Part shown: positions 1 to 64,000 of the stretch, piece after piece | Layout: each line of letters begins with the position of its first letter | Position numbering within the stretch: position 1 is the stretch's first letter | Assembly (NCBI GenBank): GCA_015709675.1 | Contig: CP054182.1 | Location: forward strand, 3,947,448-4,011,447 | Source of the DNA: Ignavibacteriales bacterium | Lineage (GTDB): Bacteria > Bacteroidota > Ignavibacteria > Ignavibacteriales > Ignavibacteriaceae | Direction: 5' to 3' | DNA: 64,000 nt | Notes under the pieces: model-generated | The model's database searches: none | Told to the model about the DNA's origin: nothing | Seen by the model: only the letters and a program-made list of their open reading frames with translations | Made by a program: the position numbers and the translations under genes

Positions 1-94
1 GCGACGCTACAGAGTAGCCTTTTGCGAGTAGGTATCGGATGAGGTTGATCCCCAGGAAGCCAGCTCCACCTGTTACAAGAACCTGTTTTTTCAT
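1..94 (-). CDS. NAD-dependent epimerase/dehydratase family protein, N-terminus only
   Basis: The reverse strand opens with ATG at 94 and runs off the left edge after about 31 codons. The N-terminus MKKQVLVTGGAGFLG is the Rossmann-fold dinucleotide-binding motif (TGGxGFxG) of short-chain NAD(P)-dependent sugar epimerases/dehydratases (GalE/RmlB-like extended SDR family). The following residues INLIRYLLAKGYSV fit the first helix and second strand of that fold. The substrate cannot be assigned from this fragment. Confidence 0.8.
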   Translation of the reverse strand, partial: MKKQVLVTGGAGFLGINLIRYLLAKGYSVAS

Positions 95-337
95 CTGCGT
101 ATGTTACACTGACAGCAGCGCAGCCGGCTCTTCCGAACACAGCTCCGCTTCATCACTCCCATAAGGGGTAATGAACCCGCCTTCGGTTCCTGGATCCTCC
201 AGCGGCGGCAGAAGTAATTTTTGTGCCCTATTATTCAAAATTGAAATATCAATATACCAATCTGAAAGAATTCCGGCAATTCCAGAAATTAAGAAAATAT
301 TATGATTTTACCGATTTTGACAGAAAACACATAAAAC

Positions 338-379
338 AATTATGAATTATGAAGTATGAAGTATGAAATATGAATTGAC
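338..379. repeat. Heptamer array, AATTATG/AAGTATG type
   Basis: Six consecutive 7-mers in phase: AATTATG, AATTATG, AAGTATG, AAGTATG, AAATATG, AATTGAC. It is the same family as the arrays at 2079, 5562, 15847, 16861, 30329, 46742, 55188 and 57110. Confidence 0.85.
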
Positions 380-466
380 AATCAATTTACAATACACAGT
401 TCTGCCACTAATCCCGCGAACTAGGCACTGACTGGTGACCAGGGATCAGGGATCAGTAACTAAGCA

Positions 467-501
467 CCAGGAACCAGGAACCAGGAACCAGGAACCAAGA
501 A
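467..501. repeat. Heptamer array, CCAGGAA type
   Basis: Five 7-mers in strict phase: CCAGGAA four times, then CCAAGAA. Looser copies (GGGATCA, CCAAGAACTAAG) lie on both sides from 436 to 530. Confidence 0.85.
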
Positions 502-615
502 CTAAGCCCCAGGACCAAGAACTAATCACTACTTTTGTTTTGGTAAACAGGGGGCAATGTGATAATTTTAGGCAGTTTATTTACCCTTTTTACGCATTCA
601 TTTTCAAGGAGCTTT

Positions 616-1380
616 ATGACCAAGACGTTCGATGTGAAATCCGCCGGTATTTCGGTTATTGTCGGCACTGCTTTTGTCGTTCTTCTCACCTGGTGGAGCG
701 GCACCGACTTCCGCTCTCCCGTCTTTCCCTTTATGGGGATGTTAGCGGGCTTCATCATTTCCGGCCTTCTGGTCGGCTTTGTCTCAAAGGAGGAAACCAT
801 TGCCGAGCCGGGAGTAGCATCCCTAGCCGTCGGCGCGCTCAGTTATGTAATCCTCTCTTCCATGGAACTGAAATGTTTCAGCATGCTTCAGGGGGATGTT
901 TTTACGACTAATATCCTTCTGGTCATTTTTAACGGTATCATCCTCACCTTCGCGGGTGCATGGGCAGGAGAAAAATTCCAGGGTACGTTCGAAAAGAAAA
1001 ACTCTGAGGAACCTGGCGAATATCTTGAATGGGGATGGATTATCTCCGGTACTATACTCGGTATTACGATCAGCCTGATTGTCGCCAATCTGATTCTGAA
1101 GGTCGCAGGTCTTGTTTACACTCCTTTCTTCCTGGCTCTGGTGCTCGGCCTGTTCATCACCGGTCTGGTTATCGGCTGGAAATCCCCCGGCATTACTGTT
1201 AAGGAAGCTACCCTTGCCGGATTCATCACCACAGTTCTTAATCTTGACATCTTCAAACTTTCCCTCGACCCTGAGACCCATTACCTGACAACCACCACGG
1301 TTATCGTTGCGCTGGCAGCAGGACTGGTTTCGTCATATATCGGAGGAATAGTCGGAGAGAAGATACAGGCAGCGAACTAA
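616..1380 (+). CDS. Integral membrane protein with internal two-fold repeat, function unknown
   Basis: A 254-residue, strongly hydrophobic protein with about seven membrane segments. I place the start at ATG 616 (MTKTFDVKSAG) because AAGGA lies five bases upstream. A longer in-frame start at 559 lacks a ribosome site. Two segments resemble each other: around residues 40-75 (AGFIISGLLVGF-S...EPGVASLAVGAL) and 180-215 (LGLFITGLVIGW-SPG...EATLAGFITTVL). This points to a duplicated Gly-rich hairpin as in small channel/transporter-like or DUF5518-like proteins. No catalytic motif is visible. It is monocistronic and ends at a strong terminator shared with efp on the other strand. Confidence 0.75.
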   Translation: MTKTFDVKSAGISVIVGTAFVVLLTWWSGTDFRSPVFPFMGMLAGFIISGLLVGFVSKEETIAEPGVASLAVGALSYVILSSMELKCFSMLQGDVFTTNILLVIFNGIILTFAGAWAGEKFQGTFEKKNSEEPGEYLEWGWIISGTILGITISLIVANLILKVAGLVYTPFFLALVLGLFITGLVIGWKSPGITVKEATLAGFITTVLNLDIFKLSLDPETHYLTTTTVIVALAAGLVSSYIGGIVGEKIQAAN

Positions 1381-1390
1381 ACTAAACTAA

Positions 1391-1418
1391 TTAGGAATTA
1401 GAAATTAGTAGTTAGTAA
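1391..1418. repeat. Heptamer array, TTAGTAA type
   Basis: Four 7-mers in phase: TTAGGAA, TTAGAAA, TTAGTAG, TTAGTAA. It begins ten bases after the stop of the membrane protein gene. Confidence 0.8.
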
Positions 1419-1430
1419 TGTATTAGAATA

Positions 1431-1459
1431 AAAAAAGCCCCGCTATGCGGGGCTTTTTT
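1431..1459. terminator. Bidirectional intrinsic terminator
   Basis: A 7-bp perfect stem (GCCCCGC at 1437-1443, GCGGGGC at 1447-1453) with a 3-nt loop is flanked by an A-run and a T-run. It serves both convergent genes, the membrane protein (+) and efp (-). Confidence 0.95.
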
Positions 1460-1466
1460 GTTGGGG

Positions 1467-2030
1467 TTAAGCTTTTACACGTTCGACGTAACTGCCGTCG
1501 CGGGTGTCAACTTTTATTAAGTCTCCTTCGTTAACAAAGAGGGGGACGTTAATCACCGCACCGGTTTCAAGGGTTGCAGGCTTCTGAACATTATTCACGG
1601 TATCCCCCTTCTCACCGCGGACGGTTTCGGTTACTTTAAGATTCATGAAGATTGGCAGTTCGATCGCAATAATTACCGAACCATCAAAAAGGATGTCAAT
1701 ATTGGTGCTTTCCTTCATATACTTTTCACCTTCACCAATCAGGTCAATCGAGACATTGAACTGATCGTAGGTTTCATTGTCCATCACCACAAAATCATTT
1801 CCGTCACGATAGAGGAACTGGCAGACTTTCCGCTCCACCCTCACGGTGTCAATGCTTTCACCTGCACGGAAACGGTTTTCAATCACCTTGCCCGATTTCA
1901 TGTTCTTCAGCTTTGCCCGCACGAAGGCACGCCAGTTGCCGGGATTCACATGCTGAAATTCCACAATCGTCCAAAGTTCGTTATTCCACCTGATAACCAG
2001 TCCCGGTTTGAAATCTGTTGTTGAGCCCAT
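1467..2030 (-). CDS. efp: Elongation factor P
   Basis: A 187-residue, full-length EF-P with the KOW-like N-domain, central OB domain and C-terminal OB domain (ending GDLIKVDTRDGSYVERVKA). It binds between P and E sites of the ribosome and relieves stalling at polyproline. The domain I loop that normally carries a modified Lys or Arg reads HVNPGNWRAFV here: the tip position is Asn32, followed by Trp. The usual lysylation, rhamnosylation or hydroxylation targets are therefore absent. The gene stands alone, ends in a bidirectional terminator, and has heptamer repeats upstream. Confidence 0.97.
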   Translation of the reverse strand: MGSTTDFKPGLVIRWNNELWTIVEFQHVNPGNWRAFVRAKLKNMKSGKVIENRFRAGESIDTVRVERKVCQFLYRDGNDFVVMDNETYDQFNVSIDLIGEGEKYMKESTNIDILFDGSVIIAIELPIFMNLKVTETVRGEKGDTVNNVQKPATLETGAVINVPLFVNEGDLIKVDTRDGSYVERVKA

Positions 2031-2043
2031 ACAATCTAATCAA

Positions 2044-2099
2044 TTAGTAGTTAGTAATTAGGAATTAGTAATCTTCAATTATGAATTATGAATTATGAA
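2044..2099. repeat. Heptamer array joining two families in one phase
   Basis: Eight 7-mers in unbroken phase: TTAGTAG, TTAGTAA, TTAGGAA, TTAGTAA, TCTTCAA, then TTATGAA three times. Two different word families share the same frame of seven across 56 nt, between the efp start and the end of the kinase gene. Confidence 0.9.
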
Positions 2100-2212
2100 G
2101 TCTCATCCGAGGAACCAGAAGGGCGCTATAATTCACAAAATCAGAAATTCAGAGTACAAATATACGGAGCATGGATGACGGATTAAAGGGATTTGCGGAG
2201 TTCGCGGATTTT

Positions 2213-4888
2213 TTAGTCTATGATGTCGCGGACTTCACGGGAAAGGTGGCTGAATCCCGTGCGGATCTTCTCTCCCAGGACGGTCAGTTTACCAAGATTA
2301 TTATCTCCCCTGGCATGTTCCTCAATCTCTTTTGCCAGTTCGCCAAGCTGCATTGCCCCTATGGAGAAAGCTGAACCCTTAATGGTATGGCTTTCAGAAA
2401 TGATCACCGGCTGATTATGGTCCTCAATCGCCTGATGAAGATTGTCCACTCTTCTGCCGCAGTCCTGGATGAAAGTCTGCATCAGGTCTTTCTGGAATTC
2501 AGGATTGTCAAGACTGATTGCTCCAAAATGAACCCGGTCAAATATCATGGTACCATTTTTCTCCTCTTCGGGAGCTGTTACCGGTTCCGGATCTGAGGCC
2601 AGCAGGTTCGAATAATCAATCCTCAGATGACGGTCAATTGCACTGATCAGTTCATCATTGCGGATTGGTTTGGTTATATAATCATCCATTCCCGCCGAGA
2701 TGCATTTTTCCCTGTCACCGGAAAGAGCATGCGCAGTCAGTGCAATTACCGGGATGCGGCTGTAAGAGTTTTCCAGCTCACGTATCATTCCGGTTGCAGT
2801 CAGGCCATCCATCACCGGCATCTGCACATCCATCAGGATCAGATGATATTTGCCCGGGGTTCCTAGTGCATTAATCGCTTCGATACCGTTCGAGACTGAA
2901 TCCGCATTAAATCCGGAATCGGTTAAAACCCTCATCACCACTTTCTTATTTACCGGATTATCTTCCGCGAGCAGGATGGTGTATTTGCCCCGCTGAACCC
3001 GTAATTCTTCCGAGCGGATTTCAACCGAAGTAAGAGCCCGCTGCTGCAAAGGTTTCTCCTCAGCGCCAGGCAGAATGTGCGTTATTACTTTTTCAGCCGG
3101 CTGATTCCTCCTGCCGATCATCGCCCAAAAGGTGAACGTACTTCCCTTCCCCTTTTCACTTTCCGCACGGATTCCGCCATTCATCAGATTAAGAATCTGG
3201 CGGCAGATGGCAAGTCCAAGTCCCGTCCCGCCGAACTTCCTTGCGTAAGAGCCGTCAAGCTGAGAGAAGGGCTGAAAAAGATGCGGCAGCTTTTCAGGAT
3301 CAATGCCAATACCGCTATCGGCTACCGAACTGGTCAGGCGGACGTTATCCTCATCAATTTTTTCGATGTTTACGGTGATTTTAATACCCCCTGACTGCGT
3401 AAACTTCACCGCATTGGAGAGAAGATTTACATAGACCTGACGGAGCCGCACCGCATCGCCGACCAGCTGACCAGTCGTATTCTGTTTAATCTGTGTTGCT
3501 ATCTTCAGCCCCTTTTCATTTGCACGGGGGGACACCATTGAAACCGCTTCGGCCAGCACCTTCTGAATGCGAAAGGGTTTCTGTTCCAGAAACATTTTCC
3601 CCGCTTCAATCTTTGAGAAATCGAGGATATCGTTAATCAGATCAAGAAGGGTTTCCGCTGAGCTTTTAGCACTGGAAACAAATTCTTTCAGTTCCTGTTC
3701 ACTCCGGTAGGATTTATTCTCCACCAGACCTAGAAAACCAAGGATACCATTGATCGGAGTACGTATTTCATGGCTCATATTTGCCAAAAACTGGCTTTTG
3801 ATTTCAGCTGATTTAAGAGCTTCACGGGCCAGTTCATCTGCCCGGTTTTTTTCACGGAGGAGATTTGCTTCCGCTTCAGAACGCTGCTGTTCAAGCATTT
3901 CCTGAGCAGTTATATCCCGCAGACTTCCCTCAAAATAGTACCTCTGTTCCACCTCATCCTGCACTACCCGGTCATTCAGGAGCACGGTTATAATTTCCCC
4001 GTCCCTCCGTTTAAGTTTCAGCCGGTAGTCACGCACCTCTTTCTGCTCAAGCACCTGGCTTATAAGCGCGGCGCGTTCAAATGGGTCGGCATAAATTTCT
4101 ACAATATTTTCCATCTCCATCAGTTCCTGCTCAGAGCCGTAACCAAGAATGCGGGCCAGTGCAGGATTAACAGTCAAAAACTTTCCTTCTGGTGAAGTCT
4201 GGAATATTCCCTCGGCAGACTGTTCGATAATCGAGCGGAATTTGCGCTCGGAAAGAATCACCCTGACCGATTTTTCCGCCAGTTCACCTCTCAGCCGGAA
4301 GTTAACCGCGCTGCCGATAACAGAGATGAATGCCATGAAGCCTACAAAAAGAACTGATTCAAATGTATTGGGAAGGAAATAGATACTCCGGTCATTCAGA
4401 AGAATAGCACCGGCGAACACCAGATAATAATAGAGCGCGGTGATAATCTGATTACGCACATCCCAGCTCAGGAAAAGCGCGGAGGTAAAGATCATCAGCC
4501 CGACAATCTGACTGTTCAGCACCAGCGTTGAAGGGATGAGAAGTATCATATATCCGCTCGAAAGAACGATCGTGAGCAGCAGGACGTGAACCAGAAGAAC
4601 AGGCCTGGCAAGAGCCAGGCGGGAATAGAGAACAGCAAGAACAACAAAGGAGAGGAGGGTCGCTGTCAGGCGGACAATATAAACCTGAACGGAATGTTCG
4701 GCAAAATAACGCACCTCAAAAACCATTGCAAAGATACCGGAAAGGAGAATGAGCAGGGACATCACTCTGAGGGGGAGGATGAGATTTTCCTCAGCCTGCT
4801 GCTTCAGATAGAGCTGCTTTTTTTTCTCAATCGGCTCTTCCTGGTCATAGATGAACTGGATTACCGTTGCATTCGTTTTATTTTTCAT
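2213..4888 (-). CDS. Hybrid sensor histidine kinase/response regulator with HPt domain
   Basis: An 891-residue multi-step phosphorelay protein. Residues about 38-198 form six or seven membrane helices. A PAS domain follows (about 215-330), then HisKA with the phospho-accepting His373 in FLANMSHEIRTP. The HATPase_c domain has its N box near LLSNAVKF (489-496) and G boxes at DSGIGI and GGTGLGLA. A receiver domain (636-755) has Asp687 in LILMDVQMP, and a C-terminal HPt has His834 in SESHTIKGSA. All relay residues are present, so it should be active. It has no adjacent regulator, so the output partner is unknown. The signal is presumably membrane-derived or intracellular through PAS. Confidence 0.95.
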   Translation of the reverse strand: MKNKTNATVIQFIYDQEEPIEKKKQLYLKQQAEENLILPLRVMSLLILLSGIFAMVFEVRYFAEHSVQVYIVRLTATLLSFVVLAVLYSRLALARPVLLVHVLLLTIVLSSGYMILLIPSTLVLNSQIVGLMIFTSALFLSWDVRNQIITALYYYLVFAGAILLNDRSIYFLPNTFESVLFVGFMAFISVIGSAVNFRLRGELAEKSVRVILSERKFRSIIEQSAEGIFQTSPEGKFLTVNPALARILGYGSEQELMEMENIVEIYADPFERAALISQVLEQKEVRDYRLKLKRRDGEIITVLLNDRVVQDEVEQRYYFEGSLRDITAQEMLEQQRSEAEANLLREKNRADELAREALKSAEIKSQFLANMSHEIRTPINGILGFLGLVENKSYRSEQELKEFVSSAKSSAETLLDLINDILDFSKIEAGKMFLEQKPFRIQKVLAEAVSMVSPRANEKGLKIATQIKQNTTGQLVGDAVRLRQVYVNLLSNAVKFTQSGGIKITVNIEKIDEDNVRLTSSVADSGIGIDPEKLPHLFQPFSQLDGSYARKFGGTGLGLAICRQILNLMNGGIRAESEKGKGSTFTFWAMIGRRNQPAEKVITHILPGAEEKPLQQRALTSVEIRSEELRVQRGKYTILLAEDNPVNKKVVMRVLTDSGFNADSVSNGIEAINALGTPGKYHLILMDVQMPVMDGLTATGMIRELENSYSRIPVIALTAHALSGDREKCISAGMDDYITKPIRNDELISAIDRHLRIDYSNLLASDPEPVTAPEEEKNGTMIFDRVHFGAISLDNPEFQKDLMQTFIQDCGRRVDNLHQAIEDHNQPVIISESHTIKGSAFSIGAMQLGELAKEIEEHARGDNNLGKLTVLGEKIRTGFSHLSREVRDIID

Positions 4889-5012
4889 CCCTCAAGTATA
4901 AACAAATTATTTCTATATTTCCCGGCAAATATAATAATTTTAGACCGCAGGGGCAGTGCAGCAGGCATCATTCCGCGGTAAAAACTTCAATCATCCATAG
5001 TATAACAAGAGC

Positions 5013-5561
5013 ATGACCGATTTTCTTTACTCAATAGACCTGGCGGTATTTTACTTTTTTAACCATACCATATCCAATGCGGCCTTCACCAGGTTTTTCT
5101 CCCTGATCACCAATGTAAACAACTGGTATATCACCTACGCAGTGCTTCTGGGAATTCTCTTTTTTAATGATGGGAAGAAGGGAAAGCTTGCTGTTCTTTT
5201 TGTGCTTCTGCTGGTGGTCGCATCCGATCAGCTCGGCTACCGGATTCTGAAGGAATATTTTCAGCGGCCCAGGCCCTGCATGGCGCTAAGCGATGCTATC
5301 ACTCCTTTAGGCTGCAACGGCACCTGGTCTTTCCCCTCAAACCATGCACTGAACAATTTTGCGGTGGCAATGTTTTTTGTCCGGCTCTATCCAAACCTGA
5401 AGTATCTGCTTTTTATTACCGCGGGACTGATAGCCTTATCAAGGGTGTATCTCGGACTGCATTACCCGTCCGACATTATCGGCGGCGCGCTTATTGGTAT
5501 CGGGCTGGGATATGTGTTTGCATTGATGCATAAGACGGTGCAGAAATACACGGGAAAGTAA
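5013..5561 (+). CDS. PAP2-family membrane phosphatase (undecaprenyl-diphosphatase-like)
   Basis: 182 residues with five to six membrane helices and the three PAP2 acid-phosphatase motifs: KEYFQRPRP (K-x6-RP), PSNHA (a PSGH variant with Asn), and SRVYLGLHYPSD (SR-x5-H-x3-D). Members dephosphorylate lipid pyrophosphates such as undecaprenyl-PP, lipid A phosphates or phosphatidylglycerol phosphate. The size and layout resemble BcrC-type enzymes, but the exact substrate is an inference. It is monocistronic. A heptamer array starts directly after the stop codon, followed by a shared terminator. Confidence 0.9.
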   Translation: MTDFLYSIDLAVFYFFNHTISNAAFTRFFSLITNVNNWYITYAVLLGILFFNDGKKGKLAVLFVLLLVVASDQLGYRILKEYFQRPRPCMALSDAITPLGCNGTWSFPSNHALNNFAVAMFFVRLYPNLKYLLFITAGLIALSRVYLGLHYPSDIIGGALIGIGLGYVFALMHKTVQKYTGK

Positions 5562-5589
5562 TTATGAATTATGAAGTATGAATTGTGAA
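5562..5589. repeat. Heptamer array, TTATGAA type
   Basis: Four 7-mers in phase immediately after the PAP2 stop codon: TTATGAA, TTATGAA, GTATGAA, TTGTGAA. Confidence 0.85.
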
Positions 5590-5702
5590 TTTTTGCCGGG
5601 AATGACATGAATATATACCAATGTGCGATGTACAATGAACAAGTAAAAATGAAAAATTGAAATCTGCCACAAATAACACGAATCACCACGAATATTTAAA
5701 AC

Positions 5703-5734
5703 AAAAAAGCCCCGCATCTGCGGGGCTTTTTTTT
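5703..5734. terminator. Bidirectional intrinsic terminator
   Basis: A 7-bp G+C stem (GCCCCGC at 5709-5715 with GCGGGGC at 5720-5726) and a 4-nt loop are flanked by A6 and T8. It lies between the convergent PAP2 gene and ccmF. Confidence 0.95.
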
Positions 5735-5743
5735 CAGATAGTT

Positions 5744-8167
5744 TTAGTTTTCGCTGCTGCCTGAGGGGACGGTTTCGTCAAGACGGCGGAACATCGAGAA
5801 GAAGAATCCCGCGGTCATAACAATTACTCCGAGCCATACCAGATTTACATAGGGCTTAATGCTCGCGGTTACACTCAGCACTTCACCCGTTGCATGGTTG
5901 TGACCGTCATGGCTGCCGCCTGATACCACAAAGTCAGCATTCTTTGTGGCAGGGTCAACTTTTTTCAGCTGTATCTTCAGATCGGAACCGGGTATCTCCA
6001 GCACGTCAAAAGTTACATTGCCGCCGGTGCTCCTCATCAGAGCATCCATTGCAAAAACCTGTCCGTCCTTTTCAACGGAAAGTTTTGCGCCCATCACAAA
6101 GTCACCGCCTCCCATCATTGCGGTCATGTCAGGCTTTACAAAATCAACATACTTGATTTTAAGTCCCTGCACCCGGGTTTCTTCGTCCACGGTAAGGGTT
6201 ATTTCATTACCTTCCGCATGGTCAGCCCCGGCCTCTTCAAATCCGAGCGGTGATATATAAAGGTCCTTTGTGAGACCCATCAGGATATCCGGCTCACGCA
6301 TCAGTCCCTGATTAAAGTCGCTGATATACATCACCGGGGAAACGGTATATTTTTCATCTCCCTTGAGGACATCCACATTAAACGCAAATTTCTTATTGTT
6401 TTCAATGCCGTTATAGCCGGTAAAGGTAAGCTTATGGCCAAATACTTCAACCGTCTGTCCTTTCGGCAGATCAATATCCTTTTCAATACTGTGACCGGCC
6501 GAACCAACCACACCAAGTATAAAGAATGCAATACCCATGTGGGCTATATACGCGCCTGCCATTTTCGGTTTTCCGGTAAAGATCTTGTAAGCAATCTCTC
6601 CGTTAACGATAAGTGCAAATGCAGAACTCAGCGTCATGAGTATCATCATAATGTTTGTCACACCGCCGAAAATTATCACTGCGGCTGTGATCGCAAGTGA
6701 AAGTATCGCAGGCCAGCGCAGCTTCTTAAATAATTCTGCACCTTTAGTGGCTTTCCATTTCAGCAGCAGACTCATGCCGTTCAGGAACATGATAATTATC
6801 GCAAGAGGGATGTGCATATCATCATAAAAGACAATATCCACCGACTGCCCGAATATGGGAGCCGATGTTCCGGTAAAGACGATAATCGCTGAAGCAGTCA
6901 TTGCCACGGCAGCAGTAAAAAGTGAAAGTTCCCGCGAAAGGAGTTCCTCTTCGCTTCTTGCCTCAGCGTTCGCGGCACTCAGGGTTTTCCAGCGGTAGAT
7001 AACCATTCCCGCCCCGAGTGCTGCAAATGAGCCGATAAGGGTAATCAGGAAGAGATACACAATCATGCCCGGATCAACAAATGAATGAACCGAAGCATCA
7101 CCAAGCACACCGCTGCGGGTGAGGAATGTGCTGTAAAGAACGAGGATGTATATACTCATCGAAAGAATGAGGTTGGTCACTGCGTAGCGTCCGATGCGGT
7201 TAGGGTCTTTCCCCTGATCTTTCCGCTGCACCACCATGGTGTGAATTGCGGCAACGCTTATCAGCCAGGGAACCAGACTTGAGTTTTCAACCGGGTCCCA
7301 TGCCCAGTAACCGCCCCAGCCGAGAATTCCGTAAGCCCAGTAGCCGCCGAGCATAATGCCGAGTCCGAGAACTCCTGCTCCTCCCAGAATCCAGGGGAAT
7401 GACTGGCGTACCCAGTCGCGGTAATCGTTTTTAATAAGAGCCGCCATCGCAAAAGCAAAAGGGACGGTTCCCATAGCGAAACCGACAAAAAGAATCGGGG
7501 GATGAATCTGCATCCAGAAATTCTGCAGCAGAGGGTTCAGCCCTTTTCCCTGAATAATCACATCATTTACGGACATGCCAAGAGATGAAAGCACCGGCAG
7601 TATATCCGAACTGATCTTCAGGAAATTTGTTCCGTTTGAGGGATCACTGAAAAAGAATCCCTGCAGTGCCTGTATACTAAAAATGGACTGGTTCACATTT
7701 TTGATATCAACAAAAACCGGATCGGTCCAGAGATACGCAAAGGGGCTCTTCAGCATGGGGGAAACCATGGTGAGCAGGAATGAAGTTGCCAGTGCATACA
7801 CCATCATCAGACGGGGTTCAAGGTCACCCATCCTCGAAGCATAGGACTGAAGGAAGATACCGATGATTGCCGTAAGCAGCAGCCACAGCATGAAGCTTCC
7901 TTCCTGACCTGCCCAGAAAGTGGCTATCAGGTAGCCAAGGGGAAGATCGCTGCTCGAGTAGCTGTAAACATATTTATACTGATACTGATGTGTCAGGATA
8001 AAATAGAGAAGAATGGTGGATGCAATAATTACCAGCATCGCCATCGCATGATAGGAGAGGCGGGCAAGAGCGAGTGTGTTTTTTGCTCCGCGGTACGTGT
8101 AGAAATACATCACCATGGAAAAAACACTCATTGCAAGAGCAAGAGTTAATACAATACTGCCGATCAT
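5744..8167 (-). CDS. ccmF: Cytochrome c maturation heme lyase CcmF
   Basis: An 807-residue polytopic membrane protein that attaches heme from CcmE to apocytochrome c on the periplasmic side. The tryptophan-rich WWD heme-handling motif (WGGYWAWDPVENSS) is at about residues 284-297. FWAGQEGSF near 84-92 is also typical of CcmF. A periplasmic beta-rich domain lies at about residues 560-770, before the last helix. The start overlaps the ccmE stop by 4 nt (ATGA), so the two are translationally coupled. It is the last gene of the ccmABCDEF train and ends at a strong terminator. No ccmG or ccmH homologue follows, as in CcmH-less System I variants. Confidence 0.95.
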   Translation of the reverse strand: MIGSIVLTLALAMSVFSMVMYFYTYRGAKNTLALARLSYHAMAMLVIIASTILLYFILTHQYQYKYVYSYSSSDLPLGYLIATFWAGQEGSFMLWLLLTAIIGIFLQSYASRMGDLEPRLMMVYALATSFLLTMVSPMLKSPFAYLWTDPVFVDIKNVNQSIFSIQALQGFFFSDPSNGTNFLKISSDILPVLSSLGMSVNDVIIQGKGLNPLLQNFWMQIHPPILFVGFAMGTVPFAFAMAALIKNDYRDWVRQSFPWILGGAGVLGLGIMLGGYWAYGILGWGGYWAWDPVENSSLVPWLISVAAIHTMVVQRKDQGKDPNRIGRYAVTNLILSMSIYILVLYSTFLTRSGVLGDASVHSFVDPGMIVYLFLITLIGSFAALGAGMVIYRWKTLSAANAEARSEEELLSRELSLFTAAVAMTASAIIVFTGTSAPIFGQSVDIVFYDDMHIPLAIIIMFLNGMSLLLKWKATKGAELFKKLRWPAILSLAITAAVIIFGGVTNIMMILMTLSSAFALIVNGEIAYKIFTGKPKMAGAYIAHMGIAFFILGVVGSAGHSIEKDIDLPKGQTVEVFGHKLTFTGYNGIENNKKFAFNVDVLKGDEKYTVSPVMYISDFNQGLMREPDILMGLTKDLYISPLGFEEAGADHAEGNEITLTVDEETRVQGLKIKYVDFVKPDMTAMMGGGDFVMGAKLSVEKDGQVFAMDALMRSTGGNVTFDVLEIPGSDLKIQLKKVDPATKNADFVVSGGSHDGHNHATGEVLSVTASIKPYVNLVWLGVIVMTAGFFFSMFRRLDETVPSGSSEN

Positions 8168-8577
8168 ATTTTCACATTCTCCGGATGTTCACCGCCTTTT
8201 TCCTCATACTGCTCCTCATATTTTGAAGGGCATTTGGTAAGGATATCCTTTGCATGGAAGTAACCGTTTTCATATTTACCGGTTACCACCACACTGGTAG
8301 CCACTTCAAAATTATTCGGTATGGTGCCGTCAAAGACCACTTTCATCTCCTGACCAGCTTCATCTTTCATGAAGAAGGTAAAGGTTTTATTCTGTTTATC
8401 AATCTGATAGTTCTTTTCCTTAACCCAGCTGCCGGTTGCTTTCACGGTGCGTCCTTTTTCCATGACGGTAGTGAAATTGCTCACATACTGGATATTACTT
8501 TGTGTGAAGAGGTAGATCATCAGACCGAGAAACACGGTCACAATGATTCCGCCGAACATGAATTTATTCTTTTTCAT
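8164..8577 (-). CDS. ccmE: Heme chaperone CcmE, CxxxY type
   Basis: 137 residues: an N-terminal membrane anchor (about 7-25) and an OB-fold periplasmic domain. The C-terminal heme-binding site reads CPSKY (Cys116 to Tyr120). The classical HxxxY histidine, which binds heme covalently in Escherichia coli, is replaced by cysteine. This CxxxY form is known from Desulfovibrio and archaea, where it accompanies a System I lacking CcmH. It receives heme from the CcmABCD complex and delivers it to CcmF. It is coupled to ccmF by a 4-nt overlap. Confidence 0.95.
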   Translation of the reverse strand: MKKNKFMFGGIIVTVFLGLMIYLFTQSNIQYVSNFTTVMEKGRTVKATGSWVKEKNYQIDKQNKTFTFFMKDEAGQEMKVVFDGTIPNNFEVATSVVVTGKYENGYFHAKDILTKCPSKYEEQYEEKGGEHPENVKI

Positions 8578-8595
8578 CGTTGTCCTTCCTGATGT

Positions 8596-8727
8596 TTATT
8601 TTTTCATTTCCTTTTCAATACCCTGCAGGCGCTTATCCATGACCCAAAGATAGCCAAAGATTCCTGCCCATACGATCAGGGCGATAATGAGTACGATATA
8701 TATAGCATTCTGTGATAAAAATTCCAT
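8596..8727 (-). CDS. ccmD: CcmD-like small membrane protein
   Basis: A 43-codon gene too short for most gene callers. Its product has one membrane helix (about residues 8-29, NAIYIVLIIALIVWAGIFG...) followed by a charged cytoplasmic tail (DKRLQGIEKEMKK). Size, topology and position between ccmC and ccmE match CcmD, which helps release holo-CcmE from the CcmABC transporter. It starts 7 nt after the ccmC stop, with the ccmC 3' end supplying the upstream region. The assignment rests mainly on context, because CcmD proteins are poorly conserved in sequence. Confidence 0.85.
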   Translation of the reverse strand: MEFLSQNAIYIVLIIALIVWAGIFGYLWVMDKRLQGIEKEMKK

Positions 8728-8734
8728 TAAATCC

Positions 8735-9442
8735 TCAGTTATAATTTTTCTGTACTTTTTCTTTTAAAGCGAGCGAGCGGTGTCCCACGGACCACATCCA
8801 CCAGTAGAGGATGGTAAATCCGAGCAGGGAGAGGTAAAAAATCAGAAGCATATTCTGATCCATTTTAAAATTCACAACCGGGCCGGAATGGCTGTCATCG
8901 GCTGAGCCGGGGTGGAGTCCGCGCATAATTCTCGGCATAATGAAGACGAAAAAAGGGACGGTAATAAACGCGATAATTGAATAGACCGACGAGAGCCGTG
9001 CGCGTTTCTCATCATCCTCAATGGCCGAGCGGAGCGCAAAGTAGGCACCATAGATCAGCATCAGGGCAAAAATGGAAGTCTGCCGCGGATCCCAGCTCCA
9101 GAAGGCACCCCAGGCGAATTTTGCCCAGATGGCTCCGGTTACGGTTGCCAGGATGGTAAAAATCATGCCGAGCTGAGCGGCTGTATACGCTTTATAATCA
9201 TCCTCAATTCTTTTTTTCCGCAGGTACATGATACTGAACACTGTGGACATAAAGAATGCGATAACAGAAACCCAGCTTGTGGGGACGTGGAAAAAGATGA
9301 TTTTTGCATTCTCTTCCAGTCCGGGAATGAGAGGAAACTCATACCAATGAGCCGGTTTCTCAACTATGGGAAATGCCAGTCCTGCCACGGTTACAAACGC
9401 CAGCAGCAGGAAAAGAGACACTTTTAGAATGTTGCTTTTCAT
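8735..9442 (-). CDS. ccmC: Heme exporter CcmC
   Basis: 235 residues with six membrane helices. The WWD motif (WGAFWSWDPRQT) is at about residues 111-123, with a conserved His52 in FFHVPTSW before it; both are hallmarks of CcmC/CcsA heme-handling proteins. It presents heme to CcmE on the outer face of the membrane. It lies between ccmB (28-nt gap) and ccmD (7-nt gap) in the same transcript. Confidence 0.95.
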   Translation of the reverse strand: MKSNILKVSLFLLLAFVTVAGLAFPIVEKPAHWYEFPLIPGLEENAKIIFFHVPTSWVSVIAFFMSTVFSIMYLRKKRIEDDYKAYTAAQLGMIFTILATVTGAIWAKFAWGAFWSWDPRQTSIFALMLIYGAYFALRSAIEDDEKRARLSSVYSIIAFITVPFFVFIMPRIMRGLHPGSADDSHSGPVVNFKMDQNMLLIFYLSLLGFTILYWWMWSVGHRSLALKEKVQKNYN

Positions 9443-9470
9443 TTTCTTTGTTTTTTTGTGATTAGCCCTT

Positions 9471-10133
9471 TTAATCCTTCCATATAATGTCGAACAAAAG
9501 ATAGGAAGCTGCTATCATGACGACATTATAACTGCCCAATACGGCAAGTTCTACTAAAGACTCATCAAAAGGTGTGCCATCCATGGACATCTTTGTTGTT
9601 TCGATGAGAGTCAGCATCAGCGGCAGGAGAATCGGGAACGCCAGTACCGGGTACAGGGTTCCTTTTGAGCCCGCTTTTGAGATAATTGCCGCGATTACGG
9701 TTGATGCTGAAGCAATTCCTATGTTTCCAAGCAGATAGGCAGCCAGAAACAGGGAGAGGTTTTTCAGCACGAACGCCTCAAAAAGCAGGCTGTATAACAC
9801 CAGGATGATGATATTCATGGAGAACATCAGCACCAGGTTGAACAAAAACTTTCCGGAAAGAACCGTATCAGGGGTGGCACTCAGCTGCAGAGCCATCACT
9901 GTTCCCCGTTCTTCTTCGGAGACGAAGGTACGGGAGAGACCGGACATTGCGGTAAAAAATACGATCACCCAGAGGAGTCCGCCGGTCAGGTAATCAGATA
10001 TTTTTTCCTGACCGATCGCGTAGAGTATCACACTTATCGTAACGATGATAAACATCAGCAAAGAGTTGATCGCGTAACGGGTACGGATTTCCGATGACAG
10101 GTCCTTGCGGAATAATGCTATTGCCTGTTTCAT
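9471..10133 (-). CDS. ccmB: Heme exporter subunit CcmB
   Basis: A 220-residue membrane protein with six predicted helices, matching CcmB in size and in features such as SGLSRTFVSEEERGTVMALQLSA near residues 65-87. It pairs with the CcmA ATPase to form the ABC module that releases holo-CcmE from CcmC. It overlaps the ccmA stop by 4 nt, indicating translational coupling. Confidence 0.93.
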   Translation of the reverse strand: MKQAIALFRKDLSSEIRTRYAINSLLMFIIVTISVILYAIGQEKISDYLTGGLLWVIVFFTAMSGLSRTFVSEEERGTVMALQLSATPDTVLSGKFLFNLVLMFSMNIIILVLYSLLFEAFVLKNLSLFLAAYLLGNIGIASASTVIAAIISKAGSKGTLYPVLAFPILLPLMLTLIETTKMSMDGTPFDESLVELAVLGSYNVVMIAASYLLFDIIWKD

Positions 10134-10783
10134 CTTCCCTCCCCGTTCCCGTTGTTTTTATAGTCGCCAAGATATATCACCCGGGAGCAGAGCGCCAGGT
10201 CACCTTCCTCATTAGAGGCAACAACCACCACGTGATCTTTTGCGTATTCGCGCACCATGTCATATATCTGGTTTTTGCCGGCAATATCCAGATTGGATAC
10301 CGGTTCATCAAGAATCAATAATTGCGGCTGATGCTGCAGGGCAAAGATGAATTTCACCCTCTGTTTCATGCCGGAGGAATAGGTTTTCAGCAGATCGTCT
10401 TTCCGCTCCGTCAGTCCGAAATACTCAAACAAATTCCTCATTCTTTCGCTGCTGAAATTACCTCCGCGCACCTTAGAAAAAAAGTCAATATTTTCCTCCG
10501 CGGTGAACTCATCATAGAGCATCAGGTAAGGGGAAGCAAGACCAATGATACCGGGGAGTTCCTCATCCTCCGCTTTTTTCCCGCCGAGTTTATGCTCAAC
10601 CATCCCTTTTGAGGGGGTGAGAAGTCCGGCAATAATCTTGACAAAGGTGGATTTCCCTGAACCGTTGATTCCGGATATACCGTAAATACCTGGTCCGGCT
10701 ATTTCCATGTCAATCCCCCTGAAAATTAATCGTCTGCCGAATATTTTTGTCAGTCCCGAAACTGAAAGTGAATAGCTACTCAT
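10130..10783 (-). CDS. ccmA: Heme exporter ATP-binding protein CcmA
   Basis: The ABC ATPase of the cytochrome c maturation system. Walker A is GINGSGKST, the signature is YSSGMKQR and Walker B is LLILDEP. I choose ATG at 10783 (MSSYSLSVSGLTKIF), giving 217 residues, because the family domain starts there. A start at 10864 would add 27 residues translated from inside the upstream gene. With this start the gene overlaps the stop of the metalloprotease gene by 8 nt, tying the ccm genes to the envelope genes upstream. Confidence 0.93.
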   Translation of the reverse strand: MSSYSLSVSGLTKIFGRRLIFRGIDMEIAGPGIYGISGINGSGKSTFVKIIAGLLTPSKGMVEHKLGGKKAEDEELPGIIGLASPYLMLYDEFTAEENIDFFSKVRGGNFSSERMRNLFEYFGLTERKDDLLKTYSSGMKQRVKFIFALQHQPQLLILDEPVSNLDIAGKNQIYDMVREYAKDHVVVVASNEEGDLALCSRVIYLGDYKNNGNGEGR

Positions 10784-12416
10784 GTATAACCGTGAATTTT
10801 CCTTTCTGCACAAAATCATCCCTGCGGAGGATGTAAAGATATACCCCCGACGGGAGTTTTTCATTCCTGCTGTTCCGAACCGGATTCCATTTCACCACAT
10901 TCTGCCCCTCAAAGGTAGTCCGTACCAGTTCAGACCAGACCAGATCCATCGAAGCGGTATATACCGCAAAATCCAGTTCTCCGGAAATCCGGTTCTGCTC
11001 TAGGGGAATAGTAACCCCCTGGTGCCGGCTGTAGATAAATGGGGATGGATATGCATCCTTCATGGTATAACCGCCTATGCCTCCGGAGGGGATCAAAAAA
11101 TTATTCAGCACAGCGCCAAAGGACCAGAGTAAGGGCTGCAGGGTTTCCGTTCTCAGGTAATAATAATCAGTAAGCTTTATTGAACCGGTTGCGTTATAAT
11201 CTGAGAGAAGCATGGAAAGTGCTGTAAGGGAGTTCATGCTGTCAATACCGAGCCGGACATCGCCGTTCACATAGATAATAAACAGCGTATCGCTCAGTCC
11301 GCCGCGTGTATTTACCGTCTGTATATAATTCAGCGAAGCGGGCTTCAGAAGGAACTGCATGGAAAGAAGGGATGAGTTCATGTTTGCCGTAACCCGGGGT
11401 TTCATGGCGGGGTATGATATCCCCTCTTCAAAATATCCTGCTTTAAAGCGGTAGTTGGTAAAATAACACCAGACAGAGAATTCATGAAGTGATTCCTTAA
11501 ATGAACTTCCCCGGTCAGTCAGACTGTACTCAATCGCCTGAAGGGCGCGGAAGTCCTTAAGCAGAGTCCACTGATCGGTGAACATGGTCAGGTCATTGTG
11601 CCTGTCACGGAGATATATATTCCAGTGGGCAAGGTTATATCCGGAGTTCTGAGCGAAGGAGCGGTCGGCACCGGTAAAGAATGAATTCAGATAGCCGTAG
11701 TAGTCGTTCACCGAATCAAAAACAAACTCCTCCATCGCGGTGGAGGTCATTTCATAAAACCAGGTATCAATGATACCGCCGTTCTGCTGGCGCACGATAT
11801 AGCTGCCTATCTGAATACCATGATGAATTTCATGAGCCACGGTAACGCGGGCTGCCTCGATGCCGGTGGTATAAAATCCCAGGAAGTCATTATCCATCAT
11901 AATATAGCTGGTATACCGCTGGGAACCGGGGACTATTTCATCTTCAATTTCCGTAAAGCCATACACTCCGCCGAGGTTCAGGATGTAAATATCGTAGAGC
12001 GAATCACCTCCCTGTCCGTTGTCAAACGGAGGAGGGGGAAATCCGAGGTAGGCTGTTTCATATATATACGAAGAGTCTGCCGCAAGCAGCAGTTCCTCAA
12101 TGCTGTATGCCGGGGCATCATTTCCGCTTTTATTGTAATGCACACGAAAGAATCCGCGCGGAGTAATTACAGAGGTATCAGTCACCGGTCGGAATAGAAG
12201 CGGAGAAAGATTCTGCTGATTTCTTTCAGAGGCAGCGGTCCCGAGGATGACCTCATTCACCAGACCAAACGCACATTTAACCGGTTCACCGTCATAGCTG
12301 TGTGAGAGAATCCGGCTGAGGGAATCCTTTTTTGCGGCAAGGGATATACCGGCACCATCACCGGCAATAACCTGAAAGGAAAGCATATATATCAAAAGAA
12401 AAAGGAGTCTGATCAC
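10776..12416 (-). CDS. Secreted HExxH metalloprotease with T9SS-like C-terminal domain
   Basis: 546 residues with an N-terminal signal peptide (MIRLLFLLIYMLSFQVIAG). The zinc-protease motif AHEIHHGIQ lies near residue 200, preceded by the region PPPFDNGQGGDSLYDIYILN typical of MXAN_6640-like putative metalloproteases. The last 80 residues (GQNVVKWNPVRNSRNEKLPSGVYLYIL...GKFTVIHE) look like a type IX-secretion/FlgD-like Ig C-terminal sorting domain. It is translationally coupled to the VCBS protein upstream (4-nt overlap) and overlaps ccmA downstream. Substrate unknown; a role in processing surface proteins is an inference. Confidence 0.8.
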   Translation of the reverse strand: MIRLLFLLIYMLSFQVIAGDGAGISLAAKKDSLSRILSHSYDGEPVKCAFGLVNEVILGTAASERNQQNLSPLLFRPVTDTSVITPRGFFRVHYNKSGNDAPAYSIEELLLAADSSYIYETAYLGFPPPPFDNGQGGDSLYDIYILNLGGVYGFTEIEDEIVPGSQRYTSYIMMDNDFLGFYTTGIEAARVTVAHEIHHGIQIGSYIVRQQNGGIIDTWFYEMTSTAMEEFVFDSVNDYYGYLNSFFTGADRSFAQNSGYNLAHWNIYLRDRHNDLTMFTDQWTLLKDFRALQAIEYSLTDRGSSFKESLHEFSVWCYFTNYRFKAGYFEEGISYPAMKPRVTANMNSSLLSMQFLLKPASLNYIQTVNTRGGLSDTLFIIYVNGDVRLGIDSMNSLTALSMLLSDYNATGSIKLTDYYYLRTETLQPLLWSFGAVLNNFLIPSGGIGGYTMKDAYPSPFIYSRHQGVTIPLEQNRISGELDFAVYTASMDLVWSELVRTTFEGQNVVKWNPVRNSRNEKLPSGVYLYILRRDDFVQKGKFTVIHE

Positions 12417-14539
12417 AAACCTCTGAACCTGATATTGCCGTCTTCGGAGGCGGTAACCAGATAACTTCTGTTGCGGGTCAGTTTCCTCACAAGAAAATCG
12501 CTGATATCATCCGCCCTCCTGATTTTCCGTGAAGTGGATCTCCCGTCAGAGGCAGAAAAGCTGAGGTTCAGCAATTCTCTCGGATCGGCAGTGAGAAACC
12601 AGACGGAGACCTCCCTGCCGCGCCTGCGGAGGGTGATTTCCGATTCCTGTCTCAGGGCATCAAGTGCCGCGTCAGCACCTCTTTTATTGTCTATATACGA
12701 TGTTACGCGCAAATTCCTTACTAAAAAAACTTCTTCATTATCTTTCCGTACCAGACCAAAAACAGCCTCATTTCCCTTTTCATCAGCCGGAATCAGGAAG
12801 AAGGATTTTGGGTCAATCTTTCCTTTTTCCGTTCTGAAGAGGGTTACGCCGGTTTCAGCAGTACCTAATTTACGGAATTCCAATGTAGTGATAAGCCCCG
12901 TATTTTTAAAGAGGTAAACACCGCCTTCCCTGTCAATCAGGGTATGCACAAGGGCACTTCCCAGTTCAATTTCAATTAGCCGTTCCGCCTTGCCTCCGCG
13001 AAAGGCAAACCTGCGGTAGCGGAAGGTACCGGCACGGCTGGTGATAACCGCGAACTCGGTTTCCTGTTCCCCCGAGACGAAGCGGACATCCTCAATTTTC
13101 CCGTCAAGGTAAAGATCGTGCCTTGCTATTTTGAAAGATTCCAGATCCGCACTCACCAATTCCAGGTAGCGGGAGCCATGCTTCCAGAGGAGTAGTGATT
13201 TCACCCGGGGGTCATCATCGCTGACAAAAATTTTATCCGGGACAGACATAACCGGACGGGTATATATCACGGCAGGCCTGCCGCTTCCGTCACGCATCAA
13301 AAAGCGGAGTGAGGAGAGATTCCGGTCATACCAGACCAGATCAGTTATACCGTTATTCCCCATATCAAAGGTACTGAGCACAGCCGGGAGTCCGCCGCTC
13401 ACCATAGTCAGTTCATCTCCCGGAGAACCGGTCCTGGTGACGGTGTGTATATAGCCTGCCGAGTCAAGCAGGGCAATACCGTCAATAAAGCGGCTGAAAT
13501 AGTTGGTAATATCGGTAACACCCGATCCGTTATAGAGAGTAAAAGGTTCCGAAAACTTTTCATCTTCTTTCTGAAAGAACGCGGCAGCTTTACCGGCCGG
13601 AAGGTACAGAAGCGCCAGGTCAATTCGTCCGTCACGGTTATAGTCACCAATCACCATTTTAGCAGCCCCGTGTCCTGCGGCAACATCCGCAGTACGAACA
13701 AAGGCCCCGGTTGGTTCAGCATACAGCACCGTTACCCTGTCATCAAAAAGGAGAAGTATATCATTGTATCCGTCGAGGTTAATATCATAAGCGTAAAGAC
13801 CCTTTACACCGGCAGCAGTGCTCATGCTGCGTTCAAAGCGGAACGCACCGCGGCGGTTGTTCGTCAGGATATATACCGACTGGCGGAAAGGGGACCACGC
13901 AAGGATATCGGGAAGTCCGTCATGATTTACATCGGCAAAAAGAGCATACTCAAAAGACTCTCCCTTATTCAGGCGGGTTTCCTCATAACTGTTCCCTTTT
14001 GCCGTAAAAATGCTCATTCCGCTGTAATTAATACCGGCAAGAAGAAGATCGGGCAGACCGTCACCGTTAATATCTTCAGATGAGACGGTGCGGGGATACT
14101 CCGTATGCCTGAAAGAACGGCGCAGAGAATAATTTCCTCTTTCTGTAATCAGTGCCGACTCGCTTCTGAGCATCGAGGGGGAAGTGAGAAAGATAGATTC
14201 ACCGCGGACCCCTTTTTCGCGGAAGTTGAGTATATATTCGGCTTTAACCGAAGGGCGCACTTTCCGTTCCTGCTTCAGCTTATTGCCACGGAATCCGGCT
14301 ACCAGATCCATATCCTTTCCGGCACCGCCGTAAAGAAGGAAATCGGTATAAGCATCATCATTGTAATTAAGCGTAACAAAGGAAGTATATCCGGCAGGAA
14401 CCGCGTGCCGGTCATAACGGACGAATCCCCCGACCGGAATCTGTGAAAGCAGAAGTTCCGCCGGCAGGAGCAGAAGAAAGAATTTATGAAAGAGGTTTTC
14501 TGGCAGAAAGCCGGGCATCTCGTCTGACAAGCGCTTCAT
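12413..14539 (-). CDS. Secreted FG-GAP/VCBS-repeat beta-propeller protein
   Basis: Up to 708 residues. Several FG-GAP/VCBS calcium-binding repeats are visible: DINGDGLPDLLLAG, DVNHDGLPDILAW, DINLDGYNDILLLF, DYNRDGRIDLALLYL and the weaker DMGNNGITDLVWY. They suggest an integrin-alpha-like beta-propeller on the cell surface. The hydrophobic segment FHKFFLLLLPAELLLSQ serves as a signal peptide; a start at ATG 14518 (MPGFLPENLF) would give a more usual signal length than 14539. The gene begins inside the 3' end of the thioesterase gene and overlaps the metalloprotease gene by 4 nt. Probably an extracellular partner of the metalloprotease. Confidence 0.8.
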   Translation of the reverse strand: MKRLSDEMPGFLPENLFHKFFLLLLPAELLLSQIPVGGFVRYDRHAVPAGYTSFVTLNYNDDAYTDFLLYGGAGKDMDLVAGFRGNKLKQERKVRPSVKAEYILNFREKGVRGESIFLTSPSMLRSESALITERGNYSLRRSFRHTEYPRTVSSEDINGDGLPDLLLAGINYSGMSIFTAKGNSYEETRLNKGESFEYALFADVNHDGLPDILAWSPFRQSVYILTNNRRGAFRFERSMSTAAGVKGLYAYDINLDGYNDILLLFDDRVTVLYAEPTGAFVRTADVAAGHGAAKMVIGDYNRDGRIDLALLYLPAGKAAAFFQKEDEKFSEPFTLYNGSGVTDITNYFSRFIDGIALLDSAGYIHTVTRTGSPGDELTMVSGGLPAVLSTFDMGNNGITDLVWYDRNLSSLRFLMRDGSGRPAVIYTRPVMSVPDKIFVSDDDPRVKSLLLWKHGSRYLELVSADLESFKIARHDLYLDGKIEDVRFVSGEQETEFAVITSRAGTFRYRRFAFRGGKAERLIEIELGSALVHTLIDREGGVYLFKNTGLITTLEFRKLGTAETGVTLFRTEKGKIDPKSFFLIPADEKGNEAVFGLVRKDNEEVFLVRNLRVTSYIDNKRGADAALDALRQESEITLRRRGREVSVWFLTADPRELLNLSFSASDGRSTSRKIRRADDISDFLVRKLTRNRSYLVTASEDGNIRFRGL

Positions 14540-14957
14540 CGAACCGGCGCTTCTCCTCTGCTGTTTCGGGAATTACCGGAATGGCAGGCACCGGTTTCCC
14601 GGCACCGTCAACCCCGACGAAGGTAAGATATGCTGAATTGGAATGAGTCTTTGTTCCCTGTATATATGACTCGGTATATACCTTTACACCAACCTCCATG
14701 GAGGTGTTGAACACCCGGTTCACCGAGGCAATCAGGGTGACAATTTCACCAAGCCGTACCGGGTGGTGAAAGTCAATTTTATCCACCGACGCGGTCACGC
14801 AGGTGCGCGAGGAGTGCTTCTGCGCGGCCAGCGCGGCACAGATATCAATCCAGTGCATCAGCTGTCCGCCAAGCAGATTGCCGAGGGTATTCGTGTGATG
14901 AGGCAGAACCAGTTCCGTCATGGTCACAACGGAAAGGTTCATCAGTTTTCCCTTCAT
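14484..14957 (-). CDS. Acyl-CoA thioesterase, hotdog fold
   Basis: 157 residues. The N-terminus MTELVLPHHTNTLGNLLGGQLMHWID contains the conserved P-x3-TN-x2-G-x-LxGG-x2-MHWID signature of YciA/BFIT-like acyl-CoA thioesterases, followed by CVTASVDKIDFHHPV. It hydrolyses cytosolic acyl-CoA to free fatty acid and CoA; chain preference cannot be read from the sequence. Its ATG directly abuts the bamD stop codon, and its 3' end overlaps the VCBS gene, so it belongs to the same train. Confidence 0.9.
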   Translation of the reverse strand: MKGKLMNLSVVTMTELVLPHHTNTLGNLLGGQLMHWIDICAALAAQKHSSRTCVTASVDKIDFHHPVRLGEIVTLIASVNRVFNTSMEVGVKVYTESYIQGTKTHSNSAYLTFVGVDGAGKPVPAIPVIPETAEEKRRFDEALVRRDARLSARKPLS

Positions 14958-15722
14958 CTAATTGCTCGAGAGAACTGATGGGGCAATTTTTGCCTGAAGA
15001 TCAAGCATCTCTTTCAGAGCCGCATCATCCGGATAACGCTTTATAAAATTTTCGATTTCCTTAAGCGCTTCCTTATTGCGGGAACGGTCTGCAAGAAGAC
15101 GGATACGCGCGGCAGATGCAATAGGAGCGTATTTCGTATCATGATAGATTTCAGCCACGGCAGCATAATACTGCAGGGCTGCGGTGTAATACTCCATCTT
15201 TTCGTAGATATACGCGCTGTTGTATTCCTTTTCGGCAAGCTTTTCCGTCAGGGTTTTAATCCTGGTTTCAGCCTCAGGAACACGCTGGTCTGAGGGGAAA
15301 AAATCTATAAAAGCCTGCAGCTCTTCGATCGCTTTACGGCTGTAACGCTGATCCAGCGAAAAGGGGGGCGAAAGCTGATAGTAGCATTCGGCAAGCATAA
15401 ACTGGGATTCCGGAACAAAACTGCTCGCGGGAATATTACGGATTAGTTTGCTGAACTCACTTGCACCGAGGAGATATTCTCTTCTTTCAAAGCGGGATTT
15501 CGCCAAATAAAACTGGGAATCATCATAGCGCTCGCTTCCGGGGAACTGCAGCATGATGGCTTCAAACTCATTGATCGCCAGATCGTAGCTTTCATCATTA
15601 AAGTATTCCATAGCTACCTCAAACCGCTCTTCGGCGGTCATATTGGCGGTTTCCTTCAGACCGGAACATCCGGTAAGGAAAAGCAGCGCAAGGGGGAGTA
15701 AAACAATTGCTCTCTTAAACAT
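14958..15722 (-). CDS. bamD: Outer membrane assembly lipoprotein BamD
   Basis: 254 residues with a lipoprotein signal ending LLFLTGCSGLKE and about five TPR-like helical hairpins (YDLAINEFEAIMLQFPGSERYDDSQFYLAKSRF...). This is the BamD/YfiO architecture. BamD sits on the periplasmic face of the outer membrane and with BamA inserts beta-barrel proteins. It appears to be the first gene of the minus-strand train that continues to ccmF, and lies just left of a 170-nt gap. Confidence 0.92.
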   Translation of the reverse strand: MFKRAIVLLPLALLFLTGCSGLKETANMTAEERFEVAMEYFNDESYDLAINEFEAIMLQFPGSERYDDSQFYLAKSRFERREYLLGASEFSKLIRNIPASSFVPESQFMLAECYYQLSPPFSLDQRYSRKAIEELQAFIDFFPSDQRVPEAETRIKTLTEKLAEKEYNSAYIYEKMEYYTAALQYYAAVAEIYHDTKYAPIASAARIRLLADRSRNKEALKEIENFIKRYPDDAALKEMLDLQAKIAPSVLSSN

Positions 15723-15846
15723 TCACTATCCTGAAAATCGAAAAATACAGCCCGGATTTACCTGCCCGGGGTTACCGGGGCAATTCGGGGATTACTTTTA
15801 TTATAATCACGAAATTTACGGAAAAGAGACTAAAGTAGTTAGGGAA

Positions 15847-15909
15847 TTATGAGGGACGAATTATGAGGTATGAAATATGAATTGTGAATTATGAATTATG
15901 AAGTATGAA
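15847..15909. repeat. Heptamer array entering the 3' end of the RES toxin gene
   Basis: Nine 7-mers in phase: TTATGAG, GGACGAA, TTATGAG, GTATGAA, ATATGAA, TTGTGAA, TTATGAA, TTATGAA, GTATGAA. The last two extend into the RES coding region, supplying its stop codon and last codons (His-Thr-Ser-stop). Confidence 0.9.
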
Positions 15910-16348
15910 AGCGGGGGTCGAGGAGGAAGGGTTCTATCAAACCGGTTTTAATTTCAGCAAATAAGGGATGGCGGGTGTTAATCACAAAATTATGCTCCCG
16001 CCTGATCAGAACCGAGGGGACTTTCAGGATGCAGCTGCGGGCGGAGGTGTACCAATGGTGTCCAAATTCACCAGTTTTCAGCAAAGACTCATGGGTATTA
16101 AAGATCGCATTCGCAAGGGGTACCGGCAGTACTTCAACTGAAACCTCATCAGGAATCAGGATTTCAGTAATAAAAAACTCCCCTGCAAAAGCATTTCCGC
16201 TCCGGTGAATCAGGTTTTCCAGACAGGCAAGGGAGCGGTGTTCTGAGGCATAAAGGACATAATCCCCTGCGTGATTCCACCTTGCTGCATATCCTGACGG
16301 ACTGAGCCTGCCAGCCCATTGAGCAGTTGTAATTCTGTACACTACCAT
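15896..16348 (-). CDS. RES-domain toxin of a type II toxin-antitoxin pair
   Basis: 150 residues matching the RES fold: VVYRITTAQWAG at the N-terminus, YVLYASEHRSLACLENLIHRSG with the conserved Glu, and the Ser-containing SARSCILKVPSVLI near residues 103-116. RES toxins (MbcT, ParT, Res) degrade or ADP-ribosylate using NAD+ and act in the cytoplasm; which chemistry applies here is not visible. The gene starts 12 nt after the antitoxin stop. Its last codons are formed from a heptamer array. Confidence 0.93.
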   Translation of the reverse strand: MVVYRITTAQWAGRLSPSGYAARWNHAGDYVLYASEHRSLACLENLIHRSGNAFAGEFFITEILIPDEVSVEVLPVPLANAIFNTHESLLKTGEFGHHWYTSARSCILKVPSVLIRREHNFVINTRHPLFAEIKTGLIEPFLLDPRFHTS

Positions 16349-16360
16349 TTTTAATAAAAA

Positions 16361-16789
16361 TCAGGCAAGATCGCCGGCTTCAAGGCGGCCGAGTTCTTCA
16401 GAGATCAGGTCTATGCCTGAGGCAGTGGTGAGCAGAGTTACCGGGACCAGCCCCTGAAGACCAAAAGCAGGTTTTGACATCCACTCTCTGAAATTTTCAA
16501 GTGAGCCGAAGAGTGAAGCACCCCGTGTATAGAGAGTGACCGTTTTAATAAGGAGCTCACTTGATGAAGGAGTAAGGGTAACCGGTGAGGCCAGATAACG
16601 GTCAAGGGTTTTAACTGAAATACTAAGAATGGCGGCAACAATTTCTTTACGAAGGCCGGTTATTTTAAGGAGTTTTGGGATCAGGGAGGATGATACCCCC
16701 TTTGCCGAAGCCCTGAAAAGCTCCATTCTGTCTCTTATCAGTAACATTTCTTCATCTCCGTTTTCTGTGGAATAGATTTCGGGTACCAT
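16361..16789 (-). CDS. Xre/MbcA/ParS-type antitoxin
   Basis: 142 residues. An N-terminal helical region (residues about 25-70, with the HTH-like GLRKEIVAAILSISVKTLDRYL) is followed by the DUF2384 toxin-binding domain (LLIKTVTLYTRGASLFGSLENFREWMSKPAFGLQGLVPVTLL, ending EELGRLEAGDLA). It neutralises the neighbouring RES toxin and usually represses its own promoter. The start ATG at 16789 follows a promoter with an overlapping inverted repeat (16813-16854), consistent with autoregulation. Confidence 0.92.
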   Translation of the reverse strand: MVPEIYSTENGDEEMLLIRDRMELFRASAKGVSSSLIPKLLKITGLRKEIVAAILSISVKTLDRYLASPVTLTPSSSELLIKTVTLYTRGASLFGSLENFREWMSKPAFGLQGLVPVTLLTTASGIDLISEELGRLEAGDLA

Positions 16790-16812
16790 GGTAATCTTTC
16801 AAAATCTTTTTC

Positions 16813-16854
16813 CAAACATACAGACATTTGTCCGGTTTGTCAAGACAAAAGTCT
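16813..16854 (-). promoter_or_regulatory. Promoter and inverted-repeat operator of the RES/Xre module
   Basis: Reading the minus strand, TTGACA (16838-16843) and TATGTTTG (16813-16820) are separated by 17 nt. The second box fits both TATAAT-like -10 elements and the TAnnTTTG consensus of Bacteroidota. An 11-bp inverted repeat with one mismatch (AGACATTTGTC at 16822-16832, GACAAAAGTCT at 16844-16854) straddles the -35 box and lies 33 nt upstream of the antitoxin ATG, as expected for an autorepressor site. Confidence 0.7.
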
Positions 16855-16860
16855 AAACAA

Positions 16861-16920
16861 TTATGAATTATCAATTATGAAGTATGAATTTCAATGGAGA
16901 ATTGAGAATTGAGAGTTGAG
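16861..16920. repeat. Heptamer array, TTATGAA to TGAGAAT
   Basis: Eight 7-mers in phase: TTATGAA, TTATCAA, TTATGAA, GTATGAA, TTTCAAT, GGAGAAT, TGAGAAT, TGAGAGT, then a partial unit. The word family changes midway without losing the 7-nt frame. Confidence 0.88.
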
Positions 16921-17010
16921 ATTTTTTTCTGCGGAAATCTGCGGGAGAGTTTTGGGGACAATGGGGACACCATGGACATTGGGCGTTAATGCAGAATTCA
17001 CAATTCACAA

Positions 17011-18138
17011 TTATTTCGAGTATCCCGTCAGTTCGGCGTAGCCTTTGCCGGATTTGGTTCCTGTAATCCGGACGGCTCCTTCCCAATAGCGGACCGTCAC
17101 TTTCAATTCCTGATCTTTGACCGCAGGTACAATTTCAAGAGAAAGCTTTTCCGAGGGAACTTCGAGTTTCCAGCCGGAGGGGTAACGGTCTCCCTCATCA
17201 TTTTCCCAGAATTCAGTTACCGTGAGATTTACATCCTCCTTTTTCAGAAGCCGGGTTGTGCCGTCCGGGTAGATAAACAGCCCCTTGCTCCAGCGGTCTG
17301 CCGTACCGTCTTTTTTACGTAGCTGGTAATACATCATTTCGGAACCGTCATCAAACTGGAGGGAGAACCAGTCCCACCCCTGCTGATCTTCGCTGAGCGC
17401 TGAGGTACTCCACTCCCGGTCAAGCCAGGAAGACCCCTTTACGGTAAACGATTCATCCCTGATATATATTTTGCCTTCCGAGCGGAGGCGGGGCAGGGAG
17501 TAATAAAAGGATGCATTGCCGGGATCATCCCCTTTTCTGCTGTAGCCACGGTCCCCCTGCAGAACCAGGGGCTTTACCGGATCAAGAGACAAATTAATCG
17601 AAACATCACCGCCGGCAGCGGAAAGCTGTACCTGCGGGAAATTCATTGCGGGTATATATGACCGCTCCTCAATATTCCAGTCTTCAAGCCATACCTTCAA
17701 GGGGGATGCCTGCGCTCCGGCGAGATTGTTTCCGTCCCGGCTGAAGCGTTCAAAGTAATAAAACTTTTCACCGGATATATCCGTCAGGGCAAAGTGCCCC
17801 ATGTATATATTATTGGTCAGCCAGCCTCCAGACCGGGTAACATGAGGAGACACCGCAGTCCTGAAGATGGTAAACTGATAACCGAACTCTCTCCCCTCAT
17901 CAGAAACAAGATTACCGGTAAAGTACCACCACTCGGTTTTATATCCGGGATGCGGGCCATGGTCAGCGGGGAAGGTAAATTCACCTCCGGGAAACGCGCG
18001 CATATAGAGGGAATCTTCCTCACCTGACATGAGTGAACTGAGAGAAAGAGAAGATCCGTTTTTCTGCTGATCAGCTTGATCACCGCAGCCTGCTGCCAGA
18101 ATCATCAGCATGGTAAATACGAGAACTTGTTTCATCAC
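17011..18138 (-). CDS. AttH-like lipocalin-fold lipoprotein
   Basis: 375 residues with a lipoprotein signal (MLMILAAGCGDQ). The AttH/CrtC-like double lipocalin fold is recognised by FPADHGPHPGYKTEWWYFTGNL near residue 57 and WLDREWSTSALSEDQQGWDWFSLQFDDGSEMMYY near 240. Carotenoid 1,2-hydratase shares this fold, but the coupling by 4 nt to an FtsX-type permease and an ABC ATPase identifies it as the AttH component of an AttEFGH-like export system. It probably acts in the periplasm or at the outer membrane, binding a hydrophobic cargo. The cargo is unknown. Confidence 0.88.
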   Translation of the reverse strand: MMKQVLVFTMLMILAAGCGDQADQQKNGSSLSLSSLMSGEEDSLYMRAFPGGEFTFPADHGPHPGYKTEWWYFTGNLVSDEGREFGYQFTIFRTAVSPHVTRSGGWLTNNIYMGHFALTDISGEKFYYFERFSRDGNNLAGAQASPLKVWLEDWNIEERSYIPAMNFPQVQLSAAGGDVSINLSLDPVKPLVLQGDRGYSRKGDDPGNASFYYSLPRLRSEGKIYIRDESFTVKGSSWLDREWSTSALSEDQQGWDWFSLQFDDGSEMMYYQLRKKDGTADRWSKGLFIYPDGTTRLLKKEDVNLTVTEFWENDEGDRYPSGWKLEVPSEKLSLEIVPAVKDQELKVTVRYWEGAVRITGTKSGKGYAELTGYSK

Positions 18139-20669
18139 TCACTCCTCAAAGCGGCGGCGGGAGAGGCTGATGCCATTTTCAGTCCGGGATATATACCTGC
18201 AATCAGTGCGGCAAGAAGAGCAAGCACCACCCCTTCCAGCAGTATGGATGGTACCGGCGTAAACTGCATAGTCCAGCCAAATGAGCGCTTGTTGATAATA
18301 AAGACCAGCACCCAGGCGAGAATAGTGCCGAGGGGAATGGCGAGCAGTCCGGATATCAGCCCCATCAGTGAAGTCTGCATGGTCAGAATGCCAAAAATCT
18401 GCCGTGGGAGAAATCCGTTTGCACGCATGATGCCAAGTTCCCTTCCCCGTTCAAGCTGAACGGACATAAACGAACTCAGGATGCCGGCAAAGGCAACAAT
18501 GATTGCAAGAAGCTGCAGGGCTTTTGCGATCAGAAACGTCCGGTCAAATATTTCTATGGAACTCTCTCGCAGGAATTTATTTGTCCTGATTAAAAACTGC
18601 TGTCCGTCACTGCTCAGGTTTCTAATATATGATGCTGTTTCATCAGTATCAGCGCCATTGTTCAGGAAAAGAGCAATTCCTGATATACCGTTAACCGACC
18701 AGTGCCGCTTAAAGTGATTGTAATCCATACTTATGAGCCCCTCATCCGAGGCATAATCATAGTATATACCCGCAACCCTGAAGTTTTTCTCTCCGGATGA
18801 TGTTTTCAGCATAAGCTCATCCCCTGCCTCAAGGTCATGCCTGAAGGCGAAAGGTTCTGTTATGAGAATTTCTCCGTTGTGGAATTTCTCCCATATATCC
18901 TCAGGATCACCCCCCTTAAAGCGGTAACCGGTATAGCTTTCCTTCCCCATTGAAACTCCCAGCAGCCGGTACTGTTTTTCATCCTGGCGGATAGTTATCT
19001 CCCTGAAGAAATTCATATCCCGGGTAAACGATGCATCCTTGAGTTTCACCGGAAGCGACTCAGGAAGAGTGCCGTCAATTTTGCGGGAAACCAATGACGG
19101 GGCTGATATATATAAATCCGCACGGAGGCGGCTTGAGAGCCATTCAGTAACCGTTGTCCTGAAACTGCTGACCATGGTTCCTACCCCGATGCTCGCCGAT
19201 ACCGCAACCGAAAGAGCGGCAATAGCAATCCAGGTACGGCTGATATTCCGCACCATACTCCCTGAGGCGATGCTCCCCGTCAGCCCGAAGAGCCGCTTCA
19301 TCACCGGGGCGACGAGGCGGTGGGTATATACAATGAGCGGAGGGGTAAGCGCCGCAAATCCCAGAATAACGGGAAGAATACCCGCATAACTCAGCCAGAT
19401 GAAATTCACCGGCAGCAGCAGGATTATTACCCCTGACGCGAGAAGAAGAATTCCTGCAAGGGTGAATAATTTCAGTTTTCCGGTAACCCCTGTTTCCTGC
19501 GAAGAGCGGATAAGGGAGTGTGCCGGAGGGATGCGCGATGCTCGCCATGCAGGATGCAGCGCCGAAAGAAGTGTTGCGATCATTCCCGCAGCGGCTCCTT
19601 TTGCAATCAGCAGCGGATCAGTATGAATCTCCGTTACCGTCACCACAAAATAAAGATCATTAATTGACTGAGCGATCAGTTCAACCAGACGGGTTGAGAG
19701 GATATATCCAAGCAGGAGTCCAATCACGGTTCCCGCCGCACCGATAATCAGAGACTCCTTAATAATCAGACCGAAGATTTCCTGTGAAGTCACCCCGATG
19801 CAGCGGAGGATTCCCGTCTGCTGTTTCCTCTGCACTACGGAAAACGATATGCTGTTATATATCAGAAAGATGCCAACGATGAGCGCAAGGAGACTTAGTG
19901 CGGTCAGATTGATGGTAAATGCTTCAAGCATTTGTTCAGCCGTCCGTGACCGGGCGGAAGAGCGCTCAATGGAGTATCCTTCCGGAAGGAGTGATGTTAT
20001 ATACTTTTCTGATTCCTTATCCGGCAGAATGGTATTGACATAGTCAATATATCCGTTTCTCCCCGTGACTGCTGCGGCGGAAGCAATATCCATGATAATG
20101 ACATTTTCAAGCGAGGTATCATCCTTTTTTGCGGCAATCAAACCGGCAACGGTGAATTCATGTTCCTTCCCATTGATGATAAAACGGACCGGCTCCCTGC
20201 TTTTATATAATCCGGCAAGTGAACTGTTGCCGCTGACAAGAATGGTATTCCTGCCAAGCAGGAAGATGCCAAGATTTCCGGTAAAAGAGCTGTCGGTAAA
20301 ATTCAGGTAATCACGGAACTGCGCTTCAGCAAAGATATCCAGGCCAAGAAGCTGGTAAATCCGCTTCTCCTCAGCGTCATGCACAGCATATTCTTCAATC
20401 ACCGGGGCCAGGTCTCCCGTTCCGGGGGTAAGGCGGATGTTCCGGTATATACTGTCAGGAATCTGTCCTGAGGCACTGATGATATGATGTGTTGCCTTTC
20501 CCGCAACAGTATTCATCGAAAGACGGAATGCTCGTTCAGCGCTGCCGTTTGCAATATCAATGGCGACAATGATCGCTACACCCAGCGCAATACCCGCCAC
20601 CGAAAGCCAGAACTGCCAGGGATGTTTCAGCAGCCAGCGGAGCGAAGTCCGGTTAAGGAGCTTTGACAA
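18135..20669 (-). CDS. FtsX-family ABC permease, two-domain (AttF/G-like)
   Basis: 844 residues with two FtsX modules. An N-terminal helix is followed by a periplasmic MacB-PCD-like domain, three membrane helices (about 250-385), a central helix pair, a second periplasmic domain and a C-terminal FtsX bundle (about 710-840). The order resembles long permeases of lipoprotein/lipid exporters and the AttFG proteins. Together with the ATPase at 20653 (17-nt overlap) and the AttH-like lipoprotein (4-nt overlap) it should form an exporter moving hydrophobic molecules from the inner membrane outward. Confidence 0.9.
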   Translation of the reverse strand: MSKLLNRTSLRWLLKHPWQFWLSVAGIALGVAIIVAIDIANGSAERAFRLSMNTVAGKATHHIISASGQIPDSIYRNIRLTPGTGDLAPVIEEYAVHDAEEKRIYQLLGLDIFAEAQFRDYLNFTDSSFTGNLGIFLLGRNTILVSGNSSLAGLYKSREPVRFIINGKEHEFTVAGLIAAKKDDTSLENVIIMDIASAAAVTGRNGYIDYVNTILPDKESEKYITSLLPEGYSIERSSARSRTAEQMLEAFTINLTALSLLALIVGIFLIYNSISFSVVQRKQQTGILRCIGVTSQEIFGLIIKESLIIGAAGTVIGLLLGYILSTRLVELIAQSINDLYFVVTVTEIHTDPLLIAKGAAAGMIATLLSALHPAWRASRIPPAHSLIRSSQETGVTGKLKLFTLAGILLLASGVIILLLPVNFIWLSYAGILPVILGFAALTPPLIVYTHRLVAPVMKRLFGLTGSIASGSMVRNISRTWIAIAALSVAVSASIGVGTMVSSFRTTVTEWLSSRLRADLYISAPSLVSRKIDGTLPESLPVKLKDASFTRDMNFFREITIRQDEKQYRLLGVSMGKESYTGYRFKGGDPEDIWEKFHNGEILITEPFAFRHDLEAGDELMLKTSSGEKNFRVAGIYYDYASDEGLISMDYNHFKRHWSVNGISGIALFLNNGADTDETASYIRNLSSDGQQFLIRTNKFLRESSIEIFDRTFLIAKALQLLAIIVAFAGILSSFMSVQLERGRELGIMRANGFLPRQIFGILTMQTSLMGLISGLLAIPLGTILAWVLVFIINKRSFGWTMQFTPVPSILLEGVVLALLAALIAGIYPGLKMASASPAAALRSE

Positions 20670-21342
20670 TCAACTTCTCCTTGTCCAGTTCATTAATCTT
20701 CCCTTCTTTTACCGTAAGCACTCTGTCAGCCAGCCCGATTACCTCGGGACTGTGAGTCGCCATTATCATGGTTTTTCCTGTCTGCCTTACCAGCAGGTCA
20801 AGCAGGTCAACAATTCTTCCGCTGGTTTCATAATCAAGATTTCCGGTCGGCTCATCGGCAAGAATATACTCCGGTTCGTGAATAAGCGCACGGGCAATAG
20901 CAATCCTCTGCTGTTCCCCGCCCGAGAGAGTGTCGGGATAGCTGTTCATTTTATGAAGCAGGCCGGTCTGTTCCAGGATAGTGCTGATTTTTCCGTTCAC
21001 CGGAAGCCCGTTCAGTTCAAGCCCCAGCTGCAGATTTTCAGCAACCGTGAGTGTGGGCATCAGGTTAAAAAACTGAAAGACAAAACCGATATGCTTTCTG
21101 CGGAAGAGGGTGCGTTCTTTCTCACTCATCCCGGTAATTTCCTGTCCCCTGAGCCGTATGCTGCCGCTGTCGGGGAGGTCAATGCCGCTGATCAGGTTGA
21201 GCAGGGTGGATTTGCCTGAACCGCTTTTCCCAAGAAGGACGATTATTTCCCCCTGAGAGATCTCCAGGTCAAGGTTTTTTAATACCGTGTGGCGGGTGTC
21301 TGCCTCATGGTAGGATTTTACTATATTTTTTAACTGAATCAT
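20653..21342 (-). CDS. ABC transporter ATP-binding protein (LolD/MacB-type, AttE-like)
   Basis: 229 residues with Walker A GKSGSGKST, Q-loop region FVFQFFNLMPTLTVAENL, signature LSGGEQQR, Walker B YILADEPTGNLD and H-loop MATHSPEV. This matches the LolD/MacB/SalX group that energises FtsX-type permeases. First gene of a three-gene operon with the permease and the AttH-like lipoprotein. Confidence 0.95.
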   Translation of the reverse strand: MIQLKNIVKSYHEADTRHTVLKNLDLEISQGEIIVLLGKSGSGKSTLLNLISGIDLPDSGSIRLRGQEITGMSEKERTLFRRKHIGFVFQFFNLMPTLTVAENLQLGLELNGLPVNGKISTILEQTGLLHKMNSYPDTLSGGEQQRIAIARALIHEPEYILADEPTGNLDYETSGRIVDLLDLLVRQTGKTMIMATHSPEVIGLADRVLTVKEGKINELDKEKLIVKAP

Positions 21343-21449
21343 GTGCTTGAAAATTGATTAACTACAGATATAAAAAAGGGGGAGGGGTTTTAGTTCCCAA
21401 GTTACCTTTTTGCTGGGACAATGGGGACACTTGGGACAATGGAGAAAGC

Positions 21450-21505
21450 AATGTACAATTTACAATGGATAATGGATAATTGAGAAGGGAGAATGGAGAA
21501 TTAAA
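21450..21505. repeat. Heptamer array, AATGTAC to AATGGAG
   Basis: Eight 7-mers in phase: AATGTAC, AATTTAC, AATGGAT, AATGGAT, AATTGAG, AAGGGAG, AATGGAG, AATTAAA. It lies between the AttE-like gene and the end of the radical SAM gene. A related GGGACAAT motif precedes it (21415-21443). Confidence 0.88.
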
Positions 21506-21520
21506 AAAAGTAACTGCGGG

Positions 21521-22546
21521 TTACTGAAATCTTCCGGCGATGTGGGTACCGCAGGAGGGGCAGGCGCCATCTTTCAATAAATTCATCTGCACTTCATGCC
21601 AGCTTCTCCTGATGAGCTCTTTGCCGCAGCCCGGGCAGCAGGTTATCTGCCCTTCATCCCAGTGAATATTACCCGTATATACATATTTCAGCCCTGCTGA
21701 GCGCGCAAAATGATATGCTCTCTTTACCGTGGCAGGAGGTGTCGGTTTTTTGTCCATCATGCGGTAATCAGGATGAAACGCTGTGAAATGGAGCGGCACA
21801 TCATCCCCCAGATGTTCAAGGATCCAGCCGCACATCTTTTTGATTTCATCATCAGAATCATTCTCCTCCGGTATCAGCAGTGTGGTAATTTCAAGATGTA
21901 CATCCGTTTCATGCCGGAGCCAGACCAGGGTATCGAGGATGTCCTGAAGATGGCTAAAGGTGAGTTTATGGTAAAAGTGCTCGCTGAAGGCTTTCAGGTC
22001 AACATTGGCAGCTGATATATCACGGAAGACTTCCCTACGCGCTGCTTTGTCAATATATCCGGCGGTAACCATAACCGGATGAATTCCCTCTGCACGCGCA
22101 AGCTGCGCTATGTCAATCACATATTCTCCGAAAATAACCGGATCGTTATAGGTAAAAGCAATGGAGGGAGTTCGGTATTTCTTCGCCAGAGCAATTACCT
22201 GACCGGGAGTTACATAGAGTGCATCTTCCGCGTCAAGCTTTGCCTTGCTGATAGACCAGTTCTGGCAGAACTTGCATCCGAGATTGCATCCTGCAGTGCC
22301 GAAACTGAGAATTTTGGTGCCAGGAAAAAAATGGCTGAGGGGTTTCTTTTCCACCGGATCCACGGCAAAGCCTGTCGGCCTGCCGTAGCCCGATGTATAT
22401 AATATGTTGTTGTGGTTCTGCCGTATATAACAGAAGCCGTGCTGCCCCTCGCCGATAGTGCAGTAGCGGGGGCACAGGGTGCAAAGGAGTTTGCCGGAGT
22501 TATGCTCCTCCCACCAGAGAGCTCTGTGAAGTCCGGCCTGTTCCAT
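21521..22546 (-). CDS. amrS: AmmeMemoRadiSam system radical SAM enzyme AmrS
   Basis: 341 residues. A Cys-containing N-terminal segment (CTLCPRYCTIGEGQHGFC) precedes the radical SAM cluster motif CNLGCKFC within FGTAGCNLGCKFCQNWSIS. FTYNDPVIFGEY, the LKAF strand and a C-terminal zinc-ribbon-like CCPGCG...CPSCG follow. This is the COG1180/AmrS family. Its usual partners, the AMMECR1-like and Memo-like proteins, are not in this window. It starts 5 nt after the TlpA-like lipoprotein gene, so the two are probably co-transcribed. The reaction of the family is not established. Confidence 0.9.
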   Translation of the reverse strand: MEQAGLHRALWWEEHNSGKLLCTLCPRYCTIGEGQHGFCYIRQNHNNILYTSGYGRPTGFAVDPVEKKPLSHFFPGTKILSFGTAGCNLGCKFCQNWSISKAKLDAEDALYVTPGQVIALAKKYRTPSIAFTYNDPVIFGEYVIDIAQLARAEGIHPVMVTAGYIDKAARREVFRDISAANVDLKAFSEHFYHKLTFSHLQDILDTLVWLRHETDVHLEITTLLIPEENDSDDEIKKMCGWILEHLGDDVPLHFTAFHPDYRMMDKKPTPPATVKRAYHFARSAGLKYVYTGNIHWDEGQITCCPGCGKELIRRSWHEVQMNLLKDGACPSCGTHIAGRFQ

Positions 22547-22551
22547 TGCTG

Positions 22552-24441
22552 TTATTTCACCATGGCGACCATTGCTTCAATTTCCTTCACCATGTGATCG
22601 GTGTTGCCTGAGAAACCAACCGATTTAAAGCGGATATTTCCGTTTTTATCCACGATAAACTTTGTCGGAATTCCCTGCACGCCGAAATCAGAGATTACCT
22701 TGTTTTCATAATCCATCAGCACATGGAACGTATATTTCTTCTTAGCGATAAAGTCTTCAGCGTTGGTTTTTTTATCAGCAACCCGTTCCCACGCGTTCAC
22801 AAAAAGGAACTTCACATTTTCATCCTTTGCGAATTTGTCAACGGCGTTCTGCATACCGGGGAACGACTGGAGACAGGGTCCGCACCAGGTAGCCCAGAAA
22901 TCAACAATTACCGTCTTTCCTTTATAGTCGCTGAGCGAAACTTCTTTCCCGCTCAGATCAACCAGAGTGAACTGCGGAGCCGGTTCATTCATCAGATCCT
23001 TTTCGAGTTTGCTGATCAGTTTATCGCGCTGCGGTTTTTCAAGGGCAGAGAGATATTCGGCAAATCCGCTTTCGCTGCCGTTTTTCTTTATATACGCTTC
23101 GCGGAGTGTTTCAGCAACCTGTGTATTATCGTACCCGCGCAGTACTGCGTCTTCACAGAGCTTTATCACTTCCGCGGTTTTTCCTTCTGCCAGAAGCAGC
23201 CTTGCATGAAGCGCGTTATATTTGTCATCCGTTCCTTTTGCGTAGGAATAATTTTCCTGCATTACGGCAAGCGCTTCACTCTTTTTACCAAGCTGTTCAA
23301 GCAAGAGGCCTTTCACATAAAGATTCATCGCGATCAGAGAGCCCCGGCCTTCTTTCCAGTCAGCTTCGCTTTCAGCCGCGCTCTTTTTATCAACAGGATT
23401 CTCATATTCCGCCTTTGCTTTCGCGATACCCATATCAGCCACTTTCAGTGCTGTCTGAGCATCGTATTCTTCCTCATACATTCTGAGCGCAAGCATAAAG
23501 TAGCGGTAGGGGCGGACTTTCTCTTTGTGCATATCTATATACCGGAGTGCGTCATCATATTTTTTGTTGTCGCGGTACCAGTTAATCAGAATATCATTTA
23601 AGTCATCAAGATACTCACTTGAGGGATAGTCCTTGCGGAATTTGTCCGCCAGTTCAAGCTTTTTTGTAATATCACCTTCACGGTTGAACTCATTAAACTG
23701 CACGCGCTGAAAATAAACAGCTTCAGGAAATTTCTCCTTATAAGCAGTCCTGATTTCGTTTACTTTTTCCGGATTCTTTCTGTTTGTATAGTAAGAAACC
23801 AGGAACGTATAGTCATCCTCTGATTTATCAGCCGCTGCTTCGATCAGTGATACAACTGATGAAAGATGCGCTTCGATATCTTTCCCTTTCACGGCATTCA
23901 GCAGATTAAGCCAGGGCTGAGCAAACTCACGCTGCAGTTCAGGATGCTTTTCCAGATCATTTTTCATCAGTATATATGCTTTTTCAGAATCCTTCTTCAG
24001 ATCCAGCACGCCTTCAGCCCAGTTCACCATGGCATATGCCATTCCCGCGTCAGAACCCGGAACCGGATTTCCGTCCGCCCCGTGCACCTGCAGATACCAG
24101 CCGTAGCCGTCATTGTTTTCTGTCTCACCGCCGTTGTCAATAATGAGCAAACCGCCGCGGACTCCTTCAGAGAAGGTAAAGGTTGCAGTATATCCTTTCC
24201 CTTTTTTCTCCATCGGATAATCCTTGGTATCGGTCAGGTTTGATTTATACTCATACACTTTCAGAACAACTTCATTTTCTCCGGCATCAGCAGCCGGGAG
24301 AAAATAGACGGTCACTTTTTCCCCCGCCTGCGGCTTGGCATTTGAGAGGGCAAATTTTTGGGTGTATTCAGGAACCGAACCGCATCCGGCAAGGATCAGG
24401 AGAAGGGGCAAAAGCAGGGTTAATCTTTTCATGAGATTCAT
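22552..24441 (-). CDS. TPR-containing lipoprotein with C-terminal TlpA thioredoxin domain
   Basis: 629 residues with a lipobox (LLLILAGCGSVPEY). Residues about 20-130 look like an Ig-like domain, 130-480 are helical TPR-like repeats, and 490-629 are a TlpA/ResA-like thioredoxin domain with WCGPC (DFWATWCGPCLQSFPG). The domain ends with the cis-Pro loop GIPTKFIVDKNG. Proteins of this plan act in the periplasm as thiol-disulfide reductases. Because the ccm cluster lacks CcmG/CcmH, this protein is a candidate apocytochrome c reductase, but that is an inference. Confidence 0.88.
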   Translation of the reverse strand: MNLMKRLTLLLPLLLILAGCGSVPEYTQKFALSNAKPQAGEKVTVYFLPAADAGENEVVLKVYEYKSNLTDTKDYPMEKKGKGYTATFTFSEGVRGGLLIIDNGGETENNDGYGWYLQVHGADGNPVPGSDAGMAYAMVNWAEGVLDLKKDSEKAYILMKNDLEKHPELQREFAQPWLNLLNAVKGKDIEAHLSSVVSLIEAAADKSEDDYTFLVSYYTNRKNPEKVNEIRTAYKEKFPEAVYFQRVQFNEFNREGDITKKLELADKFRKDYPSSEYLDDLNDILINWYRDNKKYDDALRYIDMHKEKVRPYRYFMLALRMYEEEYDAQTALKVADMGIAKAKAEYENPVDKKSAAESEADWKEGRGSLIAMNLYVKGLLLEQLGKKSEALAVMQENYSYAKGTDDKYNALHARLLLAEGKTAEVIKLCEDAVLRGYDNTQVAETLREAYIKKNGSESGFAEYLSALEKPQRDKLISKLEKDLMNEPAPQFTLVDLSGKEVSLSDYKGKTVIVDFWATWCGPCLQSFPGMQNAVDKFAKDENVKFLFVNAWERVADKKTNAEDFIAKKKYTFHVLMDYENKVISDFGVQGIPTKFIVDKNGNIRFKSVGFSGNTDHMVKEIEAMVAMVK

Positions 24442-24508
24442 CGGGAAATTTTCACTCTTTAGTTTTTCTTAAATTGCAAAGGTAAAAGTAAGAAATGAAA
24501 GGCAGAAT

Positions 24509-25303
24509 ATGAATATGATAAGAGGTCTCTCAGTGAGGACTTACGGAAACCTGAAGCATCAGCCGCTGGTGTTTTTGCACGGTTTTCCCCTCAGCCAAAG
24601 CATGTGGAATAAACAGATTCAGGAATTTGAGCAGGATTACTACTGTGTTACCCCCGATTTCCGCGGTCTTGGAGAATCTGTACCCTCGACCGGGCTTCAC
24701 ACCATGGAAGGGTTCGCGGATGATATCCTCTTCCTCATTGAAACCCTGGACCTGCATAAGCCGGTTCTTTGCGGGCTTTCCATGGGGGGATATGCTGCAC
24801 TCCGGATAGCAGAGCGGGCGCCGGAAGTTTTTTCCGGCCTGATCCTGTGCGATACAAAATCATCCTCCGACCCTGATGAAGTAAAACTGAAACGGGCCGC
24901 GGCAATAAAGCGGATACAACAGGAGGGGGCAGAGGGTTATATCAGGGAATTTGTCCATGGCATTTTTTACCCTTCATTCCTTGAGAATCATTTTGCCGAA
25001 TTTGACAGTTATGTCGCACAGTGGGTGAAGAATCCACCGGAAGGGGTCATCGGTGCGCTGCTTGCCATGATGGGAAGGACCGATACCACAGAAGCGTTAA
25101 AGAACTTCACCTTTCCGGTGCTTTGTATCTGCGGAGCGTATGATGCCATGACCCCGCCTTCGGTCATGAAAGATCTGGCGCGCCTTGCCCCTCAGGGGGA
25201 ATATTATGAAGTCCCCGAAGCCGGACACATGTCCCCTCTTGAAAACCCTGAAGCAGTGAACAGCAAGATACAGGAATTTATGAGGAGAATTAGTGGTAAG
25301 TGA
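24509..25303 (+). CDS. Alpha/beta-fold hydrolase
   Basis: 264 residues. LHGFPLSQSMW forms the oxyanion loop, Ser91 sits in the nucleophile elbow GLSMGG, the acid is Asp in CGAYDAMTP, and His is in EAGHMSPLENP. This is a complete catalytic triad of the RsbQ/esterase/3-oxoadipate enol-lactonase group; substrate unknown. ATG 24509 is preceded by AGG at a suitable distance. The C-terminal Ile-Ser-Gly-Lys and the stop codon lie inside a TTAGTGG/TAAGTGA heptamer stretch, so the native C-terminus appears to have been overrun by repeat. Confidence 0.9.
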   Translation: MNMIRGLSVRTYGNLKHQPLVFLHGFPLSQSMWNKQIQEFEQDYYCVTPDFRGLGESVPSTGLHTMEGFADDILFLIETLDLHKPVLCGLSMGGYAALRIAERAPEVFSGLILCDTKSSSDPDEVKLKRAAAIKRIQQEGAEGYIREFVHGIFYPSFLENHFAEFDSYVAQWVKNPPEGVIGALLAMMGRTDTTEALKNFTFPVLCICGAYDAMTPPSVMKDLARLAPQGEYYEVPEAGHMSPLENPEAVNSKIQEFMRRISGK

Positions 25304-25316
25304 TTAGTATATACAA

Positions 25317-25344
25317 TTAGTAATTAGGAGTTAGTAATTAGTAA
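25317..25344. repeat. Heptamer array, TTAGTAA type
   Basis: Four 7-mers in phase (TTAGTAA, TTAGGAG, TTAGTAA, TTAGTAA). A further three, TTAGTGG, TAAGTGA and TTAGTAT, start at 25290 inside the hydrolase gene with a 6-nt interruption between. Confidence 0.85.
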
Positions 25345-25348
25345 AATT

Positions 25349-25580
25349 CCAATCCCGAAGGGATGATATTGTTATACAAACAAACAACAAAACAAATACC
25401 AATCCCGAAGGGATGATATTATTATAGAAACAAACAGCAAAACAAAACCAATCCCGAAGGGATGATATTATTATAGAAACAAACAGCAAAACAAAAACCA
25501 ATCCCGAAGGGATGATATTATTATAGAAACAAACAGCAAAACAAAAACCAATCCCGAAGGGATGATATTATTATAGAAGA
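25349..25580. repeat. Tandem 50-bp REP-like hairpin array upstream of the transposase
   Basis: Five near-identical units start at 25349, 25399, 25448, 25498 and 25548. Each contains the hairpin ATCCC-GAA-GGGAT followed by GATATTATTATAGAAAC and an A/C-rich tail. Because the whole unit is conserved there are no spacers, so it is not a CRISPR array. The same hairpin occurs in opposite orientation on the other side of the transposase gene. Confidence 0.92.
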
Positions 25581-25599
25581 CAAATCAAAGGAAACAGCC

Positions 25600-26076
25600 A
25601 TGGCAGGTACCTATTCGCAAATATACATACAATATGTCTTTGCCGTAAAAGGAAGACAAAACCTTCTGCTCAAACCCTGGCGTGAAGAAGTTTTTAAATA
25701 TATTTCGGGCATCATCACCGAGAAAGGCCAAAAATCCATCATCGTTAACGGATATAAGGATCATGTCCATGTTTTTGCGGGGCTTCGGCCATCGATGAGC
25801 GTTGCGGATTTAGTCCGTGATATAAAAAATAATTCATCCAAATTCATCAACGAAAAAGGATTTCTTCCGGGAAAGTTTTCGTGGCAGGAAGGGTACGGAG
25901 TTTTTTCCTATGGACACTCCCAGATAAGCGATGTATATAATTATATAGCAAATCAGGAAGAGCGGCACAGAGGCAAATCATTCAGAGAGGAATATATTGA
26001 GTTTTTGAGAAAGTTTGAAGTTGAGTTTAATGAAAAGTATTTATTTGAGTGGGTGGAGGATGAAGGCAACATATAA
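25600..26076 (+). mobile_element. IS200/IS605-type HUH transposase (REP-associated type)
   Basis: 158 residues of the Y1 transposase family. The HUH metal motif is DHVHVF in NGYKDHVHVF, with the helix RPSMSVADLVRDIKNNSSKFINEKG after it. The catalytic Tyr lies in DVYNYIANQEERH, after FSWQEGYGVFSY. The domain is intact, so the protein may be active. There is no tnpB. Flanking hairpins in inverted orientation (25349-25580 and 26081-26300) are the likely substrates or ends, as in RAYT/REP systems, where the enzyme cuts single-stranded hairpin DNA. It is inserted between the hydrolase gene and a lipoprotein gene. Confidence 0.93.
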
Positions 26077-26080
26077 TGCT

Positions 26081-26300
26081 ATCCCTTCGGGATTTTAGGG
26101 CGGGGGTGCGATTCCGATTCTATAAAAATGTCATCCTTTCGAGATTTATGAGCACCGGGAGGGTTTCTAATTCTCCTATAAAAATGTCATCCCTTCGGGA
26201 TTTATGAGCACGGGGTGGGTTTCTAATCCTCCTATAAAAATGCCATCACTTCGTGATTTTGGTGTGTTGGTGGGATTACAATTCTAAAAAAAATTTCATC
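26081..26300. repeat. REP-like hairpins downstream of the transposase, inverted orientation
   Basis: Hairpins at 26081-26093 (ATCCC-TTC-GGGAT), about 26132-26145 (degenerate), 26188-26200 (ATCCC-TTC-GGGAT) and 26245-26257 (ATCAC-TTC-GTGAT) are mostly preceded by CCTATAAAAATG. The last carries a compensatory change that keeps the stem paired. A fifth degraded copy follows near 26295. Confidence 0.88.
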
Positions 26301-26353
26301 CCGACTTCGCAGTGATTTCCTGCACTACTCTGGATAATCCCATTACTCATTAC

Positions 26354-26932
26354 TCACCAGACTACTCCAAGCGCTTTGCTCTGCCAGAGGATGTTGGTGA
26401 ACTGGCGGTCATCGGCAAGGTAAATGAGTGAGGTTCTGATCATCGGATATTTGCGGACTACTCCGTCTTCAGAGGTGAGTTCTTTCAGATCAATCAGAGT
26501 GCCGAAAACCCGGATCTGGCTTCCGTTGGAGATGATCTGCCTCTGTTCGGAGACGTGCGCCTCGGTCGGCAGGGGGGAGTCAACAAAAATCAGCACGCGG
26601 GTCATATAGCCGCTGTTGGTGCCGGAGACAAAAAACACGGTCTTGTTCATCCCCTGCAGGTCATAAATCGAATTGGTGCTGATGGTTCCGCTCACGGCAA
26701 CAAGCTTTCCTTTCCACTCCTCCGGATTCTGCAGCATCTTCAGATTATAAAACTCATAGTCGGCGCTGTTAATCATACGCGCGATTTCCCGGTCAATCCG
26801 CTCTTCTTTTGTCAGATTATTCGTGTCTTCGGTCTTGAAGACTCCGGCGCATCCGTTCAGAAAGGAAACGAACAGAAGGATGATGATTAATCCATAACGG
26901 AAATGTCTGGCTGAGCAGCGAACTGAATTCAT
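26354..26932 (-). CDS. Lipoprotein of unknown function
   Basis: 192 residues with a lipoprotein signal (IIILLFVSFLNGCAGVF). The remainder alternates strands such as WKGKLVAVSGTISTNS and SQIRVFGTLIDLKEL, suggesting a small OB-like beta barrel, without a family I can name. It stands alone between the mobile element and the octapeptide-repeat gene. The stop codon is close to a short CATTACT repeat. Confidence 0.65.
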   Translation of the reverse strand: MNSVRCSARHFRYGLIIILLFVSFLNGCAGVFKTEDTNNLTKEERIDREIARMINSADYEFYNLKMLQNPEEWKGKLVAVSGTISTNSIYDLQGMNKTVFFVSGTNSGYMTRVLIFVDSPLPTEAHVSEQRQIISNGSQIRVFGTLIDLKELTSEDGVVRKYPMIRTSLIYLADDRQFTNILWQSKALGVVW

Positions 26933-27088
26933 GAATATTAACCGAAGAGAATGTTTACCATAACAGCAAAACTAACCAGAAAACCCGATTTCTACAACAA
27001 AAAGAGGAAGCTGAACCCTCCCCCGGCGGGAGAAATAAAAAAGCCGCGGCATTCTTACGGTTACCGCGGCCGTCTGACAAAAACAGTT

Positions 27089-27733
27089 TCACCGGAAACG
27101 GATATCCGGGGCAGCAGCATTATTCACAATGACAAATCTCGGCTGGTTTTCATACGATACACCCGGCCCCTGAGGTGTTGAGGGTACATATCCATTATTG
27201 TATGCCGGTGTGCTCCGGGCAGGATATCCGGTTGAGCTTCCCGTCCGGTAACCCTGAGAACTGCCGGTCTGATATCCTGAGGAATTTCCTGTCTGATAAG
27301 CAGGTGTTTGTCCAGTCTGATATGCCTGTGAGTATCCTGTCTGATAAGTTGGTGTCTGTCCGGTATGATAAGCTGGAGTATTTCCTGTCTGATACGCCTG
27401 TGAGTAACCTGTCTGATAAGCCGGGGAACTTCCGGAGTAGTGCGCGGGAGAATTTCCTGTGTGATACGCCGGAGTGCTGCCTGTTTCATACGCAGGGGTA
27501 CTGCCTGTCAGATAACCCTGCCCGTAACCGGTATTGTAAACTGGCTGCTCTGAAGTTACTGTAAACTCCTTAGTTCTCGTCTGGTCAGCAGCCTTTTGCA
27601 GTCCGCTCTGAACGGCTGCACGTTTATTTTGTTTTTTTTCCTTCCTCAGCATGTAACCAACAGTTACCACAAAAAAGAGGAAAAAAACCCCCGTTGAGAT
27701 TAAAAGAATCCAGAAAAAACTCGCGAGCTGCAT
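27089..27733 (-). CDS. Single-pass membrane protein with Tyr-rich octapeptide repeats
   Basis: 214 residues from ATG 27733 (MQLASFFWILLIS); an upstream start at 27778 is possible. One membrane helix (about 5-30) is followed by a basic stretch (RKEKKQNKR). Then come about fifteen tandem octapeptides of the form Y-x-T-G-x-x-x-A (for example YQTGYSQA, YHTGNSPA), and a tail PSTPQGPGVSYENQPRFVIVNN. Low-complexity, Tyr/Gly/Thr/Ser-rich, probably disordered and cytoplasmic or periplasmic. No relative recognised. The repeat number could vary between strains. Confidence 0.65.
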   Translation of the reverse strand: MQLASFFWILLISTGVFFLFFVVTVGYMLRKEKKQNKRAAVQSGLQKAADQTRTKEFTVTSEQPVYNTGYGQGYLTGSTPAYETGSTPAYHTGNSPAHYSGSSPAYQTGYSQAYQTGNTPAYHTGQTPTYQTGYSQAYQTGQTPAYQTGNSSGYQTGSSQGYRTGSSTGYPARSTPAYNNGYVPSTPQGPGVSYENQPRFVIVNNAAAPDIRFR

Positions 27734-28252
27734 TATTAATAAACCTGTTAAATATGTAAGAACAATCCTGCAATTCAATTACGTTAATAAAGATGAGAGG
27801 CACCTCCCCGGAGACAGTTCTCAAGCCAGGGAGTAAACTCCGGGAAACGATTAACGTAAAAGAGCCAAACAAAATGCAAACGGTCTGACAAACCGCTTTA
27901 CAACACACTATTATCAGGAGAAACAAATCTCATGCCAGAGAAATCACCTGATTTTTCAGATTTTTTGCATCAAATCCTTATAAAATCTGAAATTGCCTGT
28001 TTTATAATGGTAAATTGTCTCAAAATAGAGCAGAAATCTCATCATTTTTTTTAATGAAATTCACGGTGAACGCGTTGTTTTTCGGGCAAAAGGAGGGGAA
28101 CTCCCGGGCTCAAAAAAAATTGTTATTTATCTTTTCTATTCTGCATTGATCCGGTCAGGAGAAATGTTTTTGTTCAGTAAAATTGTATCAAATATCGCTT
28201 TTTTTAATATTTTAGACCTGCACTGATTCAAAAACTGTCAGCCCGTCCGGAA
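27734..28252. other. Intergenic region, no gene seen
   Basis: 519 nt between two divergent genes, so both promoters must lie here. It is AT-rich from 27940 to 28240, with T-runs and A-runs but no clear boxes. A 300-nt minus-strand open frame overlapping the octapeptide gene has no family features and is not accepted. Confidence 0.5.
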
Positions 28253-30157
28253 GTGTCACTCAGGTTTCTGCAGAGGCCCCCCGGAAGATCAGTGAGACAT
28301 TCACTTTTTTATGGAGCCCTTTCCTTGTACGCTAATGAATCACTTGCTGATAGTGATTATCAATTATTTTTTCAGTATTCATTCGATCATTTCTTTATAT
28401 CGGATAATAAAGGCATTATCCTCCGGGTCAATAATCAGTGGCAGAAAACCCTCGGATATCAGCAAAACGATATGGAGGGGAAACCTTTCCTTAGTTTTGT
28501 CCATCCTGATGATATTAAAGCCACAACGGAAGTATTCCTTGAGATTTTAGGCTCAAAGTCGGAAGAAGGCTTTACCAACCGCTACCGCACCATTACCGGG
28601 GACTACCGTTACATGGAATGGAAAGCAAACCTGATTTCAGACAAAGTTTATGCCACCGCTCGTGATGTTACGAAGCGCAAAATGCTTGAAAATGAGAGGG
28701 AATTCAGCCAACAGCTGTTTGATGTGGCTACTGACCTCCTTGTAACGCTCTCCCCTGAAGGAGTCATACGGCGGGTAAACCCCGCAGTTCTCAATGTACT
28801 TGGATATACAGAAGAGGAATTCCTCAATAAACATTTTACCGCATACTTTCTGCCGGAAGATGCTGAAGAGAATATACAGATTTTTGAACGCGCTAAGCAG
28901 ACAGGTGCAGTATATAATTATCAGACCCGGAACATTAAAAAAGACGGAACTTTAGCCAATTTACACTGGCATCTGCTTTATCTGGAGAAACTGGAGACGG
29001 TCTTTGCTGCAGGACGGGATATTGCCGAGCAGCTTCGCACTCAGAGGACACTTGCGGAAAGCGAAAAGCGCTTCAGATCCCTGTTTCAAAATATGGACTC
29101 AGGTTTCAGCCTTGTTGAAATTGTTTACGATGAACAAGGCACGGCCGTTGATTTCAGATTTCTTGAAGTAAACAGCGCTAATGCAAAACTGACCGGCTAC
29201 AGCGCTGAAAATGTTATCGGCAGAACGATTCTTGAAATTGATCCTTCATATAACAGAGGTATTATTGACTGGTGCGCAACCGTAGCACAAACCGGAATTC
29301 CCCAGAGCACGGAAGTGTATTATCCCCCCACAGATAAACATTATTATGTACAGGCATATTCTCCGCAGACAGGGCAGACTGCAATGATCTTTTCGGATAT
29401 ATCCGAGCGGATACGAACAAAGAATCTTATCATAGAAAAAAATTCCCAGCTTGAAACGCTGATAGCCGAAAAGGATAAATTTTTTTCGATCATCGCGCAT
29501 GACCTCCGCAGTCCGTTTCAGGGGATTCTTGGGGTTCTTGATATACTCAATGACGAAACCGAATCACTCGCGTTTGAAGAGATCAGGCGGCGGCTTTCAG
29601 GTCTGAGGACAACGGGTAAAAAGCTGTTAGGACTGATTGACAATCTTCTCTTGTGGGCAAGTTTTCATCGGGGAAGCATCCGCTGCAAACCGGAGGTAGT
29701 AAGCGCTGCCGAAAGTGTATCCCATGCAGCGGACTCGGTAACAACCGCTGCCCATCTGAAAAACCTTACCCTGCTGCAGGATGTGCCTGCATCACTTTAT
29801 GTCTCTGCCGATTCCATGATGCTGAACACTATTCTGAGGAATCTGCTTTCCAATGCCATAAAATTTTCTTACCGGGGCGGAAAGATTTCTGTATCATGTT
29901 CTGCAAAAGAAAAAATGGCTGAGTTTGTGGTTAAGGATGAAGGAACCGGAATTCCGGATGAGGATATCCCCCGCCTCTTTATGATCAGCGAAAAGGTATC
30001 CACTACGGGTACGGAGAATGAGCCAAGTTCCGGGCTGGGCCTGATTCTTTGCCATGAATTCGCCCAGGCAAACGGGGGTTCGATTACGGTGGAGAGCACT
30101 TTTGGAAAGGGGTCGGCATTTATTCTGCGGATTCCCCTATCCGGAGAGAGCAGTTGA
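28253..30157 (+). CDS. Multi-PAS sensor histidine kinase
   Basis: 634 residues from a GTG start (no usable ATG before the first PAS domain). Three PAS domains lie at about 35-150 (YSFDHFFISDNKGIILRVNNQW), 155-265 (FDVATDLLVTLSPEGVIRRVNP) and 270-390 (FQNMDSGFSLVEIVYDEQG). HisKA has His in FFSIIAHDLRSPF, and the HATPase domain has NAIKFSYRGGK and GLGLILCHEF. No membrane helix, so it is a soluble sensor. The partner regulator is not adjacent. It ends at a terminator shared with the tRNA gene. Confidence 0.93.
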   Translation: MSLRFLQRPPGRSVRHSLFYGALSLYANESLADSDYQLFFQYSFDHFFISDNKGIILRVNNQWQKTLGYQQNDMEGKPFLSFVHPDDIKATTEVFLEILGSKSEEGFTNRYRTITGDYRYMEWKANLISDKVYATARDVTKRKMLENEREFSQQLFDVATDLLVTLSPEGVIRRVNPAVLNVLGYTEEEFLNKHFTAYFLPEDAEENIQIFERAKQTGAVYNYQTRNIKKDGTLANLHWHLLYLEKLETVFAAGRDIAEQLRTQRTLAESEKRFRSLFQNMDSGFSLVEIVYDEQGTAVDFRFLEVNSANAKLTGYSAENVIGRTILEIDPSYNRGIIDWCATVAQTGIPQSTEVYYPPTDKHYYVQAYSPQTGQTAMIFSDISERIRTKNLIIEKNSQLETLIAEKDKFFSIIAHDLRSPFQGILGVLDILNDETESLAFEEIRRRLSGLRTTGKKLLGLIDNLLLWASFHRGSIRCKPEVVSAAESVSHAADSVTTAAHLKNLTLLQDVPASLYVSADSMMLNTILRNLLSNAIKFSYRGGKISVSCSAKEKMAEFVVKDEGTGIPDEDIPRLFMISEKVSTTGTENEPSSGLGLILCHEFAQANGGSITVESTFGKGSAFILRIPLSGESS

Positions 30158-30181
30158 CCGCCTCATCAGGGTTTAAAATGT

Positions 30182-30210
30182 AAAACCCCGCCTCAGTCGC
30201 GGGGTTTTTT
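30182..30210. terminator. Bidirectional intrinsic terminator
   Basis: Stem ACCCCGC (30185-30191) with GCGGGGT (30199-30205), a 7-nt loop, A-run before and T6 after. It ends both the PAS kinase transcript and the minus-strand tRNA-Lys. Confidence 0.92.
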
Positions 30211-30211
30211 G

Positions 30212-30287
<76 letters not shown>

Positions 30288-30326
30288 ACTGCAAAAATAC
30301 GGCAAAAAGAGGGGTTTACAAAGAGG

Positions 30327-30613
30327 AATTATGAATTTTGAAGTATGAATTATGAATTGCTCAGGCCGATAATTAAAGAAGGAGGGTTCTGTTTAAAGAT
30401 ACATGGGAATTTGGCATTTTACGGAAACAATAATTTGCTTTATAAGCTCACGTGAAAGACCGGCTTAAAGAATTATGAATTTTGAAGTATGAATTATGAA
30501 TTGCTCAGGCCGATAATTAAAGAGGGAGGGTTCTGTTTAAGGATACATGGGAATTTGGCATTTTGCGAAATCAATAATTTCTTTTTGAGCTCACGTGAAA
30601 TACTGGTTTAAAG
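30327..30613 (+). repeat. Tandem duplication of a 144-bp gene leader
   Basis: Copy 1 (30327-30470) and copy 2 (30471-30613) abut and are nearly identical. Each starts with a heptamer array (AATTATG type), contains a purine-rich GGAGGG stretch and a small open frame beginning MGIWHF, and ends with a GTG-AAA start-like sequence. In copy 2 that GTG opens the membrane protein gene at 30595. In copy 1 it leads to a stop after a few codons. Confidence 0.92.
30547..30588 (+). CDS. Possible leader peptide MGIWHFAKSIISF
   Basis: ATG at 30547 follows AAGGA with TAC between. The 13-codon frame ends in TGA six bases before the GTG start of the membrane protein, an arrangement that would allow translational coupling. 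The equivalent frame in the upstream duplicate (30403-30468) begins MGIWHF but diverges and is longer. Evidence is limited to position and conserved start region. Confidence 0.35.
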   Translation: MGIWHFAKSIISF

Positions 30614-32181
30614 AATACTCTGTACTACTGATTCCAATGCTCCTGGCGGCAGGGTATGCCGGTGTATTCATCTGGTATGCTCCGGGTTATTATTCGGATG
30701 ATTTTCTTGTGTTCTTTTATATTCAGGAAAGCCTGAGTACCCTCAGCTTCCCCGGTCTGACTACCCCGTTCTATCTTGGACTGCGCCCCGGTTTTGTTCT
30801 TTTTCTTTCCCTGCTTCACAGCGTTTCGGCTGATCCGTTATTCACGAAGATGTTTCTTCTCTTTTCGGTATTACTTCTTCTTTTCTTCAGTTACCGGATT
30901 ATTATTCTCGCCGGCAAATTGTACGGATTCGTTCCGTCCGGGATGATACTGTTCGCAGGGCTACTGTTTATCACTTTTCATCCGGATACCCTCTACTCCG
31001 TTTTCTGGATCTCAAACGGCAATGAACTGCTGATGACGCTCTTTTACGCGGGAAGCATATATTCTCTTCTGCTCATGATGCAGAAAGGGAAACCGATCTA
31101 TCTCCTGCTCTGTCTGCTTCTGTATGTTATTTCGGTCTCCATGAAACAGACGGGCCTTCATCTCCCCTTTCTGGCAGCGCTTTTTTTATCCGTTTATACC
31201 CCGGGGGACAGCAGGGAATCACAAAAGAGCACGGTATATATTCTTACGGCCGCCGGAATTCTGATAAGCGCGGCAAGCATCTGGCTTCATGCATCTTCAC
31301 AGTATGCGGGCATACTTGATTCCATTGACTTATGGAAAAAGCCATTCGCGGTGGCCGGCACAATGCTCTATGTCCTTAATCCAGAGGCGGGCAGCCGGCT
31401 TTACGGCTATTTTCTGATGAACAAGCTTTATGCTGTACTTGCGGCAGTCCCGGTAACAGCCGCGGCAGTGTGGTATATATACCTGAAACGCCTCAGGGCA
31501 GGAAAAATTATTTTCTGGCTTGCTGTTTTTACACTTATCTTCTTTCCGAGAATGATGGCTCCCGGAGGAGACAGGGTCAATATGATTCAGGTCTTCTGGG
31601 CGGGTATCGCGGGCATACTACTGGTTTCTTTTTACCGTAAAGGAAAAGCCGCAGTACTGCTCCTGTATATCTTTGCCATCGTATCTTCTGTTCAGTATTC
31701 GGCAAAAGCTGCTGAAGGATTCCGGGAGCGGAAGGAAGTATTGCAGCAAATGAACCAGGAACTCGCGGATCTGAGCAGCGGGAAACCGGAGGAGTATCTG
31801 CTGGTTACACCACCTGATACATGGATGTATCCTTATCTGTACGGCTATTATGCGGCAGGGAAATTCAAAAGATATCCCTTCACCATACTTCCCGTTTCAG
31901 CGAATACCGCTGATCTCACCGGAATATATAATAAGCAGCAGTCTGTTATTGAAGCAATCAGGAGCGGTAACACACTGCGGCTGCGGTATACCGATGCTGC
32001 TTCTTACTTCACCCATAATCCTGCCGACAGCGCCGGCGGCCGGGTAAACTATCTCAGTGCAGTCCGTCATCCGGGTGAGCGTGGATATATTGAAATTTCC
32101 ATACTGCTGAGAGGCATATACAGCACCATGCCTGTGATATTTTTTGACGGTGCAAAATGGAGGAGGGTTAGTAATCAGTAA
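30595..32181 (+). CDS. Polytopic membrane protein, GT-C glycosyltransferase-like
   Basis: 528 residues with about ten membrane helices followed by a roughly 130-residue soluble C-terminal domain. After the first helix comes GYYSDDFLVFFY, an acidic pair placed as in GT-C enzymes that use polyprenyl-phosphate sugars (PMT/ArnT-like). The family call rests on that layout only. The start is GTG, at the end of a duplicated leader. The last residues (Val-Ser-Asn-Gln) and the stop are encoded by TTAGTAA/TCAGTAA heptamers, so the 3' end is built from repeat. Confidence 0.7.
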   Translation: MKYWFKEYSVLLIPMLLAAGYAGVFIWYAPGYYSDDFLVFFYIQESLSTLSFPGLTTPFYLGLRPGFVLFLSLLHSVSADPLFTKMFLLFSVLLLLFFSYRIIILAGKLYGFVPSGMILFAGLLFITFHPDTLYSVFWISNGNELLMTLFYAGSIYSLLLMMQKGKPIYLLLCLLLYVISVSMKQTGLHLPFLAALFLSVYTPGDSRESQKSTVYILTAAGILISAASIWLHASSQYAGILDSIDLWKKPFAVAGTMLYVLNPEAGSRLYGYFLMNKLYAVLAAVPVTAAAVWYIYLKRLRAGKIIFWLAVFTLIFFPRMMAPGGDRVNMIQVFWAGIAGILLVSFYRKGKAAVLLLYIFAIVSSVQYSAKAAEGFRERKEVLQQMNQELADLSSGKPEEYLLVTPPDTWMYPYLYGYYAAGKFKRYPFTILPVSANTADLTGIYNKQQSVIEAIRSGNTLRLRYTDAASYFTHNPADSAGGRVNYLSAVRHPGERGYIEISILLRGIYSTMPVIFFDGAKWRRVSNQ

Positions 32182-32223
32182 TCATTAATTAGCAATTAGT
32201 AATTAGTGATTAGTGGTTAGGAT
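32168..32223. repeat. Heptamer array overlapping a gene 3' end
   Basis: Eight 7-mers in phase: TTAGTAA, TCAGTAA, TCATTAA, TTAGCAA, TTAGTAA, TTAGTGA, TTAGTGG, TTAGGAT. The first two contain the last codons and stop of the membrane protein gene. Confidence 0.9.
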
Positions 32224-32409
32224 AATAGCATTCGTTTTTATCCGGGTCATTATTCCGTTATCCGGTTCACTGAAGAAAACAGGTTCACCCCGGCGAGCCG
32301 GGGCTGCTTAACATCGGCATACATCCTGCCAATCTGCAATTCCGTTGGAGTGGATAGATATATATTCCCAAAAACATCAAACCAAAACCGGAAGCTGTTT
32401 CGTCCCAAC

Positions 32410-32429
32410 CGACATGCCGCGGCATGTCG
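32410..32429. repeat. REP-like 20-bp perfect palindrome
   Basis: CGACATGCCGCGGCATGTCG is a perfect palindrome. On the minus strand it is preceded by GTAA and followed by GTTGGGAC. This layout is shared with the element at 58657-58676, whose stem differs at several paired positions on both arms, so pairing is kept. Confidence 0.8.
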
Positions 32430-32450
32430 TTACGATTATCTGTCAAAATA

Positions 32451-32477
32451 AAAAACCCCGGACGAAGCCGGGGTTTT
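32451..32477. terminator. Bidirectional intrinsic terminator
   Basis: Stem AACCCCGG (32454-32461) with CCGGGGTT (32468-32475), 6-nt loop, A-run and T-run on the sides. It serves the membrane protein and the minus-strand protease gene. Confidence 0.9.
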
Positions 32478-32512
32478 GAAATTAAAATTTAAGAATTACA
32501 AATTACAATCAA

Positions 32513-32547
32513 TTCATAATTCATAATTCATACTTCATAATTCATAA
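32513..32547. repeat. Heptamer array, TTCATAA type
   Basis: Five 7-mers in phase (TTCATAA, TTCATAA, TTCATAC, TTCATAA, TTCATAA) that end exactly at the stop codon of the protease gene. Two TTACAAA/TTACAAT units precede at 32496. Confidence 0.88.
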
Positions 32548-35500
32548 TTATTTTATGAGTATCATCTTCTTTGAATCGGTAAAGGATTTGCTGCCTGCCG
32601 ACGCGCGGAGCGTATATATATAAGTACCGCTGGTGAGCTGCGATGCATCAAACTCAGCTTTGTGATAGCCGGCTTCAAGGTCGCTGCTCAGAATGGTCAT
32701 TACCTGTTCACCCAGCGTGCTGTAAACCGTCAGGGTAACCCGCGCGGCTTCAGGGAGGGTGAAGCTGATGCTGGTAGCCGGATTAAACGGGTTCGGATAG
32801 TTCTGCGAAAGTGAATACACTTCCGGGCGGTCAACTGTTACATCCGGCGCAGTATATATGGTTACGGTTCCGTCATAATCTTCCTGCACAAGACGGTAAG
32901 AGTAGGTTCCGGAGTTCATATTCCGCTCGGTGAACTGATAACTGCTTATCTCAGCCGTGTTTCCTCTTCCGGCTATATATCCCGCTGAGATCCATCCGCT
33001 GTTCTGCGATGAACGCTCAATGCGGAATCCTTTATTGTTGGTTTCCGTAGCGGTGCTCCAGTTCAGAGTGACCGTGTTTCCTTCAGCAGCAGCGCTGAAT
33101 GAAGTCAGTTCAACCGGCACATCACCGATCAGGAGATTAACCGGAACGGTAATCAGCGGCTTTGAAGGATCGTTGCTCGCTATCTTTACTTCCATGCGGT
33201 ACTGTCCGGCAGGATAGTCTTCAGAACGCATTTCAAGCCGGATTGCGGCCTGTGTTCCTGATGAAAGGGTTCCTCCTGTTGACGGTGTGGTAAGCCATTC
33301 AGGATCAGCAGAGAATTTAACCGCGTGATTATTCTTTACATAAACTGCATTATAGGCAACCTGTAATCCAACCGTACCGGCACCGTTTTCTATGCCGACG
33401 GTCGCTGAGTTCATGGTTGAAGAGGTCATGGTCTTATAATAGAACATGATGCGTCCGTTTGAGTGGAGCACAACCTGGAAGGTCAGAGCCGACCCGGTTG
33501 TTGAGTATCTCGGCCAGTTGTTATACTGAATTATCAGCCGGTTTCCGTCAACTTTGTAGTATACATTACCGCCATTTGTACCGTCAAGATCATCCCAGAA
33601 AGGAGCAATCAGATCATTCGGCGCTGATGATGAAGGTATCTGAGCGTTAGTAAACATATTCGCTGTAGGCGCCGCAAAAAGTATAGCACCATTCGAAGAA
33701 ACAAACAGCTGAGATTTCACTACATCATAATATTTAAATGGGAAAGGAATGGTTACCGGTCCTGCATATCCTTCATCCTTTGCACCAAAAGTACCGGTCG
33801 GAAGCCAGGTGGTAAGTTCTGTTCCTGTTGTTGCGATGTCATTCCATTCATAAGCAGGACCATTCGGTTCATCACTGTCTATCCATTTATAACCTCCTGC
33901 ATCGGGTCCCCCCTGTCCTTCAATGCTCTGTCCTGTTGGTTCAGCATCGTCCTTGCGGGGGAATCTGGCTTCAGGTGCTTCGGTATGCTGAGGCACCAGT
34001 GATACGCGTATATCACCGGGGAAGCTGTTGTTCTCCAGTGTTACGGTATAATCAAGCGTTGAAGGCAGTGCAGCGATATTGGAGAGCATGATGCTGTCAA
34101 TCATTGTCTGGTTGCTCTGCAGCACCCGCATGAGGCTGTCTGGTGAGGCTGCAATAACCGGCGCGGCAAGCGTGGTGGCGGAAGGGACATTGGACATCAC
34201 GGATACATTGTTCCATCTGTCAGCCGAACGGATTGCGAAGTAATATTGTGTCGCAAAGTTCAGTCCGGTTACGGTAAAGGATTCGGTCTGTCCGGCTGGT
34301 TTGGGCGAACCGGATATATTAAGGTTCATTGCATTATTAAATGCATTGGTATCGGTTATCGGTGTCGTTGAATATTTACCAATGTATTTCATTACTCCGC
34401 CGTAGGAGGTATCTGAGGGTGCCGTCCAGGTGAGGGTAACTTTATTTGATGTTACCGACTGTGCGGCAAGGTTGTTCACCGCAGTCGGCGCAACGGTATC
34501 AGGATTGCCCATGGTCGGATCCCATCCGTCCATAAAGAGCGCGCCTGTATTATCCGGATCAAGCCATTCCTTCAGGCGGCTTGATGCAGATGAGCCGTAG
34601 TTCCAGGAGAAGGAAAACTTGCCGTATATATCAGAGTTGTCAGACGAGGTGCATGAACCGGGGCCTCCGTGAAGCTGACCGAGCACCCGTTTATTCTGAT
34701 CAAACAGAGGTGAACCGGATGAACCCGGCTCCGTGGTGCCCGCGCTCCAGATTGCTCTCCAGTGGGAGTTGGCCGGAGTGCCTGACCATGAAGTGCTCTG
34801 AAATGTTGAAGATACAAATACGATTTTCTTGATATCACCGTCAGGATGATGAATGCCCGCGCCTGATAAGCCGGCTACATCACGCGCGTCCCATCCGTTG
34901 AAGTGTACCTGATAACTGTCAGGAGGAGCTTCGTTCAGCAGCAGCAGCGCAAAATCTGAAGCAGAGTTTGATGCTTTAAGCTGTGAACCGGAGAGGGTAT
35001 AGTAAGTAGGGCCGTCAATATTGGTACAATTGGGGCTTTCATAACGGAACATGAAGACCCAGCTATTCTGTCCGCCGTTCAGGCAGTGATTCGCTGTAAG
35101 AAAATAAGGAGTGAGATCCTGGCGGATATTATTTACCATGGAGCCGGTGCACCAGCGTGTTCCGCCTGAGGTGAGAATCATCGCAACGGAGCGCGCCTGG
35201 TTTTCCCACGGATCAGCCACTTCGCAGTTCACGTTTATATTGCATGATCCTGAAGTGCCAAAATCATCGGCAAGAGGATCAGTCTTAAAGAAATTTCTGT
35301 AGGCATGCACCACATTTTCAACCTGTATAATGCCCGGGCTGACCACTTCAGCCGGTTCATAATATTCAATGGTCACATCGGAACCGGGGACAAGTCCTGT
35401 CGCGAAGTAACCGTCTTCCTTGTTATTGCGCTGCGTAAAGGCGCCGATGATATATGACCGGTCCTGGTTGTATATATACATCTTTCCCCCCGGAGGAAGC

Positions 35501-35865
35501 CAGAAATCGTTAAAAGTAAAGTTGATGGAGTATGCTCCCGGGGACTGCACTCTGAGGCGCCAGAGTTTACCTCCGTCAGGGAGGGTCATCCAGGTGCCGG
35601 AGTTCTGCATATTCTGGTTTACCGTAAAAGCATAACCGAATCTGAAGGGAACCCCTTTCATGTTTTCAACTTCATCCTCAGCAAGAAGCCGCTCGCGGTC
35701 AACTGCCTCGGTGATAATGCCCGGCTGTGCCTCAGCCACTGCATAAGAAAAACTTTTCGGTACTCCTCCTTCGCTTAACTGCGCGAATGCAAGAGGGCTC
35801 ACTGCCGTGAACAGCAGTATATACAGCATTCCTTTCAGGGAAAATGCGGTCAGGTGTTTAATCAT
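32548..35865 (-). CDS. Secreted trypsin-fold serine protease (lysyl endopeptidase-like) with T9SS-type sorting domain
   Basis: 1105 residues. The signal peptide ends near SPLAFAQ (29), and a prodomain spans about 30-200. The S1 protease domain has His260 (FLTANHC), Asp304 (ASDFALL) and Ser383 (GSSGSPLF). A fibronectin III domain (about 465-560) and beta-rich modules follow. Next is the segment LNWSTATETNNKGFRIERS frequent in Ignavibacteria secreted proteins. The C-terminus carries a type IX-secretion-type sorting domain starting LSQNYPNPFNPAT and ending KMILIK. Likely exported across the outer membrane and released or anchored. Cleavage specificity for Lys is by family resemblance only. Confidence 0.92.
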   Translation of the reverse strand: MIKHLTAFSLKGMLYILLFTAVSPLAFAQLSEGGVPKSFSYAVAEAQPGIITEAVDRERLLAEDEVENMKGVPFRFGYAFTVNQNMQNSGTWMTLPDGGKLWRLRVQSPGAYSINFTFNDFWLPPGGKMYIYNQDRSYIIGAFTQRNNKEDGYFATGLVPGSDVTIEYYEPAEVVSPGIIQVENVVHAYRNFFKTDPLADDFGTSGSCNINVNCEVADPWENQARSVAMILTSGGTRWCTGSMVNNIRQDLTPYFLTANHCLNGGQNSWVFMFRYESPNCTNIDGPTYYTLSGSQLKASNSASDFALLLLNEAPPDSYQVHFNGWDARDVAGLSGAGIHHPDGDIKKIVFVSSTFQSTSWSGTPANSHWRAIWSAGTTEPGSSGSPLFDQNKRVLGQLHGGPGSCTSSDNSDIYGKFSFSWNYGSSASSRLKEWLDPDNTGALFMDGWDPTMGNPDTVAPTAVNNLAAQSVTSNKVTLTWTAPSDTSYGGVMKYIGKYSTTPITDTNAFNNAMNLNISGSPKPAGQTESFTVTGLNFATQYYFAIRSADRWNNVSVMSNVPSATTLAAPVIAASPDSLMRVLQSNQTMIDSIMLSNIAALPSTLDYTVTLENNSFPGDIRVSLVPQHTEAPEARFPRKDDAEPTGQSIEGQGGPDAGGYKWIDSDEPNGPAYEWNDIATTGTELTTWLPTGTFGAKDEGYAGPVTIPFPFKYYDVVKSQLFVSSNGAILFAAPTANMFTNAQIPSSSAPNDLIAPFWDDLDGTNGGNVYYKVDGNRLIIQYNNWPRYSTTGSALTFQVVLHSNGRIMFYYKTMTSSTMNSATVGIENGAGTVGLQVAYNAVYVKNNHAVKFSADPEWLTTPSTGGTLSSGTQAAIRLEMRSEDYPAGQYRMEVKIASNDPSKPLITVPVNLLIGDVPVELTSFSAAAEGNTVTLNWSTATETNNKGFRIERSSQNSGWISAGYIAGRGNTAEISSYQFTERNMNSGTYSYRLVQEDYDGTVTIYTAPDVTVDRPEVYSLSQNYPNPFNPATSISFTLPEAARVTLTVYSTLGEQVMTILSSDLEAGYHKAEFDASQLTSGTYIYTLRASAGSKSFTDSKKMILIK

Positions 35866-35898
35866 GGTTTGTCCTGTGTGGTTACGATGATGTATTGA

Positions 35899-36609
35899 TT
35901 ATTTGTGAACAGTATCAAGTTCTTCAAAGGAAAGATCAAGCAGCGGATAGACGCCCCACCCCTTCAGGTCATAGTGCCACCATTCGGAGGTTATGGTTTC
36001 AAAACCGTGTTTTTTCATAAGAGTGATCAGTTTCCCGCGGTTTTCAATTACATGAGCCGGAAGTTTCATATAGTTCAGATGCGCCTTTTCGGAAAAATCA
36101 TCATAAGGAGTTGGCATCTCAAGTTCTTTGCCGGTCTTAAGGTCTATAAGAGTTAGATCAACCGCACAGCCGCGGTTGTGGCGCGAACCCTTTTCAGGGG
36201 GAGCAGCGTAGCGGTCATCTTTGATGGCATCCCACAGCAGCAGGGTCACCGCATAGGGGCGGTATCCGTCAAAAATTTTTATCCCCAGCCCTTCTTTAGC
36301 AAGTTCTTCCCGCACCTTTTTCAATTGCACGGCAGCAGGTTTCAGAAGAAACGCTCTCGGCTGGCGGTAAAGGACTTTTTTGGTGATATTATCAGTGGTG
36401 GCATAGCGGACATCAAGAACAATCCCTGGAATAAATTTTTCGAGGTCAACCAGTGCGCGTGAGGAATCCTTTTTTACAAGGTCAAGATATTCCTTCACGG
36501 AATTGACTACCGGAAGATTATGGGGATTCCGGGGATTGGTCTGGGGAACAGAAACAAAAAGGAATGCGGTAAACCAGAAGAAAAGCAGGGTTAACGATGC
36601 CTTGGAAAT
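35899..36609 (-). CDS. Exported D-Ala-D-Ala dipeptidase (VanX/DdpX, M15D)
   Basis: The catalytic part has FDGYRPYAV, the zinc motif SRHNRGCAVDLTL (His, Asp), and EWWHYDL (catalytic Glu, zinc His), diagnostic of VanX-type dipeptidases. The first standard start is GTG 36498 (199 residues). The frame stays open to a stop at 36627, and the extra 37 codons encode a typical signal peptide (SKASLTLLFFWFTAFLFVSVPQ). The only sensible initiator there is ATT at 36609, with AAGG nine bases upstream. I therefore propose an exported 236-residue protein starting at ATT, acting in the periplasm in peptidoglycan turnover. Confidence 0.85.
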   Translation of the reverse strand: MSKASLTLLFFWFTAFLFVSVPQTNPRNPHNLPVVNSVKEYLDLVKKDSSRALVDLEKFIPGIVLDVRYATTDNITKKVLYRQPRAFLLKPAAVQLKKVREELAKEGLGIKIFDGYRPYAVTLLLWDAIKDDRYAAPPEKGSRHNRGCAVDLTLIDLKTGKELEMPTPYDDFSEKAHLNYMKLPAHVIENRGKLITLMKKHGFETITSEWWHYDLKGWGVYPLLDLSFEELDTVHK

Positions 36610-36627
36610 AGCCGGCCTTAGAAATTA

Positions 36628-36909
36628 AATTGTTGAAAAATTTAAATTACAACAATTCTTAAATAATAACAAAAGAGGATATTTGACAATGGGAGGTAAT
36701 GTACAATGGGTGATAATGTACAATGAACAATTTACAATGTACAAGGGGTGTGGTAATCTAAGAAAAAAGCGGATGCCGGAGGGTTCTTTACAGCCTGGCG
36801 CGGGCTAAGAACTCAATGACAACCTGAATAATTAGGAATGAGTAATTAGTAATTAGTAAATTTCAGAATTTCACCATTCATACTTCATACTTCATAATTC
36901 ATAATTGAA
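36628..36909. other. Intergenic region made largely of heptamer words
   Basis: Contains GTACAAT/GAACAAT/TTACAAT units (36701-36707, 36718-36745), TTAGGAA/TGAGTAA/TTAGTAA units (36832-36859) and TTCATAC/TTCATAA units (36877-36904). The last ends five bases before the crtB stop codon. No gene. Confidence 0.75.
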
Positions 36910-37749
36910 TTACGTTGTTTTGAGAACTTTTACTTCAATCATTGACTGCAGGAAAAGAGCGAACTTGTTTACATTGGAAACGCGGACACGCTTCTTTAAG
37001 AGGGTGCTTACGTGACTGCTGCGGATCTTTTCAAACAGTTTGATATAATAGAGATATGCCGAGTAAACTCCCATTCTCACGCCCGGGGTCAGCTTTTTGA
37101 TTCCCTCAAGGGCAAGAGCGAACTCTTCTTCAACTTCCTTCTCAAGACGCGCTTTGTTGATTTCATCAATGCCTTCGGAACTGTCCACACCCGGAAGATA
37201 TATACGTCCCCGCTCCTCGATATCACTCTTGATATCGCGCAGGAAGTTCACCTTCTGAAACGCGGAGCCAAGGGCGCGTGCAGGCTCAAGCAGCGCGTCA
37301 AACTGCTGCTGATCGCCGTCAACAAACACCTTCAGGCACATGAGTCCGACCACTTCGGCAGAACCGTATATATAATTATTGTAACCGTCCTGCTCGTAGT
37401 AACTGTTGGAAAGGTCCATTTCCATGCTGTCCAGAAACGCGATGATATATTTGTGGTCAATCTGGTACTCATTCACCACTTTCTGGAAAGCGTGCAGTAC
37501 CGGATTCAGGGAGATGCCGTCTTCGATAGCCTGGAAGGTATCCTTCCTGAAGCGCTGCAGCAGTTCTTTTTTATTGAAGTCATGGAACGTATCCACAATT
37601 TCATCAGCAAAGCGGACGTAGGCGTAGATGCCGTAAATCGGGTCACGGTATTTGGGAGCAAACGCCATGATGCCCATCGAAAATGATGTGCTGTATTTAT
37701 TGGTTATGATTTTGCTTATGCTGAAAGCAGTGTTATGATAAAGGTCCAT
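36910..37749 (-). CDS. crtB: Phytoene synthase
   Basis: 279 residues of the squalene/phytoene synthase fold. The two Asp-rich prenyl-PP/Mg sites are visible: DEIVDTFHD (near 48-56) and FLRDIKSDIEERGRIYLP (near 167-184). It condenses two geranylgeranyl-PP to 15-cis-phytoene at the membrane. Its start lies within the crtI 3' end (17-nt overlap), so the two enzymes are produced together. Confidence 0.93.
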   Translation of the reverse strand: MDLYHNTAFSISKIITNKYSTSFSMGIMAFAPKYRDPIYGIYAYVRFADEIVDTFHDFNKKELLQRFRKDTFQAIEDGISLNPVLHAFQKVVNEYQIDHKYIIAFLDSMEMDLSNSYYEQDGYNNYIYGSAEVVGLMCLKVFVDGDQQQFDALLEPARALGSAFQKVNFLRDIKSDIEERGRIYLPGVDSSEGIDEINKARLEKEVEEEFALALEGIKKLTPGVRMGVYSAYLYYIKLFEKIRSSHVSTLLKKRVRVSNVNKFALFLQSMIEVKVLKTT

Positions 37750-39211
37750 GATCTTCCTCGATTCTTTCAGTTACTAATTTTGAGCTGATTATTACCATCG
37801 GGAGCCCGGTGCCCGGAGTTGTTGAGGCACCAACATAATAGAGATTATTAAATTCTTCATCTTTGTTGCGCGGACGGAACGCACCCACCTGCATCATGCC
37901 GTGAGCAAGTCCAAGTCCGGAGCCCTTATACAGGTTAAACATGTTTCCCCATTCCGCGGGATCGTAAATTGTTTTTGTCACGATATTGCTGCTGATATCA
38001 TATCCGACACGTTTGCTTAAATCATCAATGATATTCTGCGCTAATTCCTCACGGTCACTCCAGTCGCTTTTAAAGCGGAGATCAGGAACCGGGCAGAGGA
38101 TAAAGATATTTTCATGTCCCTCTGGCGCGCAGTCCGGGAAGGATTTTGATGATACATTGACATAGTAGTAGGGTTTCTGCGGACTGATCGAAGAAGTGAA
38201 TATGGTATCCGCGTATCCCTTAAAATTATTTCCGAGGAAATAGTTGTGATGCTCAAGATTGTCAATCTTTCCTTTAACACCAAGATAAATGGTGAAAGGA
38301 GCAAGAGTCCAGTCCATATTGTCAAGCTTCTGTTCATTCCACTTTTCACGCCTGAGTACCTGACCGCGGAATGATGCCGCGTCGGAGTTGGATATATATA
38401 CATCCGCGTCCCACACGTTTCCGTTCGTGTCTTTCACTCCGGTAACTTTACCGTCAGCGGAAATGACTTCTGCAACTTCTGTATTCAGCACCAGTTTTAC
38501 ATTGCGCTGCTCAAGCAGTTTCATCAGTTCGGTGACCATGCTGTACATTCCACCTTCCACTTTCCAGTAGCCGTTGTGCCGCATCTCCGTGTAGTTAAGC
38601 AGAGAGTAAATAGCTGGAGTCTGAAACGGTGTGGAGCCGAGGAAAAAAGCCACGAGAGAAAAAATTACCTTTACTTCTTCAGAGTCAAAAGTTTCATCCA
38701 CTTCCTTCCACATTGAACGGAAGAGATACGGCAGATGCTTAAGCGGCACTCCGGTAAGAGAAAGAAGATAGCCGGGGATGCTGTTAAAATTTGATTTAAC
38801 CACTTTCCCTTCGGTATCATGGAAAAATTCACCGGCACGTTTCAGATACTTATCTGCTTTTTCAGCAAGATTAGGCTCAAGCCCCTTAAACTCTTCTTCA
38901 AGTTTCTTCAGGTCTTTGAAGATGCGGAAGGGTTTTTCCCGGTGCTCAAAATAAACATTATAGATAGGATCAAGTTCGGTCAATGTCAGAGGATTATTCA
39001 CTCCGCAGGAGTTAAACAGCTCATCCATTTCATAGGTCATGCTCATAAAGGAGGGTCCCACATCAAAGGTAAAGCCATCTTTCTGAAGACGGTTAAGCCG
39101 GCCCCCCGGAGATGAGTGTTTCTCCAGAATGGTAACCTGATGCCCCTTTGAAGAGAGCCGCAAAGCTAACGATAAACCGCCTAAACCTGAACCTATAATT
39201 ACGAACTTCAT
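37733..39211 (-). CDS. crtI: Phytoene desaturase
   Basis: 492 residues with the N-terminal FAD-binding motif VIIGSGLGGLSLALRLSSKGHQVTILEKHSSPGGR. The C-terminal signature (NNLYYVGASTTPGTGLPMVIISSKLV) matches CrtI-type carotene desaturases. It introduces double bases-in-conjugation in phytoene to give neurosporene or lycopene. First gene of a crtI-crtB operon. No cyclase, ketolase or GGPP synthase is nearby, so the final carotenoid cannot be inferred. Confidence 0.93.
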   Translation of the reverse strand: MKFVIIGSGLGGLSLALRLSSKGHQVTILEKHSSPGGRLNRLQKDGFTFDVGPSFMSMTYEMDELFNSCGVNNPLTLTELDPIYNVYFEHREKPFRIFKDLKKLEEEFKGLEPNLAEKADKYLKRAGEFFHDTEGKVVKSNFNSIPGYLLSLTGVPLKHLPYLFRSMWKEVDETFDSEEVKVIFSLVAFFLGSTPFQTPAIYSLLNYTEMRHNGYWKVEGGMYSMVTELMKLLEQRNVKLVLNTEVAEVISADGKVTGVKDTNGNVWDADVYISNSDAASFRGQVLRREKWNEQKLDNMDWTLAPFTIYLGVKGKIDNLEHHNYFLGNNFKGYADTIFTSSISPQKPYYYVNVSSKSFPDCAPEGHENIFILCPVPDLRFKSDWSDREELAQNIIDDLSKRVGYDISSNIVTKTIYDPAEWGNMFNLYKGSGLGLAHGMMQVGAFRPRNKDEEFNNLYYVGASTTPGTGLPMVIISSKLVTERIEEDHGPLS

Positions 39212-39935
39212 TTTCTCACTTTTGAAAAACTATACTACAAAAACCCCCTTACCTTCTCATTAGTTCCGGTAAACTGCCAACGGATAGGTCCGGATTTTCT
39301 AAAAACTGACGTGAAAACCCCCCGGCCGTCTGATTCAGGATTATGTTCCCTAAGTTAGCACATAATTACCTTATACCCGTTCGCTTTTCGTTCAGATAAT
39401 TTATGCCGGCGACTTTTTCCTGTCATGCCGCTTCTGCTCTTCGTCTGCCGTGTAAGTATTTTCATCAATTAAGTTCCCGGGTTGTAGAGAATTTCTACAC
39501 GGGGCGGCTCTGCCTGCAGAGGAATTTTTCAGAACTCTTTTCTCATAAACGACGGGAGTAATTCGGCCCGGCTCCGTCATCCTGCATTCACAAAGCGTAC
39601 GTATATATACGAATTCTTTTTTCAGCGCGGAGTGTATATATATTCATCACCCCTGAAAAAGGAAAGTTTATAATTATAACTATAGCTTTGACCTTTATTT
39701 ACAGGGGTTTCCTGATTCCAAGAAAAAATGAGGATGCTTTCAATAATTGCAGGGCGAGGCGGGATAAAGAAACCCGTTTTTGGTAAAAAATCCGCTGTTT
39801 GTTTATTTTGTTTACGGAGATGCTTCAAAAAAGATGGTTTTTTCAACATCTTCCCTTCTGGCACGCTGTTTGTTTTACCGGGAAAAAGTTACAATTTTTT
39901 TACAGGCGGCATACCCGCCCGAACGAAAGAGACCG
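39212..39935. other. Long intergenic region between divergent crtI and cytochrome operons
   Basis: 724 nt without a credible gene. A 12-bp palindrome CGTATATATACG lies at 39600-39611 with another TGTATATATATT at 39633-39644. AT-rich promoter-like DNA runs from 39650 to 39930. Frames crossing into the cytochrome gene from 39728 or 39780 are extensions without a ribosome site. Divergent promoters for crtI and the decaheme cytochrome must lie here. Confidence 0.5.
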
Positions 39936-41288
39936 ATGTTAAAAAAAGCTTTTCTCCCGCTCATTACCCTTTGCCTTATGGCACTGATTTCAGCAGGATG
40001 CGAATCAGAGAAAATTGGAAATTCAGCAAACCCTGAACCACCCTCATCAGTTGCAAGCTGCGAAGGATGCCACACCAATTACGATTACCTGAAACAGGTT
40101 CACTCCCCTGATACCGCTGCAGCCGGCGGCGGATGCGGCGGTGAAACACCTCATATTGAACCATATGACCGTGTTTATATGGGCGGCGCGGGTTACACTG
40201 CTTTTAAGGCATCAACACACGGCTCACTCCCCTGCATCGGCTGCCATGGCGGTAATGACAAAACAGCTGATAAAAAGCTTGCGCATTCAGGTAATTTCCT
40301 CAGCCATCCTTCAACTAAGGCTGATCAGAAATGCGCCGGATGCCATGCTGATATCGTAGCAAGAACAAAAAACTCCCTGCACGAACAGGGATGGGGCCAG
40401 AAGGCAATGGTTTTCGGACGTTCAGGGCTTAACAGTTTTGATGAACTGAGCGATATGATGAAGATGGGGTATGATAAAAACTGCTCAAAGTGTCACGCAA
40501 CCTGCGGTGACTGCCACATCAACCGTCCTAAAGCCGGAGGCGGCGGACTGCTGAACGGACACAATTTTAAGAAAACCCCTGATATGATTGACAACTGCGT
40601 TACCTGCCATACCAGCAGAGGCGGACATGCCTATCTCGGTATCGGGCCAAACACAGTTCCGGATGTTCACCTTACCAAGCAGGGATTCACCTGCATGAGC
40701 TGCCACAATAAAAATGAGGTACATGGTGACGGCAATATCTATAATCAGCGCTACAAAATGGCTCTGATGCCTTCATGCGATGACTGCCACACCAGTATGG
40801 CAAACGCCAATATGTACCACAGCGTTCATATCAATACCTTCAACTGCAACACCTGCCACTCGCAGGATTATAACAACTGCGGCAGCTGCCATATCGGCGG
40901 TGAAGGCGCCCGGATTGCGTCACATCTGAAATTCAAGATTGGCATGAATCCGATACAAAGCGTCCGCCCCTATAAACTGGCAACCCTCAGGCAGTCACTC
41001 AGCGCTCCTGACAGCTGGAAAGAATACGGAACCGCAAATCTGGCAAACTTCAACAGTCAGCCGACCTATAAATATACCACACCGCATAACATCATCCGCT
41101 GGACCAGCCGTACCAAGGTTGATCCGGGCAAAGCATGTTATGACAACTGCCATATCATTAAAGAAGGCACCACTTTCAGAAACAAACAACTCTACCTGTT
41201 CCAGTCCGATCTGGAGTCATGGGAAGTTCCGGCTAATACCAATATTGTCGTTGACGGAAAATTACCGGCAAGCTGGGGACTGAACTAG
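39936..41288 (+). CDS. Decaheme c-type cytochrome lipoprotein
   Basis: 450 residues from ATG 39936 (MLKKAFLPLITLCLMALISAGC), with lipobox Cys22. Ten canonical CxxCH heme sites are present: CEGCH, CIGCH, CAGCH, CSKCH, CGDCH, CVTCH, CMSCH, CDDCH, CNTCH and CGSCH, all in the N-terminal 330 residues. A further CYDNCH (C-x3-CH) near residue 405 could be a non-canonical site. The C-terminal 120 residues otherwise lack heme motifs. Probably anchored to the outer or inner membrane and moving electrons across the envelope. It depends on a Ccm system, which this window encodes. It is followed after 39 nt by the rhodanese lipoprotein. Confidence 0.93.
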   Translation: MLKKAFLPLITLCLMALISAGCESEKIGNSANPEPPSSVASCEGCHTNYDYLKQVHSPDTAAAGGGCGGETPHIEPYDRVYMGGAGYTAFKASTHGSLPCIGCHGGNDKTADKKLAHSGNFLSHPSTKADQKCAGCHADIVARTKNSLHEQGWGQKAMVFGRSGLNSFDELSDMMKMGYDKNCSKCHATCGDCHINRPKAGGGGLLNGHNFKKTPDMIDNCVTCHTSRGGHAYLGIGPNTVPDVHLTKQGFTCMSCHNKNEVHGDGNIYNQRYKMALMPSCDDCHTSMANANMYHSVHINTFNCNTCHSQDYNNCGSCHIGGEGARIASHLKFKIGMNPIQSVRPYKLATLRQSLSAPDSWKEYGTANLANFNSQPTYKYTTPHNIIRWTSRTKVDPGKACYDNCHIIKEGTTFRNKQLYLFQSDLESWEVPANTNIVVDGKLPASWGLN

Positions 41289-41327
41289 TAGAAACATCGT
41301 TAATATATAAACAGAGAGAAAGAATCC

Positions 41328-42323
41328 ATGAAAAAGCTCCATAAATACCTGTTCCTGTTCATCATCCCCATGCTGTTCATCACTGCATGCTCTGAAGACA
41401 GCACAACCAATCCGCCGGCACCAACAGTCAACGAAGCTGAACTGCTTGTTCAGTATATTGAAAATGACGGCGATTTTATCAACACACTTGCTCCGGCAAT
41501 GATTACCGCTGATGAAGTACGTACCTATCAGCTCACCAAACCTGACAAGATTCATATCATTGATATCCGTCCTGCTACCAATTTTGCAAAAGGGCACATT
41601 GAGGGTTCAGTAAACAAACCTTTGACCGAAGTTCTGAATTATATGAAGAGCATCACTCCTGCCAATTATGAAAAGATTGCATTCGTATGCTTCTCAGGCC
41701 AGACCGCAGGTTACGCTGTATCACTGCTCCGCCTTGCAGGATATAACAATGTCTTTGATCTGAAATTCGGTATGTCAGCATGGAATGATTCTGTTGAAAA
41801 CGTATGGAAACCAAACGTAGGCAATAACTACACCAACTTCGTAACCGATGTTACCGCCAAAGCAGCAGCAGGCGCACTCCCGACACTCAGCACCGGCAAA
41901 ACCACTGGTAAAGAAATTCTTGAAGCACGCATTGCACAGCTTCTTTCAGCTGCAGATCCGTTCGGAGATATCAAGATTTCCTGGCAGACTGTTACCGCTA
42001 ACCTGAGCAACTATTATATTATCAACTACTGGCCTCAGGCACATTATGATATGGGACATCTCCCCGGCGCTATCCAGTATACACCTAAAGTTGATCTGAA
42101 ACTCTCAACCAACCTTAAAACACTTCCGACCAACAAAACGATCGCTCTCTACTGCTATACCGGCCAGACCAGCGCTCAGGTTGTTACCTATTTGAAACTC
42201 CTCGGATATGATGCAAAGTCACTTCTGTACGGTGTAAGCACCATGAATTATAATCTGCTTACTACCAATAATCTGACCACCTGGAAAGATTCGGAATGCA
42301 AATACTATCCGGTAGTTAAGTAA
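41328..42323 (+). CDS. Tandem-rhodanese lipoprotein
   Basis: 331 residues with lipobox Cys21 (MLFITACSED). Two rhodanese domains follow: 60-165 with active-site loop CFSGQT (Cys121) and 190-325 with CYTGQT (Cys276). Each has the preceding GHIEGSVNKPL or GHLPGAIQYTP segment. Both cysteines are present, so both domains could carry persulfide. Placed 39 nt after the decaheme cytochrome, before a strong terminator, so the two form an operon. A role in periplasmic sulfur transfer linked to electron flow is an inference. Confidence 0.92.
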   Translation: MKKLHKYLFLFIIPMLFITACSEDSTTNPPAPTVNEAELLVQYIENDGDFINTLAPAMITADEVRTYQLTKPDKIHIIDIRPATNFAKGHIEGSVNKPLTEVLNYMKSITPANYEKIAFVCFSGQTAGYAVSLLRLAGYNNVFDLKFGMSAWNDSVENVWKPNVGNNYTNFVTDVTAKAAAGALPTLSTGKTTGKEILEARIAQLLSAADPFGDIKISWQTVTANLSNYYIINYWPQAHYDMGHLPGAIQYTPKVDLKLSTNLKTLPTNKTIALYCYTGQTSAQVVTYLKLLGYDAKSLLYGVSTMNYNLLTTNNLTTWKDSECKYYPVVK

Positions 42324-42347
42324 ACGATCCAAGAACCTCAGTTAATG

Positions 42348-42379
42348 AAGCCGGCGCCCGATCAGCGCCGGCTTTTTTT
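42348..42379 (+). terminator. Intrinsic terminator of the cytochrome-rhodanese operon
   Basis: A perfect 10-bp stem AAGCCGGCGC (42348-42357) with GCGCCGGCTT (42365-42374), a 7-nt loop and a following T-run, 24 nt after the rhodanese stop. Confidence 0.95.
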
Positions 42380-42506
42380 ATGAATGGGGTTAGAAGTAGA
42401 AAATGGACTGGAAAGACAACATGGATATAAAGAGCAGTATGGACATCATAGAACCAGAACAGAATGAATTTTTGAGATGCTAAAATTTCTCCCCGAACAG
42501 CAATAA

Positions 42507-42555
42507 TTTTTCATTCTTCATTTTTCATTTTTCATTTTTCATTCTTCATTATCAA
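42507..42555. repeat. Heptamer array, TTTTTCA/TTCTTCA type
   Basis: Seven 7-mers in phase: TTTTTCA, TTCTTCA, TTTTTCA, TTTTTCA, TTTTTCA, TTCTTCA, TTATCAA. The array ends exactly where the stop codon of the next gene (minus strand) begins. Confidence 0.9.
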
Positions 42556-42990
42556 CTATTTTTCTCTCATCATCGTGCCGAACTGTGAAGGGGTGAGGGT
42601 TTCCCCCGCAAAGCAGCCCGCGTCATCTATATAAAGCTGCAGTCTGATGAGCCGTTCAATATATATTATAACCGGGCAGTGATATCCTCCGGTGAATACC
42701 TCAGCATCAAACAACACCGGGGCGGTTTCGTTTTCCCTGACGGGATAGAGTTTTGCTTTCATGCTGCGGCTCTGCAATAAAACGCCGCTGCTGTCTTTGA
42801 GCTGAATCTGCACGTCCATGGTTTTTTCATTGCTGAAAACAATTTTTACCAGGTATTGCTTGCCTTCAATTGAAAATGACTTAAAAAAAAGCGTATCTGT
42901 GCTAAGTTGGAATCCATTGCCCGCCTGAGGGGAAGAAACCGGCAAAAACAGGAGGATTACCAGGAGAAAAACCGTTTTGCTGCTATTCAT
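42556..42990 (-). CDS. Small secreted protein of unknown function
   Basis: 144 residues from ATG 42990 (MNSSKTVFLLVILLFLPVSSPQA), which has a clean signal peptide. A start at 43035 would put 15 residues in front of it. The mature part (about 120 residues) is rich in beta strands (KQYLVKIVFSNEKTMDVQIQL) and has one Cys pair near CPVIIY and DAGCF. No family recognised. Divergent from the GAF kinase gene. Confidence 0.6.
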   Translation of the reverse strand: MNSSKTVFLLVILLFLPVSSPQAGNGFQLSTDTLFFKSFSIEGKQYLVKIVFSNEKTMDVQIQLKDSSGVLLQSRSMKAKLYPVRENETAPVLFDAEVFTGGYHCPVIIYIERLIRLQLYIDDAGCFAGETLTPSQFGTMMREK

Positions 42991-43113
42991 GAGTGTCGTC
43001 ACATCCTTCAGGTGATAATAAAAACGTGATTTCAATTTTTTCCTGAAAATTGTAGATTTGTATTTCTTTAACGATGTTATTTATTAAAAATCAAAATACG
43101 CACCCGGCAGCAA

Positions 43114-44385
43114 ATGATAAAACCGCAAATACCAGAAAATGAAGAATTCCGGCTACAGGAACTCTACTCACTGCACCTGCACGAATCGGGCTATGAAGAG
43201 GATTACCAGAACCTGGTGCATCTTGCATCGGCTATTTGCGGCACACCTATTTCTCTGATTTCTCTGATTGACAGGAATAAGCAGTGGTTTAAGGCAGAAA
43301 TAGGGCTGGGGCAGACTGATACACCCCGCGATGTCTCTTTTTGTGCGCATGCAATTAATCAAAAAGACATTTTTGAAGTTTACGATGCTACGAAAGACGA
43401 ACGATTTTTCGATAATCCTTCCGTAATAGGTTCACCGAATATCAGGTTTTATGCCGGTGTTCCTATTCAGTCGCCAAACGGTTACTGTCTCGGAACTATC
43501 TGCGTAATTGATTCTGTGCCCCGCAATCTGACTGATGAACAGAAATTTGCGCTGCGCACCTTAGCCCGGCAGGTTGAAAATATGTTTCAGCTGAGGAACT
43601 CGGTCAGCAAGCTGGATGCGCAAAATAAAGAACTTCTGCAAAAAGAGACCAAAATTAAAGAGTTGCTTACTGAACGCGAACAGCATATCAGTGAACTTTC
43701 TGAGCAAAGTCAGCTTAAAAGTAAATTCCTTTCAATTCTTGCCCATGATATCAAATCCCCCCTCGCATCTGTTCAAGGAGTGCTGGAATTGATCAGCGGC
43801 GGGGTTCTTTCACCTGCTGAAACAAAGGAATTGACAGGTATGATTCAGCAAAACATTAATGCTACCTCCGCCCTGCTCACCAACATCCTGCAATGGGCCT
43901 GGGCTGGCATCAGCGGAGAGTCTCATTCACTCGAACCGGTTGATATGTTTGCGGTTGCTTCTGAAGCTGCCGCAGAAGCTGAAAGTGCCGCTTATAAGAA
44001 GGGCAACCAAATCGTAACCGCGGTGCCTTCAGGGTTGATGGTATCAGGGAGAAAAGAATGGCTGCTGCTTATTCTCAGGAATTTGCTTACTAACGCGAAT
44101 AAGTTCACCTCTAAAGGCAGAATTTTTATTTATGCAAGTTCAAGCGGCACCGAAGCTGAAATACGAGTTAAGGATACCGGCATTGGTATGTCAGGCGAAA
44201 CTGCTGAAAAAATAATGTCGGGCGGGGCTATCCGGCCAGGATTGGGAACAGAAAGGGAATGCGGTTCCGGAATTGGGCTGATGCTCACCCGGGATTTCAT
44301 TGACAAATTAGGGGGGCGGCTCGCTGTTTCCAGTAAAGAGGGGGAAGGTTCCGTTTTTAGTTTTACATTGAAAGTTGTGTCCTAA
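43114..44385 (+). CDS. GAF-domain sensor histidine kinase
   Basis: 423 residues, soluble. An N-terminal GAF domain (about 20-160; ICGTPISLISLIDRNKQWFKAEIGL) is followed by a coiled linker (165-195). HisKA carries His in LSILAHDIKSPLASVQG, and HATPase_c carries NLLTNANKFTSKG, DTGIGMSGE and GSGIGLMLTRDF. The N-terminal GAF type with CFCAH-like VSFCAHAI is common in cytosolic signalling kinases of this group. The partner regulator is not adjacent. Confidence 0.92.
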   Translation: MIKPQIPENEEFRLQELYSLHLHESGYEEDYQNLVHLASAICGTPISLISLIDRNKQWFKAEIGLGQTDTPRDVSFCAHAINQKDIFEVYDATKDERFFDNPSVIGSPNIRFYAGVPIQSPNGYCLGTICVIDSVPRNLTDEQKFALRTLARQVENMFQLRNSVSKLDAQNKELLQKETKIKELLTEREQHISELSEQSQLKSKFLSILAHDIKSPLASVQGVLELISGGVLSPAETKELTGMIQQNINATSALLTNILQWAWAGISGESHSLEPVDMFAVASEAAAEAESAAYKKGNQIVTAVPSGLMVSGRKEWLLLILRNLLTNANKFTSKGRIFIYASSSGTEAEIRVKDTGIGMSGETAEKIMSGGAIRPGLGTERECGSGIGLMLTRDFIDKLGGRLAVSSKEGEGSVFSFTLKVVS

Positions 44386-44554
44386 ACTCACATTACACAG
44401 GTGAGCAAAGGCGGATTTCTGCCGGGGAGCCAAAGTGAAAAGAATTTACCTTCCCATTTCATTTTTTTACTTTCCGGCTTTTACCTATTTTTTCGTACAC
44501 CTGCTGAGTAATTACTGCCGGTCAGGCGGCTTTCATCCATTTTTCATGTAACAG

Positions 44555-45214
44555 ATGATTCAGACGGTTTTCCGAAAAGAAGTTTTAGAACAAAAGAACC
44601 TGCGGGCAATTATCGCTTCACTGCAGCAGTTTATTTATGCTGACTGGGCAGGGCGCGCGGAAACAGATCATGAGAAGGAGATAATCCGGGAGTATTTTGA
44701 CTGTCTGGAAGGAAGTCCCCCTCCTGAAACATTTGCATCCCTGATTCTGGCCCACAGCAGCACCAGCCTGAATCATTACCCTTCAGCCGTCGCGCGGAGT
44801 TTTTCAAAACTGATGGATATACTCGGTGTCGGGGAGTATTATATGATAGCGCATCTTCCGCATCAGCTTCTTGCAAAATCAAAAATGTCCTATCCTCCTC
44901 TGGCAAAGGCATATAAACGCCTCGCGGCACTTTCTCCCGCAGACAGCAGAAAACATGCGTTTCTGATCAGCAATGAATTATCAGCTGAAGTCATTAAGTC
45001 CATCTTCTGGATACACCGTTGTGATCAGTCTGTTCCGGAGTATGTTTTCTTTTCACCAAAGGATGACAGTTTTGTAATGAGTCTCTGCAAATACGGCAAT
45101 CTCCATTTTGAAGCATTTACCCCTGAGCGTGCTGATCAGATTAATACACTGCACAGCAAAGCAGGGCTGATTACCATTATACCGCCTGAGACTGAACGGT
45201 TTAAAAATCAATAA
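44555..45214 (+). CDS. Protein of unknown function
   Basis: 219 residues, no signal peptide or membrane helix, codon use like its neighbours. It has helical N- and middle parts (LRAIIASLQQFIYADWAGRAE; LAKAYKRLAALSPADSRKHAFLISNELSAE) and a beta-rich end (PEYVFFSPKDDSFVMSLCKYGNLHFEAF). I do not recognise a family. It may be co-transcribed with the GAF kinase, 169 nt upstream. Confidence 0.6.
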   Translation: MIQTVFRKEVLEQKNLRAIIASLQQFIYADWAGRAETDHEKEIIREYFDCLEGSPPPETFASLILAHSSTSLNHYPSAVARSFSKLMDILGVGEYYMIAHLPHQLLAKSKMSYPPLAKAYKRLAALSPADSRKHAFLISNELSAEVIKSIFWIHRCDQSVPEYVFFSPKDDSFVMSLCKYGNLHFEAFTPERADQINTLHSKAGLITIIPPETERFKNQ

Positions 45215-45445
45215 AGAATGATGAAAAGTGAAAAATGGAGAATTGATTATGAAAAAAAAAAGGAGAGTATGTAATATATAACCGGGAGCTTTGATAAACT
45301 GAGGGAAGAATGAATTGACCATTACTAAATAGCCATATATAAACCTGATGATTTAACTCGAATCGTCCGGGTTCATACTCCCAATGACCGCAGAGCGGTC
45401 ACAAATCGGCAGAGAACATAAAAACAGCATATCATTAACGGGAAA

Positions 45446-46671
45446 TTATTTTTTCTCCAGGACAATATTACACATCAGTCCGTGGCCGCAGCCGTATGAT
45501 TCCTGACGGTTCAGCTCAAGATTCCGCAAAACTGCCGCAAGCTGGGGAGTGAATATACTCGCAAGAAAATCCACCACCGGAAACCGCCCGGAATTCCTTA
45601 CCAGCCATGCTAGCATCTTCATCTCTTCGGAGAGAAACTCAGAACTGGTTTCAATATATTTCTTTATTTCCGCGTCATCACGGCTGAGCAGCGCCTTTGT
45701 ATACAGGATGAAGGTGTTCCAATCCTCCGCATAAGCCCGGATACTCTTATATGCTTCAGGAGCAGCCTCAGCGAAAGGTTCAAGAAACGAGCAGCCAGCA
45801 GCAGATTCACATCGCCGCAGAAGTCCCGGTCAAGAAGCCGGTTCACCTGATACCGCAGCGGCATGGGATGGTGATTATAGTAACCGGTATCAATATGGCG
45901 CCCGACAAGCAGAGATCTGTCTCGCACCGTCACCTCAGACTTCCTTCCCGCCTGCCGTGCCACGTCACTGCAGAAAGATCGTATTTCATCACCGCCCCAG
46001 AATTTCACCATATATATTTCATCCTTCTCCGGTTCTTTCCGTTCGGGAAGATAGAGCCAGCTCATGGTGTACTGATTCATTCCGGATATACCACTTCCCC
46101 AGTAACAGGGCCATTCTGCTGAATACCGTGCAAAGAGATCAAGGATGACAATCACCTCCCCGGAGTGGGTTTCAGCTATCCTGCTCAAAAGCCGGCTGAG
46201 TTCTGCTTCCGAAAGATGGGAGGGGGAAGAGTAGGTTGAAAAAATAATATCAAAGGGACCTCGTTCAAGAAAGGAGAAGTCAGAGGAAAGGTCTGCCTGC
46301 ATGAATTCAACCTGAGGTTTCCCCTCATAATTTTTTCTGCCGGCTTCAATCATTGCCGCGGATATATCAACACCGAGGTAGAGTTCAATATCCTCCGGAC
46401 GGAGTACAAATTCACCAGCCTCAGCAGACATGGTTTCAAAGGGCAGATGAGTGATCAGTTCATATCCCTCACCGCTGCCGCATCCAAGGTCAGCAATCCG
46501 GAGTTTATCCTTTCTCTCGAGAACGCGGGATATGAATTCCCGAATATTTATCTTGATGGATATATCCTCCCAGTATTTGCGGACATTATCTTTTTTACCG
46601 AACAGACCTCCCGTTTCAAGTCCGTAAAACCCCTGCCTTGCCGCAATATCAAAAAATTCAGTTTTAGCCAT
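45446..46671 (-). pseudogene. SAM-dependent methyltransferase with one-base frameshift
   Basis: ATG 46671 (MAKTEFFDIAARQGF, GAGG upstream) opens a class I methyltransferase: motif I IADLGCGSGEGYEL, GVDISAAMIEAG, FDIIFSTYSSPSH. Near 45785-45787 the frame runs into unrelated sequence and stops at 45664. The -1 frame continues with plausible protein (EPFAEAAPEAYKSIRAY...RNLELNRQESYGCGHGLMCNIVLEKK) to a stop at 45446. Restoring one T in the TTT run (CGTTTC to CGTTTTC, minus strand) joins the halves as AARFLEPFAEAAP. Either a recent inactivating deletion or a sequencing/assembly error. Substrate unknown. Confidence 0.8.
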
Positions 46672-46741
46672 AATGACACCTCTCAAATTGCTCTAAATCG
46701 AATAATACGGATTTTAGCGCTGCAAAGAAAGGGGAAAAAAA

Positions 46742-46769
46742 TTATGAAGTATGAATTATGAATTGTGAA
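46742..46769. repeat. Heptamer array, TTATGAA type
   Basis: Four 7-mers in phase: TTATGAA, GTATGAA, TTATGAA, TTGTGAA. A TTTTTCA-like run follows at about 46888-46910, close to the symporter stop codon. Confidence 0.82.
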
Positions 46770-46911
46770 TTGAAACACGTCCCCAGCTTCTAAATTGGCC
46801 GGATTCAGAAACAGAGAATCCTAATATATACCAGATATTGGTTACAGCAGTCAGCCTGAATTATTGCCGCAATATCGGGGTACATTTTCATTTTTCATTC
46901 TTCATTATTTA

Positions 46912-48354
46912 TTATTTTTCCCGTTCTCCCAGTTTCTGCAGGAAAGATCCTATCAGCAAGGTTGCCGTAACTCCGATGAAGGTGAACCAGGTCCAGGCGG
47001 CGAGTTTAAGAGTGATAACGGTGATCATAATGAATATACCGGCGGTAAATCCGGCAAGCGCGTCTTCCTGTTTTGCTTTTTTGTTAAACACTCCCAGCAG
47101 AAAAGTACCGAGCAAACCCCCATAGGTGAATGATGCTATACTGAGCGCAAGTTCAACCACTGCTTTTGGGGACTCCATAAAAAAGAATGCCGACAAACTG
47201 AGCATTCCCGCCCAGAATATCGTAAGAAGGCGGGAGAGTTTGAGAGCGCTTTTTTCATCCCGCTGTTTTTTTGAATAGGGGATTATCAGATCAAACATGG
47301 TTGATGAGGCAAGCGAGCTCATTGAGCCAGCCAGAGTGGACATGGCAGCGGCAAAAAGCCCGGCTATAATGATGCCTGATATATATACCGGCAGTTCCTC
47401 AAGGATAAACTTCGGAAAAATTTCATCGGACTTCATCTCCATCGCTCCGTAGAATGCATACAGCATAACGCCGAGAATGAGGAAGATGGCAAACTGAAAG
47501 ATCACAATCACGCCGCTGCCGATGATTGCCTTGCGCCCGCTCTTAAGTTCTTTAGTCGCAAGAAGACGCTGCACCACAAGCTGATCCGTTCCGTGAGAAG
47601 CCGCGGAGAGGAACGCTCCGCCAATCAGCCCCCCGATAAGCGTGTAGGGCTGGCTGAAAAATCCCGCCACACCGTTTTCAAAACCAAGATTTATAACAGA
47701 GAGTTTATTCCCTTCAGCCGCAACAGTAAAGAACGTTGCGAGTCCCTCAGGGAGATAACTTATAAGAAAAAAGATTGAAATAACCGCACCGCCAAGATAG
47801 ACGAACATCTGGAATGCATCAACCCAGATCACTCCCTTGACTCCTCCGGTATAGGTATAGATGATCGTCACCCCCGCGATGATCAGAATAGCGGCAGGGT
47901 AGCTTATATCAAGCATCAGTTTGAGAGGAATAGCCGTTGCAAAGAGCCGGACACCATCAGCCGCTGTGCGGGTGAAAATAAAAATAATGGAAGCATAAGA
48001 ACGGGTTTTTCTTCCAAAGCGGTTTTCCAGAAAGGAATACGCCGTGGTGAGCTCCCCTTCAAAATAGCGGGGGAGGAGTATATATGAAACCACAATCCTT
48101 CCGATAAGATAGCCAACGGTCACCTGCAGAAAATTAAGATTGGTCAGATAGGCAAGTCCCGGAATGGAGATAAAAGTAAGGGTACTGGTTTCCGCTGCAA
48201 CAATAGCAAAAGTGACCGCCCACCAGGGCACCTTATCCGAACCGAGGAAATAATCACTGACACTGGTCTGTTTGCCCCCCGCGATGATACCCCACAGCGC
48301 GGTAAGCAAAAGGTACACGCCGACAATAAGAAGAATGATGGTCTCTTTACTCAT
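46912..48354 (-). CDS. Sodium:solute symporter (SSS family)
   Basis: 480 residues from ATG 48354 (MSKETIILLIVGVYLLL). This start gives a 4-nt ATGA overlap with the STAS gene and is preferred to one at 48399. About thirteen membrane helices. SSS features include ISIPGLAYLTNLNFLQ, YTYTGGVKGVIWVDAFQ and SAASHGTDQLVVQRLLATKELKSGRKA. It imports a solute with Na+; the substrate (sugar, amino acid or sialic-acid-like) cannot be inferred. Confidence 0.92.
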   Translation of the reverse strand: MSKETIILLIVGVYLLLTALWGIIAGGKQTSVSDYFLGSDKVPWWAVTFAIVAAETSTLTFISIPGLAYLTNLNFLQVTVGYLIGRIVVSYILLPRYFEGELTTAYSFLENRFGRKTRSYASIIFIFTRTAADGVRLFATAIPLKLMLDISYPAAILIIAGVTIIYTYTGGVKGVIWVDAFQMFVYLGGAVISIFFLISYLPEGLATFFTVAAEGNKLSVINLGFENGVAGFFSQPYTLIGGLIGGAFLSAASHGTDQLVVQRLLATKELKSGRKAIIGSGVIVIFQFAIFLILGVMLYAFYGAMEMKSDEIFPKFILEELPVYISGIIIAGLFAAAMSTLAGSMSSLASSTMFDLIIPYSKKQRDEKSALKLSRLLTIFWAGMLSLSAFFFMESPKAVVELALSIASFTYGGLLGTFLLGVFNKKAKQEDALAGFTAGIFIMITVITLKLAAWTWFTFIGVTATLLIGSFLQKLGEREK

Positions 48355-48701
48355 AAGGATCTTTCTATCTCCTCCCTTGCCTGAGCCGTAGTACTGCACA
48401 CCGAGAGAACCGCATCAAGCCGGGTAATGGTTATCAGATTAAGAATCTTTGATGACTCCGTAACAATCCTGAGTACGCCGTCTTTCTCCTGCACCAGCCG
48501 CTTTGCAACCAGCAGGGCGCTGAGGCCGGAGCTGTCGCAGCTTTCAATATCCGGCAGGTGGAGTATATATCCTTTCGCGGAGCTTTTTGCGAAAGCTGAC
48601 GTCATTTCACCTTTCAGCAGACCGGAAATTGCCGTATCAAGTTTTTTTTCAAAAAGGGTGAACGTAAGAATTCCGTGATCTTCAGCAGTTGTATAGTTCA
48701 T
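48351..48701 (-). CDS. STAS-domain protein (anti-sigma factor antagonist-like)
   Basis: 116 residues forming one STAS domain. It has the N-terminal strand and the phospho-acceptor loop SCDSSGLSALLVAKRL at about residues 55-70, where Ser is phosphorylated by serine kinases in SpoIIAA-type regulators. No anti-sigma kinase is nearby. It is coupled by a 4-nt overlap to the symporter and preceded by the DUF6913-like gene. Confidence 0.88.
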   Translation of the reverse strand: MNYTTAEDHGILTFTLFEKKLDTAISGLLKGEMTSAFAKSSAKGYILHLPDIESCDSSGLSALLVAKRLVQEKDGVLRIVTESSKILNLITITRLDAVLSVCSTTAQAREEIERSL

Positions 48702-48702
48702 G

Positions 48703-52063
<3,361 letters not shown>

Positions 52064-52078
52064 TACGCAGACTCCATA

Positions 52079-53476
52079 TTACTGAGATGATTCCGTGGTA
52101 AGTTTCCTGAGCCGTGCAGCAAAAGCCCCGTCGGTTTTATGTATATGCGGAAGAGTCTGCACGCAGCCATTCTCATCCGTCACGCCTTCCGGAACATACG
52201 GTGAGGCATCTTCCAGGCGGAATTCGGGATGAGCGGCAAGAAACTTCCGAACGATTTCAAAATTTTCATCCGGTTCAATGGTGCAGGTGCTGTATACAAT
52301 CACGCCCCCCTCTTTTACCAGAGAAGCGGCCTTATCAAGCAGCTGCGACTGCAGTTTGCTTACATTGTGTATATCAACCAGTTCCTTTTTCCATTTAATA
52401 TCCGGTTTCTTCGAGAGTGTGCCGAATCCGGTGCAGGGGGCATCAAGCAGCACGCGGTCAAAGGGTTCCGATACATATTCAAGCGCGTCAGTGGCAACGG
52501 TTTTCACGATGGTAACACCGAGGCGTTCGTTATTCTGCTGCAGGAGACTGAGACGGCTTTCAAAATAGTCAAGCGCGGTAATTTCACCGCTGTTTCCCAT
52601 CAGGTCGGCAAGATAAGCGGATTTACCACCGGGGGCGGCGCACATATCCAGAACGTGCATTCCCGGCTCAGCCCCAAGAAGGCGGCAGGCAATCCCGGCA
52701 CTTTCATCCTGCACGGCAAAGTATCCCTGGCTAAAATACTCCCAGCTTGATATATTCGTCAGATTGTGCAGCCTGCAGTATTCCGGTATATATGAGCCGG
52801 TGCTGTATTTTAAATTCACCGAATCCATGAGGCGGAGAAATTCTTCCGGACTCACCTTAAGCTGATTGATGCGGAGCGTAAGATAGGGGCGTTCGTTATT
52901 GGCAATCATCAGCTTTTCCGCGCCTTCGCGTCCGTAGCGCGAGAGCCACCTCTTAACCAGCCACTGCGGATGAGAGTAATAAGCGGAGTAATAACCGATC
53001 AGATTTTCTTCAGGATCAGGATAACGGAGTGCGTTTTTATTGCGGGCAATATTGCGCAGGATTGCATTGGTAATATCAGCAGGTTTCTGTCCCTGGAATT
53101 TTTTTACAAACTCCACCGCTTCATTAACAGCAGCGTATTCTGGCACCTTGTCAAGAAACATAATCTGATACAGCGCGACGCGGAGCGCGTTTTTCATCAG
53201 AGGGAGCGCTTTGGAAAACTGTCCTTTGTAAAACCCGCTGAGAATCCAGTCAAGCCTGCCGGACCACCGCACCACACCGTGAACAATCTCATAAAGCAGC
53301 GCCTTATCAGGACCTGAGATTTCACTGTTCTTCAGTTCATAATCTAGCAGTTTATCAAGATAGGAATCGGTCCGCTCAATCCTGTTGAGGATTTTTACCG
53401 CGGTACCGCGCACGCCGGAGAAGAGTCCGGCTTTTTCAGGAACATCCTTTTCCTGCTGCTTCTGCTGTTCGCTCAT
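52079..53476 (-). CDS. rsmB: 16S rRNA (cytosine(967)-C(5))-methyltransferase RsmB
   Basis: 465 residues from ATG 53476 (MSEQQKQQEKD). A TTG start at 53554 would overlap the upstream gene by 47 nt. N-terminal NusB-like domain (about 25-155), then the Fmu methyltransferase: DMCAAPGGKSAYLADL, DAPCTGFGTLSKKPDIKW with the catalytic Cys pattern, and STCTIEPDENFEIV. It methylates C967 of 16S rRNA with SAM. It sits between the GlmU-like and RodZ-like genes on the same strand. Confidence 0.94.
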   Translation of the reverse strand: MSEQQKQQEKDVPEKAGLFSGVRGTAVKILNRIERTDSYLDKLLDYELKNSEISGPDKALLYEIVHGVVRWSGRLDWILSGFYKGQFSKALPLMKNALRVALYQIMFLDKVPEYAAVNEAVEFVKKFQGQKPADITNAILRNIARNKNALRYPDPEENLIGYYSAYYSHPQWLVKRWLSRYGREGAEKLMIANNERPYLTLRINQLKVSPEEFLRLMDSVNLKYSTGSYIPEYCRLHNLTNISSWEYFSQGYFAVQDESAGIACRLLGAEPGMHVLDMCAAPGGKSAYLADLMGNSGEITALDYFESRLSLLQQNNERLGVTIVKTVATDALEYVSEPFDRVLLDAPCTGFGTLSKKPDIKWKKELVDIHNVSKLQSQLLDKAASLVKEGGVIVYSTCTIEPDENFEIVRKFLAAHPEFRLEDASPYVPEGVTDENGCVQTLPHIHKTDGAFAARLRKLTTESSQ

Positions 53477-53507
53477 TGATATATATTCCGGTGAATCAGT
53501 GGAAAGA

Positions 53508-54779
53508 TCAGTACGGATATCCGCGCTTTCTTCTTTCCTTCTGCGTGAGGTCAAATACTTTTCTGATCAGCTTTTCTTCCGGCTCCGCCATGATCTTGTT
53601 TCTGCGGAGCATTACCCGCTTGGCTGTTTCCAGACTCCGTTCAAGGTCATAGGTGGTCATGGATTCACTTCCTCCCCAGGAAAATGAAGGTATATACTTG
53701 GGAGGGAATCCGGAACCGAAGAGATTGCAGGAAAACCCGACCACGGTACCGGTATTGATCATCGTGTTAATGGAGGTTTTTGAGTGGTCTCCCATGATCA
53801 CGCCGAGGAACTGCTGGCCGGAATTCACCATCTCCCCGTTAACATAAATCTTTACGCTTCCGTAATTGTTCTTCAGATCGCTGCAGTTGGTGTCAGCACC
53901 AATATTCACCCAGCTTCCAAGGTATGCATGACCGAGGAATCCGCTGTGCTGCTTGTTGGTGAGGGAGTGAACGATGGAGTGTTCAAGCTCTCCTCCGATT
54001 TTACATACCCGCCCGATACTCACGTTTTCGTATATACGGGAGCAGCTTTTCACCTGGCTGAACTCACCGATATAAACTGGTCCTTCAATCACCGCGTTGG
54101 GAAAAATGACCGCGTTATGATCAATCACGATGGGGCCGTGTGTTGCATCAAGCACCACACCGGGCATCACCTTTGCCCCCTCGGCAACATAGATATTATC
54201 CTTCTCAATCATATATACGCCCGGATAAATTTCCCCCTGTATCAGGTCCTTTTTTTCGGCACGGGTTTTATCCATTACATACTTCTGGTCTTTCAGCAGT
54301 TCAGCCCCGTTATTGCTGATCAGATCCCAGCAGTAGTCTATAAAGCGGATATCAACTTTCTCCACCGGGAGGCTGTCAAAATTTGAACGGGAGAGGAGAT
54401 CGGTAAGACTGTTCTTTATTTCCTTCAGTTTGGAGCCGGAAACACGGGCGGCGGCTATATTATCACCGCTGATATAGAGTTTATCGGCCTTGTCATTCAG
54501 GGGAATCATTTTCGCCAGATTTTCAGGCGCGAGCATCCGGCCGTTCACAAAGAGGCATTCGTCATCCTGAATGTGGTTAACGGTGATGTCGGGATATTTG
54601 TTTTTTAAGAACGAATCAAGATAGGGGCGGGTGTGCATAGAGACGCGTACGCCGGGATAGGCGCGCGCAATTTTTTCCCTCAGCATATTCATTCCGCAGA
54701 CCAGATCATAGGCCGGACGGGAATAAATCAGCGGTTCAAGTCGGTCATAGTATATATCTTCGAAAATGCATATTTCCAT
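53508..54779 (-). CDS. GlmU-like sugar-nucleotidyltransferase/acyltransferase (alternative bacterial type)
   Basis: 423 residues. The N-terminal part (EICIFEDIYYDRLEPLIYSRPAYDLVCGMNMLREKIARAYP) is the divergent nucleotidyltransferase domain of the alternative GlmU family. From about 200 a left-handed beta-helix follows (IVIDHNAVIFPNAVIEGPVYIGEFSQVKSCSRIYENVSIG). Expected to make UDP-GlcNAc or a related nucleotide sugar for the cell wall. The N-terminal catalytic residues differ from classical GlmU, so the first activity is less certain. Confidence 0.82.
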   Translation of the reverse strand: MEICIFEDIYYDRLEPLIYSRPAYDLVCGMNMLREKIARAYPGVRVSMHTRPYLDSFLKNKYPDITVNHIQDDECLFVNGRMLAPENLAKMIPLNDKADKLYISGDNIAAARVSGSKLKEIKNSLTDLLSRSNFDSLPVEKVDIRFIDYCWDLISNNGAELLKDQKYVMDKTRAEKKDLIQGEIYPGVYMIEKDNIYVAEGAKVMPGVVLDATHGPIVIDHNAVIFPNAVIEGPVYIGEFSQVKSCSRIYENVSIGRVCKIGGELEHSIVHSLTNKQHSGFLGHAYLGSWVNIGADTNCSDLKNNYGSVKIYVNGEMVNSGQQFLGVIMGDHSKTSINTMINTGTVVGFSCNLFGSGFPPKYIPSFSWGGSESMTTYDLERSLETAKRVMLRRNKIMAEPEEKLIRKVFDLTQKERRKRGYPY

Positions 54780-54808
54780 GATGACAGTTTTTCCGGTTTA
54801 TGTAAAAA

Positions 54809-54844
54809 TAAAAAAAGCCGTCCCCGGTTTGGGACAGCTTTTTC
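54809..54844. terminator. Intrinsic terminator
   Basis: Stem AAGCCGTCCC with GGGACAGCTT (one C-A mismatch), 6-nt loop, A-run and T-run, just after the rpmE2 stop on the minus strand. Confidence 0.85.
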
Positions 54845-54866
54845 AGTTAAAAAATACCTGTTCCTC

Positions 54867-55118
54867 TTATTTTGCGGCTTTGGCGTACTTCTTGTTGAAT
54901 TTCTCAACCCGGCCGGCAGCATCAAGAAGTTTCTGCTTTCCGGTGAAGAAGGGATGCGAACCGCTTGAAATTTCGAGTCTGATAAGCGGATAGGTCTGTC
55001 CGTCTTTCCAGGCAATCGTTTCTGTGGTCTTTATGGTGGATTTTGTCAGAATTTCAAAATCGCATGAAAAATCCTTGAATACCACAGGACGGTAATTGGG
55101 GTGAATACCCTTTTTCAT
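54867..55118 (-). CDS. rpmE2: 50S ribosomal protein L31, type B
   Basis: 83 residues. [28 protein letters not shown] and [24 protein letters not shown] are diagnostic of the type B paralogue. The type A zinc CxxC motif is absent. The gene is monocistronic with its own terminator. Confidence 0.97.
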
Positions 55119-55450
55119 TCGTTTCTTTCTCTAATTATTTCTCTTTTGAACATTAAAGTTAAGAAAATCCAAACACACATCAAAGAATTATGAATTCTGA
55201 AGTATGAATTATGAATTCTCAGCCGGGAATGACGTGTTATAAGCAGGTATCAGGATTGAAAAATGATGAATTCTTGAGGAAAACAGCTTAAAAATGCCTG
55301 TTTATGAAGAAAAATGGCCGGTTTTTGTGAAAATCAGGGTTTTAGCGTAATCAAGTATCCCGCTCAGGCAGCTAAAAAATCCTCCCTTTTCAGCGTTCAT
55401 CTGCGTAATCTGCGGGAAACGAATTTCCCGCAGATTTCACAGTCTAACTC
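55119..55450. other. Intergenic region with heptamers and a 13-bp stem hairpin
   Basis: No gene. It carries the rpmE2 promoter region, a heptamer array at 55188-55215 (TTATGAA, TTCTGAA, GTATGAA, TTATGAA) and a perfect 13-bp hairpin at 55407-55436. Confidence 0.6.
55407..55436. repeat. Perfect 13-bp hairpin near the 3' end of a secreted-protein gene
   Basis: AATCTGCGGGAAA (55407-55419), loop CGAA, TTTCCCGCAGATT (55424-55436). It lies 14 nt beyond the stop codon of the T9SS-like gene on the minus strand. There is no T-run after it, so it may act as an mRNA 3'-end stabiliser or a REP-type element rather than a classical terminator. CTGCGG words recur near 16928-16944. Confidence 0.75.
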
Positions 55451-56251
55451 TTATTTATTCAGAACCAGCTTTTTAACTGCTGACTGCCCCTCTGCCTGAA
55501 GTTTGTAGAAATACACACCGCTGTTCAGACTATAATCTCCGCTGTTGAGACGGATACTGTAATCCCCCGCTTCTCTGAAGCCATCTGCCAGAACAGCAAT
55601 TTCACGGCCGGTCACATCATAGAGTGCGAGCCGGATATCCCCTGCCTGCTTTACCATAAATGGAATCACCGTTGACGGATTAAACGGATTCGGGTAGTTC
55701 TGACCGAGATCGAACATCACCGGTTTTACCTCATCTTCAACCGAGGTTATAACATCAATGGTTTTATCAGGCGCGAAATTCCACTGATCGCCGGAATTGT
55801 TGCCATTCAGATTAACACTGTTGCCATTAGCGAACATGGTCACCGGCCCCGGTACAGCAGGAGCAGTAAACTTAAAATTAAACGTTACCGAACCGCTCAC
55901 AGGGGTTTTGGGGGAGGTATGGGTAATTTCACCGTTGCTGAGTCGTGTACCTTCTCCGGCAATTAATTCAAGCGTTCCGGCTGAAACTGCGATATTGGTA
56001 CCGCCCCGGACAAGAGGACCGCCTGTAATTACAACGGAATAATCACCCGTCTGACCGGCAGCAAGTGAAGCCGGACCATTAATGCTGACCTGAACCGCAC
56101 CGCTCTGGCCGCCGTGGCAGTTACATCCGTCTCCGTTTTTTCTGGTGACCCCGGTTACCCCGGCGGAACTCGCATAAAACATGAAGGAAACGGCGGATAT
56201 GAGCAGCACTACCGTTATATATCTTTTTCCTGAAACAATACTTCTTAACAT
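55451..56251 (-). CDS. Secreted protein with CxCH motif and T9SS-type C-terminal domain
   Basis: 266 residues from ATG 56251, chosen because AAGGAG lies four bases upstream. A signal peptide (YITVVLLISAVSFMFYASSAG) is followed at once by KNGDGCNCHGG. That layout resembles choice-of-anchor V proteins, which carry a CxxCH there; here one residue is missing. A beta-sandwich domain (VQVSINGPASLAAGQTGDYSVVITG) and a C-terminal sorting domain (LGQNYPNPFNPSTV...VKKLVLNK) follow. Surface or secreted; function unknown. Confidence 0.82.
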   Translation of the reverse strand: MLRSIVSGKRYITVVLLISAVSFMFYASSAGVTGVTRKNGDGCNCHGGQSGAVQVSINGPASLAAGQTGDYSVVITGGPLVRGGTNIAVSAGTLELIAGEGTRLSNGEITHTSPKTPVSGSVTFNFKFTAPAVPGPVTMFANGNSVNLNGNNSGDQWNFAPDKTIDVITSVEDEVKPVMFDLGQNYPNPFNPSTVIPFMVKQAGDIRLALYDVTGREIAVLADGFREAGDYSIRLNSGDYSLNSGVYFYKLQAEGQSAVKKLVLNK

Positions 56252-56319
56252 CGGACTCCTTAATTTATTTATATACACAGTAGTATCTGAACCTGAAACA
56301 TCGGGACAAAAAGAAAATT

Positions 56320-57051
56320 TCAGAGCCGCTCTCTCATAAAGTAAGGAAACATCTTATACCACGTTGGCCAGTCATGAGGCATATCATGTCCCCAGATTTC
56401 CAGTTCGTGGGGAATCCCCTTGGAGGAGAGAATTCCGGAAAGGTTGCGGGAGGCATCGGGGTTTTCATAGTCCCCCTGGCCGGTCGCAATTATAATCTTC
56501 TTGCCAAAACGGAGTTTTCCCAGAACACTCTCATCATGCATATGATAGAGGTAGTCCACAGGTGAATTAAAGTAGACATCATCGTCATAATAGCCGTCGG
56601 TATAGTCCTTCAGATCGTAACTGCCGCTCATGGCCAGAGTTCCGGCAAAAAGATCGGGACGGCGGAAGAGGGAGTTGGCAGCGTGGAATGCTCCGAGGGA
56701 GGCGCCGGTGGAAAGCAGCGGAACTCGTCCCTGGCAGTTGTTAAAAATAAAGGGGACAACCTCCTCAGCGATGTAATGGTTATACTGCTGATGGCGTATT
56801 GATTTATGCCGGGGATTCATGTGACGGTTGAGCCAGCTCTCGTTATTGATGCTGTTGATCGAAAAGAGCTTGCATTTGCCTGAATCCACCAGATCGCTGA
56901 TGGTATCAAGCAGCTTAAACCGCTCATATTCCAGATAATCCGCCCCGGCGGTTGGGAACATCAGCACGGCAAATCCATAATGACCGTATACTGCAATCTC
57001 CATATCTTTGTGGAGGGCGGGGCTCCACCAGCGGTGTATTTCACGCTTCAT
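56320..57051 (-). CDS. Esterase-family alpha/beta hydrolase
   Basis: 243 residues from ATG 57051 (MKREIHRWWSPALHKDMEIAVYGHYG). The nucleophile elbow is GASLGAFHA and a C-terminal His lies in WGHDMPHDWPTW. This is the putative esterase (EstD/antigen-85-like) group found in many bacteria. No signal peptide. Substrate unknown. It may be transcribed with the upstream HExxH gene, although 150 nt of mostly heptamer repeat separate them. Confidence 0.85.
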   Translation of the reverse strand: MKREIHRWWSPALHKDMEIAVYGHYGFAVLMFPTAGADYLEYERFKLLDTISDLVDSGKCKLFSINSINNESWLNRHMNPRHKSIRHQQYNHYIAEEVVPFIFNNCQGRVPLLSTGASLGAFHAANSLFRRPDLFAGTLAMSGSYDLKDYTDGYYDDDVYFNSPVDYLYHMHDESVLGKLRFGKKIIIATGQGDYENPDASRNLSGILSSKGIPHELEIWGHDMPHDWPTWYKMFPYFMRERL

Positions 57052-57109
57052 GTTAAGTATCTCCTGAACCTGAATAACTGACAAAATTGATTACAATATA
57101 TCAAAACAA

Positions 57110-57137
57110 TTATGAATTATGAATTGTGAAGTATGAA
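57110..57137. repeat. Heptamer array, TTATGAA type
   Basis: Four 7-mers in phase: TTATGAA, TTATGAA, TTGTGAA, GTATGAA. Confidence 0.85.
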
Positions 57138-57200
57138 TTTAAGCGCGTCACATAAAATTCTTGTCAGCCTTGCTCCCACAGGCTGGTTTTCCGTTATAAC

Positions 57201-57611
57201 TCAGAAATTCATTCGGATAATCTCTTTAGGAGCCGGGGCCGGGTAATACATTTTTCTGTTTGCCCATCGCTCAATAAATGAGTGCTCATAGACCGCCTGA
57301 AGATTCCTGTGCCTGATAAAGAGCCAGAGATAGTGAAAGAGGAGAATAACCGCAAGCCCGAGCGGGGAAAATATCCTCTGCTGGGTGAGGTGGGTATACT
57401 CATGTTTGAGCACCATATTTACATACCCCTCCCCCCTTCCGATGCTGTCTTCCGTAATAAAAATCAGATTTAAAAAGCTGAGTCCGCGCGCATTTCTCAT
57501 CCCCAAAATGGTCTTTACCTTCACGGCAACCGGCGGAAGAATCAGCAGCATACCCCAAAGAATAAAATTGGGAATGATAATCAGCATCAGTTCAGAAGAG
57601 AATATATTCAT
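57201..57611 (-). CDS. Small membrane protein with HExxH motif
   Basis: 136 residues with two membrane helices (about 8-30 and 83-103). Between them, KHEYTHLTQQRI (His70, Glu71, His74) is a zinc-protease-like HExxH motif facing one side of the membrane. A similar layout occurs in M48/M56-type proteins, but this one is far shorter. Divergent from the EamA transporter gene. It may be a zinc-binding protein of unknown role rather than a protease. Confidence 0.65.
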   Translation of the reverse strand: MNIFSSELMLIIIPNFILWGMLLILPPVAVKVKTILGMRNARGLSFLNLIFITEDSIGRGEGYVNMVLKHEYTHLTQQRIFSPLGLAVILLFHYLWLFIRHRNLQAVYEHSFIERWANRKMYYPAPAPKEIIRMNF

Positions 57612-57674
57612 GCAAAAGGGTTCGTAATAATTGTATTTTTGAAGTCGAATTTATTATAAATAAACAGGAAAATC

Positions 57675-58556
57675 TTGCCCGTCGGCGAACTTTTTGCACT
57701 CCTTACCGCCCTGCTCTGGTCCGGAACCGCCCTCTGCTTCGCGGAAGCTTCACGAAGAATAGGAACCTATCAGCTAAATATCAACCGTCTGCTCATCGCG
57801 ACGGTTTTTCTCAGTATTACCATCGTGATTGGCGGACTGAATTTTCAGCTCTCCACTGAACAGGTACTGTATCTTGCCGCGAGCGGAATTGTGGGTCTGG
57901 TCTTCGGGGATACCTTTCTCTTTAAAGCGTATCAGGAAATAGGCCCGAGAAACGCAATGCTGGTGATGTCACTTTCCCCCGGTATGGCAGCCATCATGAG
58001 TTACTTTCTGTTCGGAGAGACTATTTCGGCAATTGGGATCGCCGGCATCGTTGTCACACTGGGGGGTGTTGCCTTTGTCGTGTACGGAAGAAATCCGGCA
58101 ACCAAGGAACATATTTCCGCAAGCGGGTTGTGGTTCTCACTTCTCAGTGCATTAGGTCAGGCAGGGGGGCTGGTGCTGGCGAAAATGGCATTTAATGTTT
58201 CTGATATTAACGGTTTTGTCGCCACGTTCTACCGGATTTTCTTTTCGGTGATTATCCTTTTTATCATGGGAGTCACCACGCGTATATATAAAAATCCGGT
58301 CACCCTTTTCAAAGAGCATGTAACCGCGTTCAAGTTTACCCTCGCGGGTGCAATCATGGGGCCGTTTCTGGGTATTACCGCAAGCTTAATTGCAATCAGT
58401 ACTGCCAAGGTTGGTATTGCCTCTACGCTGATGTCCATCGTACCGGTAACTATGCTTCCCCTGGTATATATCTTTTACAAAGAAAAAATTCCTGCTAAAG
58501 GAATCATCGGGGCTGTTATCGCGGTAGCGGGAGTGGCGATACTGGTACTTAGATAA
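57675..58556 (+). CDS. EamA/DMT-family transporter
   Basis: 293 residues from a TTG start with AGGA six bases upstream. Ten membrane helices in two EamA repeats: PVGELFALLTALLWSGTALCFAEASRR at the start and SGLWFSLLSALGQAGGLVLAKMAF at the middle. Probably an exporter or importer of small metabolites; substrate not inferable. Confidence 0.9.
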   Translation: MPVGELFALLTALLWSGTALCFAEASRRIGTYQLNINRLLIATVFLSITIVIGGLNFQLSTEQVLYLAASGIVGLVFGDTFLFKAYQEIGPRNAMLVMSLSPGMAAIMSYFLFGETISAIGIAGIVVTLGGVAFVVYGRNPATKEHISASGLWFSLLSALGQAGGLVLAKMAFNVSDINGFVATFYRIFFSVIILFIMGVTTRIYKNPVTLFKEHVTAFKFTLAGAIMGPFLGITASLIAISTAKVGIASTLMSIVPVTMLPLVYIFYKEKIPAKGIIGAVIAVAGVAILVLR

Positions 58557-59001
58557 TTGATAATGGAGAATGGAAACTGGAAAATTAAGAAAGTGATTTC
58601 CTCCAATTTTTAACGATTACCATTCATAGGGGAAATAATAATATTAGTTTTTGTAGCGCCACGCCGCGGCGTGGCGGTTGGGGGCAACATGGAATTGCAA
58701 ATCATTAAATATTTGATTCTTCGATTAAGATGGTTTGAGGTGTCGCCAGATTATCATCTGGCGGTACGAAATGTTGGTGAGTCTTATTCAATTTTATACA
58801 TCGACCAGATTCCTGCACACCAATCAAGCAGCAAAGATAATTCAGGTTTGTAGCGCCACGCCGAGGCTTGGCGGTTGGGGGCAATATGGAATTGCAAATC
58901 ATTAAATATTTGATTCTCCGATTAAGATGGCTCGTGGTGGTGCAAGATTGTCATCTGGCGGTACGACTATCACTGATTTACGCAAAAGTTTATGCAACAG
59001 A
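58557..59001. repeat. Two copies of a composite hairpin element
   Basis: Copy 1 (58649-58779) and copy 2 (58847-58969) each contain GTAG followed by a palindrome (CGCCACGCCGCGGCGTGGCG, perfect at 58657-58676; CGCCACGCCGAGGCTTGGCG at 58854-58873). Then come GTTGGGGGCAA, about 65 nt of conserved DNA, and a second hairpin CGCCAGAT-TATC-ATCTGGCG followed by GTACGA. The GTAG foot next to a palindrome is the layout of REP sequences. A short TTGATAA/TGGAGAA heptamer run starts at 58555. Confidence 0.85.
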
Positions 59002-59850
59002 TTACTTGAAAACACGACTCCCATTAGTTTGCAAAAACGCCTCATAACTTAACCTGAATTTCGTATCTTTAAATTTTTCATCAATTGCGAACTCATAATT
59101 ACTCACTAAAGCAAAACTTTTAATTCGCAGCTTGCCATAATACCCGGTAGAATTACGAAAATAAATTAGATCATTGGGCTTCACGGAAATAGTACTTTCA
59201 TAACCAGTTTCAGGCGCAATATCAGCGTTGGAAAGCGTTACCCCATTAGCTGCACTTACTGAAAGGGATGCATCAATTGAATAGGTTGCTTTCAATGTAA
59301 TAATAAACTGAAGTGCATAGCTGTATGAACCCTCAAAAGAAACTTGTTTCAATCGGTACTCATACAGTGGTGAGGGAGAGCTGTTATCCTCAAACATATA
59401 ATTGTGCGCCTCATTTGAGGTTCCTGCTCCGGCTACAAAAGCAATAGTTTTAAAATTACTCGAACCGTCCTTCCTTTCAATGCTCCATCCTCTGTTTTGA
59501 TGCTCATTTGTTGTTGACCAAAAAATCCTCGTATATGTGGGGTTCAAGCTAACTCCGGTATTTGCATACATAACAGTGTCTGAGGTTCCAACCTGAAGAT
59601 GATAGGACTCGATCGAGATGGGACTAAGTTTGTACTTCGTAAAGAAGAATAAATCTTTTTCCCCTGCACTCAACATAATATTAGATGTATCAATATTTTG
59701 AGTGGAATCTAAATGTACCCTAAACTCCTTTTCAAGAGTTTTAGACTGATACAAAACAGAACTGTTTTCTGCATTACTAGGATGTTCTTTGCATCCATAA
59801 TGCGCGATCAAAACGAAGAAAAGAATCAAGTGCGTATATTTCAAACCCAT
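59002..59850 (-). CDS. AT-richer lipoprotein with FN3-like domain
   Basis: 282 residues with a lipobox (FFVLIAHYGCKEHP). Residues about 100-200 contain FWSTTNEHQNRGWSIERKDGSS...LYEYRLKQVSFEGSYSYALQ, the same segment seen in T9SS-type secreted proteins such as the protease at 32548, but no sorting domain follows. A possible Spy/auto-transporter-like end is not recognised. Base composition is visibly AT-richer than its neighbours and it lies between two repeat fields. Possibly a transferred or degenerating gene. Confidence 0.6.
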   Translation of the reverse strand: MGLKYTHLILFFVLIAHYGCKEHPSNAENSSVLYQSKTLEKEFRVHLDSTQNIDTSNIMLSAGEKDLFFFTKYKLSPISIESYHLQVGTSDTVMYANTGVSLNPTYTRIFWSTTNEHQNRGWSIERKDGSSNFKTIAFVAGAGTSNEAHNYMFEDNSSPSPLYEYRLKQVSFEGSYSYALQFIITLKATYSIDASLSVSAANGVTLSNADIAPETGYESTISVKPNDLIYFRNSTGYYGKLRIKSFALVSNYEFAIDEKFKDTKFRLSYEAFLQTNGSRVFK

Positions 59851-60770
59851 AAAAACTCCTGTCTTGGTTAATTCTCAAAAATTTCGTGGCTAAAATTTCT
59901 TTTGAGAATGCTGGTTTGCAAAAATAGAGAAAATGATGAAAAATCACCAATTACTTTCAGAACTTTACTCGCTTTGCGTTTAGTCTCCGAAACAATCGAT
60001 GATTTTAAGCACCTTAATGATAATAGATTGTGTCGAAAGGTCTCTCTAACGTGATGGGTAATGAATTTCAAGATCTGTAAACGATGTCCTGCGATTTTTT
60101 GGTTGTTAGGATTTGGGGTGGCGACAGATTATCATCTGGCGGTACGAAAAAGTGTTAGCGATGTCCTGCTATTTTCTGACTGTTAGGGTTTGGAGTGCGA
60201 CAGATTATCATCTGTCGGACGGAAAAGTATTAGCGATGTCCTGCTATTTTCTGACTGTTGGGTTTGGGGTACCAACAGATTTTTATCTGCCGGGACGGAA
60301 TACGAAAATTTCAGGAGCATTCTTCATTCTTTCATTGTTCATTATTCATTTAGGCAGACAGATTATCATCTGCCGGTACAAAAAAGTGTTAGCGATGTCC
60401 TGCGATTTTTTGACTGTTAGGGTTTGAGGTGGCGCCAGATTATCATCTGGCGGTACGAAAAACTGTTAGCGATGTATTACGATTTTTTGGTTGTTAGGAT
60501 TTGGGGTGGCGACAGATTATTATCTGCCGGTACAAAAAAGTGTTAGCGATGTCCTGCGATTTTTTGGCTGTTAGGATTTTGGGGCAACGCCCTATTATTA
60601 TCAGCCCGCCTTAGTCAGGAAAAGTTAGGACGTATCCCTACTGAAGCGGATTGCGGTTACTTTCCGGCCCTGCAATTCTCCATTTTCCATTCTCCCTTTT
60701 CCATTACTCCCCCGTTTTCCCCTGAAAATTCCGTAAATTTGTGTTTTTGTTAAAATATTTCCCCTGACAG
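59851..60770. repeat. Tandem 76-bp hairpin-repeat field upstream of valS
   Basis: About five fuller and two partial copies of a roughly 76-bp unit lie from 60080 to 60600 (starts near 60080, 60152, 60226, 60386, 60462, 60540; a partial at 60355). Each unit has GTGTTAGCGATGTCCTGC, a T-run, and a hairpin with core CAGAT-TATC-ATCTG followed by GTAC-A. The third copy is interrupted by TTCATTG/TTCATTA heptamers (60320-60350). The remaining 150 nt before valS include CCATTTTCC words (60678-60710). No gene. Confidence 0.85.
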
Positions 60771-63380
60771 ATGAGCAATCAGCCCGAATTAGCCAAAGCA
60801 TACAATCCTTCTGAAGTTGAAGATAAGTGGTACAGGAAATGGGAGGAAGAGAAAATCTTCCGCTCGGTGCCTGAATCAGGTAAAAAGCCCTATACCATCG
60901 TTATTCCCCCGCCGAACATTACCGGCAGCCTGACCATGGGGCATATCCTGAATAACACCATCCAGGATATTTTCATCCGGCTTAAAAGGATGCAGGGATT
61001 CAACGCCTGCTGGGTGCCAGGGACCGATCATGCCTCCATTGCCACAGAGACCAAGGTTTATAACTTCCTGAAAGACCAGGGAATCAACAAATATGAAATC
61101 GGCCGTGAGGAATTCCTGAAGCACTGCTACGAATGGAAGGATAAATACGGCGGGCTGATCATTCAGCAGCTCAGGAAGCTCGGCGTCAGCTGTGACTGGG
61201 ACCGTGAGCGCTTCACCATGGATGAGGATTATTATAAAAAAGTCGTCAGCTCATTTGTCGAACTCTACAATGAAGGAAAAATCTACCGAGGCTACCGTCT
61301 TGTGAACTGGTGCCCTGTTTCAAAAAGCGCTATCTCAGATGAAGAAGTTATACCGCGCCAGGTTCAGGGAAAACTCACCTATATCAAATATCCGGTCAAA
61401 GGTGAAAGCGGATATATAACGGTTGCAACCACACGTCCTGAAACGATGCTTGGTGATACCGGCGTTGCGGTAAATCCGGAGGATGAACGATATATAGCAT
61501 ATATAGGCAAAACAATTGTCCTGCCTCTGACCGGAAGAGAAATTCCTGTTTTCGCTGACCAGTATGTTGATAAAACCTTCGGCACAGGCGCAGTGAAAGT
61601 AACTCCGGCACACGACCCCAACGATTATGAAATGGGAGTTCGCCATGGCCTTGAGATGATCAATATCTTTAATGAAGATGCATCACTCAACCATAACGCA
61701 CCGGAAGAGTATCAGGGGCTTGACCGCTATGCAGCCAGAGAGAAAGTTGTTCACCGCCTGCAGGAGCTTGGCCTGATTGAAAAGATTGAAGAACATCTGC
61801 ACAACGTCGGTTACTCAGAACGGGGCGGAGTTCCGATTGAGCCATATCTGAGCGAACAGTGGTTCATGAAGATGGAAGAACTGAGCAAGCCTGCTCTTGA
61901 TGCTGTTGTTAATAAGGAAGTGAATTTCCATCCTGCTCACTGGGTCAAGACATATGAGCACTGGATGTCAGGCATACGCGACTGGTGTATATCCCGCCAG
62001 CTTTGGTGGGGGCACCGCATTCCGGTATGGTACCACAAGGATACCAAAGAAATGTATGTTAACGCGGTTCCTCCGGCTGATATACAAAACTGGCATCAGG
62101 ACGATGATGTTCTTGACACCTGGGCTTCATCATGGCTCTGGGCGCATGATGTGTTCCGCACTGATGAAGAACAGAAGTATTATCTGCCGACCGATCTGCT
62201 GGTCACCGCGCCTGATATTATCTTTTTCTGGGTTGCGCGTATGATTATGGCAACCATTCATTTCAAAAAAGAGATTCCGTTCAGGGATGTATACTTTACT
62301 TCAGTGATACGCGATCTGCAGGGACGCAAGATGAGCAAATCGCTCGGCAATTCCCCCGACCCGATTGAGGTGATTAATGAATACGGCGCTGATGCACTAC
62401 GCTTCACCATCATCTATCTTGCTCCGCTCGGGCAGGATGTGCTTTTTTCAGCCGAGAAGAGTGAGTTCGGAAGAAACTTTGCCAACAAATTATGGAATGC
62501 AGGACGTTTCCTCCTGATGAACAAAGGGAGTGAAGATATATCATCAGCAGTGCTGCTCGAGGATGATCTGGTTGACAAGTGGATTAACTCCCGCCTGAAC
62601 CGGACCCTGCGCGATCTGGAAGAGTCCATGAGCAGGTTCGATATTAACATTGCGTCAAAGACGATATACTCATTTGTCTGGAATGATTTCTGCGACTGGT
62701 ATATCGAGCTGATCAAAAACAAGCTGTATTCACAGGATCCGGCAGTGAAAGGATCGGCACTCAAAAAAGCCGCGGGTATTTTTGAATCATTGCTTCAGAT
62801 TGTGCATCCGTTCATGCCGTTTATCACCGAAGAACTGTGGCAGGCATTCGGCACGGAGGACTCAAGAAAGAGTATTTCTGTATCAGGATATCCTGTTTCA
62901 GATCTGACGAAAATTGATGACACCGTTGAAAAGGAAATGGGACTGCTGCAGGATGTGATCACCGGAGTCCGTAATATCCGCGGTGAGATGAATATACCGC
63001 CTTCAAAGGCGCTCGAAGTTTTTGTCCGCGGCGCTTCCCTTTCGCCGGTGTATGCCGAGTATATAAAGAAGCTTGCTAAAGCTTCTGAAGTAACCATCTC
63101 CGAAAATCTGACAAAGCCGCCCAAGTCAGCATCTTCAGTAGTACGCGACTGCGAAATTTTCGTTCCGCTTGAAGGGCTGATTGATCTTGAGGCAGAGCGT
63201 GCACGTCTTGAGAAGGAGATCACCCGTCTTAAGGGAGCGCTTACCGGTGTTGAAAAGAAACTGGCAAATCAGTCATTCGTCTCAAATGCTCCTGCTGATG
63301 TAGTAGCGAAGGAGAAAGCGAAGCAGAATGACTGGAAACTGCAGATTGAGAAGCTTGAGGAGAGCCTCAAAAATCTGTAA
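60771..63380 (+). CDS. valS: Valine-tRNA ligase
   Basis: 869 residues, normal length. The class I signature is PPPNITGSLTMGHILN, with the CP1 editing domain (TTRPETMLGDTGVAVNP; HDPNDYEMG). The KMSKS loop is GRKMSKSLGNSPDP, the anticodon-binding domain follows, and the C-terminal coiled coil starts LEAERARLEKEITRLKG. It attaches valine to tRNA-Val and edits threonine. The promoter must lie inside or just after the repeat field upstream. A heptamer remnant begins 20 nt after the stop. Confidence 0.98.
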   Translation: MSNQPELAKAYNPSEVEDKWYRKWEEEKIFRSVPESGKKPYTIVIPPPNITGSLTMGHILNNTIQDIFIRLKRMQGFNACWVPGTDHASIATETKVYNFLKDQGINKYEIGREEFLKHCYEWKDKYGGLIIQQLRKLGVSCDWDRERFTMDEDYYKKVVSSFVELYNEGKIYRGYRLVNWCPVSKSAISDEEVIPRQVQGKLTYIKYPVKGESGYITVATTRPETMLGDTGVAVNPEDERYIAYIGKTIVLPLTGREIPVFADQYVDKTFGTGAVKVTPAHDPNDYEMGVRHGLEMINIFNEDASLNHNAPEEYQGLDRYAAREKVVHRLQELGLIEKIEEHLHNVGYSERGGVPIEPYLSEQWFMKMEELSKPALDAVVNKEVNFHPAHWVKTYEHWMSGIRDWCISRQLWWGHRIPVWYHKDTKEMYVNAVPPADIQNWHQDDDVLDTWASSWLWAHDVFRTDEEQKYYLPTDLLVTAPDIIFFWVARMIMATIHFKKEIPFRDVYFTSVIRDLQGRKMSKSLGNSPDPIEVINEYGADALRFTIIYLAPLGQDVLFSAEKSEFGRNFANKLWNAGRFLLMNKGSEDISSAVLLEDDLVDKWINSRLNRTLRDLEESMSRFDINIASKTIYSFVWNDFCDWYIELIKNKLYSQDPAVKGSALKKAAGIFESLLQIVHPFMPFITEELWQAFGTEDSRKSISVSGYPVSDLTKIDDTVEKEMGLLQDVITGVRNIRGEMNIPPSKALEVFVRGASLSPVYAEYIKKLAKASEVTISENLTKPPKSASSVVRDCEIFVPLEGLIDLEAERARLEKEITRLKGALTGVEKKLANQSFVSNAPADVVAKEKAKQNDWKLQIEKLEESLKNL

Positions 63381-63515
63381 TCTGAAGAATGAATGATGAA
63401 GTATGAATTCATCCATGATTTTTCTTAGAACATGCAATTTCAGGAAAGATTGTATATAGCGGCGCGATTTAAATTGTCAGACATTATTAATTGCTAAATA
63501 CTCATTACTAATTCT
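63381..63515. other. Spacer between valS and the end repeat field
   Basis: Holds short heptamer-like words (GAATGATGAAGTATGAA; TACTCATTACTAATTC) and otherwise nothing recognisable. No terminator hairpin with a T-run is obvious after valS. Confidence 0.5.
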
Positions 63516-64000
63516 AATGTCATCCCTCTGGGATTTTGTTTGATGGATTCCAATTGATTGCTACAAAAATTTCATCCCTTCGGGATTTTTTTAACTTCGA
63601 AGGCGTGTTATTATTGTAGAAAAAGAATACCAGAGAACACCCGTCCAAACGCCTAGGGCGTGACATTTTATTTGATATATTAACGCACACCGCCCGAAGA
63701 TGCCTTTATAATGTCATCCCTTCGGGATTTTGGATTGCCTTCTCAAATTGAATCCTACAGTAATGTCATCCCTCCGGGATTTTGTTTTATAGATTCCAAT
63801 TCATTGCTACAGAAATTTCATCCCTCCGGGATTTTTTAACGCCGAAGGGGTGACATTATTGTAGAATCGGATCATTGCAAGTGCCGTGAAAAACACCGAA
63901 GGCGTGACATTTTATGTGATATATTAACCCACACCACCCGCAGATGCATTTACAATGTCATCCCTCCGGGATTTTGGTTTGCTTTCTCAAATTGAATCCT
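63516..64000. repeat. Composite REP-type array with 246-bp tandem period, runs off the window
   Basis: Two successive copies of a 246-bp block (63516-63761 and 63762 to the window end). Each carries hairpins in both orientations: AATGTCATCCC-TNN-GGGATTTT, AATTTCATCCC-TNC-GGGATTTT, and inverted GGCGTGACATT or GGGGTGACATTATTGTAG forms. The hairpins match those bracketing the transposase at 25600. Stems vary (CCCTTCGGG, CCCTCCGGG, CCCTCTGGG, CGCCTTCGGCG). Confidence 0.9.

Follow-up and report, generated by a model that had tools for sequence, protein, structure and literature searches.

A multiheme c-type cytochrome and a tandem rhodanese encoded as a conserved lipoprotein pair: a candidate surface module for sulfane-sulfur reduction

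The gene pair and its products

The window analyzed here, a stretch of 64,000 nucleotides from an Ignavibacteriales bacterium, contains two adjacent lipoprotein genes, termed CYT and RHOD (Table 1). The 39-nt gap between them and the terminator that they share had been pointed out in the original prediction, and both were confirmed: a hairpin followed by a T-run lies behind RHOD. A longer listed open reading frame of CYT starting at TTG 39780 was rejected as a mechanical extension, the conserved start being the ATG at 39936. The pair is flanked by a carotenoid-like gene pair and a histidine kinase gene. Just upstream of CYT, adjacent phytoene synthase-like and phytoene desaturase-like genes occupy positions 36910-39211 of the minus strand. 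Farther away (25600-26076) lies a 158-aa IS200/REP-type transposase-like ORF, and similar ORFs are found in the same genome (L117:15318-15776 and L119:9143-9580).

Table 1. Coordinates of the CYT-RHOD pair and associated features in the window
Feature	Position	Strand	Remarks
Sigma-54-like -24/-12 element TGGCACGCTGTTTGTT	39859..39874	+	77 nt before CYT ATG; partial match, no GC at -12
CYT, lipoprotein multiheme c-type cytochrome	39936..41288	+	450 aa, 10 CxxCH + 1 CX3CH; ATG to TAG
CYT lipobox Cys22 (GCESEKIG)	39999..40001	+	at least 90% conserved in 74 orthologs
Cys67 in GCGG, non-heme cysteine of CYT	40134..40136	+	invariant, 74 orthologs
CYDNCH, CX3CH candidate 11th heme site, residues 401-406 of CYT	41136..41153	+	C401, C405, H406 invariant, 74 orthologs
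RHOD, tandem-rhodanese lipoprotein	41328..42323	+	331 aa; ATG to TAA; PF00581 in two stretches, E 3.3e-27
RHOD lipobox Cys21, then SEDSTT acidic stretch	41388..41390	+	at least 90% conserved in 67 orthologs
RHOD rhodanese domain 1, residues 69-154	41532..41789	+	catalytic Cys121 at 41688-41690, invariant in 67 orthologs
RHOD rhodanese domain 2, residues about 217-302	41976..42233	+	catalytic Cys276 at 42153-42155, invariant in 67 orthologs
Intrinsic terminator, 11-bp stem + T-run, 3' of RHOD	42347..42375	+	RNA fold z = -4.0

The sigma-54-like element upstream of CYT scores 12.5 of 14.5, and the sister genome L120 keeps TCTGGCACGCTGTTTG at -77 as well. Because 17 sites score at least 12 in 128 kb (both strands), the window site taken alone is only suggestive. 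A search of the window for a regulator gene adjoining the pair found none. In this genome, the NtrC-type proteins that come closest share no more than 49% identity, restricted to the ATPase region.

The ten CxxCH motifs ascribed to one lipoprotein were borne out in CYT (residues 42, 100, 133, 183, 190, 221, 253, 281, 304, and 315). Composition shuffles of the protein (n = 2000) yielded at most 2 such motifs, with a mean of 0.075, and all ten are invariant across 74 orthologs. The Pfam match of CYT is Cytochrome_C7. An eleventh, non-canonical heme had also been suggested at CYDNCH. Here the two cysteines and the histidine are invariant and residues 402-404 between them vary, which supports, without proving, heme attachment at this CX3CH site. 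An atypical CX3CH is retained in ImcH homologs and has been proposed as a heme-binding motif (PMC6295460). Alternatively, C401 and C405 may form a disulfide.

Ten histidines outside the motifs (residues 95, 117, 149, 209, 231, 245, 263, 295, 298, and 384) are likewise invariant in the 74 orthologs. Set against eleven heme-type motifs, ten such histidines are one too few, so that one CYT heme may lack histidine as its sixth ligand. The absence of histidine as sixth ligand is the usual sign of a catalytic heme. Beyond residue 330, His384 is the sole invariant histidine outside the motifs and shares this C-terminal part of CYT with the CX3CH, which makes a self-contained bis-His heme plausible there. 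In the AlphaFold2 model of CYT (mean pLDDT 86.5), residues 401-406 are coil. A Foldseek search with this model found no confident match to any solved cytochrome, and the ligand-free or catalytic heme could therefore not be placed.

The second lipoprotein was predicted to carry two intact rhodanese domains, and this is what we found. The active-site loops of RHOD, Cys121-FSGQT and Cys276-YTGQT, follow the pattern C[YF]xGQ, and its AlphaFold2 model (pLDDT 93.8) has rhodaneses as PDB matches. RHOD thus has, by sequence and model, both the fold and the catalytic cysteine in the active-site loop that characterize the rhodanese superfamily PF00581. A tblastn search of plasmids with RHOD returned distant matches only.

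Conservation of the pairing and of the catalytic cysteines

Eighteen of 59 related genomes (own included) encode CYT at E <1e-160, and in 18/18 a tandem rhodanese follows directly downstream. A wider scan, for which two conserved peptides served as seeds, covered 84,980 species genomes and gave 203 CYT relatives. In the best 80 of these 203, RHOD lies immediately downstream on the same strand in every case (80/80; one RHOD is cut by a contig end). Because the scan was seeded with two peptides and the closest 80 were examined, distant CYT relatives could be unpaired. A phylum-wide search added 14 loci, some from the same MAGs as the other counts, and 14/14 are paired. The synteny check therefore upholds the view of the two genes as one unit.

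The pair occurs in Ignavibacteriota, Kapabacteria, Bacteroidales/Marinilabiliales (Bacteroidota), Desulfobacterales (Thermodesulfobacteriota), and one Planctomycetota MAG; Stygiobacter electus and Desulfatitalea alkaliphila are isolates that carry it. No relatives were found in the viral contigs searched. Counting CxxCH-like DNA patterns over the whole genome was too noisy for use. The distances of CYT and RHOD in a mirror-tree comparison correlate with r = 0.67, a value to which shared species history contributes; 500 permutations reached no more than 0.13. The setting of the pair in the window, between carotenoid-like genes and a histidine kinase gene, would suit two unrelated genes that became neighbors by chance; the adjacency in 80/80 and 18/18 cases over several phyla has already refuted this explanation, whose probability is next to nil.

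Heme-free operons that encode a TonB-dependent receptor and a small lipoprotein also contain genes for RHOD-related tandem-rhodanese lipoproteins, mostly 29-40% identical. The first catalytic cysteine is absent in 17/17 of these rhodaneses and the second in 15/17, the replacement being mostly Ser, whereas both are kept in 67/67 rhodanese partners of CYT. Fisher's test of this contrast gives P of about 4e-18 for loop 1 and 9e-15 for loop 2, uncorrected for shared ancestry, and five of the 17 heme-free-operon proteins come from one locus. The loss of the cysteines in the heme-free relatives and their retention beside CYT tie persulfide chemistry to the cytochrome pairing. This contrast is our strongest evidence that such chemistry belongs to the pair. 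Together with the invariance of the catalytic cysteines, it favors the envelope electron/sulfane-sulfur role that was originally proposed, as far as sequences can speak to it.

Operons of the heme-free type, with a TonB-receptor, a lipoprotein, and a tandem rhodanese whose cysteines are mostly Ser, are present at loci L077-L089 (e.g. L077:3157-7424). Instead of acting as an enzyme, their rhodanese may be a binding protein at the surface. At L079:5995-11604 (G057), five consecutive tandem-rhodanese lipoprotein genes stand behind the TonB-receptor operon, and all five products have lost the catalytic cysteines. Beside the CYT-RHOD pair of L151 and L210:5129-9500 (G371), we noticed a second, Cys-bearing tandem rhodanese, then a large multiheme protein that resembles the CYT profile and gives a Por-secretion-cluster match. 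In L151 it has 24 CxxCH.

Linked conduit, surface signals, and proposed function

At 17 of the 80 loci (best 80 of 203), genes of a porin-cytochrome conduit lie directly upstream of the pair. Their usual order is a tetraheme c554-like protein (15 loci), a beta-barrel of ~420 aa, a 12-14-heme protein, and a 5-28-heme lipoprotein bearing the Geobacter-type CxxxxCH motif. The surface lipoprotein usually has 5-10 CxxCH and is enlarged to 28 at L069:9981-12602 (G047). Among the 59 relatives, the barrel was found in 53 and the 14-heme protein in about 54; one count of 57 includes a few weak partial matches. The window's genome encodes the conduit elsewhere (C1:2432233-2436256, or C1:2431725-2436256 with the adjoining MarR gene). 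It also has an 892-aa ORF with 36 CxxCH motifs at C1:1799315-1801990 (L118:9316-11991). Most conduit-holding genomes are without the pair, and many pair loci have no conduit nearby. Because the conduit genes are widespread in the relatives, including the window's genome, the pair as judged from gene content accompanies a common conduit as an accessory, and whether a genome has the pair cannot be predicted from the conduit alone.

The regulator genes beside the pair differ by lineage, with PAS/sigma-54 activators at 25 loci, MarR at 15, and a divergent Crp/Fnr type at 11. Sites of the -24/-12 type occur upstream in 19/24 of the loci with sigma-54 activators vs. ~4.5% of shuffles; at loci of the MarR and Crp/Fnr classes, the counts are 2/14 and 1/11. 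Of the originally proposed two-gene composition, the pair itself held, but the whole unit is usually larger and often includes a conduit and a regulator, neither of which is present in the window.

The link to a conduit of a generally metal-reducing type, and three regulator families that fit a varied physiology, would suit a CYT that serves generically as the surface end of metal or electrode reduction, with RHOD outside the electron path as an accessory for persulfide signaling, repair, or protection. However, RHOD is never missing or replaced in the 80 loci (best 80 of 203), and its catalytic cysteines are invariant beside CYT and lost in the heme-free operons. We regard this explanation as rather unlikely.

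Acidic residues right after the lipid-attached cysteine (SDDDD-like) are the export signal of Bacteroidota surface lipoproteins (PMC5080379). At least two D/E at +1 to +5 after this cysteine were found in 54/73 cytochromes and 55/66 rhodaneses, and most Bacteroidota/Ignavibacteriota members have an acidic stretch (CSDDDD-like) in both proteins, so that the CYT and RHOD families both bear the surface signal in sequence. Rhodaneses of Desulfobacterales are without the stretch, as expected if the signal is lineage-specific. On the basis of the lipobox and the acidic stretch, CYT and RHOD are probably displayed at the cell surface.

We propose that the pair could be a cell-surface module that reduces sulfane sulfur with electrons from the conduit, a reading in which substrate and direction are inferred and to which we give a probability of about 0.4. 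In this scheme, electrons would cross the outer membrane through the porin-cytochrome conduit, which is encoded elsewhere in the window's genome, and would be received by the outer-membrane-anchored 11-heme CYT. RHOD, anchored beside CYT, would take sulfane sulfur from external polysulfide or zero-valent sulfur, hold it as a persulfide on Cys121/Cys276, and present it to CYT. Reduction to sulfide would then occur at CYT, probably at the heme without an invariant histidine as sixth ligand. The surface location, the eleventh heme, the sulfur substrate, the reductive direction, and direct contact of CYT with RHOD are all parts that we infer. No substrate-specific gene was seen beside the pair, which counts against the sulfane-sulfur reading, as does the use of the rhodanese fold for carrying selenium and in other roles.

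The direction could also be reversed. CYT would then oxidize sulfide at the surface and RHOD would accept the sulfane sulfur as a persulfide, the electrons passing inward or to another acceptor. Conduits can run both ways, no anatomical feature of the pair fixes the direction, and the pair is present in Desulfobacterales and sediment lineages. The sequence relatives of CYT, as far as visible, are reductases (OTR, NrfA, ExtM), however, and we consider sulfide oxidation unlikely.

If the reductive reading is true, extracellular electron transfer would be linked directly to sulfane-sulfur chemistry. It would bear on the respiration of insoluble or polymeric extracellular sulfur without a molybdenum polysulfide reductase. 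The fullest form of the proposal is a molybdenum-free extracellular sulfur reductase, present in at least four phyla, in which a conduit-fed surface 11-heme CYT, with one CX3CH heme and one heme open to substrate, would act on RHOD-supplied persulfide. This more detailed version we hold to be doubtful.

Comparison with known systems

By its profile matches, CYT forms an unnamed family of its own; its similarity to octaheme tetrathionate reductase (OTR), NrfA, and ExtM is weak and recurrent. CYT passes no curated NCBIfam cut-off and is therefore currently missed by annotation. For DmsE (TIGR03508) it reaches 13.6 bits vs. a cut-off of 192, and it has no match to the OmcA/MtrC decaheme model TIGR03507. 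The Pfam MtrC/MtrF domain is matched at E 0.01 or better by 26/74 CYT members.

Similarity to OTR (TIGR04315, PDB 1sp3) is confined to a weak profile match over residues 177-312 (E 5e-5; 0.0019 with a larger profile). TIGR04315 is weakly matched by 7/74 orthologs, at most at about 30 bits vs. a cut-off of 375, and PF11783 has no match in CYT. With scores far below the cut-off, and ten CxxCH and a CX3CH rather than eight hemes, CYT was rejected as an OTR. A true OTR (TIGR04315 604 bits, PF11783) is encoded in the window's genome at C1:1342864-1346865 (L117:7865-11866), followed by genes for a cytochrome b-like protein, a YeeE-like transporter, and a YeeE-like protein with a rhodanese-like C-terminal part. 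This locus is a second multiheme/sulfur-handling linkage in the genome, and OTR scores above cut-off in 37/59 relatives.

The best-scoring NCBIfam model of CYT is ExtM (NF040943), which matches 50/74 orthologs locally. In Geobacter sulfurreducens, extHIJKLMNOPQS encodes the rhodanese lipoprotein ExtH, the porin ExtI, and the multihemes ExtKL/M/N/S, with cytochromes of 5, 10, and 12 hemes, and mutants without extI are impaired in reducing selenite and tellurite (PMC5877670, PMC6148476). The pair might accordingly serve an Ext-like reduction of selenite or tellurite oxyanions, RHOD binding Se or Te species and CYT reducing them; ExtM as the top model, and the pairing of a rhodanese lipoprotein with a porin and multihemes in extH-S, speak for it. 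However, the ExtM match of CYT consists of two short stretches with 30.3 bits vs. the cut-off of 800, for which CYT was rejected as an ExtM. Full-length ExtM-like proteins (about 640-950 aa) exist separately in the relatives, and no protein in the 59 relatives passes the 800-bit cut-off of NF040943. Family models run on representative neighbors recognized no ExtI, ExtO, ExtP, or ExtKL selenoprotein beside the pair. An Ext system would have ExtI, ExtJ, ExtKL, ExtN, ExtO, and ExtP clustered with the rhodanese, and the genes that repeatedly adjoin the pair at the examined loci are others. An Ext-like role is therefore quite improbable in our judgment.

The original prediction knew of no characterized system of this composition. 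We found no description of the CYT-RHOD pair in the open-licence literature, nor of the cytochrome-rhodanese extension of the conduit and its regulators; the statement needs qualification in that partial precedents exist. The linked conduit (4-heme, barrel, 14-heme, and 5-28-heme lipoprotein) shares its general architecture with porin-cytochrome conduits of the Ignavibacteria Melioribacter and Ignavibacterium (PMC7399161). In Dethiobacter alkaliphilus, clusters 5-T and 4 encode an OTR/SirA-like octaheme and rhodanese-domain proteins, which the authors linked to sulfur reduction (PMC10376724). There, too, the multiheme cytochrome is a distant relative of the octaheme reductases of sulfur oxyanions, and rhodaneses are encoded with it. 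Unlike CYT, which is likened to it by description, the Dethiobacter cytochrome is an octaheme, 20-23% identical to Otr/SirA.

The Geobacter extH-S cluster resembles the CYT-RHOD loci in that a rhodanese lipoprotein is encoded beside an outer-membrane barrel and multiheme cytochromes. Its rhodanese was proposed as the exposed component, and its ExtM is locally similar to CYT. The differences are that ExtH, about 49 kDa, is bigger than the 331-aa RHOD, that ExtM has 12 hemes, and that a Rieske/cytochrome b or selenoprotein was not recognized beside the pair. Unlike in the ext cluster, the 11-heme CYT is itself a lipoprotein and is always encoded immediately 5' of the rhodanese.
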